The translations under genes and the position numbers were made by a program. 37,525 nucleotides of DNA from Levilactobacillus humaensis (GTDB lineage Bacteria > Bacillota > Bacilli > Lactobacillales > Lactobacillaceae): the NCBI RefSeq assembly GCF_024345185.1, contig NZ_BROB01000023.1, positions 1 to 37,525 on the forward strand. Direction: 5' to 3'. This document shows positions 1 to 37,525 of this stretch, piece by piece (positions within the stretch are counted from its first letter, which is position 1; each line of letters starts with the position of its first letter). The notes under the pieces are model-generated. The model saw only the letters and a list, made by a program, of their open reading frames with translations. It searched no databases and had not been told where the DNA came from.

Positions 1-76
1 GCCCTATAAATTATAGGAATCAAGCCTCAGTAGCATAAATTAAATTACTATTTGTCTAACTTTTCTATTGCACTTC

Positions 77-98
77 AGGCTGATCAGTCTTTTTTGCT
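77..98 (+). terminator. Degenerate copy of the 1288 terminator
   Basis: The stretch GGCTGATC-AGTCTTTTTTGCT is nearly the same as the terminator at 1288-1316, which reads GGCTGATC-ggccgatc-AGTCTTTTTTGCT. The eight bases that complete the hairpin are missing here, so only a self-complementary CTGATCAG core remains in front of the T-run. Together with the matching flank (a CTT after TTTTTTGCTNT in both), this suggests the 3' end of a further copy of the zinc-ribbon unit just left of the window. The rest of 1-150 shows no gene. Confidence 0.4.
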
Positions 99-152
99 GT
101 CTTGAATTCTCATTTTCTCTTAGAACGTATCGGAAACCTCAATAATTGAATG

Positions 153-161
153 TGCTATACT
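153..161 (+). promoter_or_regulatory. Extended -10 promoter of the zinc-ribbon pair
   Basis: TG-C-TATACT is an extended -10 element about 60 nt before the first zinc-ribbon gene. No convincing -35 hexamer lies 16-18 bp upstream, as is common for extended -10 promoters. An AGGAG ribosome binding site follows at 205-209. Confidence 0.45.
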
Positions 162-220
162 AAAATTCAGTTAAACTATTTCATCGGATTAATTAAATCA
201 ACCTAGGAGTAAATGCTACC

Positions 221-622
221 ATGAATAATTCTTCTGAAACAGGAACCCAATTTTGTCCGAACTGTGGTCAGGCCGTCACGGTAGGCACCCAGTTTTGTCC
301 CAAATGTGGAACCCGCCTACCCCAAAGCCAGCCACAAAAAACAATTTCACCGCAACCCGTACAGGTGTCCCACTCGACCCAATCGACAGTGGCTCATCCC
401 ACCAATGTTTCAAATGTAGGCATGGATCGTTTTGCTCTAATCGGCCTAATTCTTGGCTTAACCTCCTGGGGAATCAGCCTATGGGGCCTCGTGGGAATCG
501 GTGCCGTCGTTTTCAGTTCACTAGCCCTTAATCGTCACGTTTCTGGTTCAGATAAAATCATGGCAATCATCGGATTAGCATCTGGTATTCTCACTATTCT
601 TTACGCTATCAGTCAATTTTAA
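221..622 (+). CDS. Double zinc-ribbon membrane protein
   Basis: A 133-residue protein with two short zinc-ribbon knuckles at the N-terminus, CPNCG near residue 12 and CPKCG near residue 27. The four CxxC cysteines together can bind one zinc ion. A Ser/Gln/Pro-rich linker (about 35-65) follows, then two hydrophobic segments (about 72-97 and 110-133) with small polar residues between them, like the DUF4190-type two-helix membrane domain. The ribbon is therefore probably cytoplasmic and tethered to the membrane. AGGAG at 205-209 supports this ATG. The next gene, 30 nt downstream, has the same ribbon, so the two are probably one transcript ending at the 1288 hairpin. The exact function is unknown. 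Confidence 0.8.
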   Translation: MNNSSETGTQFCPNCGQAVTVGTQFCPKCGTRLPQSQPQKTISPQPVQVSHSTQSTVAHPTNVSNVGMDRFALIGLILGLTSWGISLWGLVGIGAVVFSSLALNRHVSGSDKIMAIIGLASGILTILYAISQF

Positions 623-652
623 ACCAGCTTACTTTAGAAAGGTCCCAGACAC

Positions 653-1270
653 ATGTCAGATCAAAAATTCTGTTTCTCTTGTGGCCAGAAAATGCCAGCC
701 TCAGCCAGTTTTTGCCCCAATTGTGGACAAAGACAACCTCAATTTCAGGCCGCGGTACCTGCTACTCCAGCAGCTGTGATAACACCCACCGTTCCCGTAC
801 CACCGGTAACACCAGCCCCTGTTCAATCAGCGCCCACTGCCGCACCACAAGCAATTGATCTGAAGAACTTCGGCAAGGCCCTCGATATTGATGCCGTCAA
901 TCGCTACCGGCAGGCTCTTGGCTATACGAGTCCCGACAATCTAATTATTTGGGCTCAACATTTGCCCGATATGAAAATGTATCTCCTTCTCGGTGCCTTT
1001 TCTTACCTGACAAGTAAACAGTACATGATTAGTTTTGAAGATGACGGCATTCTTTTCCTAGGATTTGGCCTAACCTATTTCGACGGGAAAAATGCCTTTA
1101 TTAACTTTAATGACGTTAAAAAATTATCTTTCAAAAATATTGGAATCGCCTATCACCTGACTGTCGCGACTCAAGACAGTAAGATGAAAGTTCAAGTCAA
1201 TCGCTTCATCATGGGCCACCCTTGGCAGGCAGCCAATGTTAAGATTCTGGCACAACGCTATCATAAATAA
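653..1270 (+). CDS. Zinc-ribbon protein with PH-like C-terminal region
   Basis: A 205-residue protein. Residues 5-26 form a zinc-ribbon with the CxxC pairs CFSCG and CPNCG. Residues 30-70 are a Pro/Ala/Val-rich flexible linker. Residues 75-205 form a soluble alpha/beta domain with regularly spaced hydrophobic strands (YMISFEDDGILFLGFG, then a basic strand and a final helix). This resembles PH-like or bacterial short PH domains, but I cannot assign a family. There is no signal peptide and no clear membrane helix. AGAAAGG at 636-642 is the ribosome binding site. It shares its N-terminal ribbon with the preceding gene, so the two look like partners or duplicated-and-diverged products. The role is unknown. 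Confidence 0.75.
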   Translation: MSDQKFCFSCGQKMPASASFCPNCGQRQPQFQAAVPATPAAVITPTVPVPPVTPAPVQSAPTAAPQAIDLKNFGKALDIDAVNRYRQALGYTSPDNLIIWAQHLPDMKMYLLLGAFSYLTSKQYMISFEDDGILFLGFGLTYFDGKNAFINFNDVKKLSFKNIGIAYHLTVATQDSKMKVQVNRFIMGHPWQAANVKILAQRYHK

Positions 1271-1287
1271 ATGACAATTATAAAAAG

Positions 1288-1316
1288 GCTGATCGGCCGA
1301 TCAGTCTTTTTTGCTA
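1288..1316 (+). terminator. Bidirectional intrinsic terminator
   Basis: GGCTGATC-GGCC-GATCAGTC forms an 8-bp stem with one G-T pair, followed by TTTTTT on the plus strand and by TTTTT on the minus strand. It ends the zinc-ribbon pair and, from the other side, the convergent AlkD-like gene. Confidence 0.85.
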
Positions 1317-1328
1317 TCTTAAAATGAC

Positions 1329-2048
1329 CTATTGTGCCCGTCGTCGGGCCAAAATCTCCGTCAATACCTGCTTTTGTTCCGGGGCAGTTCGCCGGAGTGA
1401 CTTGATCTTCTGAACAGTTCGTTGGACCAGAGACACTGGCATCGTTTCTAAAACCTGGTACACCTGATCCGGATCATCCTTGAACGCCGCCGCTAGAAAC
1501 CAAGCCTGCCCCAATTGAACGTAATAGTCATCACTGGTCACGCTTAAAGCCAGCGTAAAGGCCCGATCCCGAAATTCCGGTGTCAGGTAAAACTTTAACA
1601 GGAACACTAGCCCGCTTCGCTGAAGCCACGGCTGACCACTCCTTAGATAACGCTCGATGGTCGCCAAAAATTCTGTCGGATACCGTTTGACCTGCTTGAA
1701 ATGAATCGCCATATCACAGATGGCCCAACAATCCGCGGTTGTAAAGTAGCGGTCACAAGCCGCAACAAAGTCTGGCAGATTCAGCCGTAGCCGGCTAATC
1801 ACGTAGGCTCGAATCAGAATCACTTCGTAAACCTCTGTGCCTGCCACTGCGAGAAATCCCGTCGGATCCCCCTTGCTAATCGCGGTTCCCCAGGCCTTGA
1901 GATCGGCCATTGAAATCCCTAAAAGTGGATAGTTAGTCCGAACAATCTTAGCGACTCGCGCCTGAGCCTTGTCATTGCGCTTGGACTCTAAGAATGTGAG
2001 AAAATCGGTATAGCTTGCTGGTGTCCATTTGGTCGCCGTCAAATCCAT
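1329..2048 (-). CDS. AlkD-like DNA alkylation repair protein
   Basis: A 239-residue, all-helical HEAT-repeat-like protein of the AlkC/AlkD superfamily, whose members are DNA glycosylases that remove N3- and N7-alkylated bases and are cytoplasmic. The family signature, a Trp and an Asp in the W-x3-D arrangement, is visible as W108-A-I-C-D112 in DCWAICD. These match the Trp and catalytic Asp of AlkD. Aromatic and basic residues expected for backbone contact (HFKQVKRYP, LKFYL, YYVQLGQAWFLAA) follow. AAAGGAAG lies 8 nt before the ATG. The gene is convergent with the zinc-ribbon pair. Some family members lack glycosylase activity, so enzyme activity is inferred rather than shown. Confidence 0.85.
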   Translation of the reverse strand: MDLTATKWTPASYTDFLTFLESKRNDKAQARVAKIVRTNYPLLGISMADLKAWGTAISKGDPTGFLAVAGTEVYEVILIRAYVISRLRLNLPDFVAACDRYFTTADCWAICDMAIHFKQVKRYPTEFLATIERYLRSGQPWLQRSGLVFLLKFYLTPEFRDRAFTLALSVTSDDYYVQLGQAWFLAAAFKDDPDQVYQVLETMPVSLVQRTVQKIKSLRRTAPEQKQVLTEILARRRAQ

Positions 2049-2130
2049 GGGCGTGTCTTCCTTTCCATCTTGTCATTTATCGTCATTATTCCATATTACC
2101 TCTACGAATGCGAGAACCATTCCCAACTAA

Positions 2131-2157
2131 AAGGGACCCGCTTTCAACGAATCCCTT
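2131..2157 (-). terminator. Weak terminator after the short YhgE gene
   Basis: On the minus strand AAGGGA and TCCCTT can pair around a 15-nt loop and are followed by TTTTAG. The hairpin is weak, but it sits directly after the stop codon of the YhgE/Pip gene. Confidence 0.35.
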
Positions 2158-2164
2158 AGCCAAT

Positions 2165-3460
2165 CTAGTCATTAACCGGATCTTGCCGGTGGGCGTAGAA
2201 ATAACCCAGTGTTCCTAAACTAAAGACGATGATAATTCCTACTAAGATGCCAATAATTGGCGCAATCGATCCGCCCAATGAGATGGTGTGTCGGAACCCC
2301 GTCATCGCAATCGTCATCGGCAAGTAAGGATGAACGGTTTCGTACAGCTTGTTGGTCAGTTCGATCGGATAGGTACCACCCGAACAGCCAATCTGAAAGA
2401 GCATAAAGAGTAACATCAACCAAGCCCCAGTGAGTCCGAGCCATAGCCGGAAACAGGTCACGATACTGAAGAAGGCAACGATGACTAGTAGACCAAACAA
2501 ATAGGTCTTAACTGGTTCTAGTGGACGTAAACCGTTGATATACCAGACTCCCAACCACATACCGGAGGCCGCTAAGATGACAAATCCCCAGAGAAAAGCC
2601 ATCTTGTCTATCCAAGCTGTCAGGAAGTTTCGGGCCCGGCCATGACGTTTACCCGCGTCGTAGATAATATTTAACGTAATACAGCCGACGAATAGCGAAA
2701 TTGCCATGAAGTATGGCGCCATCCCCGTCCCGTTGTTGGCAATCGGGGCCACGTCATGCTGAACTAACTTAATTGGGGCAGACAGGGCCTTTAATCTTGC
2801 CGTTGTCTGGACTTGCGCACCAATCTGGCGACTCCCCTGTTGCAGGCCTTGGCTAATTGCCAAGTCGGCGGCGGTCACCTGTGGGCTCACCATTCCTGCT
2901 GCCACGGCCTGGGTGGTTTGTGCTAATTGCTTAGAGGTTTCACCGAGTTGTTGTCCCAGCTTAGCTGACGATGTCTGTAGCTGTGCCAATTCGCTCTGTA
3001 CAACCTCCCGATTGAGGGTCGCCTGAAGTTTTTGCATTGCCGAATTCCCCATCTTAGCGGCAACCGCACTTTGCCCGGCGTTCGTTTCATAGGTCACTTT
3101 CAGGACCTGTGCCCGACGTCCCAAATGACTCAGCTGCCAGGAAGCCCCACTCGGAATTCGCAGAATCAAGTAAACCTTGCCCGAGTGGAGATCTTGCAGG
3201 GCGCGCTTTTCAGTAAAACGATGAAATTGTAACGTCTGACTCCGGACCAATGATCGGGTGACGGATTGCCCCCAATCCAATCCCTTAACCGGGCGATCTT
3301 GATTCACCACCGCCATTGGCAACCGGTGAAGTTCCCCATATGGATTCCAAACTGATGCCAAGAAAGTTGCGGCATAGACCAGTGGAATCACCATAATTCC
3401 TAATAAGATCCGCCAAACTGCTGGATGTTCCCGTAAATACTGCCATTCCCTAAATTTCAT
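2165..3460 (-). CDS. Short YhgE/Pip family membrane protein
   Basis: A 431-residue protein of the YhgE/Pip family, which is related to ABC-2-type permeases. One N-terminal membrane helix (about 18-37) leads to the family motif WNPYGELHRLPMAVVNQDRP, then a short extracytoplasmic part (about 60-230) with LGQQLGETSKQL-type coiled-coil sequence. The block begins GTGMAPYFM, and five or six further helices (about 250-425) include GGTYPIELTN. The start is set at 3460: GGGAG lies 9 nt before that ATG, while it touches the earlier in-frame ATG at 3469 and could not serve it. The TetR gene upstream on the same strand probably controls it. It is less than half the length of the paralogue at 8483 because the repeat stalk is much shorter. 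The substrate is unknown. Confidence 0.85.
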   Translation of the reverse strand: MKFREWQYLREHPAVWRILLGIMVIPLVYAATFLASVWNPYGELHRLPMAVVNQDRPVKGLDWGQSVTRSLVRSQTLQFHRFTEKRALQDLHSGKVYLILRIPSGASWQLSHLGRRAQVLKVTYETNAGQSAVAAKMGNSAMQKLQATLNREVVQSELAQLQTSSAKLGQQLGETSKQLAQTTQAVAAGMVSPQVTAADLAISQGLQQGSRQIGAQVQTTARLKALSAPIKLVQHDVAPIANNGTGMAPYFMAISLFVGCITLNIIYDAGKRHGRARNFLTAWIDKMAFLWGFVILAASGMWLGVWYINGLRPLEPVKTYLFGLLVIVAFFSIVTCFRLWLGLTGAWLMLLFMLFQIGCSGGTYPIELTNKLYETVHPYLPMTIAMTGFRHTISLGGSIAPIIGILVGIIIVFSLGTLGYFYAHRQDPVND

Positions 3461-3479
3461 AGCTCTCATCTCCCAAACC

Positions 3480-3500
3480 GAATGAACGAATCATTCATTC
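3480..3500. promoter_or_regulatory. TetR-type operator dyad
   Basis: GAATGA-N5-TCATTC, followed by another ATTC, forms an inverted repeat immediately upstream of the ribosome binding site of the short YhgE gene and downstream of the TetR gene. Dyads of AATGA/TCATT half-sites are common for TetR proteins that control YhgE-type genes. Binding by the 3587 TetR is inferred. Confidence 0.55.
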
Positions 3501-3586
3501 AAATTGCCACCAGTCTAATCACTATGAGATAAAGCTCACGGGTTCAGACTTTATTCAGCAACGTTTGGTTGGTGAAATTACAATGA

Positions 3587-4225
3587 TTAGCGATAACTAC
3601 GTAGCAGAAGATCCCGCACAACCGCCAGCATTTCGGCCTCTGTGCCACTTGCCATCTCCTTTTCAAAACTGTCAAACCGTTTGTGCGCACACCACCAGAA
3701 AATCAGATCGACCACGACAACCCCATTTCGTAAAGGATCCTTCAAGTCTGGCTGAAGGTGTTCTAGAAATTCACCGACCCGTTGATACAAGGCCTGCCGT
3801 TGCTGGCGATACAAGGCCGTCAGCGCAGGATTGACCGTCGGATTATGCTCTAAAATCAAGAAGTAACGCCCATACCGTTGAAAGGCCGCGAATAGTGCCG
3901 TCAGGAGGTCATCCAATGATTGAATATGCCGATCCGCCAACTGATGATTCCAGACGGTATAGGCCTGTTCGGTCTGTTTGACCAGTTCTCGCAGGTCCAC
4001 CGAAGTTAGCGGAAAGTCTAGCGTCGTTGGCGTTTGCGTGGGTAGTGTTGATAGAAAGACATAGTCTAATAGCGCGGCCTTACTGGCAAAGAGCCGGTAG
4101 AGTGTCCCCACCGCCAGCTGGGATCGCTGGGCAATCATCTGCATTTGTGTTTCGTGATAGCCCGGTTGAATGAACAGTTCACTCGCCGCGGCATATACGC
4201 GCTGTAATTTTTCTTCATCGGTCAT
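3587..4225 (-). CDS. TetR family transcriptional regulator
   Basis: A 212-residue TetR/AcrR repressor. The N-terminal helix-turn-helix domain spans about 5-55. Its recognition region reads MQMIAQRSQLAVGTLYRLF, with the typical T-L-Y-x-x-F ending, followed by SKAALLDYVF. The C-terminal ligand domain (about 60-212) is helical and unassigned; a WWCAHKRFDSFE stretch lies near its end. AAGGAGG precedes the ATG by about 10 nt. It lies upstream of and parallel to the short YhgE/Pip gene, with the dyad at 3480-3500 between them. The likely role is ligand-responsive control of that membrane protein. Confidence 0.88.
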   Translation of the reverse strand: MTDEEKLQRVYAAASELFIQPGYHETQMQMIAQRSQLAVGTLYRLFASKAALLDYVFLSTLPTQTPTTLDFPLTSVDLRELVKQTEQAYTVWNHQLADRHIQSLDDLLTALFAAFQRYGRYFLILEHNPTVNPALTALYRQQRQALYQRVGEFLEHLQPDLKDPLRNGVVVVDLIFWWCAHKRFDSFEKEMASGTEAEMLAVVRDLLLRSYR

Positions 4226-4389
4226 CTCTGATCCGCCTCCTTGACTCCATTTAACGCCTACTCATCAGCTCCCTCCAGACCCCACCACCACTCAGGAGAG
4301 TGACCTTACGAACCTCCCTGATCCGGGACCTTTTTATCAGAAATTCTCACGGCAACTAATGGTTACGACAAGAAAGGTGACCACTTCAC

Positions 4390-4420
4390 TTGCCTTAGAG
4401 CGGCCTCAACCCCTTATACT
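4390..4420 (+). promoter_or_regulatory. Promoter of the RibD-like reductase
   Basis: TTGCCT (4390-4395) and TATACT (4415-4420) are separated by 19 bp. They lie upstream of AGAAAGGAG at 4437-4445 and a TTG start codon. The -10 element is good but the spacing is long. Confidence 0.45.
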
Positions 4421-4454
4421 AAAAGGGTAAACACTTAGAAAGGAGTCGATTAAT

Positions 4455-5186
4455 TTGGATCGACCTTATATTTTTTGTCACATGGAAACGTCACTAAATG
4501 GCAAGATCACCGGTCCCTTCATGCAGGCTGCTGATGACAACTACAAGGGTGATGGCGATCTCTTCTACCACATTGCCTTTGACGATGACGGGTACTACCA
4601 TCCCCAAGGTTGGCTGTCCGGGCGCACCACGACCGACGATAACTTCACCCACTATGCCAAACCCCAGCTGGATGAAAATGCCGCACCGGTCCCTGCCGGC
4701 GACTTCATCCCCACAACCATCGCGTCTCAATACTACATTTCGATTGATCCCCACGGCAAGTTGGCCTGGACGACCAATCAAATGACGTTCATGGCCACGA
4801 CGGCTCAGGTCTTGGAAGTTCTGACCAGCCAAGTCAGCAACGCCTACAAGGCCTTCCTGCGCCAACTCGACATTCCCTACATTATCGCGGGTGACACCGA
4901 GTTAGATGCCCCATTGGCCATGAAGAAGCTCAAAGACCTCTTCCACATGGAAACGGTCATGTTGGGTGGCGGGGGCGTGCTCAACTGGTCCTTTATCCAA
5001 CAGGGCCTCTGCGATGAACTCAGCCTCGTCTTGAGCAACGCCGCCGACGGTTCAACCGATACGCCAACGCTCTTCTCCGCGGTTCCCGGGCTCTCATCAG
5101 CGACACCGCGGACCTTCACCTTGAAGAACGTCGAGACTCACGACAACTTTGTCTGGCTCCGTTACCTGATCGACCCGAAAAAATAA
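4455..5186 (+). CDS. RibD C-terminal/DHFR-fold reductase family protein
   Basis: A 243-residue protein of the RibD C-terminal (dihydrofolate-reductase fold) family of NADPH-dependent reductases. The N-terminus PYIFCHMETSLNGKITGPF is the first strand plus substrate loop typical of the family. VMLGGGGVLNWSFIQQGL (about 172-189) is the Gly-rich NADPH-binding loop, followed by DELSLVLSN. There is no deaminase domain, so it is not a complete RibD. It also lacks any riboflavin gene neighbours, which makes a general reductase role more likely than flavin synthesis. Translation starts at a TTG, supported by AGAAAGGAG 9 nt upstream. The gene is monocistronic, with a strong terminator at 5295. Confidence 0.82.
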   Translation: MDRPYIFCHMETSLNGKITGPFMQAADDNYKGDGDLFYHIAFDDDGYYHPQGWLSGRTTTDDNFTHYAKPQLDENAAPVPAGDFIPTTIASQYYISIDPHGKLAWTTNQMTFMATTAQVLEVLTSQVSNAYKAFLRQLDIPYIIAGDTELDAPLAMKKLKDLFHMETVMLGGGGVLNWSFIQQGLCDELSLVLSNAADGSTDTPTLFSAVPGLSSATPRTFTLKNVETHDNFVWLRYLIDPKK

Positions 5187-5294
5187 GGTTGACGTGTCGA
5201 GGTCAACGTGCGATACTACTCCTGGTGCCAAACCAAGGTGGGGGTACGCGATCGGTGCGCAAGCATTCCGAAGGTCGCCGCACCTCACCACTAA

Positions 5295-5326
5295 AACAGC
5301 TCTACGCTTTGCGTAGGGCTGTTTTT
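5295..5326 (+). terminator. Intrinsic terminator of the RibD-like gene
   Basis: AACAGCTCTACGC and GCGTAGGGCTGTT form a 13-bp stem (one G-T pair) with a TTT loop, followed by TTT. The roughly 110 bases between the stop codon and this hairpin hold two further short inverted repeats (GTTGAC/GTCAAC at 5188-5207 and GGTGCG/CGCACC near 5256-5285), so the 3' UTR is structured. Confidence 0.85.
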
Positions 5327-5342
5327 CTATGTTTAATTATCA

Positions 5343-5368
5343 AATCCTAATTATTAATAATTAGGATT
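5343..5368. repeat. Perfect 26-bp AT-rich palindrome
   Basis: Two 13-nt halves (AATCCTAATTATT and its exact reverse complement) meet at 5355/5356. The palindrome lies between the terminator at 5295 and the yaaA promoter. No T-run follows on either strand, so it does not look like a terminator. It could be a protein binding site, but no candidate binder is evident. Confidence 0.6.
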
Positions 5369-5383
5369 ATAGCCACTTTCAGA

Positions 5384-5399
5384 TGTTTCACATGAAACA
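5384..5399. promoter_or_regulatory. parS-like site, one mismatch
   Basis: TGTTTCACATGAAACA differs from the ParB-binding consensus TGTTNCACGTGAAACA at one central position (A instead of G). The arms TGTTTCA and TGAAACA pair exactly. The same 16-mer recurs at 22205, and an exact consensus match lies at 27446. Confidence 0.45.
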
Positions 5400-5422
5400 T
5401 TCTACCCTGCCAAAATCTACCG

Positions 5423-5450
5423 TTGCTTTCCCTTTCTGGCATGCTACGCT
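5423..5450 (+). promoter_or_regulatory. Probable yaaA promoter
   Basis: TTGCTT (5423-5428), a 16-bp spacer and TACGCT (5445-5450) with an extended TG-C in front. It lies about 35 nt upstream of the chosen start codon. Confidence 0.5.
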
Positions 5451-5483
5451 AAGAGTAAGACTTCCGTGAAAGAAGGACTCCTC

Positions 5484-6230
5484 GTGAAAATCATTATCGC
5501 CCCGGCCAAGAAGATGGTTGTCGATACCGACACTTTTGCCGTTGATCAGCTTCCCCAATACCTGCCCCAAACGACTGCAATTTTAAGCGTTCTCCGGCAG
5601 CTAACCTATCCCGAGGCCAAGGCCCTCTGGCACTGTAGCGACAAGATCGCGCAGCCAAACTACGACTGGCTTCAAAAACTAGACCTGGCACATACCGTCA
5701 CACCGGCCTTATTGGCCTTCAGTGGTATCCAATACCAGTACATGGCCCCGGACCTATTCACGGCTCCCGCCCTCGACTACGTCCGCGCCAATCTCCGGAT
5801 TCTCTCCGGTTTCTACGGCATTCTCCGTCCCTTCGATGGCATCGTCCCTTATCGCTTGGAAATGCAAGCCAAGCTCGTCGTGGCTGGTCATAAAAACCTG
5901 TACGCCTTTTGGGATGACCGCCTCTATCACGCCCTCTCGAGTGACTCGGAACCTATCATTAACCTGGCCTCTCAAGAATATGCGAAAACCATTATTCCCT
6001 ACCTTCAACCTAAGCAATCCTTCGTGACCGTCACCTTTGCTAGCCTCGTTGACGGTCAACTGAAGACTAAAGCCACGCTAGCCAAAATGGCGCGTGGATC
6101 TATGGTTCGTTATCTGGCAGAACACAATGTCTCAACGATTGCTGGCGTCACACACTTCGATCATCCGGACTGGCAGTTTGCCGCAGAGCGGTCGACGGCG
6201 GAGCAGATCGTTTTTATTTATCAGGGGTAA
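5484..6230 (+). CDS. yaaA: Peroxide stress protein YaaA
   Basis: A 248-residue member of the YaaA/DUF328 (UPF0246) family. In E. coli YaaA is a DNA-binding protein that lowers free iron and protects DNA and proteins during hydrogen peroxide stress. The N-terminus (M/V)KIIIAPAKKM is diagnostic, and the family block near the C-terminus (TKATLAKMARGSMVRYL) is present. The start is set at GTG 5484 rather than GTG 5466, because AGAAGGA at 5471-5477 has a 6-nt spacing to the second and because family members begin exactly with this motif. Length is usual for the family. The gene is probably monocistronic. Confidence 0.92.
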   Translation: MKIIIAPAKKMVVDTDTFAVDQLPQYLPQTTAILSVLRQLTYPEAKALWHCSDKIAQPNYDWLQKLDLAHTVTPALLAFSGIQYQYMAPDLFTAPALDYVRANLRILSGFYGILRPFDGIVPYRLEMQAKLVVAGHKNLYAFWDDRLYHALSSDSEPIINLASQEYAKTIIPYLQPKQSFVTVTFASLVDGQLKTKATLAKMARGSMVRYLAEHNVSTIAGVTHFDHPDWQFAAERSTAEQIVFIYQG

Positions 6231-6326
6231 TCCTTGCTCAACTAAGATGTTCTGTCCCATATTATCGTTCCTAATCGCGCTTATACTATAAGTGGGAATT
6301 GTTAGACAACGAAAGGTCTGCTTTAT

Positions 6327-7652
6327 ATGACAGTCAAAAGAATTTTATTTTCATTACTATTGGGTTCCGCCGCCCTCATTTCACTGGGGGGATCAACGTC
6401 GTTAGTAACTAACGCCGCAACAAGTGACGCAGTAACAACCACAAGCGCAACGACTGACACTAGTTTTGCCTCAACTGCTAAAAGACTGCAAGACAATAGT
6501 GATCGCACAGTTCAAACCATTGACATGTCTAATGATCATACTTACGTTAGACTCAATGACAACGTATCGCCAATACTCTACGATGAAGATGGCGCACCTG
6601 TTAATGAAACACTACCTGCAACCAACCGGATCTACCAAATTTGTACTTATGTCCTCGATCTAAACACGCATAAGATTTATCTGCAGGAAGACAGTTCTGC
6701 TAATGGTCTTTCTGCTCCTGATAACTACTATTTTGAATTTAATCCCGACACCATGGCTCTCGGAGGTAAATCAGCTGATCAAACTACTTTCCAATTTGTC
6801 ACTGATCCCATCACTTTTAATTTTCAACCTGCCGATATCGGCGCCGATGATCTGAATCCCATCGGTCCCGCATTCCACATTAACTCGGGCCTAGATACAG
6901 ATCTCTCCAGCAGCGCTGGTAGTATAGCTTATAGTGGTTATCTTAGGAACGAACTTTTCAACGCTGATGGGAGTGAAATTCCTGGCTATTATTTCAACAC
7001 CTCATCGTATATTGATTTTGATAGTGATAAAAACAGTTTTATTTTGTACTACACCAAGGACGACACGCCATCGACTGTTCCGACCAACCCCAATTCAAAT
7101 TCTACGAGTAGTCCTTCGAATACAGCCTCTTCGATTTCAAGTTCTTCTAGTTCTTCCGATAAAGTCCCCTCACAAGCCAAGCCATTTACCGACTTCGCCG
7201 TCTACGCCACCAAGAAGATCGGTCTCTACAACAGCCCTAACTTCTCCAAAGCTACGCGTAAGTTCTGGTATACCAAGCAAACTCGGACAAAGCGGCCGCA
7301 ATTCGTGGTGATCGGTTATGCTCGGAATAAGGCGGGCATTCTTCGCTACAAGGTTCGCGACGTCAATCGAAGGTCCAAGACATTTAAGCAACGTGGCTAC
7401 ATCACCACAAATGCCACCGATGTCTCTAACACCTATTATCTTAAAAATCCTAGAACAGTCCGCGTCATCGGTGCCAAAGGAGTCAATGCCTACACCCACA
7501 TCAACCTCAGTGGCAAAGATCGCCGACATTTCAAGCACGGGTCAATCCTCAAAGTTAAGGCGCTCAAGACTTATCATTTAACGACGCGACTCCTATTGAA
7601 CAATGGCCAATACGTGACAGCTAACAAGACACTCGTCCTTAGAACAAAATAG
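6327..7652 (+). CDS. Secreted DUF5776-type protein
   Basis: A 441-residue secreted protein. The signal peptide covers about 1-31 (basic MTVKR, hydrophobic core, cleavage after TNA). A Thr/Ser-rich stretch follows, then a beta-rich N-terminal domain (about 55-245). A linker almost entirely of Ser, Asn, Thr and Pro (about 250-285) leads to a basic C-terminal domain of about 155 residues (FAVYATKKIGLYNSPNFSK onward). That domain has spaced aromatics and the pattern seen in lactobacillar DUF5776 domains, which are found at the ends of surface proteins and probably bind the cell wall. No LPxTG motif is present, so attachment would be non-covalent. GAAAGG at 6311 precedes the ATG, and TATACT at 6282 is a possible -10. 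The function of the N-terminal domain is unknown. Confidence 0.75.
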   Translation: MTVKRILFSLLLGSAALISLGGSTSLVTNAATSDAVTTTSATTDTSFASTAKRLQDNSDRTVQTIDMSNDHTYVRLNDNVSPILYDEDGAPVNETLPATNRIYQICTYVLDLNTHKIYLQEDSSANGLSAPDNYYFEFNPDTMALGGKSADQTTFQFVTDPITFNFQPADIGADDLNPIGPAFHINSGLDTDLSSSAGSIAYSGYLRNELFNADGSEIPGYYFNTSSYIDFDSDKNSFILYYTKDDTPSTVPTNPNSNSTSSPSNTASSISSSSSSSDKVPSQAKPFTDFAVYATKKIGLYNSPNFSKATRKFWYTKQTRTKRPQFVVIGYARNKAGILRYKVRDVNRRSKTFKQRGYITTNATDVSNTYYLKNPRTVRVIGAKGVNAYTHINLSGKDRRHFKHGSILKVKALKTYHLTTRLLLNNGQYVTANKTLVLRTK

Positions 7653-7660
7653 TTCAAATA

Positions 7661-7704
7661 AAAGCCAGCGAGATCGCTCAAATAGCGGTTCCGCTGGCTT
7701 TCGT
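7661..7704 (+). terminator. Terminator between the DUF5776 and TetR genes
   Basis: AAAGCCAGCG and CGCTGGCTTT form a 10-bp stem, with GCGATC/AGCGGT-like complementarity in the loop, followed by a T-rich TTTCGTTT. On the minus strand TTTTATTT follows, so it may also end the convergent TetR gene. Confidence 0.75.
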
Positions 7705-7748
7705 TTGCCATAAATTATCCAGTTAAAAAACCCCAACTCTCATTTCAC

Positions 7749-8324
7749 TCAATTATTTTCACCATACTGATCCAAAAAGCGCTGTAATCCACCAAGATTC
7801 AAGGTAGCCAGCCGCTGTTTGAAATCCGTCAACGAAATCGGCAATTGCCCAGTAATATATAGCCGAAACAACGTCAGCGTGCTATCAATTAGGAAGGTCA
7901 CACCGATCTTGGCGTCCGTCGCCTTCAAGTGGTATTCCACCTGAAAACTTTCAGCTAAACCATCCGCCACCCGATACTTAACCCGCCGAGACAAAAAGCT
8001 ATAATCATCCGACGTCAACATGAACGTATAGAATTTTGGCGCTCGTTCGAAGAAACTATTGAGTTGCTCGAACCAAGCCCCCGGATGTGTTAAGGGGTCT
8101 TGCGCCTTTAACAAGATTGCCAACAACTGATCCGCAATCTCGTCAGTGAAACTACCCGCCAAATCATCGATCGAATCGTAATGAAGATAAAATGTCTTAC
8201 GGTTAATATTGGCCTCCGCCGTCAATTGTTGGACAGTAATCTCTCGAAAACGATATTGTTGGGCCAACTTACGAAAGGCCTGCCGTAGGGCCTGGTTGGT
8301 TCGGATCACTCGCCGATCTGTCAT
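7749..8324 (-). CDS. TetR family regulator of the long YhgE gene
   Basis: A 191-residue TetR/AcrR regulator. The helix-turn-helix spans about 20-55 and reads ITVQQLTAEANINRKTFYLHY, ending in the typical K-T-F-Y-x-H-Y. The C-terminal region resembles the TetR_C domain of the DhaS-like group common in lactobacilli. The start is at 8324 because GGAGG lies 6 nt before that ATG, while a longer in-frame version (from 8348) has no ribosome binding site. It is divergent from the 920-residue YhgE/Pip gene, with paired TGAGG/CCTCA dyads in the shared upstream region, so local control of that gene and of itself is likely. Confidence 0.88.
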   Translation of the reverse strand: MTDRRVIRTNQALRQAFRKLAQQYRFREITVQQLTAEANINRKTFYLHYDSIDDLAGSFTDEIADQLLAILLKAQDPLTHPGAWFEQLNSFFERAPKFYTFMLTSDDYSFLSRRVKYRVADGLAESFQVEYHLKATDAKIGVTFLIDSTLTLFRLYITGQLPISLTDFKQRLATLNLGGLQRFLDQYGENN

Positions 8325-8359
8325 CGAATTCCTCCAGTTAAACCCCATATGTGGCGAAA

Positions 8360-8454
8360 GTGAGGCTTAATCCTCACCTTTCTGGAATCTGTTGTGGATT
8401 GTCATCCCTGACCTCGCTATTATTTAGCCACACCTGAGGTGAATTTGTCCTCAG
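8360..8454. promoter_or_regulatory. Divergent operator/promoter region with TGAGG/CCTCA dyads
   Basis: Two inverted repeats share the same half-sites: GTGAGG-N6-CCTCAC at 8360-8377 and CTGAGG-N9-CCTCAG at 8434-8454. The second is overlapped by CACCT-G-AGGTG (8431-8441). A promoter reading toward the YhgE gene, TTGTCA (8399-8404) - 16 bp - TATTTA (8421-8426), lies between the dyads. The second dyad would cover its transcription start, a typical place for repression by the divergent TetR. Confidence 0.6.
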
Positions 8455-8482
8455 CATACCATAAGAACAGGGGGTGGCGCCG

Positions 8483-11245
8483 ATGATCCGTGCGGAGTGG
8501 CGCTATTTAATTAAACACAAACTCATGTTGGTCGTCCTAGTTGTCGTCATGCTAATTCCATCGATCTATGCGGTGACCTTTCTCAAATCCATGTGGGATC
8601 CTTACGGTAAGCTTGCCGACTTACCGGTCGCGGTCGTGAATCAAGACCATCCTGTTTCCTATCAAGGAACGCGACTAGCCGCTGGTAACACGATGACGCG
8701 AAATCTCAAGGCCTCCACGGCGATGAAATTCATTCCAATCACCAGTGAATCCAAGGCAACTCATGGCTTAACCACAGGCAAATATTATATGGTCGTCACG
8801 ATTCCCAGAAACTTCTCGGCCAATGCAACGACACTGCTGGCACGGCATCCACATCAGATGGTCCTACACTATCAAACCAGTGCCGGACACAATTACACCG
8901 CTTCTAAATTGACGGCCACTGCTGCCAAGCAGGCCGCCCAATCCGTTGGTAACTCGGTGACACAAAGCTATGCCAAGACCCTTTTCACCTCAATTAAACG
9001 ACTCGGGTCGGGCCTGAAAACTGCTGGTAATGGGAATAGAAGGTTGGCCGCTGGTAGCCAACAACTTACAGCAGCTGACACTAAGATTGCCCGGGGACTC
9101 AACACCCTAGCCGCCAGCACCATCCAACTCAGCAACGGTACCCGTACGCTCACCATGAAGCTCAGTCAATACGTTAGTGGCGTCCAGCAGGCTCAGGCAG
9201 GGAGCCAACAACTCGTAACTGGCCTTGACCAATTCCTAAGTAAATCCAATCAATTAATCACCGGCATTCAACAACTAGCCGCCGGCGCCGAACGCGTCGA
9301 TCACGGGGTAACTGCCTATGTTGCTGGGACTGGAAAGCTCAATGTTGCGGCAAGAAAACTGGCCAGTGGCAGTCGAGCCGTCCAGACTGGCGCTACCAAC
9401 TATGTCAGTGGGGTCGCCGCAACCAACACCGGCGCCCAATCCCTCGCCACGAACCTCAACATCTTGGGTACCAACACCCAACAATTGGGAAGTAACCTCA
9501 CCAAACTAGCCGACGGGGGTCAGGCACTCAACTCTGGCCTGGGACAATTAGTCACGGGAAGTACTGCTCTCACCAGTGGCCTGCAGAAGATTCAGGCTGG
9601 TTTACGGACCTCGCAGACGCAACAGATGGCTTTAAAGAGTGCTGCCACCAAACTCGCCGCCAGCAACCAGGGGTCCAATACGCTCAAGACCGACGCCGCG
9701 ACTCTCCAAAGCACACTGACTGCGCTATCAGCCAGCGAGTCGACCGCCGATCTTCAAAGTAAGGTCGCCACAGCTGCCGACGCCCAAAATCTGACAGCTA
9801 CACAAAAGGCAGCCATGCTAAAGGCTGTGAGTGGTGCCAACAATAGTGACACCATCACAGCTGTCCAAAATGCCGCAAAGCAACTCAGCAACGATCTCAG
9901 TCTTAGCACTGATGACAGTCAACTCAGCAACTTACAAAGTGCCCTAACCGCGGCATCAGCAACCCAAGATGACCTCACTACGGGGATCGACACGCTAACG
10001 ACCAATGCGGCCTCACTTACCACTGGTTTACAACAGGCTAACCAAAGTCTCACCAGCCTCAATGCTGGCTTGCAATCTCTTCAGTCCAACACCCCAACGC
10101 TAACGGCTGGTATCACCAAATTGACTGCCGGGGCCACTGAAATGGCCACGGGAACGCAACGGTTGACCGCCCAAGGGAGCCAGCTCACTAACGGCACCCA
10201 GCAACTGGCCAGCGGTAGTGCCCAGCTCGTCACTGGAACCCAACAGCTCACGGATCAGGGTGGGACTCTGACCACGGGAGCCACAAAACTAGCCGCCGGA
10301 TTAGTCAGCCTAAACGCCCAAACACCGGCGCTCACGACTGGCGTCACCCGACTGGCTAACGGCGCCGATACGCTCAACACCGGTCTCACAACCCTAGCAA
10401 CCAAAGGGTCCCAGCTCACAGCGGGTATGCACACTGCCGCTAATGGTAGCCAACAGCTGACGAGCGGAGCCGAACAATTGGCTAACGGCGCGTCTCAAGT
10501 AACGACTGGCGCGACAACCCTTCAAAATGGCAATACGAAACTGGCAACCACTCTGAAGAAGGCCGGTCAAAAAGCAACCGTCCACCCTTCGCAGCTAACT
10601 TACCGCCAGTTTGCCACTCCAACAACGACCACACACACCGACCACGACGACGCCCCAGACAATGGGACAGGTATGGCCCCTTACATGATGTCAGTCTCCC
10701 TATTTGTCGGGGCACTGGCTTTCAATCTAATGTTTGATATGTACACACCGCACCGGTATCCGCGCAGTGGCTGGAGTTGGTGGCTTGGCAAGGCCTCCAT
10801 CATGAGTGCCTTTGTCTTCGGCGAAGCACTCTTCATGACCAGCCTTCTCGCTAGCATCGATGGTCTCGCACCAATCCATCCGTGGGCTACTTTCATGATG
10901 TTATTGATCACCGGTGGCGCCTTCATGAGTATCGTGTACTGGCTGAACCTCGTCTTAGGCAAGCCCGGGGCCTTCTTCAGCATGGTTCTCCTAGTCCTCC
11001 AACTTGGTGGCTCGGCTGGAACCTATCCGCTTCAACTCACCAATGGTTTCTTCAAGGCCTTGCATCCTTGGTTACCGATGAGCTACTCGGTGGCCGGTCT
11101 GCGGGAAACCTTGATGATCGGTGACAGTGCCCTAGCCGATATGGCCGTCCTCATTCTTATCGGTCTGGTCTTCTCTGGCATGGGAATTCTGTTCTACGCC
11201 CGTCGTCACGGACGCGTACGAGAGATGGATATTCCAGAAATATAA
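8483..11245 (+). CDS. Long YhgE/Pip family membrane protein with repeat stalk
   Basis: A 920-residue YhgE/Pip protein. A single N-terminal helix (about 13-34) leads to WDPYGKLADLPVAVVNQDHP, the same signature as in the paralogue at 2165. An extracytoplasmic region of about 600 residues (roughly 150-725) is built from short L-x2-G-x3-L units such as LAAGSQQLT and LTNGTQQLASGSAQL, predicted to form a long coiled-coil stalk. The C-terminal membrane block begins NGTGMAPYMMSVSLFVG (about 735) and has five or six helices, including GGSAGTYPLQLTNGF. The start is ATG 8483: AGGGGGTGG lies 5 nt before it and it matches the paralogue's start, whereas GTG 8474 sits inside that site. Such proteins act as phage receptors in other Gram-positives; the role here is not known. 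Confidence 0.88.
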   Translation: MIRAEWRYLIKHKLMLVVLVVVMLIPSIYAVTFLKSMWDPYGKLADLPVAVVNQDHPVSYQGTRLAAGNTMTRNLKASTAMKFIPITSESKATHGLTTGKYYMVVTIPRNFSANATTLLARHPHQMVLHYQTSAGHNYTASKLTATAAKQAAQSVGNSVTQSYAKTLFTSIKRLGSGLKTAGNGNRRLAAGSQQLTAADTKIARGLNTLAASTIQLSNGTRTLTMKLSQYVSGVQQAQAGSQQLVTGLDQFLSKSNQLITGIQQLAAGAERVDHGVTAYVAGTGKLNVAARKLASGSRAVQTGATNYVSGVAATNTGAQSLATNLNILGTNTQQLGSNLTKLADGGQALNSGLGQLVTGSTALTSGLQKIQAGLRTSQTQQMALKSAATKLAASNQGSNTLKTDAATLQSTLTALSASESTADLQSKVATAADAQNLTATQKAAMLKAVSGANNSDTITAVQNAAKQLSNDLSLSTDDSQLSNLQSALTAASATQDDLTTGIDTLTTNAASLTTGLQQANQSLTSLNAGLQSLQSNTPTLTAGITKLTAGATEMATGTQRLTAQGSQLTNGTQQLASGSAQLVTGTQQLTDQGGTLTTGATKLAAGLVSLNAQTPALTTGVTRLANGADTLNTGLTTLATKGSQLTAGMHTAANGSQQLTSGAEQLANGASQVTTGATTLQNGNTKLATTLKKAGQKATVHPSQLTYRQFATPTTTTHTDHDDAPDNGTGMAPYMMSVSLFVGALAFNLMFDMYTPHRYPRSGWSWWLGKASIMSAFVFGEALFMTSLLASIDGLAPIHPWATFMMLLITGGAFMSIVYWLNLVLGKPGAFFSMVLLVLQLGGSAGTYPLQLTNGFFKALHPWLPMSYSVAGLRETLMIGDSALADMAVLILIGLVFSGMGILFYARRHGRVREMDIPEI

Positions 11246-11248
11246 CTG

Positions 11249-11291
11249 AAAATCCCGTAACTGAGCCTAGACGTCGGTTACGGGATTTTTA
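11249..11291 (+). terminator. Bidirectional terminator after the long YhgE gene
   Basis: AAAATCCCGTAAC and GTTACGGGATTTT form a 13-bp stem with a 15-nt loop, and the T-run continues. The minus strand also shows TTTT after the stem, so it can end the convergent peptidase operon. Confidence 0.88.
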
Positions 11292-11348
11292 TGAAATAAA
11301 TTAAAAAGCATCCCGCCCCTTTCTCGGCATGCCCCTTAACCTTCAATT

Positions 11349-12233
11349 CTAATCGTGTACCGCTAGCCACTGCGTCAGCCGCTCCATATACGCCGCCGTC
11401 TCCTCCACGAAGGCCATGTGCCGGCTGTGGGCAAAGAGCGTCCATTCGGCATGGGGCAACTGGTCCACCATAGTTTTGGCGATTAGTGGGGTACAGAGGT
11501 CATTGACCCCGCTGGTTACCAACGTTGGTGTCATCACCTGCGCTAATTTGGCGGTATAGTCATATTGGCCCAGGGTTCCCGTTGGACAGTACTCGTTAGG
11601 GCCCCAGGCGGTCGTATAAGCCACGGTTCCGCTTCGCTTGGACCGACGGAGGTATTCGGGCGAAACGGCCGTGACGGGCCCCGCAGCGTGGTTCAGCATG
11701 AAGCGTTGATTGGCTGCCAGATAGGCCGGTGTGGTGAAATCGCCACTGGCCTCCGCTTGGGCAATCGCCGCCTGATCCACCGCCGACATGAATCCAATCA
11801 GTCGGTGTTGTTCCTGTTGCCACAGCTTGGCTGAAGACAGCGTGCTGGCCAGAATCAGGCTCTGAATCCCTTGTGGCTGGTAATCACAGCGGTAAATGAT
11901 CGCCAACATGCCACCCCAGGATTGACCCAACAGATGGACCCGCTTGAGTCCCAGATAATCTCGCAGGGTCTCGAGCTCATCGACCCAGGTTTCTGCCCGC
12001 CAGAGACTGCGGTCATCCGGCATGGATGACCGCCCACACCCCAGCTGATCGTACATGACGATCGGCCGGCCAGTTGTCTCGGACAGTTGGTCGAACGCTT
12101 CGAAGTAGTTGTGGGTCGACCCGGGACCGCCGTGCAGCAGGAGTAACGGCGTCTGTCCGCCGGTTAGGTCCCCAACGATCCGGTAATAAGTTCGATAGTT
12201 GTGAAATGGCATAAAGCCTTCTTGAATAGTCAT
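11349..12233 (-). CDS. pepI: Proline iminopeptidase
   Basis: A 294-residue alpha/beta hydrolase (peptidase family S33) that releases N-terminal proline from small peptides in the cytoplasm and so takes part in peptide use during growth on protein. The oxyanion-hole motif HGGPGS is at 34-39 and the nucleophile elbow GQSWGG at 103-108 (Ser105). A later Asp (SGVNDLCTP) and His (AHSRHMAFVEE) complete the triad. Length matches lactobacillar PepI (about 295 aa). The start is ATG 12233, preceded by GAGGTG; the in-frame GTG at 12242 overlaps that site. It follows the DUF1097 gene by 32 nt on the same strand and is probably co-transcribed with it. Confidence 0.93.
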   Translation of the reverse strand: MTIQEGFMPFHNYRTYYRIVGDLTGGQTPLLLLHGGPGSTHNYFEAFDQLSETTGRPIVMYDQLGCGRSSMPDDRSLWRAETWVDELETLRDYLGLKRVHLLGQSWGGMLAIIYRCDYQPQGIQSLILASTLSSAKLWQQEQHRLIGFMSAVDQAAIAQAEASGDFTTPAYLAANQRFMLNHAAGPVTAVSPEYLRRSKRSGTVAYTTAWGPNEYCPTGTLGQYDYTAKLAQVMTPTLVTSGVNDLCTPLIAKTMVDQLPHAEWTLFAHSRHMAFVEETAAYMERLTQWLAVHD

Positions 12234-12265
12234 TGACGGCACCTCACTTTGCGCCTATTATACCG

Positions 12266-12793
12266 CTAATCTTCGTCGCTATCTGCCGACTTCCGATCGG
12301 GAAAAAGCTTGAATACCGCGCGATAGAAGTAATCGGAGGCGTAGCCAATGACGAAGATGCCGAGGATCATCGAGCCGTAGAGCTGCCCCACGAAGAGCCC
12401 CCAGTGATGAACCGGAACGTTGGTGATGATGAGCATTGTCGTTCCCCAGGCGATCAGCCAGGCGGGCACCAGGGTGAATTTCATGATAGTCCCCTGTAGT
12501 AACAAGACGATCGTAGTCAGAATGCCAAACATGATGGCGCTGGGCCACATCTGCCCGAGAAAGGGAATCTGCATGAGCCGATAGGTCATCAGCCCAAAGC
12601 CAATCCCCAGGGCAAAACTCAACAGAATATTCCAGACCTTATCCTTCGGGAACCCGGCCCCAAAGAAATACGAGACCGCGACGAAAGCCGCCGATCCCAT
12701 CCACAGTGAGAAGCCACTCATGATCAGGCTATAAACCAGCGTGAAGAGGCCGACCCCGATGGCATCGACCCAGAGCATTTTACTAATTTTCAA
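12266..12793 (-). CDS. DUF1097 family membrane protein
   Basis: A 175-residue integral membrane protein with five hydrophobic segments (about 8-30, 32-46, 53-70, 81-105 and 108-150) and a charged C-terminal tail rich in Asp. The pattern, with GFSLWMGSAAFVAVSYFFG and a later FVGQLYGSMILG, fits the DUF1097 family (E. coli YcdZ-like), whose function is unknown. Translation begins at TTG 12793, with AAAGGAG 7 nt upstream. It is the first gene of a two-gene unit with pepI; no functional link is evident. Confidence 0.75.
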   Translation of the reverse strand: MKISKMLWVDAIGVGLFTLVYSLIMSGFSLWMGSAAFVAVSYFFGAGFPKDKVWNILLSFALGIGFGLMTYRLMQIPFLGQMWPSAIMFGILTTIVLLLQGTIMKFTLVPAWLIAWGTTMLIITNVPVHHWGLFVGQLYGSMILGIFVIGYASDYFYRAVFKLFPDRKSADSDED

Positions 12794-12932
12794 GATGATT
12801 CTCCTTTACCTTATAACCACTTGTCCGCAGAAATAATATCTAATTAAGACAGTTTACGGGATGGGGCCGTTCCGTGCAAGAGAAACCTCACCAACTAGGG
12901 CAAATCGACTGCATCGCTGCCACGGAAAGCCC

Positions 12933-12961
12933 TTTCACAGTTAATTTATTTGTGCTAACAT
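12933..12961 (+). promoter_or_regulatory. Promoter of the alcohol dehydrogenase gene
   Basis: TTTCAC (12933-12938), 17 bp, TAACAT (12956-12961) with an extended TG-C in front. It lies about 43 nt before the start codon, with AAGGAGG at 12991-12997. Confidence 0.55.
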
Positions 12962-13004
12962 TCACATGTAGGCATCACCCCTCGTCAGTTAAGGAGGTTC
13001 CAGC

Positions 13005-14021
13005 ATGAAATCTGTTTATGTTACGGGTCCCGGAAAAGTCGCTTGGAAAACCATCGACGACCCTCAAGTGGGCCCAAATGATGTGTTGTTGCAGATGAAA
13101 GCTTGCGGTATCTGTGGGTCGGATGCGATGTACACCCGTATCGGCGGGATTCCACCCCGTCAGGGCGCTACGCCGCTGGGCCACGAACCCGCGGCGGAAG
13201 TTAGCCAAATCGGAGCTAACGTCAAGGACATCGCGGTCGGCGATCACGTGGTTATCGATACCCTGAAATTCACGGATGGCCTGTTAGGTAGTGGTGGTGC
13301 TCAAGGCGGTCTCTCCGAGTTCGTCTTGGTCAAAGACTTCCAGCCGGGCCGCCAACTCCGAGTCATCCCCAAGAACATTCCGTGGCAGGTGGCTGCTTTG
13401 AATGAACCCATGGCCGTCGCGGCCCACGCCGTTAATCAGACGCAGCCTAAACCGGGTGACAAAGTTGTGGTCTTCGGTGCGGGTCCGATCGGCTTGGGGG
13501 CCCTTCTCAGCTACAAACGTAAGGGCGTGGCCAATGTTGTCGTCGTGGACATCATCCAGTCTCGTTTGGATAAGGCCCTAGAAATCGGCGCCGACGCCGT
13601 CATTAATTCTGCCAAGGAAAACGTCGGCGAACGGCTAGTGGCCCTGCAAGGTAACGGTGCCAGTGGTTTCATGCGCGGCGTCCATCCCGCAACGGATATC
13701 TATCTGGATGCCGCCGGGGCCGCCCCAGTCTTCCAAACCGTACTCGACATCGCCAAGCATGGCGCTACGCTGGGCGTGGTGGCCGTCTACACGAAGCCGG
13801 TGGAACTGAATTTTGCCAACGTCCTGACCTCAGAACTCCACGTGGTCTGGTCCATGGGTTACCCGACGGAAATCTTCGAAGTCACCGATGACATCATCGA
13901 TAACCCCGACAAATACGCCAAAATTATCAGTAACACCTTCCCGTTCGACCAGGCCCTCGACGCCTTAAAGATGGCGCGAACCCCTGGTGCCGCGGACAAG
14001 GTAGTCGTCACCTTTGATTAA
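13005..14021 (+). CDS. Zinc-type alcohol dehydrogenase (MDR family)
   Basis: A 338-residue medium-chain dehydrogenase/reductase. The GroES-like part carries CGICGSD (34-40) and GHEPAAEV (59-66), giving Cys37, His60 and Glu61 for the catalytic zinc. The Rossmann fold follows (VVVFGAGPIGLGAL about 153-166, then acidic VVVDI, which favours NAD over NADP). The four-cysteine structural zinc lobe usually found near residues 90-110 is absent; DTLKFTDGLLGSGGAQ stands in its place. It is therefore a structural-zinc-less relative of threonine/sorbitol dehydrogenases. Substrate cannot be told from sequence. AAGGAGG has a 7-nt spacing to the ATG. It is monocistronic between its own promoter and terminator. 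Confidence 0.88.
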   Translation: MKSVYVTGPGKVAWKTIDDPQVGPNDVLLQMKACGICGSDAMYTRIGGIPPRQGATPLGHEPAAEVSQIGANVKDIAVGDHVVIDTLKFTDGLLGSGGAQGGLSEFVLVKDFQPGRQLRVIPKNIPWQVAALNEPMAVAAHAVNQTQPKPGDKVVVFGAGPIGLGALLSYKRKGVANVVVVDIIQSRLDKALEIGADAVINSAKENVGERLVALQGNGASGFMRGVHPATDIYLDAAGAAPVFQTVLDIAKHGATLGVVAVYTKPVELNFANVLTSELHVVWSMGYPTEIFEVTDDIIDNPDKYAKIISNTFPFDQALDALKMARTPGAADKVVVTFD

Positions 14022-14035
14022 TTAAGAGCATTTAA

Positions 14036-14062
14036 CGCCTTCCCGATTGGAAAGGCGCTTTT
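14036..14062 (+). terminator. Terminator of the alcohol dehydrogenase gene
   Basis: CGCCTTCC and GGAAAGGCG form the stem (with one bulge) around a short loop, followed by CTTTTTA. Confidence 0.75.
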
Positions 14063-14111
14063 TATATTTTTTGATTACTGTCTTCCCTTACTAATGCCGC
14101 CACGACGCCCC

Positions 14112-14140
14112 TTGTCCCAATTTGCGAAAGGGCTTACTAT
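14112..14140 (+). promoter_or_regulatory. Promoter of the six-gene secreted-protein array
   Basis: TTGTCC (14112-14117), 17 bp, TACTAT (14135-14140). It lies 46 nt upstream of the first array gene, whose ribosome binding site is AGGGGAGG at 14170-14177. It is the only convincing promoter before the array. Confidence 0.6.
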
Positions 14141-14185
14141 TGAGACAGGAGTATTTATCTTCAAAAGTCAGGGGAGGCTTTTCTA

Positions 14186-15364
14186 ATGTTTAAAACTGGA
14201 ATCAAAGTGACCGCCATTGCGGCACTACTACTGGGAATCGGACTATTCAGCTCAACTACCGCTCACGCCCAATCAGGTTACAAAATTACCTCGACTCAGG
14301 ACGTGACGCCGGAACCATACTATGTCGTTAAAAATCCAGAAACACGCTATTCTTGGAATAAAACACATACCAAGAAAATCTTTGTTTTAAAAGCTCTCGA
14401 TGATGTCAGTTGGTATGTGACCCAAAAAGTAACGCTAACCCAAGCCGGCAAAAGTATCCTTTACTACCATATATTGGATTCAGAGGGCTTTGACTGGGGC
14501 TACGTTAGTGCTAAGGATATGCGCAAAGGCTTCAATCCAATTGATGATGAACGTGCGGACTATCAACCCGTACCCAATTCAACTTGGAATGGTAAAGAAA
14601 CGGTTCCGATTAACCCGGTCACCCAGCGTACTTTCACTAAAGTAAGTAAACAAATAGTTAAAAATCAGTATTATCGAACCAAAAAGGCCATAAAAATCAA
14701 AGCTTACTTTAGCCCGTACATTACTGTGGGAGTCGTCACTGTTCCCACTACTCTGCCAGCAGGAACCATAGTTGAAGGGGAAAAATATTCCAAATGGATC
14801 TCTTTCAATATTACTTGCCTGAGTCGAGGAATCCTACAGCCCGGTTATCACCAAGGACTATGGCCCACCAAAGACTATGGCGGCTCATCAGCTTTAGCCA
14901 AAAACTTCAAGCGAGTTAGCCATCCCGATTACTTACCGAAGAGTATTAGCCACGGTGCACTATATCTTGGTAGTTTATCCGCGATTCGACACGCCGCTGC
15001 GTTATCTAAACAGAGTGTCCAAATTACCTCAGATGGCTATGTAGAGGTTCGCCAAAACCAGCCTTGGGCACGCCCTATTGTATACACAGCAAAACCGAAA
15101 GTCTCAGTTAAAATCAAACGAACACGAATCAAGGGGCATACCCGGTACTTATATCTGGCTAAACCTCTGAAAGGATTTAAGACCACTAAAGTTCGTTATC
15201 ACGGTAAGAATCAATACCGATTAGCTTTCGTTAATCAACAACGAACCTATTCCAGATCACAGGCAACTGACGACAACGACTATCCACCAACATATTATGG
15301 CATCATGAGCTTTGGCGGAAAAACCTTCTATACGGAATACAATGAAATTCCATATGATGATTAG
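14186..15364 (+). CDS. Array paralogue 1, secreted protein of unknown function
   Basis: A 392-residue secreted protein. The signal peptide covers 1-28 with cleavage after AHA, and there is no membrane anchor or LPxTG motif. Residues 29-115 carry the 'NPETRYSWNK' version of block A, otherwise found only in paralogue 5. Residues 116-235 are the variable middle (YYRTKKAIKIKAYFSPY and LPAGTIVEGEKYSKW). The conserved SVQITSDGYVEV and IKGHTRYLYLAKPLKGF follow. The last 40 residues (TYSRSQATDDNDYPP) match paralogue 4 instead, so the gene is mosaic. Blocks A and B look like two short beta-barrel modules of SH3-like or SLAP type (V-x-paGt-x-v...kWi), a guess from pattern only. First gene of the array, with the best promoter and ribosome binding site. 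Confidence 0.85.
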   Translation: MFKTGIKVTAIAALLLGIGLFSSTTAHAQSGYKITSTQDVTPEPYYVVKNPETRYSWNKTHTKKIFVLKALDDVSWYVTQKVTLTQAGKSILYYHILDSEGFDWGYVSAKDMRKGFNPIDDERADYQPVPNSTWNGKETVPINPVTQRTFTKVSKQIVKNQYYRTKKAIKIKAYFSPYITVGVVTVPTTLPAGTIVEGEKYSKWISFNITCLSRGILQPGYHQGLWPTKDYGGSSALAKNFKRVSHPDYLPKSISHGALYLGSLSAIRHAAALSKQSVQITSDGYVEVRQNQPWARPIVYTAKPKVSVKIKRTRIKGHTRYLYLAKPLKGFKTTKVRYHGKNQYRLAFVNQQRTYSRSQATDDNDYPPTYYGIMSFGGKTFYTEYNEIPYDD

Positions 15365-15391
15365 GCTTTAAAAATACGGGGAGAATTTCAA

Positions 15392-16570
15392 ATGCAAAAA
15401 AAAGCAATTAAAATGATGGCGCTCATGGCGTTGTTGTTAGGAGTTGGATTGTTCAGTCCAGTCACCGCTCACGCCCAATCGGGTTACAAAATTACATCGA
15501 CTCAGAACGTGACGCCGGAACCATATCATGTAGCCAATAACATAAAGTCACGTTACTCATGGGATAAGACACATACAAAGAAAATGACCATTTTAAACCA
15601 GTTAGGTGACATCAGTCTTTACGTTACCCAAAAGGTCACAATGTTACACAATGGGCAGGAGATCAATTATTTCCACGTTACAGATGAATATGGTGGGAAC
15701 TCCAGTTATGTCACAGCAAATAGTTTGGTAAAGGGCGTTAACCCCGCTGACGATGAGCGTCCAGTCTATCAACCTGAAGTGGCAAACCATTGGAATGGTA
15801 ATGCCACCATCCCAGTTAACCCTGTTTCAAAAAAATCGTTTGCCAAAGTAAGCAAGAAGATCGTTAAAAATCAATATTATCAGGCAAAACGAAGCGTGAA
15901 AGTCAAAATTCCATTTACCACCTATTTGAACGCGGGCGACATCAATAAGACTGTCGTTTTACCCGCAGGAACCGTGATCAATGGGGACAAAAATTCCAAA
16001 TGGCTGACTATTAACGGCGCTTATTTAAGTCAAAAATTCCTTAAAGTTGGCTACCACCAAGGCCTATGGGCAGATGCTGAGCATTGGCCTACATCGGCCT
16101 TGTCCAAAGACTTTAAACCTGTTAAACATCCAAGCTACCTTCCCAAAAGCATTAGTCATGGTGATCTATATCTAGGTAGTCTCTCCGCTATTCAGCATTA
16201 CGATTCGCTCTCTAAACAGAGTATCCAAATTACCTCAGATGGTTATGTAGAAATTCACCAAAACCATCCCTGGGGTTCTATCACAGAATATCAGGGACAA
16301 CCAACAGTTTCCGTTAAAATTAACCGTACTCGCATCAAGGGACATACCCGGTACCTGTACTTGGCTAAGCCTCTGAAGGGCTTCAAAACAACTAAAGTTC
16401 GCTACCACGGTAAACACCAATACCGACTGGCTTTCGTTAACCAACAAAAGACTTATTCCGAATCACGTAAAACTGAAGATCACGACTTACCAGCACAATA
16501 CTATGGCATCATGAGTTTCGGCGGAAAGACCTTCTATACACCTTATGGGATAATTCCATACGATGATTAG
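15392..16570 (+). CDS. Array paralogue 2, secreted protein of unknown function
   Basis: A 392-residue paralogue with signal peptide 1-28. Block A (29-115) is the 'YHVANNIKSRYSWDK' version, which at nucleotide level is almost identical to the same block in paralogues 4 and 6. The middle (150-225, YYQAKRSVKVKIPFTTY then LPAGTVINGDKNSKW) is closest to paralogue 4. The C-terminal core at 305-350 (TRIKGHTRYLYLAKPLKGF) is near-invariant. The ending TYSESRKTEDHDLPAQYYG is again closest to paralogues 1 and 4. GGGGAG precedes the ATG in a 27-nt linker after paralogue 1. No cysteines were noticed in the mature protein. Function unknown. Confidence 0.85.
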   Translation: MQKKAIKMMALMALLLGVGLFSPVTAHAQSGYKITSTQNVTPEPYHVANNIKSRYSWDKTHTKKMTILNQLGDISLYVTQKVTMLHNGQEINYFHVTDEYGGNSSYVTANSLVKGVNPADDERPVYQPEVANHWNGNATIPVNPVSKKSFAKVSKKIVKNQYYQAKRSVKVKIPFTTYLNAGDINKTVVLPAGTVINGDKNSKWLTINGAYLSQKFLKVGYHQGLWADAEHWPTSALSKDFKPVKHPSYLPKSISHGDLYLGSLSAIQHYDSLSKQSIQITSDGYVEIHQNHPWGSITEYQGQPTVSVKINRTRIKGHTRYLYLAKPLKGFKTTKVRYHGKHQYRLAFVNQQKTYSESRKTEDHDLPAQYYGIMSFGGKTFYTPYGIIPYDD

Positions 16571-16598
16571 GCTTTAAAAAACACGGGGAGAATTTCAA

Positions 16599-17780
16599 AT
16601 GCAAAAAAAGAGAATTAAAATGATCGCGCTCATGGCCTTGTTATTAGGAGTTGGATTATTCATCCCAGTCACCGCTCACGCCCAATCAGGCTACAAAATT
16701 ACATCGACTCAGAACGTGACGCCGGAACCATACTACGTCGCTCGCAACATCAGCTCACACTATTCATGGGACAAGACTCACACCAAGCGATTAACCTTTC
16801 TAAATGAGTTTCAAAAAAACTACAGTGTCTATGTGACCCAGAAGGTTACCATGACCTATAAAGGTAAGACGACAGCCTACCTACATATTGCGAACAACTA
16901 TGGCGTGGACTACGGCTACGTCACCGCAAAAAGTATGCGCAAGGGATTCAATCCTACCGATACCGACCGCCAACCTTACCAACCTGCCAAGGGTTCCCAA
17001 TCTCCAGAAATCATGACCGTTAACCGCGTGTCTAAACAAGCCTTCAGCAAGGTTAGTTCACGACTAAATGAGATTACCTATTATCGTACGACGAAAAAAG
17101 TGAAACTTAATGCCGATTTTACGAGCTACATGAATATTGGTTCTACAACCATCTCAACGACAATCCCAGCTGGAACTATCGTCGGTGGCTACCGAACATC
17201 TAACGACCTAGCAATTGACACAGACGCTTTAAGCCAAAGCTTTTTACGTCTAGGTTATCGGCAAGGGCTGTGGGTCGCTGGCGGGGAACTGATCACCAGT
17301 CCCGCTAGAATTAAGGCATTCAAACAAATCAAACGCCCCGCTTATCTTCCCAAATATGATAGCTTTGGTCTCTTGTACGCCGGCGGAATCAACGCTATTC
17401 GAAATCAGAAGGCTCTTTTATCAAAACAGAGTGTTCAAATTACTTCCAACGGTTATGTAGAAATTCGACAGAACAATCCTCACGGACAGGCTACCGAATA
17501 CAACTCGCAACCACTGGCCTCAGTTAAAATCAAGCGAACCAAAATCAAAGGCCACACACGTTATCTGTATTTGACCAAGTCCTTAAAGGGCTACAAAACC
17601 ACCAAGGTTCGCTATCACGGCAAACGACAGTACCGCTTGGCCTTGGTTAACCAGCAAAAGTCTTATGCCATCAAGGACCCCGGCACCGACGAATTCACAA
17701 GAACAACCTATTACGGTGGCTTAACATTCGGTGGTAAGTCGTTCTACACTTCTTATGGAACGGTTTCGAACGCGAAATAA
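16599..17780 (+). CDS. Array paralogue 3, most divergent copy
   Basis: A 393-residue paralogue with signal peptide 1-28 (VTAHA). Block A is a third version (YYVARNISSHYSWDK, then LNEFQKNYSVYVTQKV). The middle (YYRTTKKVKLNADFTSY, IPAGTIVGGYRTSNDLAID) and the bridge (YLPKYDSFGLLYAGGINAI) differ most from the other copies. Even the core has KTKIKGHTRYLYLTKSLKGY. The C-terminus (SYAIKDPGTDEFTRTTYYG) has no close partner in the array. The constant signal peptide and the 30-residue leader after it contrast with this divergence. A longer linker of 57 nt follows it and contains an ATTATTA-G-TAATAAT inverted repeat at 17791-17805. Function unknown. Confidence 0.85.
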   Translation: MQKKRIKMIALMALLLGVGLFIPVTAHAQSGYKITSTQNVTPEPYYVARNISSHYSWDKTHTKRLTFLNEFQKNYSVYVTQKVTMTYKGKTTAYLHIANNYGVDYGYVTAKSMRKGFNPTDTDRQPYQPAKGSQSPEIMTVNRVSKQAFSKVSSRLNEITYYRTTKKVKLNADFTSYMNIGSTTISTTIPAGTIVGGYRTSNDLAIDTDALSQSFLRLGYRQGLWVAGGELITSPARIKAFKQIKRPAYLPKYDSFGLLYAGGINAIRNQKALLSKQSVQITSNGYVEIRQNNPHGQATEYNSQPLASVKIKRTKIKGHTRYLYLTKSLKGYKTTKVRYHGKRQYRLALVNQQKSYAIKDPGTDEFTRTTYYGGLTFGGKSFYTSYGTVSNAK

Positions 17781-17837
17781 ACTTTCAATAATTATTAGTA
17801 ATAATCACATCGTTAAGGTGTTAGGGGATGCTTTTAA

Positions 17838-19016
17838 ATGTTTAACAAAGCAATCAAAATGATCGCGCTCATGACTTTGCTACTAGGAGTAGGATTGTTC
17901 ATCCCAGTTACCGCTCACGCCCAATCGGGTTATAAGATTACATCGACTCAGAACGTGACACCAGAACCCTATCATGTAGCCAATAACATAAAGTCACGTT
18001 ACTCATGGGATAAGACGCATACAAAGAAAATGACCATTTTAAACCAGTTAGGTGACATCAGTCTTTACGTTACCCAAAAAGTCACAATGTCTCACAAGGG
18101 GCAGGAGATCAGCTACTTCCACGTTGCCTATGTATTTGGTTCAGACTTGGGATATGTCACAGCAAATAGTTTGGTAAAGGGGGCTAATCCCGCCGACGAT
18201 GAGCGTCCAGTCTATCAACCAGAACCGACAAAACATCAAACTGGTAACGCCACCCTTCCAATTAACTCCGTTTCGGAAAAGGCCTTTACCAAAGCAAGTA
18301 AAAAGATTGTTAAAAATCAGTATTATCAAACAAAACGTCGCGTGAAAATTAAAATTCCGTTTATACCATACTTGAATCTCGGTCGTATTAATAAGACAGC
18401 TGTTTTACCAGCAGGAACAGTCGTCTATGGTGATAAGTATTCTAAATGGCTGACTATTAATAGTGCCTATTTGAGTCAAAAATTTCTGAAGTCTGGTTAT
18501 CGCGAAGGATTTTGGGCAGATGCTGACACTTGGACGCCATCCGTCTCAGCTAAAAATTTTAAACACGTCAAGCATCCTGGCTACCTTCCCAAGAACATTA
18601 GCAATGGTGATCTTTACTTAGGTGGCCTCTCAGCCCTTCAACACAGCTCACTGTCTAGACAGAGTATCCAAATTACCTCAGACGGCTATGTAGAAATTCA
18701 CAAAAACAATCCGCTGGGGCGGAACACCGAATACCAGGGACAGCCAATCACATCCATTAAGATTAAACATACTCGCATTAAGGGGCATACGCGTTACCTG
18801 TATTTGGCTAAGCGCTTGAAAGGTTTCAAGACAACTAAGGTTCGGTACCACGGTAAATATCAATACCGCTTGGCTTTCATTAACCGGCAAAGAACTTATT
18901 CCAGGTCACGGGCAACTGACGACAATGACTTTCCACCACAATATTATGGCATCATGAGCTTCGGAGGAAAAACCTTCTATACGCCCTATAAGGAAATTCC
19001 ATACAATTATGATTAG
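17838..19016 (+). CDS. Array paralogue 4, secreted protein of unknown function
   Basis: A 392-residue paralogue with signal peptide 1-28. Block A is the 'YHVANNIKSRYSWDK' version, nearly identical in DNA to paralogues 2 and 6 over roughly 110 bases. The middle (YYQTKRRVKIKIPFIPY, LPAGTVVYGDKYSKW) is closest to paralogue 2. The ending TYSRSRATDDNDFPPQYYG is nearly the ending of paralogue 1, which has a different block A. It follows the only long linker of the array, where TTAAGGTG and GGGGATG elements take the place of the usual CGGGGAG. An internal start cannot be excluded there. Function unknown. Confidence 0.85.
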   Translation: MFNKAIKMIALMTLLLGVGLFIPVTAHAQSGYKITSTQNVTPEPYHVANNIKSRYSWDKTHTKKMTILNQLGDISLYVTQKVTMSHKGQEISYFHVAYVFGSDLGYVTANSLVKGANPADDERPVYQPEPTKHQTGNATLPINSVSEKAFTKASKKIVKNQYYQTKRRVKIKIPFIPYLNLGRINKTAVLPAGTVVYGDKYSKWLTINSAYLSQKFLKSGYREGFWADADTWTPSVSAKNFKHVKHPGYLPKNISNGDLYLGGLSALQHSSLSRQSIQITSDGYVEIHKNNPLGRNTEYQGQPITSIKIKHTRIKGHTRYLYLAKRLKGFKTTKVRYHGKYQYRLAFINRQRTYSRSRATDDNDFPPQYYGIMSFGGKTFYTPYKEIPYNYD

Positions 19017-19042
19017 CCTTTAAAGTTGAGAAGGGATTTTAA

Positions 19043-20221
19043 ATGTTAAAAAGAAAAATTAAAAAAATCGCGCTCATGGCGTTGCTGCTGGGAATAGGCC
19101 TATGTATCCCAGTCACTGCCCACGCCCAATCAGGTTATAAGATTACCTCGACTCAAGATGTAACACCGGAACCATACTATGTCGTTAAAAATCCAGAAAC
19201 GCGTTACTCCTGGAATAAAACACATACCAAGAAAATGCTTATTTTAAAAGCTCTCGACGGTATCAGTTGGTATGTAAACCAAAAGGTAACGCTAACCCAA
19301 GCCGGTAAAAGTACCCTTTACTTCCGTATCTTAGATTCATATGGCTATAGCCGGGGCTACGTTAACGCCAATGATATGCGCGAGGGCTTCAACCCAGTAG
19401 ATGATGAACGTCCAGCCTATCAGCCTGTACCCCAGTCTACTTGGACAGGCAAACACACTGATCCAACTAAACAACTAACCAAGAGCGCCTTCACTAAAGT
19501 AAGTAAAAAACTAGTTCAGAATCAGTATTATCAAACTAAGAAATCCGTAAAAATTAAAGTGCCCTTTACAACGTATCTTTCTATGGGTGTCATCAATGTT
19601 CCCACCACGCTACCAGCAGGAAGCATCGTCGAAGGAGAGAAATCTTCAAAATGGCTCCTCATCAATAGCGCCTATTTAAGTCAAAAAGTTCTACAACCTG
19701 GTTATCATCAGGGACTATGGGCCGACAAGGCCAACCGTGGCGTTGCATCAACCTTAGCCAAAAATTTCAAACGTGTTAGTCATCCCGGTTACCTACCTAA
19801 AAGGATCAGCCACGGTGATCTATATCTTGGCGGCGTATCTGCAATTCAACATTCCGCTGCGCTATCTAAACAGAGTGTCCAAATTACCTCAGATGGTTAT
19901 GTAGAGGTTCGCCAAAACCAACCTTCGGCAGACTCTATTGTCTACACAGCAAAACCAAGTGCCTCAGTCAAAATCAAACGAACCCGGATCAAAGGACATA
20001 CGCGCTACTTATATTTGGCCAAGCCTTTGAAGGGATTCAAGACCACCAAAGTTCGCTATTACGGAAAAAAACAATACCGCTTGTCCTTTGTTAATCAGCA
20101 AAAATCCTATGCTGTTATTATCAATGACGATACCCAAGATGTCCCGATTACTTATTATGGTGTCATGCGATTTGGTGGCAAAACTTTCTACACCCCTTAT
20201 GGGGATGTTCCAGATATTTAA
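19043..20221 (+). CDS. Array paralogue 5, secreted protein of unknown function
   Basis: A 392-residue paralogue with a strongly basic N-terminus (MLKRKIKKIALMALL) and signal peptide ending AHA at 28. Block A is the 'NPETRYSWNK' version shared with paralogue 1, with strong DNA similarity. The middle (YYQTKKSVKIKVPFTTY, LPAGSIVEGEKSSKW) joins features of paralogues 1 and 2. The C-terminus (SYAVIINDDTQDVPITYYGVMRFGG) resembles paralogue 6 rather than 1. This swapped combination is among the clearest signs of recombination in the array. GAAGGGA lies before the ATG. Function unknown. Confidence 0.85.
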   Translation: MLKRKIKKIALMALLLGIGLCIPVTAHAQSGYKITSTQDVTPEPYYVVKNPETRYSWNKTHTKKMLILKALDGISWYVNQKVTLTQAGKSTLYFRILDSYGYSRGYVNANDMREGFNPVDDERPAYQPVPQSTWTGKHTDPTKQLTKSAFTKVSKKLVQNQYYQTKKSVKIKVPFTTYLSMGVINVPTTLPAGSIVEGEKSSKWLLINSAYLSQKVLQPGYHQGLWADKANRGVASTLAKNFKRVSHPGYLPKRISHGDLYLGGVSAIQHSAALSKQSVQITSDGYVEVRQNQPSADSIVYTAKPSASVKIKRTRIKGHTRYLYLAKPLKGFKTTKVRYYGKKQYRLSFVNQQKSYAVIINDDTQDVPITYYGVMRFGGKTFYTPYGDVPDI

Positions 20222-20248
20222 GCTTTAAAAATTCGGGGAGGATTTTAT

Positions 20249-21427
20249 ATGTCAAAAAAGGGAATCAAAATGACCGCGCTCATGGCGTTGTTACTAGGAT
20301 TTGGATTACTCATACCAGTCACCGCTCACGCCCAATCGGGTTACAAAATTACATCGACTCAGAACGTGACGCCGGAACCATATCATGTAGCCAATAACAT
20401 AAAGTCACGTTACTCATGGGATAAGACACATACAAAGAAAATGACCATTTTAAACCAGTTAGGTAATCTCAGTCTTTACGTTACCCAGAAAGTCACAATG
20501 GCACACAATGGGCAGAAGAGCACCTACTTTCATGTTGCGGATACCTATGGCTGGGATATGGGCTATGTTCCGACAAATAGTTTGGTAAAGGGGGCTAATC
20601 CCGCCGACGATGAACGTCCAGTCTATCAACCAGAACCTCAGTCGCCATGGACAGGAACGGCTACGGTTCCTGTTAAGTCCGTTACCAAAAAAAACTTCCC
20701 TAAACTGAACAAACAATTAGGCAAGGCTCGCTATTATCAAACGACTAAAAAGCTAAAAATTAAAGTGCCATTCACGCCCTATCTGGGAATGGGCGTTGTT
20801 AAGGTATCTGTATCACTCCCGGCTGGAACTGTGGTTGAAGCCTATCGTTACTCTAATCAGATGTGTATCAACGGCACTACTCTAGATCAAAGAATCCTGA
20901 ATCCAGGTTATTCCCAAGGCTTGTGGGCACAAACTGATGGCATTGCCTACACAGAGGCTAAATTCTTCAAACGCGTTAGTCACCCGGCCTATCTTCCTAA
21001 AAGTATTAGCCATGGCGATCTATATCTAGGGGGGCTCTCTGCCATTCGACATTCTTATAGCACACTAACAAAACAAAGTGTACAAATTACCTCCAATGGC
21101 TACGTTGAAGTTCATCAGAATCAGCCCTGGGGCCGACCCATTGAATACACCGGGAAACCTAAGACTTCGGTTAAAATCAAGCGCACTCGTATCAAGGGAC
21201 ACACCCGATACCTGTACTTGGCGAAACCTCTGACTGGCTTCAAAACAACAACAGTTCGTTATCATGGCAAACATCAGTACCGACTTGCTTTTGTTAACCA
21301 GCAAAAGACTTACACGGTCACAATTCCAAGTGATGATGATAAGCTTCCAATGAGTTGTTATGGCGTTATGCGCTTTGGTGGTAAGACTTTCTTCACCTCT
21401 TATGGTAAGGTTTTCTATGATGATTAA
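20249..21427 (+). CDS. Array paralogue 6, secreted protein of unknown function
   Basis: A 392-residue paralogue with signal peptide 1-28. Block A is the 'YHVANNIKSRYSWDK' version of paralogues 2 and 4. The middle is its own type (YYQTTKKLKIKVPFTPY, LPAGTVVEAYRYSNQMCIN), with a lone cysteine. The C-terminal core reads LAKPLTGFKTTTVRYHG and the ending (TYTVTIPSDDDKLPMSCYGVMRFGG) resembles paralogue 5. GGGGAGG precedes the ATG. No hairpin terminator is seen between its stop codon and the S24 repressor gene 89 nt downstream, so read-through into that gene is possible. Function unknown. Confidence 0.85.
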   Translation: MSKKGIKMTALMALLLGFGLLIPVTAHAQSGYKITSTQNVTPEPYHVANNIKSRYSWDKTHTKKMTILNQLGNLSLYVTQKVTMAHNGQKSTYFHVADTYGWDMGYVPTNSLVKGANPADDERPVYQPEPQSPWTGTATVPVKSVTKKNFPKLNKQLGKARYYQTTKKLKIKVPFTPYLGMGVVKVSVSLPAGTVVEAYRYSNQMCINGTTLDQRILNPGYSQGLWAQTDGIAYTEAKFFKRVSHPAYLPKSISHGDLYLGGLSAIRHSYSTLTKQSVQITSNGYVEVHQNQPWGRPIEYTGKPKTSVKIKRTRIKGHTRYLYLAKPLTGFKTTTVRYHGKHQYRLAFVNQQKTYTVTIPSDDDKLPMSCYGVMRFGGKTFFTSYGKVFYDD

Positions 21428-21516
21428 ATCAATTTATACGTGGAAGAAACACTACTCATAATAACTAAAAATCTTAAACCTAAGAGCTCACACCAAAGGA
21501 TCAGGAGGACATACCA

Positions 21517-22128
21517 ATGAATAACAAAGAAGTCGTGGCACAGAACTTGGATAATCTCATGCACCGTCATAGTGTCACGCGGAGTAAGCTCGCTGACGAC
21601 TTGGGGATTAAGTACTCCACTCTGTCTGATTGGCTGAACGGGCGGACCTACCCGCGCGTTGGGGCTATCACCCAACTAGCAACCTACTTCAACGTTTCCC
21701 CTTCCGCCATTGTAGATAGCACGGAACCCAGTGAGGTCTTACAGGGCGTCGTTTCCATCCCTATTATCGGAACGATCGCGGGTGGTTCACCCATCTTAGC
21801 TGACGAACACATCGAAGGCTACGTCAAGGAACTCAAGGCTGGCCTCCCCGTTGGCGAACTCTTCTATCTACGCGTCAAGGGCCACTCAATGGAACCGACC
21901 ATTAAGGATGGCTCGCTGGTCCTCATCAACCGTCAACCAGAGGTCTCAGACGGGGATATTGCGGCCGTACTTATTAACAATGAGGCCACACTGAAACGTG
22001 TCACCATTCAGGACGGCAAATATATCCTGATTCCCGACAACAAGGACTACGCCCCGATTCTACTCGACCGGAGCAATGAAAACCGTATTCTCGGTAAGGC
22101 CATTCGGGTCACCATTAATTTAGAATAA
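21517..22128 (+). CDS. XRE/S24 LexA-fold repressor (HdiR/CI-like)
   Basis: A 203-residue repressor with an N-terminal XRE helix-turn-helix (about 8-62, TRSKLADDLGIKYSTLSDWL) and a C-terminal S24 self-cleavage domain. The cleavage pair Ala88-Gly89 (GTIAGG), nucleophile Ser124 (KGHSMEPT) and Lys160 (EATLKRV) are all present, with LexA-like spacing, so RecA-stimulated self-cleavage is plausible. This architecture fits the lactococcal HdiR group and phage CI repressors. No phage genes are near, and the dedicated LexA has a different winged-helix N-terminus. AGGAGG lies 8 nt before the ATG. It directly follows the six-gene array, so it may control it, but no shared operator was found. Confidence 0.9.
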   Translation: MNNKEVVAQNLDNLMHRHSVTRSKLADDLGIKYSTLSDWLNGRTYPRVGAITQLATYFNVSPSAIVDSTEPSEVLQGVVSIPIIGTIAGGSPILADEHIEGYVKELKAGLPVGELFYLRVKGHSMEPTIKDGSLVLINRQPEVSDGDIAAVLINNEATLKRVTIQDGKYILIPDNKDYAPILLDRSNENRILGKAIRVTINLE

Positions 22129-22144
22129 GTTCTAACAAAATAGG

Positions 22145-22183
22145 GCCACCACAGTTAGTCAAAACTAACCGTGGTGGCTTTTT
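22145..22183 (+). terminator. Terminator of the S24 repressor gene
   Basis: GCCACCACAGTTAG and CTAACCGTGGTGGC form a 14-nt stem with one internal mismatch and a 6-nt loop, followed by TTTTT. Confidence 0.9.
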
Positions 22184-22204
22184 CTACTTGTTAATTACCG
22201 TTGG

Positions 22205-22220
22205 TGTTTCACATGAAACA
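22205..22220. promoter_or_regulatory. parS-like site, one mismatch
   Basis: TGTTTCACATGAAACA is the same 16-mer as at 5384. It lies between the S24 terminator and the stop codon of the TetM-like gene. It has one central change from the consensus TGTTNCACGTGAAACA, so binding by ParB would be weaker or absent. Confidence 0.45.
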
Positions 22221-22222
22221 TC

Positions 22223-24187
22223 CTAGCCGAGTTTGGCCAGTTCGGCCGGCGTATAGGCATAGTCCACGTGCGCCATGCCCGGAACCTCATCCCAAGGGAC
22301 GGGATAACCGGCACCGTGCGCACAGAACACGGAACCCGGGGTATTCGGTAAATCTCCCACCGGATCGTATGCCTGCGCCGCCACGACCTCATCGGCATTG
22401 TGACATGGGCGATAGCCATCGATCAGACACTCCAATTGGCCCTTGCCATGCGTATAGGCATTGACCTCCTGCGCATAGTCCTGCATGGCGGCCACCGGAG
22501 CGGTTCCCGTCAGTACGGTCATCTCGCCCGCATCCGTCGGTGTGTCAAAATCGCCACTCATCCGTTGAATATCCGTCATGGCACGACCCACTTGATCCTG
22601 ACCCACTTCCAATCGGAAACGATACCAGGGTTCCAGTAGTTGTAGACCGTCATTTTCACGGAGCATCATCAGGCCCTGACGTACGGCGCGCCACGTGGCC
22701 TCACGGAAGTCACCGCCCACCGAATGAACAATACTAGCGCGGCCAGTGACGAGGGTAATTTTAGCATCCGTAAGGGGTGACCCTGTCAGAACGCCCAGTT
22801 GTTCCTTGGCGCGAAGATTCGACAACACTTGATGTTGCCAGTTTTTCCCGAGAATCTCTAGCGAACAGTCCGCCGCAAAGGTCAGACCGCTACCCCGGGG
22901 CGCCGGCTCAATCAACAGGTGAACCTCCGCGTAATGCCGGAGGGGTTCGAAGTGACCGACCCCCTCGACGGCCTTCGTGACGGTCTCCTTGTACAGAATA
23001 CTTCCGGCATCGAAACCGACGTCCAATTGGAAACGGTCGTGCAGAATCTGTTGGAGAATCTCCAGTTGAACGGTCCCCATGATCTGCACGCGAATCTCCT
23101 GCAGGTGGCTGGACCACGTGACGTGGAGTTGCGGATCCTCATCCTCCAATTGCCGGAAGATCGTGAGACAGTCATGTAGGTCGTGGCCCTGCGGATCCAC
23201 CGCATAGGTCAGTACCGGTTGAATCTCTGGGGTACGCTCATCCGCCACGTTACCCAGTCCCTGACCGGGATACGTGTCCGTTAGATTGGGGATCGCGCAA
23301 ACTTCACCAGCTGCGACACTCTGCCGGATTTCAAATTTAGTCCCGTTATAAACCCGGAGCTGATTGACCTTCTGCTCACCGAGTAACACGGTCTTGGTGG
23401 CCAGCTGTCCCCCGGTAATCCGTAACCAGGTCAGCCGCACCCCCTTGTCATCGTGCGAAATTTTGAAAACTTTGGCACCGAAGTCTGTCGTCGTCACAGG
23501 ATCACTGGTCCAATGAGCCAAGCCCGCTAGAAAAGCGGAGACACCCTCGAGCTTTAAGGCCGATCCGAAGTAACAAGGAAATACCTTGCGCTGGCGAATC
23601 AACTGCCGAACGGTCTGATCGGCAACCTCGCCCGTATTCAAGAATTGTTCCAAGACAGCGTCGTCTTGCATCGCCACATCCTCATAGGCGTCCTCCGGAA
23701 GCGTCGCCGTCTCGCCCTGGTCAAAGGCCAAGCAACCCGGTGAGAAGGTCGTTTGCAGCTGGTCGAGGACACGATCGCGGTCGGCCGTCACGGCATCCAT
23801 TTTATTTACAAAGATAAACGTGGGAATCTGGTAATGATCCAGTAAGCGCCACAGGGTTCGCGTGTACCCCTGAATGCCATCGGTGGCCGAGACCACCAGA
23901 ATGGCGTAATCCAGCACACTGAGCACCTGTTCAGTCTGGGAGGCAAAGTCCACGTGTCCGGGGGTATCGAGGAGCGTTAGGGTCAGATCCTGCATGGTCA
24001 GGCTAGCCTGATGGGAAAAGATGGTAATCCCCCGTTGTTTTTCGAGGGTGTCTGAGTCCAGAAAGGCGTCGCCGTTATCGACGCGGCCTAACTCTCGCAC
24101 GGCGCCTGATTGGTATAACAAGGCCTCCGAGAGCGTCGTCTTCCCGGCGTCGACGTGAGCGACGATGCCCGCTGTGATTTTTGGCAT
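22223..24187 (-). CDS. TetM-like translational GTPase
   Basis: A 654-residue GTPase of the EF-G superfamily, in the branch of the TetM/TetO ribosomal protection proteins. G1 is AHVDAGKT (10-17), G3 DTPGH, G4 NKMD and G5 GSALK; EF-G-like domains II-V follow. Length fits Tet proteins (about 640) rather than EF-G (about 700). The C-terminal part (GQLECLIDGYRPCHNADEV then NTPGSVFCAHGAGYPVPW) differs from classical TetM/TetO ends and is typical of chromosomal relatives, so tetracycline resistance should not be assumed. AGAAAGGAG lies 9 nt before the ATG. A promoter with a 14-bp palindrome at its start site lies upstream. It acts on the ribosome in the cytoplasm. Confidence 0.85.
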   Translation of the reverse strand: MPKITAGIVAHVDAGKTTLSEALLYQSGAVRELGRVDNGDAFLDSDTLEKQRGITIFSHQASLTMQDLTLTLLDTPGHVDFASQTEQVLSVLDYAILVVSATDGIQGYTRTLWRLLDHYQIPTFIFVNKMDAVTADRDRVLDQLQTTFSPGCLAFDQGETATLPEDAYEDVAMQDDAVLEQFLNTGEVADQTVRQLIRQRKVFPCYFGSALKLEGVSAFLAGLAHWTSDPVTTTDFGAKVFKISHDDKGVRLTWLRITGGQLATKTVLLGEQKVNQLRVYNGTKFEIRQSVAAGEVCAIPNLTDTYPGQGLGNVADERTPEIQPVLTYAVDPQGHDLHDCLTIFRQLEDEDPQLHVTWSSHLQEIRVQIMGTVQLEILQQILHDRFQLDVGFDAGSILYKETVTKAVEGVGHFEPLRHYAEVHLLIEPAPRGSGLTFAADCSLEILGKNWQHQVLSNLRAKEQLGVLTGSPLTDAKITLVTGRASIVHSVGGDFREATWRAVRQGLMMLRENDGLQLLEPWYRFRLEVGQDQVGRAMTDIQRMSGDFDTPTDAGEMTVLTGTAPVAAMQDYAQEVNAYTHGKGQLECLIDGYRPCHNADEVVAAQAYDPVGDLPNTPGSVFCAHGAGYPVPWDEVPGMAHVDYAYTPAELAKLG

Positions 24188-24235
24188 GGGTCATGACTCC
24201 TTTCTACTAATTGATTCTTTAATTATCTAGTCTTG

Positions 24236-24266
24236 TGGCATTAATGCCAATATCTTCTTAATTATA
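24236..24266 (-). promoter_or_regulatory. Promoter and palindromic site before the TetM-like gene
   Basis: On the minus strand a perfect TATAAT (24266-24261) is preceded by a poor -35. A perfect 14-bp palindrome, TGGCATTAATGCCA (24236-24249), covers roughly +5 to +18. A repressor bound there would block transcription; no regulator gene is adjacent. A short CGGG/CCCG hairpin lies between -35 and -10. Confidence 0.5.
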
Positions 24267-24291
24267 CCGGGTTTTGCCCGTAGGATCAGTA

Positions 24292-24318
24292 AAAGCCGGT
24301 CAAGTTTCGACCGGCTTT
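24292..24318 (-). terminator. Terminator of the MFS transporter gene
   Basis: On the minus strand AAAGCCGGTC and GACCGGCTTT form a 10-bp stem with a 7-nt loop, continued by TT of the T-run. Confidence 0.8.
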
Positions 24319-24331
24319 CGATTAGATTGAC

Positions 24332-25483
24332 TTAGGCAGCCCCTAATTCGCGGGGATGACGGCTCAACAGCAACGCCAAGGCAATGTAGACGGCCGCGAC
24401 TGCCGTAAGCACTAAGAACATCCTCTGGTAACCCACAGCTTCGACGACCCAACCCAAGACAACGGCGCCCAGCCCCATCCCCAGGTCGTAGGAATTCAGG
24501 AACATCCCCGTCGCCGTATCCCGATTGGCTAGTGTCGTTTCCTTAAAGATCCAGGCCTGCAGAGTCGGGTAAATGGCCCCATCAGCCACGCCATAGAGTA
24601 CACCCGCTACCAGCAATAGCCAGTTGCGATCGACAAAGGCAATCATCAACACACCTGCAGTCAAAAATACCGTATTCAAAAGCAGAATTGCCCGTGGTCC
24701 TCGGTGATCGAAGGTCCGGCCCACGATCGGTCGAATCACGACCCCGGCAATGGCGGCCACGAAGAAGAACCCGGAGATCACGCTCAGATGGCGAATTTCC
24801 GCGTAAATTGGTGTGAAGGTCATCACGCCACTCATTAAGACCCCTAGGACGAAGACTAAGCTACATTGGGGGAGAAACTGTCTATCGAATATGGGTGCGG
24901 CTTCCACCGTCTCTACGGCTGACTGGGTGGGTTTGCTGGTGCCAAAGATGGCCAGCATGGCCGCGAAGAGAATTCCGATACAAGCCAGGAAGAAGACCGC
25001 AAACCCATGACGATGCACCAGATCCAAGGCCAGCAATGGCGCCAACGAGGCCGTCACCATGGTTCCGATCCCGAAGTACCCCATCCCTTCACCGATCTTT
25101 TCGTTCGGCAGTTCGGCGGCCGCCGAGGTGGCAAAGTAGGTCGTGGTGATCCCATGCCCGAGACCGTTGAACAACCGCAAAAGTACCAGCAGTCCAAAAC
25201 TACCGAGTAACGGGTACCCGACCGCCGCCAAGAGGTAGAGGAGAATGCCGACGACCAGGAGGCCCTTTTTACTGAACCGATCTGAGAACCACGGGACGAA
25301 TAACCGGGTGATCAGGGCCGCAAACATAATGGCCCCCACGAAGATCCCGATTTGTGCCGGCGACATCCCCAGGTGTTTTCCGTAGAGGGGCAAGACTGGC
25401 ACCTGCATGTTGTAAACCATGAATAGCAGGGCATTCCCGATTAAAATTAAAATGAAATTACGACTCCAATACGACGTTTGCAT
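24332..25483 (-). CDS. MFS transporter (DHA1-like, 12 TM)
   Basis: A 383-residue major facilitator superfamily protein with about 12 hydrophobic helices. Between helices 2 and 3 it has PWFSDRFSKKGLL, a form of motif A (G-x3-D-R-x-G-R-K). A second cytoplasmic loop in the C-terminal half has VGRTFDHRGPRAI. Helix 1 (ILILIGNALLFMVYNMQVPVL) is typical of the drug:H+ antiporter DHA1 group. The substrate is unknown. The ribosome binding site is GGGAGGAA. The 5' leader is unusual: a 15-bp terminator hairpin with a T-run ends about 20 nt before the ribosome binding site, so expression must depend on read-through. Confidence 0.87.
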   Translation of the reverse strand: MQTSYWSRNFILILIGNALLFMVYNMQVPVLPLYGKHLGMSPAQIGIFVGAIMFAALITRLFVPWFSDRFSKKGLLVVGILLYLLAAVGYPLLGSFGLLVLLRLFNGLGHGITTTYFATSAAAELPNEKIGEGMGYFGIGTMVTASLAPLLALDLVHRHGFAVFFLACIGILFAAMLAIFGTSKPTQSAVETVEAAPIFDRQFLPQCSLVFVLGVLMSGVMTFTPIYAEIRHLSVISGFFFVAAIAGVVIRPIVGRTFDHRGPRAILLLNTVFLTAGVLMIAFVDRNWLLLVAGVLYGVADGAIYPTLQAWIFKETTLANRDTATGMFLNSYDLGMGLGAVVLGWVVEAVGYQRMFLVLTAVAAVYIALALLLSRHPRELGAA

Positions 25484-25506
25484 GTGAAAATTCCTCCCTG
25501 GAAGAC

Positions 25507-25546
25507 AAAAAAGGCCAGATAAGATGAGCGATCATCTTATCTGGCC
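25507..25546 (-). terminator. Leader terminator/attenuator of the MFS gene
   Basis: On the minus strand GGCCAGATAAGATGA and its exact complement form a 15-bp stem with a 4-nt loop (25513-25546), followed by TTTTTT (25512-25507). Only about 24 nt separate it from the start codon, too few for another promoter. Upstream AGATAAG (25580-25574) repeats the 5' arm and could pair with the 3' arm instead. GGAAGAC (25596-25590) is complementary to GTCTTCC (25506-25500), beside the ribosome binding site. The hairpin may also terminate transcripts from the SDR gene upstream, which has no other terminator. Confidence 0.75.
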
Positions 25547-25618
25547 GTAACCCTCCGATACCCTGACGAGTACCTTATCTAACTAAATAGTCTTCCGATA
25601 GTGTATTAAGTTACTCAA

Positions 25619-25648
25619 AGTGTAGCGCATCGGACCACCGGAACGCAA
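25619..25648 (-). promoter_or_regulatory. Promoter of the MFS transporter
   Basis: On the minus strand TTGCGT (25648-25643), 18 bp, TACACT (25624-25619). It would give a leader of about 125 nt that contains the attenuator-like hairpin. Confidence 0.5.
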
Positions 25649-25667
25649 GGAGAACTTGACCAACCCC

Positions 25668-26702
25668 CTAAGCTGTCACTAGGCCTAAATCAATCATCGA
25701 CTGCGCTGTTGCAACAATCGCCGTCGCGGCAGAACGGGGATGCCAACCGAGAAACCGAACGGCCTTGGCATCGCTGGTACCGGCGTATTTGCCCACCAAT
25801 GAAGCGAGCATTTTCAGATCTGATCGTACCAGCGCAGCGGCTTTAATGGCCAGATTTGGAATTGTTCTGGTGGGGAGCCTACCCGCGAACTGGGGAAAGG
25901 CCTCCCGTAACACATTAGCCACGTCTAGCATCGACAGCGTTTCCCCGGTCGTGGCCAAGAAGCGTTCCCCCGCAGCCTGAGGGGCCGTCATGGCTAACAA
26001 ATGCAGACTGGCCACGTCACGAACGTCGACATAGCCGGAATTAATATTAGGAACCGCCCGCAACTGGCCCTCTAATAACTGGCGTACCTGGACGTTGGAG
26101 TGGGAGTAGTCGCTGGCTAAGACCGGCCCCATCACAGCAACCGGATTGACCGCTGCGAGTTCCATGCCCTGGCCTTCTGTGGCAATGAAATCCCAGGCAG
26201 CACGTTCGGCAAGCGTCTTAGACTTCTGGTAGGGATGAATCCCCTTGGCAACAAGATTAGACCAATCCTTTTCGGTGTAAGGGGTGGTACGGTGAGAATG
26301 TCCGGCAAAGATGGCCCCATAAGCAGAGGTCAAAACGACCCGTTTGACCCCAGCATCTCTGGCTGCCGTCAGGACGCGCCGTACGCCATTGACGGCCGGT
26401 CGAATCATCTCGTTTTCATCCTTGAAGACCCGATTGGGAGTCGGCGAAGCCACGTGGATGACGTACGTCGCGCCGGCCATCACGTCAGCCCAGTGGGCAT
26501 CGTGAGTGAGGTCGGCCTCGACAACTGACACTTGGCTGAGGTCCTGAACACCGCCCGTCGTTAATATCTTCAGCACCAACGGCCGCTTCTTCAACGACCG
26601 CACCGTGGTGCGCACGGCATACCCTTGTTGTAATAACTGACAAATAATGTGGCTGGCAATGAACCCACTTCCACCGGTAACGACGACTAATGGTTTTGAC
26701 AT
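25668..26702 (-). CDS. Extended SDR, DFR-like NAD(P)-dependent reductase
   Basis: A 344-residue extended short-chain dehydrogenase of the epimerase/dihydroflavonol-reductase-like group. The cofactor loop TGGSGFIA is at 9-16. Arg residues after the second strand (RTTVRSLKKR) favour NADPH. The active-site Y158-x3-K162 lies in PYQKSK, with a preceding Ser in VVLTSAYGA. Such enzymes reduce aldehydes and ketones in the cytoplasm; the substrate is unknown. The ribosome binding site is weak (GAGAG). The gene is divergent from a TetR gene with overlapping promoters, so that regulator probably controls it. No terminator follows before the MFS promoter. Confidence 0.87.
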   Translation of the reverse strand: MSKPLVVVTGGSGFIASHIICQLLQQGYAVRTTVRSLKKRPLVLKILTTGGVQDLSQVSVVEADLTHDAHWADVMAGATYVIHVASPTPNRVFKDENEMIRPAVNGVRRVLTAARDAGVKRVVLTSAYGAIFAGHSHRTTPYTEKDWSNLVAKGIHPYQKSKTLAERAAWDFIATEGQGMELAAVNPVAVMGPVLASDYSHSNVQVRQLLEGQLRAVPNINSGYVDVRDVASLHLLAMTAPQAAGERFLATTGETLSMLDVANVLREAFPQFAGRLPTRTIPNLAIKAAALVRSDLKMLASLVGKYAGTSDAKAVRFLGWHPRSAATAIVATAQSMIDLGLVTA

Positions 26703-26729
26703 TCTTAATCACTCTCGCTTTCGTTTCAC

Positions 26730-26758
26730 TTGTAACGTCTGTGGCAAGAGCATACAAT
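26730..26758. promoter_or_regulatory. Overlapping divergent promoters, SDR and TetR
   Basis: Plus strand: TTGTAA (26730-26735), 17 bp, TACAAT (26753-26758). Minus strand over the same bases: TTGTAT, 17 bp, TACAAG. The two promoters lie on top of one another, and the ends TTGTA/TACAA form an inverted repeat, so use of one should exclude the other. Confidence 0.55.
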
Positions 26759-26816
26759 GACGGTAACCGACTTTCAAGCGAAAACGAGGCATCTCTGACA
26801 GAATGGAGCAAGTGTT

Positions 26817-27392
26817 ATGGCAGCGACAAAACACGCACAGACAATTAAACAAGACTCCCAGGATTACCTGGCAACCGCCCTACTGGCCCTCTTAGAAACC
26901 CACGATCTGACTGATCTCACCGTGACTCAGGTCGTTAAACGAGCTGGTGTCAGTCGCATGGCGTTTTACCGGAATTTCGATACTCTGGACGCCGTGCTCA
27001 CAACACACTTCGCGCCGATCATGGCGGTGGGGTTCGCCGACGTCCTGGCTCACGCCCCGGAGGACCAGAAACTGGCCGCTCTGGGAACCTTCTTTACTAA
27101 ACTAGGGCCCACACTTCGACTGGCGGTCGACCGCGGGTTCGAACCAGTTTTCCAGAATCTGTTCGATGACAACATGCAGCATTTTTATGCGGTGACCATG
27201 ACCTGGAAAGGCGCGACACCGACCCAACAAAAATACTGGACGCAGTTCATGTCGGCTGGAGTCTATCGCCTCTGGCGCGAATGGCTACTAGGTGGGCAAC
27301 AAGAGTCGTTGACCACGATGCATGACCTGCTGGCAGCCTTCCAGACGGGAACGATGACGGCCTTGATGGCCCTAGCAAATCCGACAACGTAA
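26817..27392 (+). CDS. TetR family transcriptional regulator
   Basis: A 191-residue TetR/AcrR protein. The helix-turn-helix covers about 32-58 and reads LTVTQVVKRAGVSRMAFYRNF, an unmistakable TetR recognition region. The C-terminal domain (70-191) is helical and resembles the lactobacillar TetR_C group with a W-x3-L-x-W near the end of the fold (YRLWREWLLGG). GGAG lies 8 nt before the ATG. It is divergent from the DFR-like SDR gene and shares its promoter segment. It is separated from the next gene by a bidirectional terminator. Confidence 0.88.
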   Translation: MAATKHAQTIKQDSQDYLATALLALLETHDLTDLTVTQVVKRAGVSRMAFYRNFDTLDAVLTTHFAPIMAVGFADVLAHAPEDQKLAALGTFFTKLGPTLRLAVDRGFEPVFQNLFDDNMQHFYAVTMTWKGATPTQQKYWTQFMSAGVYRLWREWLLGGQQESLTTMHDLLAAFQTGTMTALMALANPTT

Positions 27393-27438
27393 AAACAGGA
27401 CAGCAACCGGATTTGAAAAGCGGTCGCTGTCCTGTTTT
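27392..27438. terminator. Bidirectional terminator
   Basis: AAAACAGGACAGC and GCTGTCCTGTTTT form a 13-bp stem with a 21-nt loop. The plus strand ends in TTTTG, the minus strand in TTTTT, serving the convergent TetR and SDR genes. Confidence 0.85.
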
Positions 27439-27445
27439 GTTGTAC

Positions 27446-27461
27446 TGTTTCACGTGGAACA
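27446..27461. promoter_or_regulatory. parS site, exact consensus match
   Basis: Minus-strand TGTTCCACGTGAAACA matches the ParB/Spo0J-binding consensus TGTTNCACGTGAAACA at every position. It lies between the terminator at 27392 and the SDR stop codon. parS sites normally cluster around the replication origin, where ParB loads to organise and segregate the chromosome. Confidence 0.75.
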
Positions 27462-27469
27462 CACTATAA

Positions 27470-28207
27470 CTAGCTGTCCTGACGCGTTGCCGCGATGTCG
27501 ATTTCACGAACGTTAACTTCCTGCGGCATATCGTAGATGAATTTCACCGTCTGGGCCACGTACTTGGGATCCAAGGTTAAGCCACCCATGGTTTCCTTCC
27601 ATGCTTCGTAGTCCTTCAGAGCTGAAGCATCGGTCACGTGGGTCAGAAGTTCCGTCTCACCGGCACCGGGCGCCACGCGGGAAACCCGGACGTTGTCATT
27701 AGACACTTCCTGGCGAATCGTTTCTGATAAGCCGTGCACGCCAAACTTGCTGGCAACGTATGCCGCGTGGTTGGCGAAGGCCTTGAATCCAGCGATTGAA
27801 GACATGTTGATAATCGTGCCATGATGGCGTTTAACCATGGCGGGCAAGACGATCTGAGTGCCGTTGAGCACACCCATCACGTTGGTGTCGAGCATCGTTT
27901 GCCATTCCTTGGGATCCTGACGTTGGACATTTCCCAGGAGCATCACGCCAGCGTTGTTAATCAACAGGTCGGTCTCGCCGTATTGGGCTTCGGCCGTGTG
28001 AATTGCGTCGGCCAGGGCGGCCTGATCGGTCACGTCGACGGCAGCCACTAGCACGTTGTCAAAGTTCAATGGCAACTCACGAATCTTTTCGACCCGCCGA
28101 CCCAGTAATAACATCGGGTAACCCGCCGCGTTAAAGAGTTTGGCATCCTCGGCCCCAAAGCCTGAGCTGGCACCGGTGATGACGATTAAAGGTTTCGTAT
28201 TAGTCAT
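27470..28207 (-). CDS. Classical SDR family oxidoreductase
   Basis: A 245-residue classical short-chain dehydrogenase/reductase. Cofactor motif TGASSGFG is at 11-18, NNAG at 84-87, catalytic Ser137 (NMSSIAG), Tyr150 and Lys154 (AAYVASK). RR after the second strand (LLLGRRVEK) suggests NADP. This group includes YdfG-like oxidoreductases acting on hydroxy acids and aldehydes. The start is ATG 28207, with AGGAGGAA before it; an in-frame start further upstream (28270) would run into the promoter. It is divergent from a MerR regulator, and its promoter has the 19-bp spacer with a dyad that MerR proteins use, so induction by that regulator is likely. Confidence 0.9.
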   Translation of the reverse strand: MTNTKPLIVITGASSGFGAEDAKLFNAAGYPMLLLGRRVEKIRELPLNFDNVLVAAVDVTDQAALADAIHTAEAQYGETDLLINNAGVMLLGNVQRQDPKEWQTMLDTNVMGVLNGTQIVLPAMVKRHHGTIINMSSIAGFKAFANHAAYVASKFGVHGLSETIRQEVSNDNVRVSRVAPGAGETELLTHVTDASALKDYEAWKETMGGLTLDPKYVAQTVKFIYDMPQEVNVREIDIAATRQDS

Positions 28208-28281
28208 GAGATAATTCCTCCTAAATTCTTTCAGTCCATTGGACGCGGCGATTTCACCGCCACGCCACAAGCAATAATGGT

Positions 28282-28312
28282 AGTATAGAATCTAGAGCTA
28301 ACTCTAGGTCAA
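28282..28312 (-). promoter_or_regulatory. MerR-type promoter of the SDR gene
   Basis: On the minus strand TTGACC (28312-28307), a 19-bp spacer and TATACT (28287-28282). The spacer carries the dyad CTAGAG-N4-CTCTAG (28292-28307). A 19-bp spacer with a centred palindrome is the hallmark of promoters activated by MerR proteins through DNA twisting. The MerR gene is divergent, about 30 bp away. Confidence 0.85.
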
Positions 28313-28343
28313 GCGATATTTTTAAAATAAAGGAGAAATTATC

Positions 28344-28841
28344 ATGAGCTATTCAATTGGACAGGTGGCCGATAAGCTATCGATCAGTCCCTATACCCTG
28401 CGTTACTACGATAAGGAGGGATTGTTGCCCTTCGTCGACCGCAACCAAGCGGGACGCCGGCGGTTTAAAGACAATGACTTCAACTTTCTAGAAGTCATCG
28501 TCTGTCTCAAGGAGGCCGGCGTCCCGGTCAAGCAGATCGGGAACTTTATCGACCTCTGCATGACCGGCGACACCACGCTTGAGGACCGCTATGACTTCCT
28601 GAATGAACATGAGGCCAAGCTGGAAGCAAAGATGGCGCGGCTTCAACATACCCTGGATTTTCTCCGCTGGAAGAAGTGGTACTACAAGACGGCACTCCAG
28701 GCCGGAACGGAGCGGATTCACTACCTGCCGGGTACCAATCAGGTCGACCCCGCTGTGCATGCTGAATTTAATCAGTTAGTGGCGGATGGCGCGGATCCCA
28801 AGGACTTGGGGAACCTGCCAGAAGGGACGGCTAAAGCATGA
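28344..28841 (+). CDS. MerR family transcriptional regulator
   Basis: A 165-residue MerR-type activator. The winged helix-turn-helix spans about 2-70, with SIGQVADKLSISPYTLRYYD followed by KEGLLPF. The dimerisation helix covers about 78-118 and is rich in Lys, Glu and Leu. The short C-terminus (LPGTNQVDPAVHAEF) lacks cysteine clusters for metal, so the group is that of stress or aldehyde-responsive members (AdhR/YhdM-like). AAAGGAG precedes the ATG. It is divergent from the classical SDR gene, whose promoter carries a matching dyad, and overlaps the next gene (GNAT) by 4 bases (ATGA), which means translational coupling. Confidence 0.9.
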   Translation: MSYSIGQVADKLSISPYTLRYYDKEGLLPFVDRNQAGRRRFKDNDFNFLEVIVCLKEAGVPVKQIGNFIDLCMTGDTTLEDRYDFLNEHEAKLEAKMARLQHTLDFLRWKKWYYKTALQAGTERIHYLPGTNQVDPAVHAEFNQLVADGADPKDLGNLPEGTAKA

Positions 28842-29305
28842 TCACCTTGCAAACTTTGACCCCCGTCAGTCCCGACTGGACCACGGCTGCTGCACAAATT
28901 GGTGCCATCCCCTGGTCCGCGGGGCCACACCTTTCTAAGGTGATGACCACGGCTGACTGGCAACCTTGGGAACGAGTTGTTTACGCTACGGATGGTGACC
29001 ATCTCGTGGGATGTTGTGCTCTGCTAGCCAACGATATCGTGCCGGACACCGACTACACCCCATTTATCAGTACCGTCTACGTCGATCCCACCTATCGCCA
29101 GCGCGGGATCAGCTTGAAATTGGTGCGGACGGCCGAACAAGCGGCGGTCGCAGCCAATATTACCGGCTTGTACATCGTCACCCGCCACGTCGGGCTTTAC
29201 GAGCACCTGGACTACCGGCTGGTCGACCAACAGAACGATCGGTTCGGCCGGCCTAGCCGAATACTTTATAAGGCTTTGGTGGCTGGGGAAAATGATGGTA
29301 TTTAA
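28838..29305 (+). CDS. GNAT family N-acetyltransferase
   Basis: A 155-residue GNAT acetyltransferase, which would move an acetyl group from acetyl-CoA to an amine. Strand 4 and motif A read FISTVYVDPTYRQRGISLKLV, with the CoA pyrophosphate loop R-Q-R-G-I-S. Motif B follows with YIVTRHVGLYEHLDYRLVD, including the Y-x2-x-G-F/Y type ending. The acceptor is unknown. The start codon overlaps the MerR stop codon by ATGA, so the two are made together. The transcript ends at the hairpin at 29377. Confidence 0.85.
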   Translation: MITLQTLTPVSPDWTTAAAQIGAIPWSAGPHLSKVMTTADWQPWERVVYATDGDHLVGCCALLANDIVPDTDYTPFISTVYVDPTYRQRGISLKLVRTAEQAAVAANITGLYIVTRHVGLYEHLDYRLVDQQNDRFGRPSRILYKALVAGENDGI

Positions 29306-29376
29306 CTTCGCCAGAACAGGCAACTAAAATTACTAAATAGTGAAACCAGCTGACTGAACTTTGTTATTAGATACAG

Positions 29377-29425
29377 AAATGGCCGCTCTACGGGTAATGT
29401 TCACCGTAGAGCGGCCATTTTTTCA
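29377..29425 (+). terminator. Strong terminator after the GNAT gene
   Basis: AAATGGCCGCTCTACGG and its exact complement form a 17-bp stem with a 10-nt loop, followed by a T-run. The bases 29306-29376 before it show no gene. Confidence 0.88.
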
Positions 29426-29434
29426 TATTAACGC

Positions 29435-29741
29435 TTATGGAAAGGTCGTCACAAACCAATCACACCAGATCATCAGAGATTCCGCATCGTCTGGAGACTC
29501 TTTTAAGGCTATTTTCATCGCCGTTTACCGTGCTTCACCGTCATCTGGACGGGTAAACTGACGTGTGCATCAGCGTCCCGTGTGAACAGCACGTGACTAT
29601 CGCGCGCGTCCGTGTCATTTCTAACGTGATCTGGCCGCGATGTGACCACCCCTCATCTTTCATGATGACCCCCGCCTCCGTGCCAAGTTCACCGAGTGTC
29701 TCGCCCTGATCATAAGGTATCTAGTGGGCCATATTGCTCAC
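29435..29741 (-). pseudogene. Decayed small gene after the DJ-1 gene
   Basis: The minus strand right after the DJ-1 stop codon has AAAGG and GTG/ATG starts, reading VSNMAH, then a TAG stop, then IPYDQGETLGELGTEAGVIM and KDEGWSHRGQITLE. Reading shifts frame to RDSHVLFTRDADAHVSLPVQ and again to MKIALKESPDDAESLMIW, ending CDWFVTTFP at TAA 29435-29437. All three pieces have protein-like composition and join in order. I read this as one gene of about 100 codons broken by a stop and two frameshifts. The family was not recognised. It would have been the third gene of the ArsR/DJ-1 operon. Confidence 0.55.
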
Positions 29742-29743
29742 CT

Positions 29744-30445
29744 TTACATTGATTTCGTCAGGTTCTGTACCAATACTCGCGCGACTGCCTTGGCTGAGAA
29801 AGGATTCTGCCCGGTGATCAGCTGACCATCTTGTACCGCATACTCCCGATAGGCCCGGCGCTTCAGAAAAGTGGCTCCTCGCTGTTCTGCCGCATCTTGA
29901 TTGAAAAACGGCACGACAGACTTCTTGCCAGCCAGAACTTCTTCAGCCTTGGTAAAGCCAGTAATCCGACGACCAGCGATCAGGTAATCACCGGCGGCCA
30001 TCTTAATATTCAACAGCCCAGCAATCCCGTGACAAACAGAGGTGACATAGCCCCCCTGATTGTAAATACTGGTCGCAATGGCTTGTAGTTCAGAATTGTC
30101 GGGGAAATCCCACATGACGCCGTGACCACCCGCATAGTAGATAGCCGCATATTCCGAAGGATCAACCTGTGATGGCTTCAGGGAATGCGTCAGAGCACGT
30201 TGCCGGAAATCAGTCGTTTCATAGAACGCCATGATCTCTTCATCAACATACTTCATACTCCGTGGATCCAATGGAACGAATCCCCCTTTGGGACTGACAT
30301 AATCGACTTGATAGCCCGCCTTCTGCACGATTAGGGCAAATTCGGTGGCTTCTCCCAACCACAGACCCGTTGGTTCCGGTGCTTCACCATAACGCGTCGT
30401 ATTCGTTAGAACAATCAAGATTCTCTTTAAAGTTGCTGGTTGCAT
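29744..30445 (-). CDS. DJ-1/PfpI family protein (Hsp31-like)
   Basis: A 233-residue protein of the DJ-1/PfpI superfamily, class I glutamine amidotransferase-like. The nucleophile elbow SVCHG has Cys138 followed by His139. The conserved Glu32 (TGLWLGEATEF) that sets the cysteine pKa is present. GGHG around residue 108 and the GGFVPLDPRSMKY block place it with Hsp31/YajL-type members, which detoxify methylglyoxal-like aldehydes or act as chaperones in the cytoplasm. The start overlaps the ArsR gene by 19 nt, with GGAG 8 nt before the ATG, so both are one operon. Which activity applies here is not known. Confidence 0.88.
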   Translation of the reverse strand: MQPATLKRILIVLTNTTRYGEAPEPTGLWLGEATEFALIVQKAGYQVDYVSPKGGFVPLDPRSMKYVDEEIMAFYETTDFRQRALTHSLKPSQVDPSEYAAIYYAGGHGVMWDFPDNSELQAIATSIYNQGGYVTSVCHGIAGLLNIKMAAGDYLIAGRRITGFTKAEEVLAGKKSVVPFFNQDAAEQRGATFLKRRAYREYAVQDGQLITGQNPFSAKAVARVLVQNLTKSM

Positions 30446-30765
30446 TTCATCGTCTCCATAACGTGGTCTAATAGGATCTTCAATTGATCAATTTGCTTTG
30501 TTTGATGGGTGAGATAATAGAAATTTTTCGTTCCCTCGCGCCGATAGTCCACGAGCTTAACCTCACGTAAAATCTTGAGGTGATGAGAGACCGCTGGTCG
30601 CGAGAGAGCCGTCACCCCCATCAGATCAGTCACCTGCAAACCTCGATGAACCACCTTCTGATCCAGCAAAGCAATGATAATGGCCTGACGCTTCTGATCC
30701 CCCAAAGCCACAAGAAAATCACTAGAATTGGTAAATTCATGTTTTAATTTCGTTAGATTTGACAT
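30427..30765 (-). CDS. ArsR family transcriptional regulator
   Basis: A 112-residue ArsR/SmtB-type winged helix repressor. The recognition region reads LMGVTALSRPAVSHHLKILREV, the canonical S-R-P-A-V-S-H-H-L-K form, followed by the beta wing (VDYRREGTKNFYYL). The ELCVCD metal-binding cysteines are absent, so this is likely a redox or small-molecule sensor rather than a metal sensor. It is co-transcribed and overlapping with the DJ-1 gene and divergent from a quinone-oxidoreductase-like gene. Repeated TTTAAACC elements in the intergenic region are candidate binding sites. Confidence 0.88.
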   Translation of the reverse strand: MSNLTKLKHEFTNSSDFLVALGDQKRQAIIIALLDQKVVHRGLQVTDLMGVTALSRPAVSHHLKILREVKLVDYRREGTKNFYYLTHQTKQIDQLKILLDHVMETMKCNQQL

Positions 30766-30790
30766 TTTCCGTTGCCTCTTTGTTTATTAT

Positions 30791-30918
30791 TTTAAACCAT
30801 TAAAACACGATGGTCGTTCTTTGTCAACTTGATGTATTCAAGGATTAGGTCGAATTATTCGGTTGACATTTTTAAACCGACTGAGTAATATGTACCTTAT
30901 TCGTTTAAAAATATAAAC
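30791..30918. promoter_or_regulatory. ArsR-controlled divergent promoter region
   Basis: Plus strand: TTGACA (30863-30868), 17 bp, TAATAT (30886-30891), a near-consensus promoter for the MDR gene. A dyad TCGGTT-N10-AACCGA (30859-30880) overlaps its -35. A second dyad GTTTA-N6-TAAAC (30903-30918) lies just after the start site. TTTAAACC occurs at 30791 and 30871. The arrangement fits repression by the neighbouring ArsR protein. Confidence 0.6.
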
Positions 30919-30935
30919 CAAAAGAAGGTCACTTA

Positions 30936-31946
30936 ATGTCAAATTCCATGCAAGCTGCTCTGATTACCCATTACAAACAATCCTTACCAGAGATTCGTAC
31001 TGTGCCCGTTCCTACGCTAACTCCCACGGACGTTCTGGTTCGAATCAAGGCCGCAAGTCTCAATCCCATCGACTTAAAAACTATGGCCGGGGGCCTGCGC
31101 CCACTACTTTCCTATCAACTGCCACTCATTATCGGCAGTGACTTTGCCGGTGAGATCGTTGCCGTTGGCCAACAGGTCACCACATTTAAAGTCGGTGATG
31201 CCGTCTACGGGCGCCCTCGGAAGACACGAATCGGAACGTTCGCGACGTATCTGGCTATCGATGTTGACGACATCGCTTTGAAGCCACGAAATCTCAGTTA
31301 TGAAGAAGCTGCGGCCGTTCCGTTAGTCGGCCTGACTAGCTATCAAGCACTCAATGATATTCTAAAAATCCAGTCCGGCCAAAAAATCCTGATTCAGGCC
31401 GGTGCTGGCGGTATCGGCACCCTTGCCATTCAGCTGGCTAAACGACTAGGCGCATTTGTCGCTACCACCACGAGTGCTAAGAATGTCGCATTTGTTCAAA
31501 AATTAGGAGCCGATCGCGTCATTGACTACCACTCTGAGAACTTTTCGACTGTCTTGTCGAACTACGACGCCGTTTTTGATACCCTAGGCGGAGAAAATTT
31601 GGCGCAAGCCTTCTCCATCGTGAAGCCCGGCGGTCAAGTCGTCAGCATCTCGGGGCTTCCCGATGCCAGATTTGCCAAAGAGTATGGCCTACCTCGTTGG
31701 AAACAAGCCCTATTTCGCTTAGTGACCAACCGTCTGACTCGACTAGAGAAACGGTCTCAGGTCACCTATCGCTTCTTGTTCATGTGGCCCAGTGGCACAG
31801 AACTCGCAACCCTGACACAACTGATTGAACAGCATCAATTGCAGCCAATCGTTGACCAAACCTTTGCCTTTCAAGATCTCAACCAGGCCCTGACAGCCTT
31901 AAAGCTCGGGCACACGCGCGGAAAAATTGTGGTGCAGATGGCCTAA
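30936..31946 (+). CDS. Quinone-oxidoreductase-like MDR (zinc-less)
   Basis: A 336-residue medium-chain reductase of the NADPH:quinone reductase group. The N-terminal GroES-like domain has no zinc-binding cysteine at the CG-x-C-G-S-D position (instead AASLNPIDLK), typical of zinc-independent members. The cofactor loop AGAGGIGTLAIQLAKRLGA (about 152-170) is the family signature, and VFDTLGG follows. It would reduce quinones or alpha,beta-unsaturated carbonyls with NADPH. AAAAGAAGG precedes the ATG. It is divergent from the ArsR/DJ-1 operon and has the strongest promoter in this region, with dyads suggesting ArsR control, which fits a reactive-electrophile response. Confidence 0.88.
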   Translation: MSNSMQAALITHYKQSLPEIRTVPVPTLTPTDVLVRIKAASLNPIDLKTMAGGLRPLLSYQLPLIIGSDFAGEIVAVGQQVTTFKVGDAVYGRPRKTRIGTFATYLAIDVDDIALKPRNLSYEEAAAVPLVGLTSYQALNDILKIQSGQKILIQAGAGGIGTLAIQLAKRLGAFVATTTSAKNVAFVQKLGADRVIDYHSENFSTVLSNYDAVFDTLGGENLAQAFSIVKPGGQVVSISGLPDARFAKEYGLPRWKQALFRLVTNRLTRLEKRSQVTYRFLFMWPSGTELATLTQLIEQHQLQPIVDQTFAFQDLNQALTALKLGHTRGKIVVQMA

Positions 31947-31948
31947 CT

Positions 31949-31981
31949 AAAAACGGTGACACCATTTTCAGGAAATCACCG
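31949..31981 (-). terminator. Terminator of the small secreted-protein gene
   Basis: On the minus strand CGGTGA and TCACCG pair, with ATTT/AAAT complementarity inside the loop, and TTTTT follows. The stem is short, so efficiency may be moderate. Confidence 0.55.
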
Positions 31982-31996
31982 CCTTGGGACACCTTA

Positions 31997-32452
31997 CTAT
32001 GACTTTAAAATCGGCCCACCATTCTTGAAATGTTTGACCTGTTTGGCATAGTTCACCTTGGCAAAACCATGCTTCTTGTGGAAACCGTAATCGGTACAGG
32101 CAAAGGACTTCCCCTTCCGATACACGGCGAAGTCCGCATTTCGTGCCAGGACAAAGCCGTTCTTGGCGATATGCCCCTTGAGACGGTAGAGATGTTTCCC
32201 AATTTTTTTGTATTTCAGGTGGGACATGATCTGAACCGGCATGTTGGAAACGCCCATCTCAAACCGCGACTTGGTCAGGGTGAATGCGGCCCCGAAACCC
32301 TCTGCCGAAGAGGTCCGTTTGGCCTGAAAATTACCGCGTAAGGCCTTGGGGCTGCCTTTGTGCCACTTGGCCGCGCTGGCTGACGTGGGAATCGTCCCAC
32401 CCACTAGAAGTGTTGTCAGGGTGACGACCACGACTTTACCGAATTTAGTCAT
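31997..32452 (-). CDS. Small basic secreted protein
   Basis: A 151-residue protein with a clear signal peptide (about 1-28, cleavage after ASA). The mature part of about 120 residues is rich in Lys, His, Gly and aromatic residues (KWHKGSPKALRGNF, HLYRLKGHIAKNGF), with a predicted high pI and mostly beta strands. No anchor is present, so it is either free or held to the wall by charge. The family was not recognised; such small basic secreted proteins are common in lactobacilli. GGAGGAA precedes the ATG. Its promoter at 32536-32564 is near-consensus. It is monocistronic. Confidence 0.75.
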   Translation of the reverse strand: MTKFGKVVVVTLTTLLVGGTIPTSASAAKWHKGSPKALRGNFQAKRTSSAEGFGAAFTLTKSRFEMGVSNMPVQIMSHLKYKKIGKHLYRLKGHIAKNGFVLARNADFAVYRKGKSFACTDYGFHKKHGFAKVNYAKQVKHFKNGGPILKS

Positions 32453-32535
32453 TATTTTTCCTCCAAGGATTGCCTGAGTGGGCCGCGTCCCTTTATTAAA
32501 ATAATCATTAACGGGGCTAACGACTTGTTGTTCTC

Positions 32536-32564
32536 ACTATAACTTGCGGTCCAACTAGCGTCAA
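32536..32564 (-). promoter_or_regulatory. Promoter of the small secreted-protein gene
   Basis: On the minus strand TTGACG (32564-32559), 17 bp, TATAGT (32541-32536). It leaves a leader of roughly 75-80 nt before the start codon. Confidence 0.7.
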
Positions 32565-32597
32565 TCAGAACGTGCTATAAATACTGTTATACCGCGT

Positions 32598-32646
32598 AAA
32601 AGGCCCTCCAGTAACGACATTCTCGTCGTCACTGGAGGACCTTTTT
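32598..32646. terminator. Terminator of the LRR adhesin gene
   Basis: CCTCCAGT and ACTGGAGG form the core stem, with AAAGG/CCTTT below and GAC/GTC above. The minus strand ends in TTTT, serving the adhesin gene; the plus strand also has TTTTT. Confidence 0.82.
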
Positions 32647-32660
32647 CTGATATTTAATTG

Positions 32661-35228
32661 TTAGTCTTGACGCTTAGCACGTTTGAATCCGAACAGAGAT
32701 CCAATCACCGCCAGCAGTGCCAGGCCCCACCAAGATGAGGTTTGCTGATCACTGGTTTGTGGCAAGGTTGTCGCCTTGGCAGGTGCTAATTTAGCTGCCG
32801 CTTGACCCTTGGTTGCCAGTTGCGTTACCTTGGCTCCAGAGCCCTTAACAGCCGTCTTCTTGGCTGGCTTGTTCGTGGTTACCTTGGCAGCCTGACCACC
32901 ATTCTTGGCCGGTGTCGTTGGCTTAGAAGGCTTGTTAGGCGTCACAACGGCGGGCTTACCACCATTTTCAACAGCCTGGTAGGTGTAAACCACATTCTGG
33001 CTAGCTGACGTGTAAACACCGCTGGCATTAGCTGGCGTAGTGACTAGCTTGTAGCCGTCGAGACTCTTAGGAACTGTCGTGTAGGCCTGACCAACTGTCC
33101 CAGTTAACGTGTCATCGGGGGCCAGTTGCTTGCCGGCTGCCGTTTGGTAGTGAACCGTTACCGTACCGTCCGTAACCGGTTGGCCGGGGTCGACTGGGGT
33201 AACAGGTGGTGTAACGGGCTTGCCATTCGCCTTGTAGTAAACATAAATATCATTGTTAACATCTTGGATGGTCCCGCTGAGTGTCTGATCCGTCAGCGTG
33301 CCATTCCCTTCAACCCGGTCGAAGTCATAACCGTCAACCTTAGGCAGGTCAACACTCCAGGCCGTACCTTTCTTTCCGGATTCCTTGACGATCTTGTCAC
33401 CGATCGCGTTGCCGTCTTCATCAACCAGATAAATCTTCTGTAAGGGGCTGAAGAGTAACGTGATATTTTGGGCATCGCTATCATAGGTCACCGTCGAACT
33501 CTCGGTATTACTGCTGAGATCTTGACTAAGTTTACGCGGCTTTTCATAGGTAAATCCACGGTCCTCGAGATCCGCGATAGCCTTTTGAACTGACGCATCA
33601 TTTAAAACATCCAAGGTTGAACCCGTTTTGCCACTCAAAATGGTAAATGGTGCAATCTTAACCCCACCATCGAGTTCAAAGGCAACTGTCACGGCGCCAA
33701 CTCTAGCATCTAAGGTGTAAGGCACGACGATGCTTCCACTAAATTGAAGACCATTCGGTGCCTCGGGCTTCGTGAGATCGTTGTGTCGGTTGAGGTCCCA
33801 AATCAATTTCACTTGGCCAGTCCCATCAGCATTAGTCGTTAGTTGTTTCCAAGTCGACCAGTTTCCGGCACCAATCATGCCTTCAGTTCCAGTTGATTGC
33901 GGATCGCCCTGCATGAATTCATTAAAATCGTACAGATTGTCGTAGGCAAAGGACCAGGTCGACAATTCAGACGTCGCAGGATTTAAGGCAACTTGATCTG
34001 TCGTCCAAGTCTGGTTATCTGCGGAAATTGTATAGGTAATCTCATCCATCCATGGTTGCCAATTGAGGCCCAAAAGCGGTGTGATATCAAAGATGTGATT
34101 GCCACCAAAGCTCAAGAATCCTGGAGCCGCCGTGATGTTACGTAACGGTGAGAGATCGGAAATGTTGTTGTACTGAAAGGACATGCTGGATAAATTAACT
34201 AATTTAGCTAATGGCTTCAGACTCGTAATTTTATATAGACTGTCTGCTTGCTGCGAAAAACTAATGGATGTCAATGCGGTCAGATTGCTCATAAATGACA
34301 GGTCTGTGATGTTGTTATACGACAAGTTAAGGGAGGTCAGTCCAGTCAAGCTAGCTAGTGCAGCCGTGTCAGCATCACCGATTTGATTCCAGGATAGGTT
34401 TAAACTCGTTAACTGAGTGAGGCCTTGGAGCGCGGAAATATCTGATAACTGTCCACGTTGGCTGGTATTTCCCCACGTCTTGCTTGCTTTGCTATCCGGC
34501 AAGATTGCTAACTTTGTCAGACTTTTGGCATATTGAAGCCCTTCTAAAGATTTAACGTTGATGACCGCATTGTAGAAGGATTGATCAGTTTGTTGCTTAG
34601 TTTCGGCAGCATTCGCCCACAAATCAATTTTCGTTAACTCTCCCAAAAGATCCGTGTTGATCTGCGAAACATCTGTGATCTCCGGATGTGTTTGTTGAAT
34701 AGCATATAAGACCACCTGTTGAAGATTCTTATCTGGAATAAGATCATCCACTGTCGGCGTGGCTACCTTTGGCGTTGGCATAGATCTCAACATACTGGAT
34801 CGCTTTGGTGTTGTTAGTGTGTTTTCAGGCTGTTGCTGAGCCGTGTTTGACGTCTTCTTAGTATTGTCTGGCGTCTCAACAACTTTCTTAACAGGGCCTT
34901 CGGGGTCGTTGGTTACATTATCTTTAGGAGTCGTTTCATCTTTTGTTGTGTCGGGATCCGATGTAGTTTCTGGGGTCTCGGAAACTGAGGGAACAACGGG
35001 GTCCTGTTCAGGCTTAGTATCTGTTGCAGGCTTCTGAAGCGAGACTTGTGGCTGTTGTTCTTGACCAGTCACAGTCTTTCCCGTTGTATCATTAATTCCA
35101 CTAGCGGTATCGGCATGTGCGACTTCAGTTGTCGCTAATCCCATGGTTCCCAGTGTTAACGCAACTGCGCTTGTGAGCAACCAGCGATTTTGATGTTGTT
35201 TTCTTGTTAACTTTTGATCCATTTTCAT
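32661..35228 (-). CDS. LPQTS-anchored leucine-rich-repeat/MucBP surface protein
   Basis: An 855-residue cell-wall protein. The signal peptide covers about 1-39 (cleavage after AHA), then a Thr/Pro/Asp/Glu-rich linker to about 165. Leucine-rich repeats of about 22 residues follow (about 215-400, with LTSLNLSWNQIGD and LTSLNLSYNNITDLS), a beta-rich region (400-595), and two MucBP-like modules (about 600-670 and 690-750, with DGYDFDRVEGNG-like and VTVHYQTAAGKQL sequences). A basic Lys/Thr/Ala linker ends in the sortase motif LPQTS (822-826), a membrane helix and KRAKRQD. LPQT-type motifs are typical of lactobacilli. It probably binds mucus or host surfaces. AGGGGA precedes the ATG. Confidence 0.9.
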   Translation of the reverse strand: MKMDQKLTRKQHQNRWLLTSAVALTLGTMGLATTEVAHADTASGINDTTGKTVTGQEQQPQVSLQKPATDTKPEQDPVVPSVSETPETTSDPDTTKDETTPKDNVTNDPEGPVKKVVETPDNTKKTSNTAQQQPENTLTTPKRSSMLRSMPTPKVATPTVDDLIPDKNLQQVVLYAIQQTHPEITDVSQINTDLLGELTKIDLWANAAETKQQTDQSFYNAVINVKSLEGLQYAKSLTKLAILPDSKASKTWGNTSQRGQLSDISALQGLTQLTSLNLSWNQIGDADTAALASLTGLTSLNLSYNNITDLSFMSNLTALTSISFSQQADSLYKITSLKPLAKLVNLSSMSFQYNNISDLSPLRNITAAPGFLSFGGNHIFDITPLLGLNWQPWMDEITYTISADNQTWTTDQVALNPATSELSTWSFAYDNLYDFNEFMQGDPQSTGTEGMIGAGNWSTWKQLTTNADGTGQVKLIWDLNRHNDLTKPEAPNGLQFSGSIVVPYTLDARVGAVTVAFELDGGVKIAPFTILSGKTGSTLDVLNDASVQKAIADLEDRGFTYEKPRKLSQDLSSNTESSTVTYDSDAQNITLLFSPLQKIYLVDEDGNAIGDKIVKESGKKGTAWSVDLPKVDGYDFDRVEGNGTLTDQTLSGTIQDVNNDIYVYYKANGKPVTPPVTPVDPGQPVTDGTVTVHYQTAAGKQLAPDDTLTGTVGQAYTTVPKSLDGYKLVTTPANASGVYTSASQNVVYTYQAVENGGKPAVVTPNKPSKPTTPAKNGGQAAKVTTNKPAKKTAVKGSGAKVTQLATKGQAAAKLAPAKATTLPQTSDQQTSSWWGLALLAVIGSLFGFKRAKRQD

Positions 35229-35303
35229 TTTTAAGTCCCCTGTCGTGACGTTTCCCTAGTCGTTATTAGTCGGCAATATGTACTTTGTTTAATGCTCACA
35301 TTT

Positions 35304-35332
35304 AATATAACACCGTTAATTGTTTTTAACAA
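35304..35332 (-). promoter_or_regulatory. Promoter of the LRR adhesin gene
   Basis: On the minus strand TTGTTA (35332-35327), 17 bp, TATATT (35309-35304). The 10-bp palindrome TGAACGTTCA (35338-35347) lies just upstream and could bind an activator. The leader is about 70 nt. The rest of 35350-35610 is AT-rich with no gene; a 14-bp palindrome TTTTAAATTTAAAA lies at 35504-35517. Confidence 0.65.
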
Positions 35333-35612
35333 CACTGTGAACGTTCATTCTCCATCATTTTTTCTATGTAAAACCAATCTAACGTTACTATATCAAGGGA
35401 TCACGGGGGATTAAGGCGATTTTTATTTAAAGTAGGTGTTATATGATGGCATTCGTAAATTGAGCTTAAAATGTTGGTGTAACAGTATTCTTATAGTGTT
35501 GATTTTTAAATTTAAAATTTTTGTCGTCATTGTTTCACTTGCTGAGATTTGAGGTGATCATGTGGCATTATCTACACTCTCCACTAGACATCATCATCTA
35601 TCGGTGCATATA

Positions 35613-35651
35613 AAAAAACGAAAGAATTCCTCATCAAAGGGGAATTCTTTC
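35613..35651 (-). terminator. Terminator at the trailer end of the CRISPR array
   Basis: On the minus strand GAAAGAATTCC and GGAATTCTTTC pair (11 bp), followed by GTTTTTTT. It lies 23 nt after the degenerate last repeat in the direction of array transcription and would end the pre-crRNA. Confidence 0.75.
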
Positions 35652-35673
35652 CAGTAAAAGTTGTTACTTTTTA

Positions 35674-37287
35674 AATTTATCCTCACACACGTGGGGAGCA
35701 CCAAGGCGGTAGTCTGGATCACTCACTGGACAAGGGATCATCCCCACATACGTGGGGAGTACTTGTAGGATGTGCTGAAAAAGTGATAGTCCTCGGGATC
35801 ATCCCCACATACGTGGGGAGTACCAGATATTTAGTGTATACGTCACAAGTTCGGCGGGATCATCCCCACATACGTGGGGAGTACCTCGAAAAATTAACAC
35901 GCAAATTCGGGCGTGTGGGATCATCCCCACATACGTGGGGAGTACTTAAACGGGATCACCGCAATGTTCTGCGAGCTAGGATCATCCCCACATACGTGGG
36001 GAGTACTCATACTGCTTACGGGCATCGGCTACGGTGCGAGGATCATCCCCACATACGTGGGGAGTACCCTGGATGTCTTTGTAAACGGGGCCGAGAGCTA
36101 GGATCATCCCCACATACGTGGGGAGTACAAATATAGTCATACATAGCGCGGCACTTGATCAGGATCATCCCCACATACGTGGGGAGTACGTTCCTGAAAA
36201 AACATTTAATAAGAATATGTCGGGATCATCCCCACATACGTGGGGAGTACATACAGCAACTGAAATTAATAGTGCCATGATTAGGATCATCCCCACATAC
36301 GTGGGGAGTACTCGGCCCACACTTCGTATGGAGACCGCCAACTGGGATCATCCCCACATACGTGGGGAGTACTAGACCCCTACCATCCGGTTTCGGTTGA
36401 TGTGGGGATCATCCCCACATACGTGGGGAGTACTGTCATTGCAAATCATGCCTGATGGTATGTATGGGATCATCCCCACATACGTGGGGAGTACTTTCAG
36501 CTCTAATTCTACTCTGAAAGCGGGGCGGGATCATCCCCACATACGTGGGGAGTACCTTCAATATACTTATATAAGGAGTAATTATTTAGGATCATCCCCA
36601 CATACGTGGGGAGTACTTGAAAGCACCAACGGTCACGGTTTTAATCACAGGATCATCCCCACATACGTGGGGAGTACACGGACAAGATGGATTGGATGTT
36701 TCGGCATGGAGGATCATCCCCACATACGTGGGGAGTACTGATGTAGAGGATATTTCACATGCCACCTTCGAGGATCATCCCCACATACGTGGGGAGTACT
36801 CTTTAGAAACATAACTGGCACTGTCTTTTCTGGGATCATCCCCACATACGTGGGGAGTACTTCTACAAGGTGGAGCAGGCATCACTGGGATAAGGATCAT
36901 CCCCACATACGTGGGGAGTACTCAACCAATAAAATCATTTACAACGCAACGTGGGGATCATCCCCACATACGTGGGGAGTACCATACGCGGCCAACCATT
37001 ATGACAGGAATTACAGGATCATCCCCACATACGTGGGGAGTACTTTGTGGGGCGACCATCAAGATCCCTACGCCTAGGATCATCCCCACATACGTGGGGA
37101 GTACTTGCTTTGCCGAAGTTAGGTATTGGGCAACCGGGGATCATCCCCACATACGTGGGGAGTACCTTGACCCCGAAGCCCTGGACTGGACACTAGAGGG
37201 ATCATCCCCACATATGTGGGGAGTACATCCATGGACTTGTTGGCATCACGCCACAGGAAGGATCATCCCCACATACGTGGGGAGTAC
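35674..37287 (-). CRISPR. Type I-E CRISPR array, 27 repeats, 26 spacers
   Basis: Repeats start every 61 bases from 35674 to 37260: 28-nt repeat plus 33-nt spacer. Read on the minus strand the repeat begins GTACTCCCC, has an ACGTATGT centre and ends GGGGATGATCC, the usual orientation of type I-E repeats (GT..CCCC...GGGG..GATCC). The first plus-strand copy (35674-35701) has seven differences and marks the old, trailer end. The copy at 37199-37226 has one central change (CATATG for CATACG). No two spacers looked alike. The regular spacing makes several long but spurious plus-strand open frames. Confidence 0.97.
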
Positions 37288-37316
37288 ACTAAAGAAACGC
37301 AGTCATACCGCGGTTC
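37288..37316 (-). promoter_or_regulatory. Short CRISPR leader segment
   Basis: Only 29 bases lie between the stop codon of the DnaQ-type gene and the first (youngest) repeat. Read on the minus strand they run from GAACCGCGG to TCTTTAGT. The functional leader and any array promoter must therefore extend into the 3' end of the gene, or the array is read from the cas operon. Confidence 0.5.
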
Positions 37317-37525
37317 TTAAATTTTAAAAACACCTGTTTCATTCAGTTTGGTTGCTAAATCCAAAGTCGCTTGAGCATCGGCTAGAGCTTGATGAGGTGT
37401 CTTATTCTCAATACCATAATCATCCAGCACCGTCGCTAAACGATAATTATGGGAGATTGCAAGAATTATCCGAACACTTATTAGAACCTCATCTGTTCCC
37501 AGAAGACCTCTAATGGTGTACGCCA
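37317..37525 (-). CDS. DnaQ-fold exonuclease C-terminus, probably Cas2-DnaQ fusion (partial)
   Basis: The 68 C-terminal residues of a gene cut off by the window edge (frame: first whole codon 37523-37521, stop TAA 37319-37317). The sequence HNYRLATVLDDYGI followed by PHQALADAQATLDLA carries the H-x4-D motif (ExoIII) of DEDDh 3'-5' exonucleases. In type I-E loci of lactic acid bacteria such a DnaQ domain is often fused to the C-terminus of Cas2. The position directly at the leader end of a I-E array, on the same strand, fits this well. Only the exonuclease end is visible, so the Cas2 part is inferred. Confidence 0.75.
   Translation of the reverse strand, partial: AYTIRGLLGTDEVLISVRIILAISHNYRLATVLDDYGIENKTPHQALADAQATLDLATKLNETGVFKI

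What the first reader, a model, noticed from the sequence alone, without database searches (positions are those of the whole stretch)
14186..21427. Six tandem secreted-protein paralogues with mosaic block exchange
Six genes of 392-393 codons lie head to tail. The signal peptide and the IKGHTRYLYL core are nearly constant, while blocks in between occur as alternative versions. Block A version 'NPETRYSWNK' is in copies 1 and 5, 'YHVANNIKSRYSWDK' in 2, 4 and 6, and a third type in 3. The C-terminal endings pair differently (1 with 4, 5 with 6). Nearly identical DNA blocks of about 110 bases surrounded by divergent sequence point to gene conversion. Constant length with a variable middle suggests a surface or secreted repertoire under diversifying pressure. 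I do not recognise the family.
Basis: partly seen in the sequence, partly recalled or inferred. Interest (0 to 1): 0.75.

Follow-up and report, generated by a model that had tools for sequence, protein, structure and literature searches.

The report
Mosaic array of bacteriocin-partner genes
Six side-by-side genes for secreted wall-type proteins have been reshuffled by recombination, and many relatives sit tail to tail with helveticin-type bacteriocin genes, so they may be a toxin-free stock of bacteriocin-immunity proteins in a lactic acid bacterium.

Summary
Observation confirmed. Six 392-393-codon secreted-protein genes lie head to tail at 14186-21427 in a Levilactobacillus genome near L. 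paucivorans. They are DNA mosaics: 150 bases are identical in copies 2 and 6 between divergent flanks (silent-site permutation p=2e-4), and the 3' end of copy 1 groups with copy 4 (AU p<=0.002). The 'IKGHTRYLYL' core is conserved by purifying selection, not conversion; dN/dS is 0.11-0.27, so diversifying selection is not supported. At the same locus L. paucivorans has two copies and a third species one, each joining a head of one array member to the body of another (1/3, 4/6), as unequal crossing-over would leave.

New: the proteins combine two modules that match no described family. Genes with either module lie tail to tail with helveticin-J-like genes: 38 of 61 outside genus g37, against 1 of 122 control ORFs (1 of 17 in g37). 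Helveticin remnants beside extra partner copies in two genomes suggest how partner arrays lose their toxin. The window lacks the helveticin gene present in both syntenic relatives. Best explanation: an orphan, recombination-shuffled repertoire of secreted helveticin-immunity proteins, working like EsaG/TipC arrays. The linkage is shown; immunity is inferred (about 0.5).

The parts
14186..15364 (+). copy 1 (c1), 392 aa; first of the array; its 5' head is shared with L. paucivorans pA and the G015 gene; its 3' end is of copy-4 type
15392..16570 (+). copy 2 (c2), 392 aa; body sister to c4; shares a 150-base tract with c6 (15458-15607)
16599..17780 (+). copy 3 (c3), 393 aa; body orthologous to L. 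paucivorans pA and the G015 gene
17781..17837 (+). 57-nt spacer c3-c4, differing at one base from the pA-pB spacer of L. paucivorans; the other spacers are 26-28 nt
17838..19016 (+). copy 4 (c4), 392 aa; its 5' head is closest to that of L. paucivorans pB (85% against 75% or less in nt 1-60)
19043..20221 (+). copy 5 (c5), 392 aa; sister of c1 except at the 3' end
20249..21427 (+). copy 6 (c6), 392 aa; body orthologous to L. paucivorans pB
20315..20464 (+). conversion tract: 150 bases of c6 identical to c2 15458-15607, divergent on both sides
15239..15361 (+). 3' block of c1 of the c2/c4 type (c4 equivalent 18888-19010)
20330..20638 (+). N module of c6 (mature N-terminal ~100 aa; equivalent in the other copies); elsewhere in front of D-alanyl-D-alanine carboxypeptidase domains or in helveticin neighbours
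20684..21424 (+). C module of c6 (~245 aa; equivalent in the other copies); elsewhere a stand-alone secreted protein, in some places a helveticin neighbour
21482..21484 (.). junction where L. paucivorans carries about 3.5 kb, with a helveticin-J-like gene, that the window lacks; G015 has the same gene and a collinear stretch
13005..14021 (+). zinc-type alcohol dehydrogenase, conserved upstream neighbour of the locus in three species
21517..22128 (+). HTH/peptidase S24 regulator, conserved downstream neighbour of the locus in three species

Best explanation
The array is a tandem repertoire of secreted, basic, two-module wall-type proteins of a superfamily that is often encoded tail to tail with helveticin-J-type (class III) bacteriocins. 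Most likely these are immunity (shielding or decoy) proteins: the N module places the protein in the wall and the C module, or another C-terminal part, counters the bacteriocin. In the window the neighbouring helveticin gene has been lost, leaving six non-identical orphan partners. Short spacers suggest they are read as one unit, giving breadth against several related bacteriocins. The array grows, shrinks and makes chimaeras by homologous recombination between conserved stretches (the signal-peptide head, or beyond the stop codon) plus internal gene conversion. Shown: the mosaics, the junction types at two loci, the two-module architecture, the tail-to-tail linkage, toxin remnants beside extra partners in two genomes. 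Inferred: wall location, immunity, co-transcription, and that the window lost the toxin rather than the relatives gaining it.
For: Linkage: a convergent module gene within 300 bp downstream of helveticin-like genes in 6 of 6 (own genus g1), 27 of 34 (g14), 4 of 14 (g20) and 1 of 1 on a L. hilgardii plasmid whose toxin is annotated helveticin J family; in all 38 of 61 outside g37, against 1 of 122 ORFs in 20 control stretches (Fisher 4e-22) and 6 of 206 other ORFs beside helveticins (7e-24). Two weaker helveticin-like genes in G006, not in those counts: one is convergent with an N-module gene at 68 bp; the other has module genes on both sides, none convergent. Consecutive toxin+partner pairs, each with its own partner: L119, L127, L143, L145 (two each), L130 (three). 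Partners outnumber toxins in some places: 2:1 (L009), 3:1 (L082), 4:1 (L133, L139), 6:0 (window). Remnants: helveticin fragments lie 43-44 bp from the extra partner gene in L080 (5345-5540) and L082 (9754-9930), as if the toxin of a neighbouring pair had decayed. Window: a helveticin gene directly after the array in L. paucivorans and G015 (gaps 118 and 94 bp), absent from the window. Recombination. Wall link: the N module precedes Peptidase_S11 carboxypeptidase domains. Review PMC8538875 (passages): the immunity mechanism of helveticin producers 'has not been described'.
Against: No functional data. In g37 only 1 of 17 helveticins examined (of 38 listed) has such a neighbour; g38 0 of 3, g26 0 of 1, g33 0 of 1, g19 0 of 1 as counted (really two adjacent genes that my rule merged). 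Module genes are far commoner than helveticins: 35 of 35 genus genomes have a family match, 5 of 35 a helveticin match, so many copies have another job or are orphans. Four of 20 control stretches also hold a module gene. Neighbours have different C-terminal parts (N module + other domain, C module alone, N+C), odd for one immunity mechanism. Toxin and partner co-diverge only weakly (28 N-module pairs, Mantel r=0.22, p=0.008, not corrected for species relationships). The counts are not phylogenetically independent, and the L. hilgardii plasmid and g14 contig L121 are the same plasmid (99-100% identical), so one of the 38 is a duplicate. The same review sentence says that helveticin producers have a gene for an immunity protein; I do not know which gene is meant.
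Confidence: 0.5

Rival explanations
1. General cell-wall, adhesion or surface-coat proteins. The family does wall work unrelated to bacteriocins, and helveticin genes sit beside them because both accumulate in variable islands of secreted proteins.
For: Present in 35 of 35 genus genomes, in 30 of them without a helveticin match; N module in front of D,D-carboxypeptidase domains; basic proteins, as discussed for lactobacillar surface proteins in the abstract of PMC12691797.
Against: Island clustering does not predict the convergent position at -10 to 211 bp seen in 33 of 40 g1 and g14 cases, nor toxin remnants at the same spacing; other ORFs in the same stretches show it in 6 of 206.
Confidence: 0.27
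2. Accessory component of the bacteriocin (carrier, wall-targeting or second lytic component) rather than immunity.
For: Same linkage data; a wall-type module could direct a lysin to its target.
Against: Opposite-strand genes; partners multiply and persist where the toxin is absent or a remnant (window 6:0, L082 3:1 with a remnant), not expected of an accessory killing component.
Confidence: 0.13
3. Antigenic or phase-variable surface repertoire under diversifying selection.
For: Constant length, variable middle, mosaic blocks.
Against: dN/dS 0.11-0.27 in 19 of 19 pairs; all six genes point the same way with 26-57-nt spacers, and promoter/terminator scans are at chance level. Switching elements were not searched for separately.
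Confidence: 0.05
4. Neutral tandem duplication with drift and incidental recombination; the multiplicity has no function.
For: Copy number 1, 2 and 6 in three close species shows tolerance of change.
Against: All six ORFs are intact, with low dN/dS after divergence to near-saturated silent sites.
Confidence: 0.05

Closest known systems
EsaG and TipC immunity-gene arrays of type VII secretion toxins (PMC9484751; abstract and passages)
   Same: Strings of non-identical tandem paralogues; conserved blocks between variable regions; recombination in the blocks deletes or adds copies and leaves mosaics.
   Different: No relation of sequence was tested or is claimed; here the linked toxin is helveticin-like, the partner is convergent with it and has a signal peptide and a wall-type module, and function is untested.
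Helveticin J family class III bacteriocins (bacteriolysins)
   Same: The linked gene is a relative of an annotated member (28% identity, E=3e-10).
   Different: The array proteins are the neighbours, not the bacteriocin. PMC7162838 (passages) reports no other bacteriocin-associated gene in the cluster of a L. gasseri helveticin-like gene.
Peptidase_S11 D-alanyl-D-alanine carboxypeptidases of the same bacteria
   Same: Share the N module (L020, L059, L060, L075).
   Different: The array proteins lack the peptidase domain.
lpl lipoprotein clusters and 'gene accordions' of Staphylococcus aureus (PMC7360770: search listing with start of abstract; lpl recombination as told in a passage of PMC9484751)
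   Same: Tandem gene arrays with copy-number change by recombination.
   Different: Other protein families; change seen among strains there, only among species here.
giant surface-protein genes of Apilactobacillus kunkeei (PMC12863079; listing and passages)
   Same: Consecutive recombining extracellular-protein genes in Lactobacillaceae.
   Different: Proteins of 3,000-8,000 aa; no relation tested.

Membership tests
Helveticin-linked secreted partner superfamily (defined here) | N module and/or C module by profile, behind a signal peptide (by eye) | tested here: met
   six of six window copies are the core of the profiles; relatives
Helveticin-linked secreted partner superfamily (defined here) | lies tail to tail with a helveticin-like gene | tested here: not met
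   not in the window; met at the orthologous loci of L. paucivorans and G015
Bacteriocin immunity proteins (function) | protects the producer from the cognate bacteriocin | not testable with these tools
   needs an assay
EsaG/TipC-type immunity arrays (works like) | non-identical tandem copies with conserved recombination blocks, mosaics and copy-number change | tested here: met
EsaG/TipC families (membership) | match to a model of any known family | tested here: not met
   no Pfam or NCBIfam match above cut-off; no membership claimed
GW / SH3-type wall-binding domain | match to the GW model or to GW-domain proteins | tested here: not met
   no Pfam GW match in the array copies; hhalign with GW-domain proteins 4% probability; the SH3-like look is recalled, not shown
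Helveticin J bacteriocins | sequence match between the array and helveticin-like proteins | tested here: not met
   tblastn of 76 helveticin-like proteins found nothing in the window at E<=1e-3
Diversifying surface antigens | dN/dS above 1 in variable regions | tested here: not met
   whole-gene dN/dS 0.11-0.27; no site models run

The most novel reading that the evidence does not exclude
An undescribed superfamily of secreted, wall-associated modular proteins is the immunity system of helveticin-J-type bacteriocins in several genera of Lactobacillaceae. Its genes are convergent with the toxin; when toxin genes decay, the partners stay as tandem orphan arrays that recombine into new specificities. 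The six-gene window array is such a toxin-free repertoire.
Probability: 0.42. Interest if true: 0.8.

Novelty: new variant of a known kind. Interest (0 to 1): 0.68.

Why it matters
Helveticin-like genes are frequent in lactobacilli (43 homologues in 23 strains in PMC5471241, passage), and a review says that the immunity mechanism of their producers has not been described, while noting that producers have an immunity gene (PMC8538875, passage). A compact candidate partner in the same place in three genera makes the question directly testable in food bacteria. If right, toxin remnants beside extra partner genes, and chimaeric arrays, would show how orphan immunity repertoires are built in Gram-positive bacteria. 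I did not see this pairing in print in the listings of two searches or in the passages and section that I read of PMC5471241, PMC7162838 and PMC8538875. Most subscription papers are not held, so this is a weak negative.

Tried and rejected
Known-family searches: Pfam, NCBIfam, PADLOC, PHROGs, PDB sequences (one copy, and profiles A2, A3, A4): nothing above cut-off or credible. Plasmids (copy 6) and viral contigs (profile A1): no relative.

Core as a conversion block: rejected, silent sites near saturation. Endings 5 and 6 as an exchange: rejected. Diversifying selection: not supported. Recent duplication of six copies from two: rejected as the main story, because the bodies of 1, 2, 4 and 5 are far older than the split from L. 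paucivorans and the two-copy array has chimaeric junctions. Acquisition of whole units by the window lineage from elsewhere is not excluded.

L. brevis neighbour L010:8613-9740 as a helveticin: not supported. N module as a GW domain: not supported. S-layer protein Lb1145 of L. brevis (PMC12691797; abstract and first part of Results): a lead only, no sequence compared. Searches for the family in papers gave no paper on it among the listed hits; PMC3017865 and PMC6533708 were seen in passages only.

Limits of the counts. One search left out G000:C40 (contig end), the two weak G006 genes and 21 of 38 listed g37 places. Helveticin ORFs on one strand less than 200 nt apart were counted as one gene by coordinates; this also merged two separate genes in L157. 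L132 was a miss at 313 bp, but helveticin-like sequence there reaches to 80 bp from the partner. L135 ends at a contig end. ORFs were called mechanically. The two G006 proteins were used in profile A7. The plasmid L085 duplicates contig L121; without it the count is 37 of 60.
Full report
1. What is there. The window is contig C23 of a 2.37-Mb draft genome. Its nearest relatives found are Levilactobacillus, L. paucivorans DSM 22467 first, with flanking DNA 85-92% identical, so probably a different species. Six + strand ORFs of 392-393 aa lie at 14186-21427 with spacers of 26-57 nt that carry G-rich, ribosome-site-like stretches. Promoter-like and terminator-like sites are at chance level, so one transcription unit is likely but not shown. 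Signal peptides (by eye) end in AHAQ; mature proteins are basic, pI 9.6-10.0.

2. Mosaic structure. Windowed identity changes partner along the gene. Silent differences separate conversion from constraint. Copies 2 and 6 are identical over 150 bases (20315-20464 and 15458-15607); in alignment nt 60-126 they differ at 3% of silent sites, in nt 126-252 at 11%, but at 44% in nt 0-60 and 56% in nt 252-375. So the tract is internal, with divergent flanks. Copies 2, 4 and 6 differ at 11-15% in nt 126-252. There the orthologues c6 and pB of L. paucivorans differ at 40%, against 3-13% from nt 375 on; homogenisation in the window lineage is the simplest reading, but pB is itself chimaeric near here and is equally far from c2, c4 and c6 (105-107 of 123 bases), so change on the pB side is not excluded. 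A GENECONV-type permutation gives global p=3e-4 on all sites and 2e-4 on silent-only columns. The 3' block of c1 is of c2/c4 type while c1 is otherwise sister to c5; AU tests reject the exchange of trees in both directions. The core (nt 960-1086) is conserved in protein only. In 19 of 19 pairs dN/dS is 0.11-0.27; dS is partly saturated and no site model was run.

3. Array turnover. The same locus (alcohol dehydrogenase upstream, S24 regulator downstream) holds one copy in G015, two in L. paucivorans and six in the window. Painting: pA of L. paucivorans and the G015 gene have the head of c1 (92% in nt 1-60) and the body of c3; the pA-pB spacer equals the c3-c4 spacer but for one base; pB has the head of c4 (85%, others 75% or less) and the body of c6. 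The two-copy array is thus the six-copy array less two units at each of two crossovers in the signal-peptide region. The body tree places c1, c2, c4 and c5 in a clade (support 99) beside c6+pB, with c3+pA+G015 apart, so these bodies predate the species split and loss in the relatives is the simpler story. A second locus behaves alike: L. paucivorans has two tandem copies; the window keeps the first body with the downstream flank of the second (nt 600-720 match neither copy well); G015 keeps the upstream flank and head of the first with the body of the second.

4. Two modules. Profile searches split the protein into an N module (model positions about 1-130) and a C module (about 150-387). The N module occurs with other C-terminal parts, including Peptidase_S11 carboxypeptidases. 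The C module occurs alone in secreted proteins of about 260-335 aa, and in 588-661-aa proteins after an N module and a second, weaker C-like region. Family matches: 35 of 35 genus genomes at E<=1e-3 and 72 of 397 family genomes at E<=1e-10, in 8 of 40 genera. No described family or solved structure matches credibly.

5. The helveticin link. In L. paucivorans and G015 a 350-353-aa gene is convergent with the last array gene (118 and 94 bp). Its relative on a L. hilgardii plasmid is annotated helveticin J family class III bacteriocin (28% identity, E=3e-10). Of the 35 genus genomes, five have a match. The convergent neighbour is a gene of this superfamily for six of six strong genes that can be read and for one of the two weak G006 genes. 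The window's own genome has a helveticin gene at the very start of contig C40; contig C36 ends 91 bp after a C-module gene that is 78% identical to the partner in G015. This fits the pair seen in three relatives, but the contigs were not joined.

6. Test beyond the genus. A profile of eight helveticin-like proteins matched 54 of 397 family genomes. I fetched all listed places outside genus g37 and 17 of 38 in g37, plus 20 control stretches from genomes with a helveticin, one only 643 bases long. A convergent module gene within 300 bp: g1 6 of 6, g14 27 of 34, g20 4 of 14, g38 0 of 3, g26 0 of 1, g33 0 of 1, g19 0 of 1 (two adjacent genes merged by my rule), plasmid 1 of 1, g37 1 of 17. Controls: 1 of 122 ORFs of at least 250 aa in control stretches, 4 of 20 of which hold a module gene; 6 of 206 other ORFs in the helveticin stretches outside g37; Fisher p=4e-22 and 7e-24 for 38 of 61. 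These ignore relatedness; the plasmid L085 is a duplicate of contig L121. The partner on the plasmid is an N-module protein. Several misses in g20 have a different small secreted protein downstream in the same direction, so other partners may exist.

7. How arrays may lose their toxin. In L080 (two partners) and L082 (three partners) a helveticin fragment lies 43-44 bp tail to tail beside the extra partner. The simplest reading is that pairs were tandem and one toxin decayed, leaving the partner. L119, L127, L143, L145 and L130 show two or three pairs in a row. No helveticin remnant is left in the window. The junction at 21482 keeps CTAAG, part of the 5' arm of the hairpin found at that point in L. 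paucivorans, which hints at deletion in the window lineage; this is weak evidence.

8. Mechanism. Immunity fits best: a partner beside the toxin on the opposite strand (recalled: the layout of pore-forming colicin immunity genes), partners outnumbering and outliving toxins in places, secretion, a wall-type module, and the array dynamics known for EsaG and TipC (PMC9484751). Against it: weak co-divergence (r=0.22), 30 of 35 genus genomes with family matches and no helveticin match, near absence of the linkage in g37, and varied C-terminal parts. I put immunity at about 0.5, the helveticin linkage in g1 and g14 at 0.9 or more, and the recombination account at 0.95.

9. Novelty. Recombining tandem immunity arrays are known. 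A secreted superfamily paired with helveticins was not seen in the listings of two searches or in the parts of papers read. I rate it a new variant of a known kind.

Noticed in passing
L009:8738-9943 (pA of L. paucivorans): An in-frame 8-residue tandem duplication (SYMNVGST twice) accounts for its 401-aa length against 393 in c3.
   Followed up: no
L020:1501-2667, L059, L060, L075: D-alanyl-D-alanine carboxypeptidases carry the same N module in front of the Peptidase_S11 domain; no Pfam match covers this part.
   Followed up: partly
L146, L148, L150 (genus g20): Some helveticin-like genes without an N/C-module partner are followed in the same direction by a small secreted-looking protein (206-226 aa); alike starts in L148 and L150 suggest a second partner family.
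   Followed up: no
L158, L163, L166, L169 (g37) and L155 (g26): Helveticin-like genes are directly followed by other proteins that look secreted by eye (246-360 aa; co-directional or convergent), not matched by my profiles.
   Followed up: no
L081:6776-7825 (L. paucivorans C39): The helveticin-like gene is interrupted by one in-frame stop while its convergent partner ORF is open.
   Followed up: partly
window 22223-24187 (-): Elongation-factor-G-like GTPase of 654 aa, of the size of tetracycline ribosomal-protection proteins (recalled); at the same place in L. paucivorans and G015.
   Followed up: no
window 32661-35228 (-): 855-aa protein with leucine-rich repeats, MucBP domains and an LPXTG anchor match.
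   Followed up: no
window 21428-21516: With the 3.5-kb stretch missing, the S24/HTH regulator starts 89 nt after copy 6 and the hairpin found after pB in L. paucivorans is gone; read-through is possible.
   Followed up: no
L028, L029, L030, L032, L072: Large secreted relatives (588-661 aa where intact) with an N module, a divergent C-like region and a full C module; the gene in L030 has an in-frame TAG.
   Followed up: no
L010:8613-9740 (-) in L. brevis: Secreted-looking 375-aa protein divergent to the L. brevis array homologue, with homologues of 42-48% identity annotated hypothetical on nine L. brevis plasmids.
   Followed up: no
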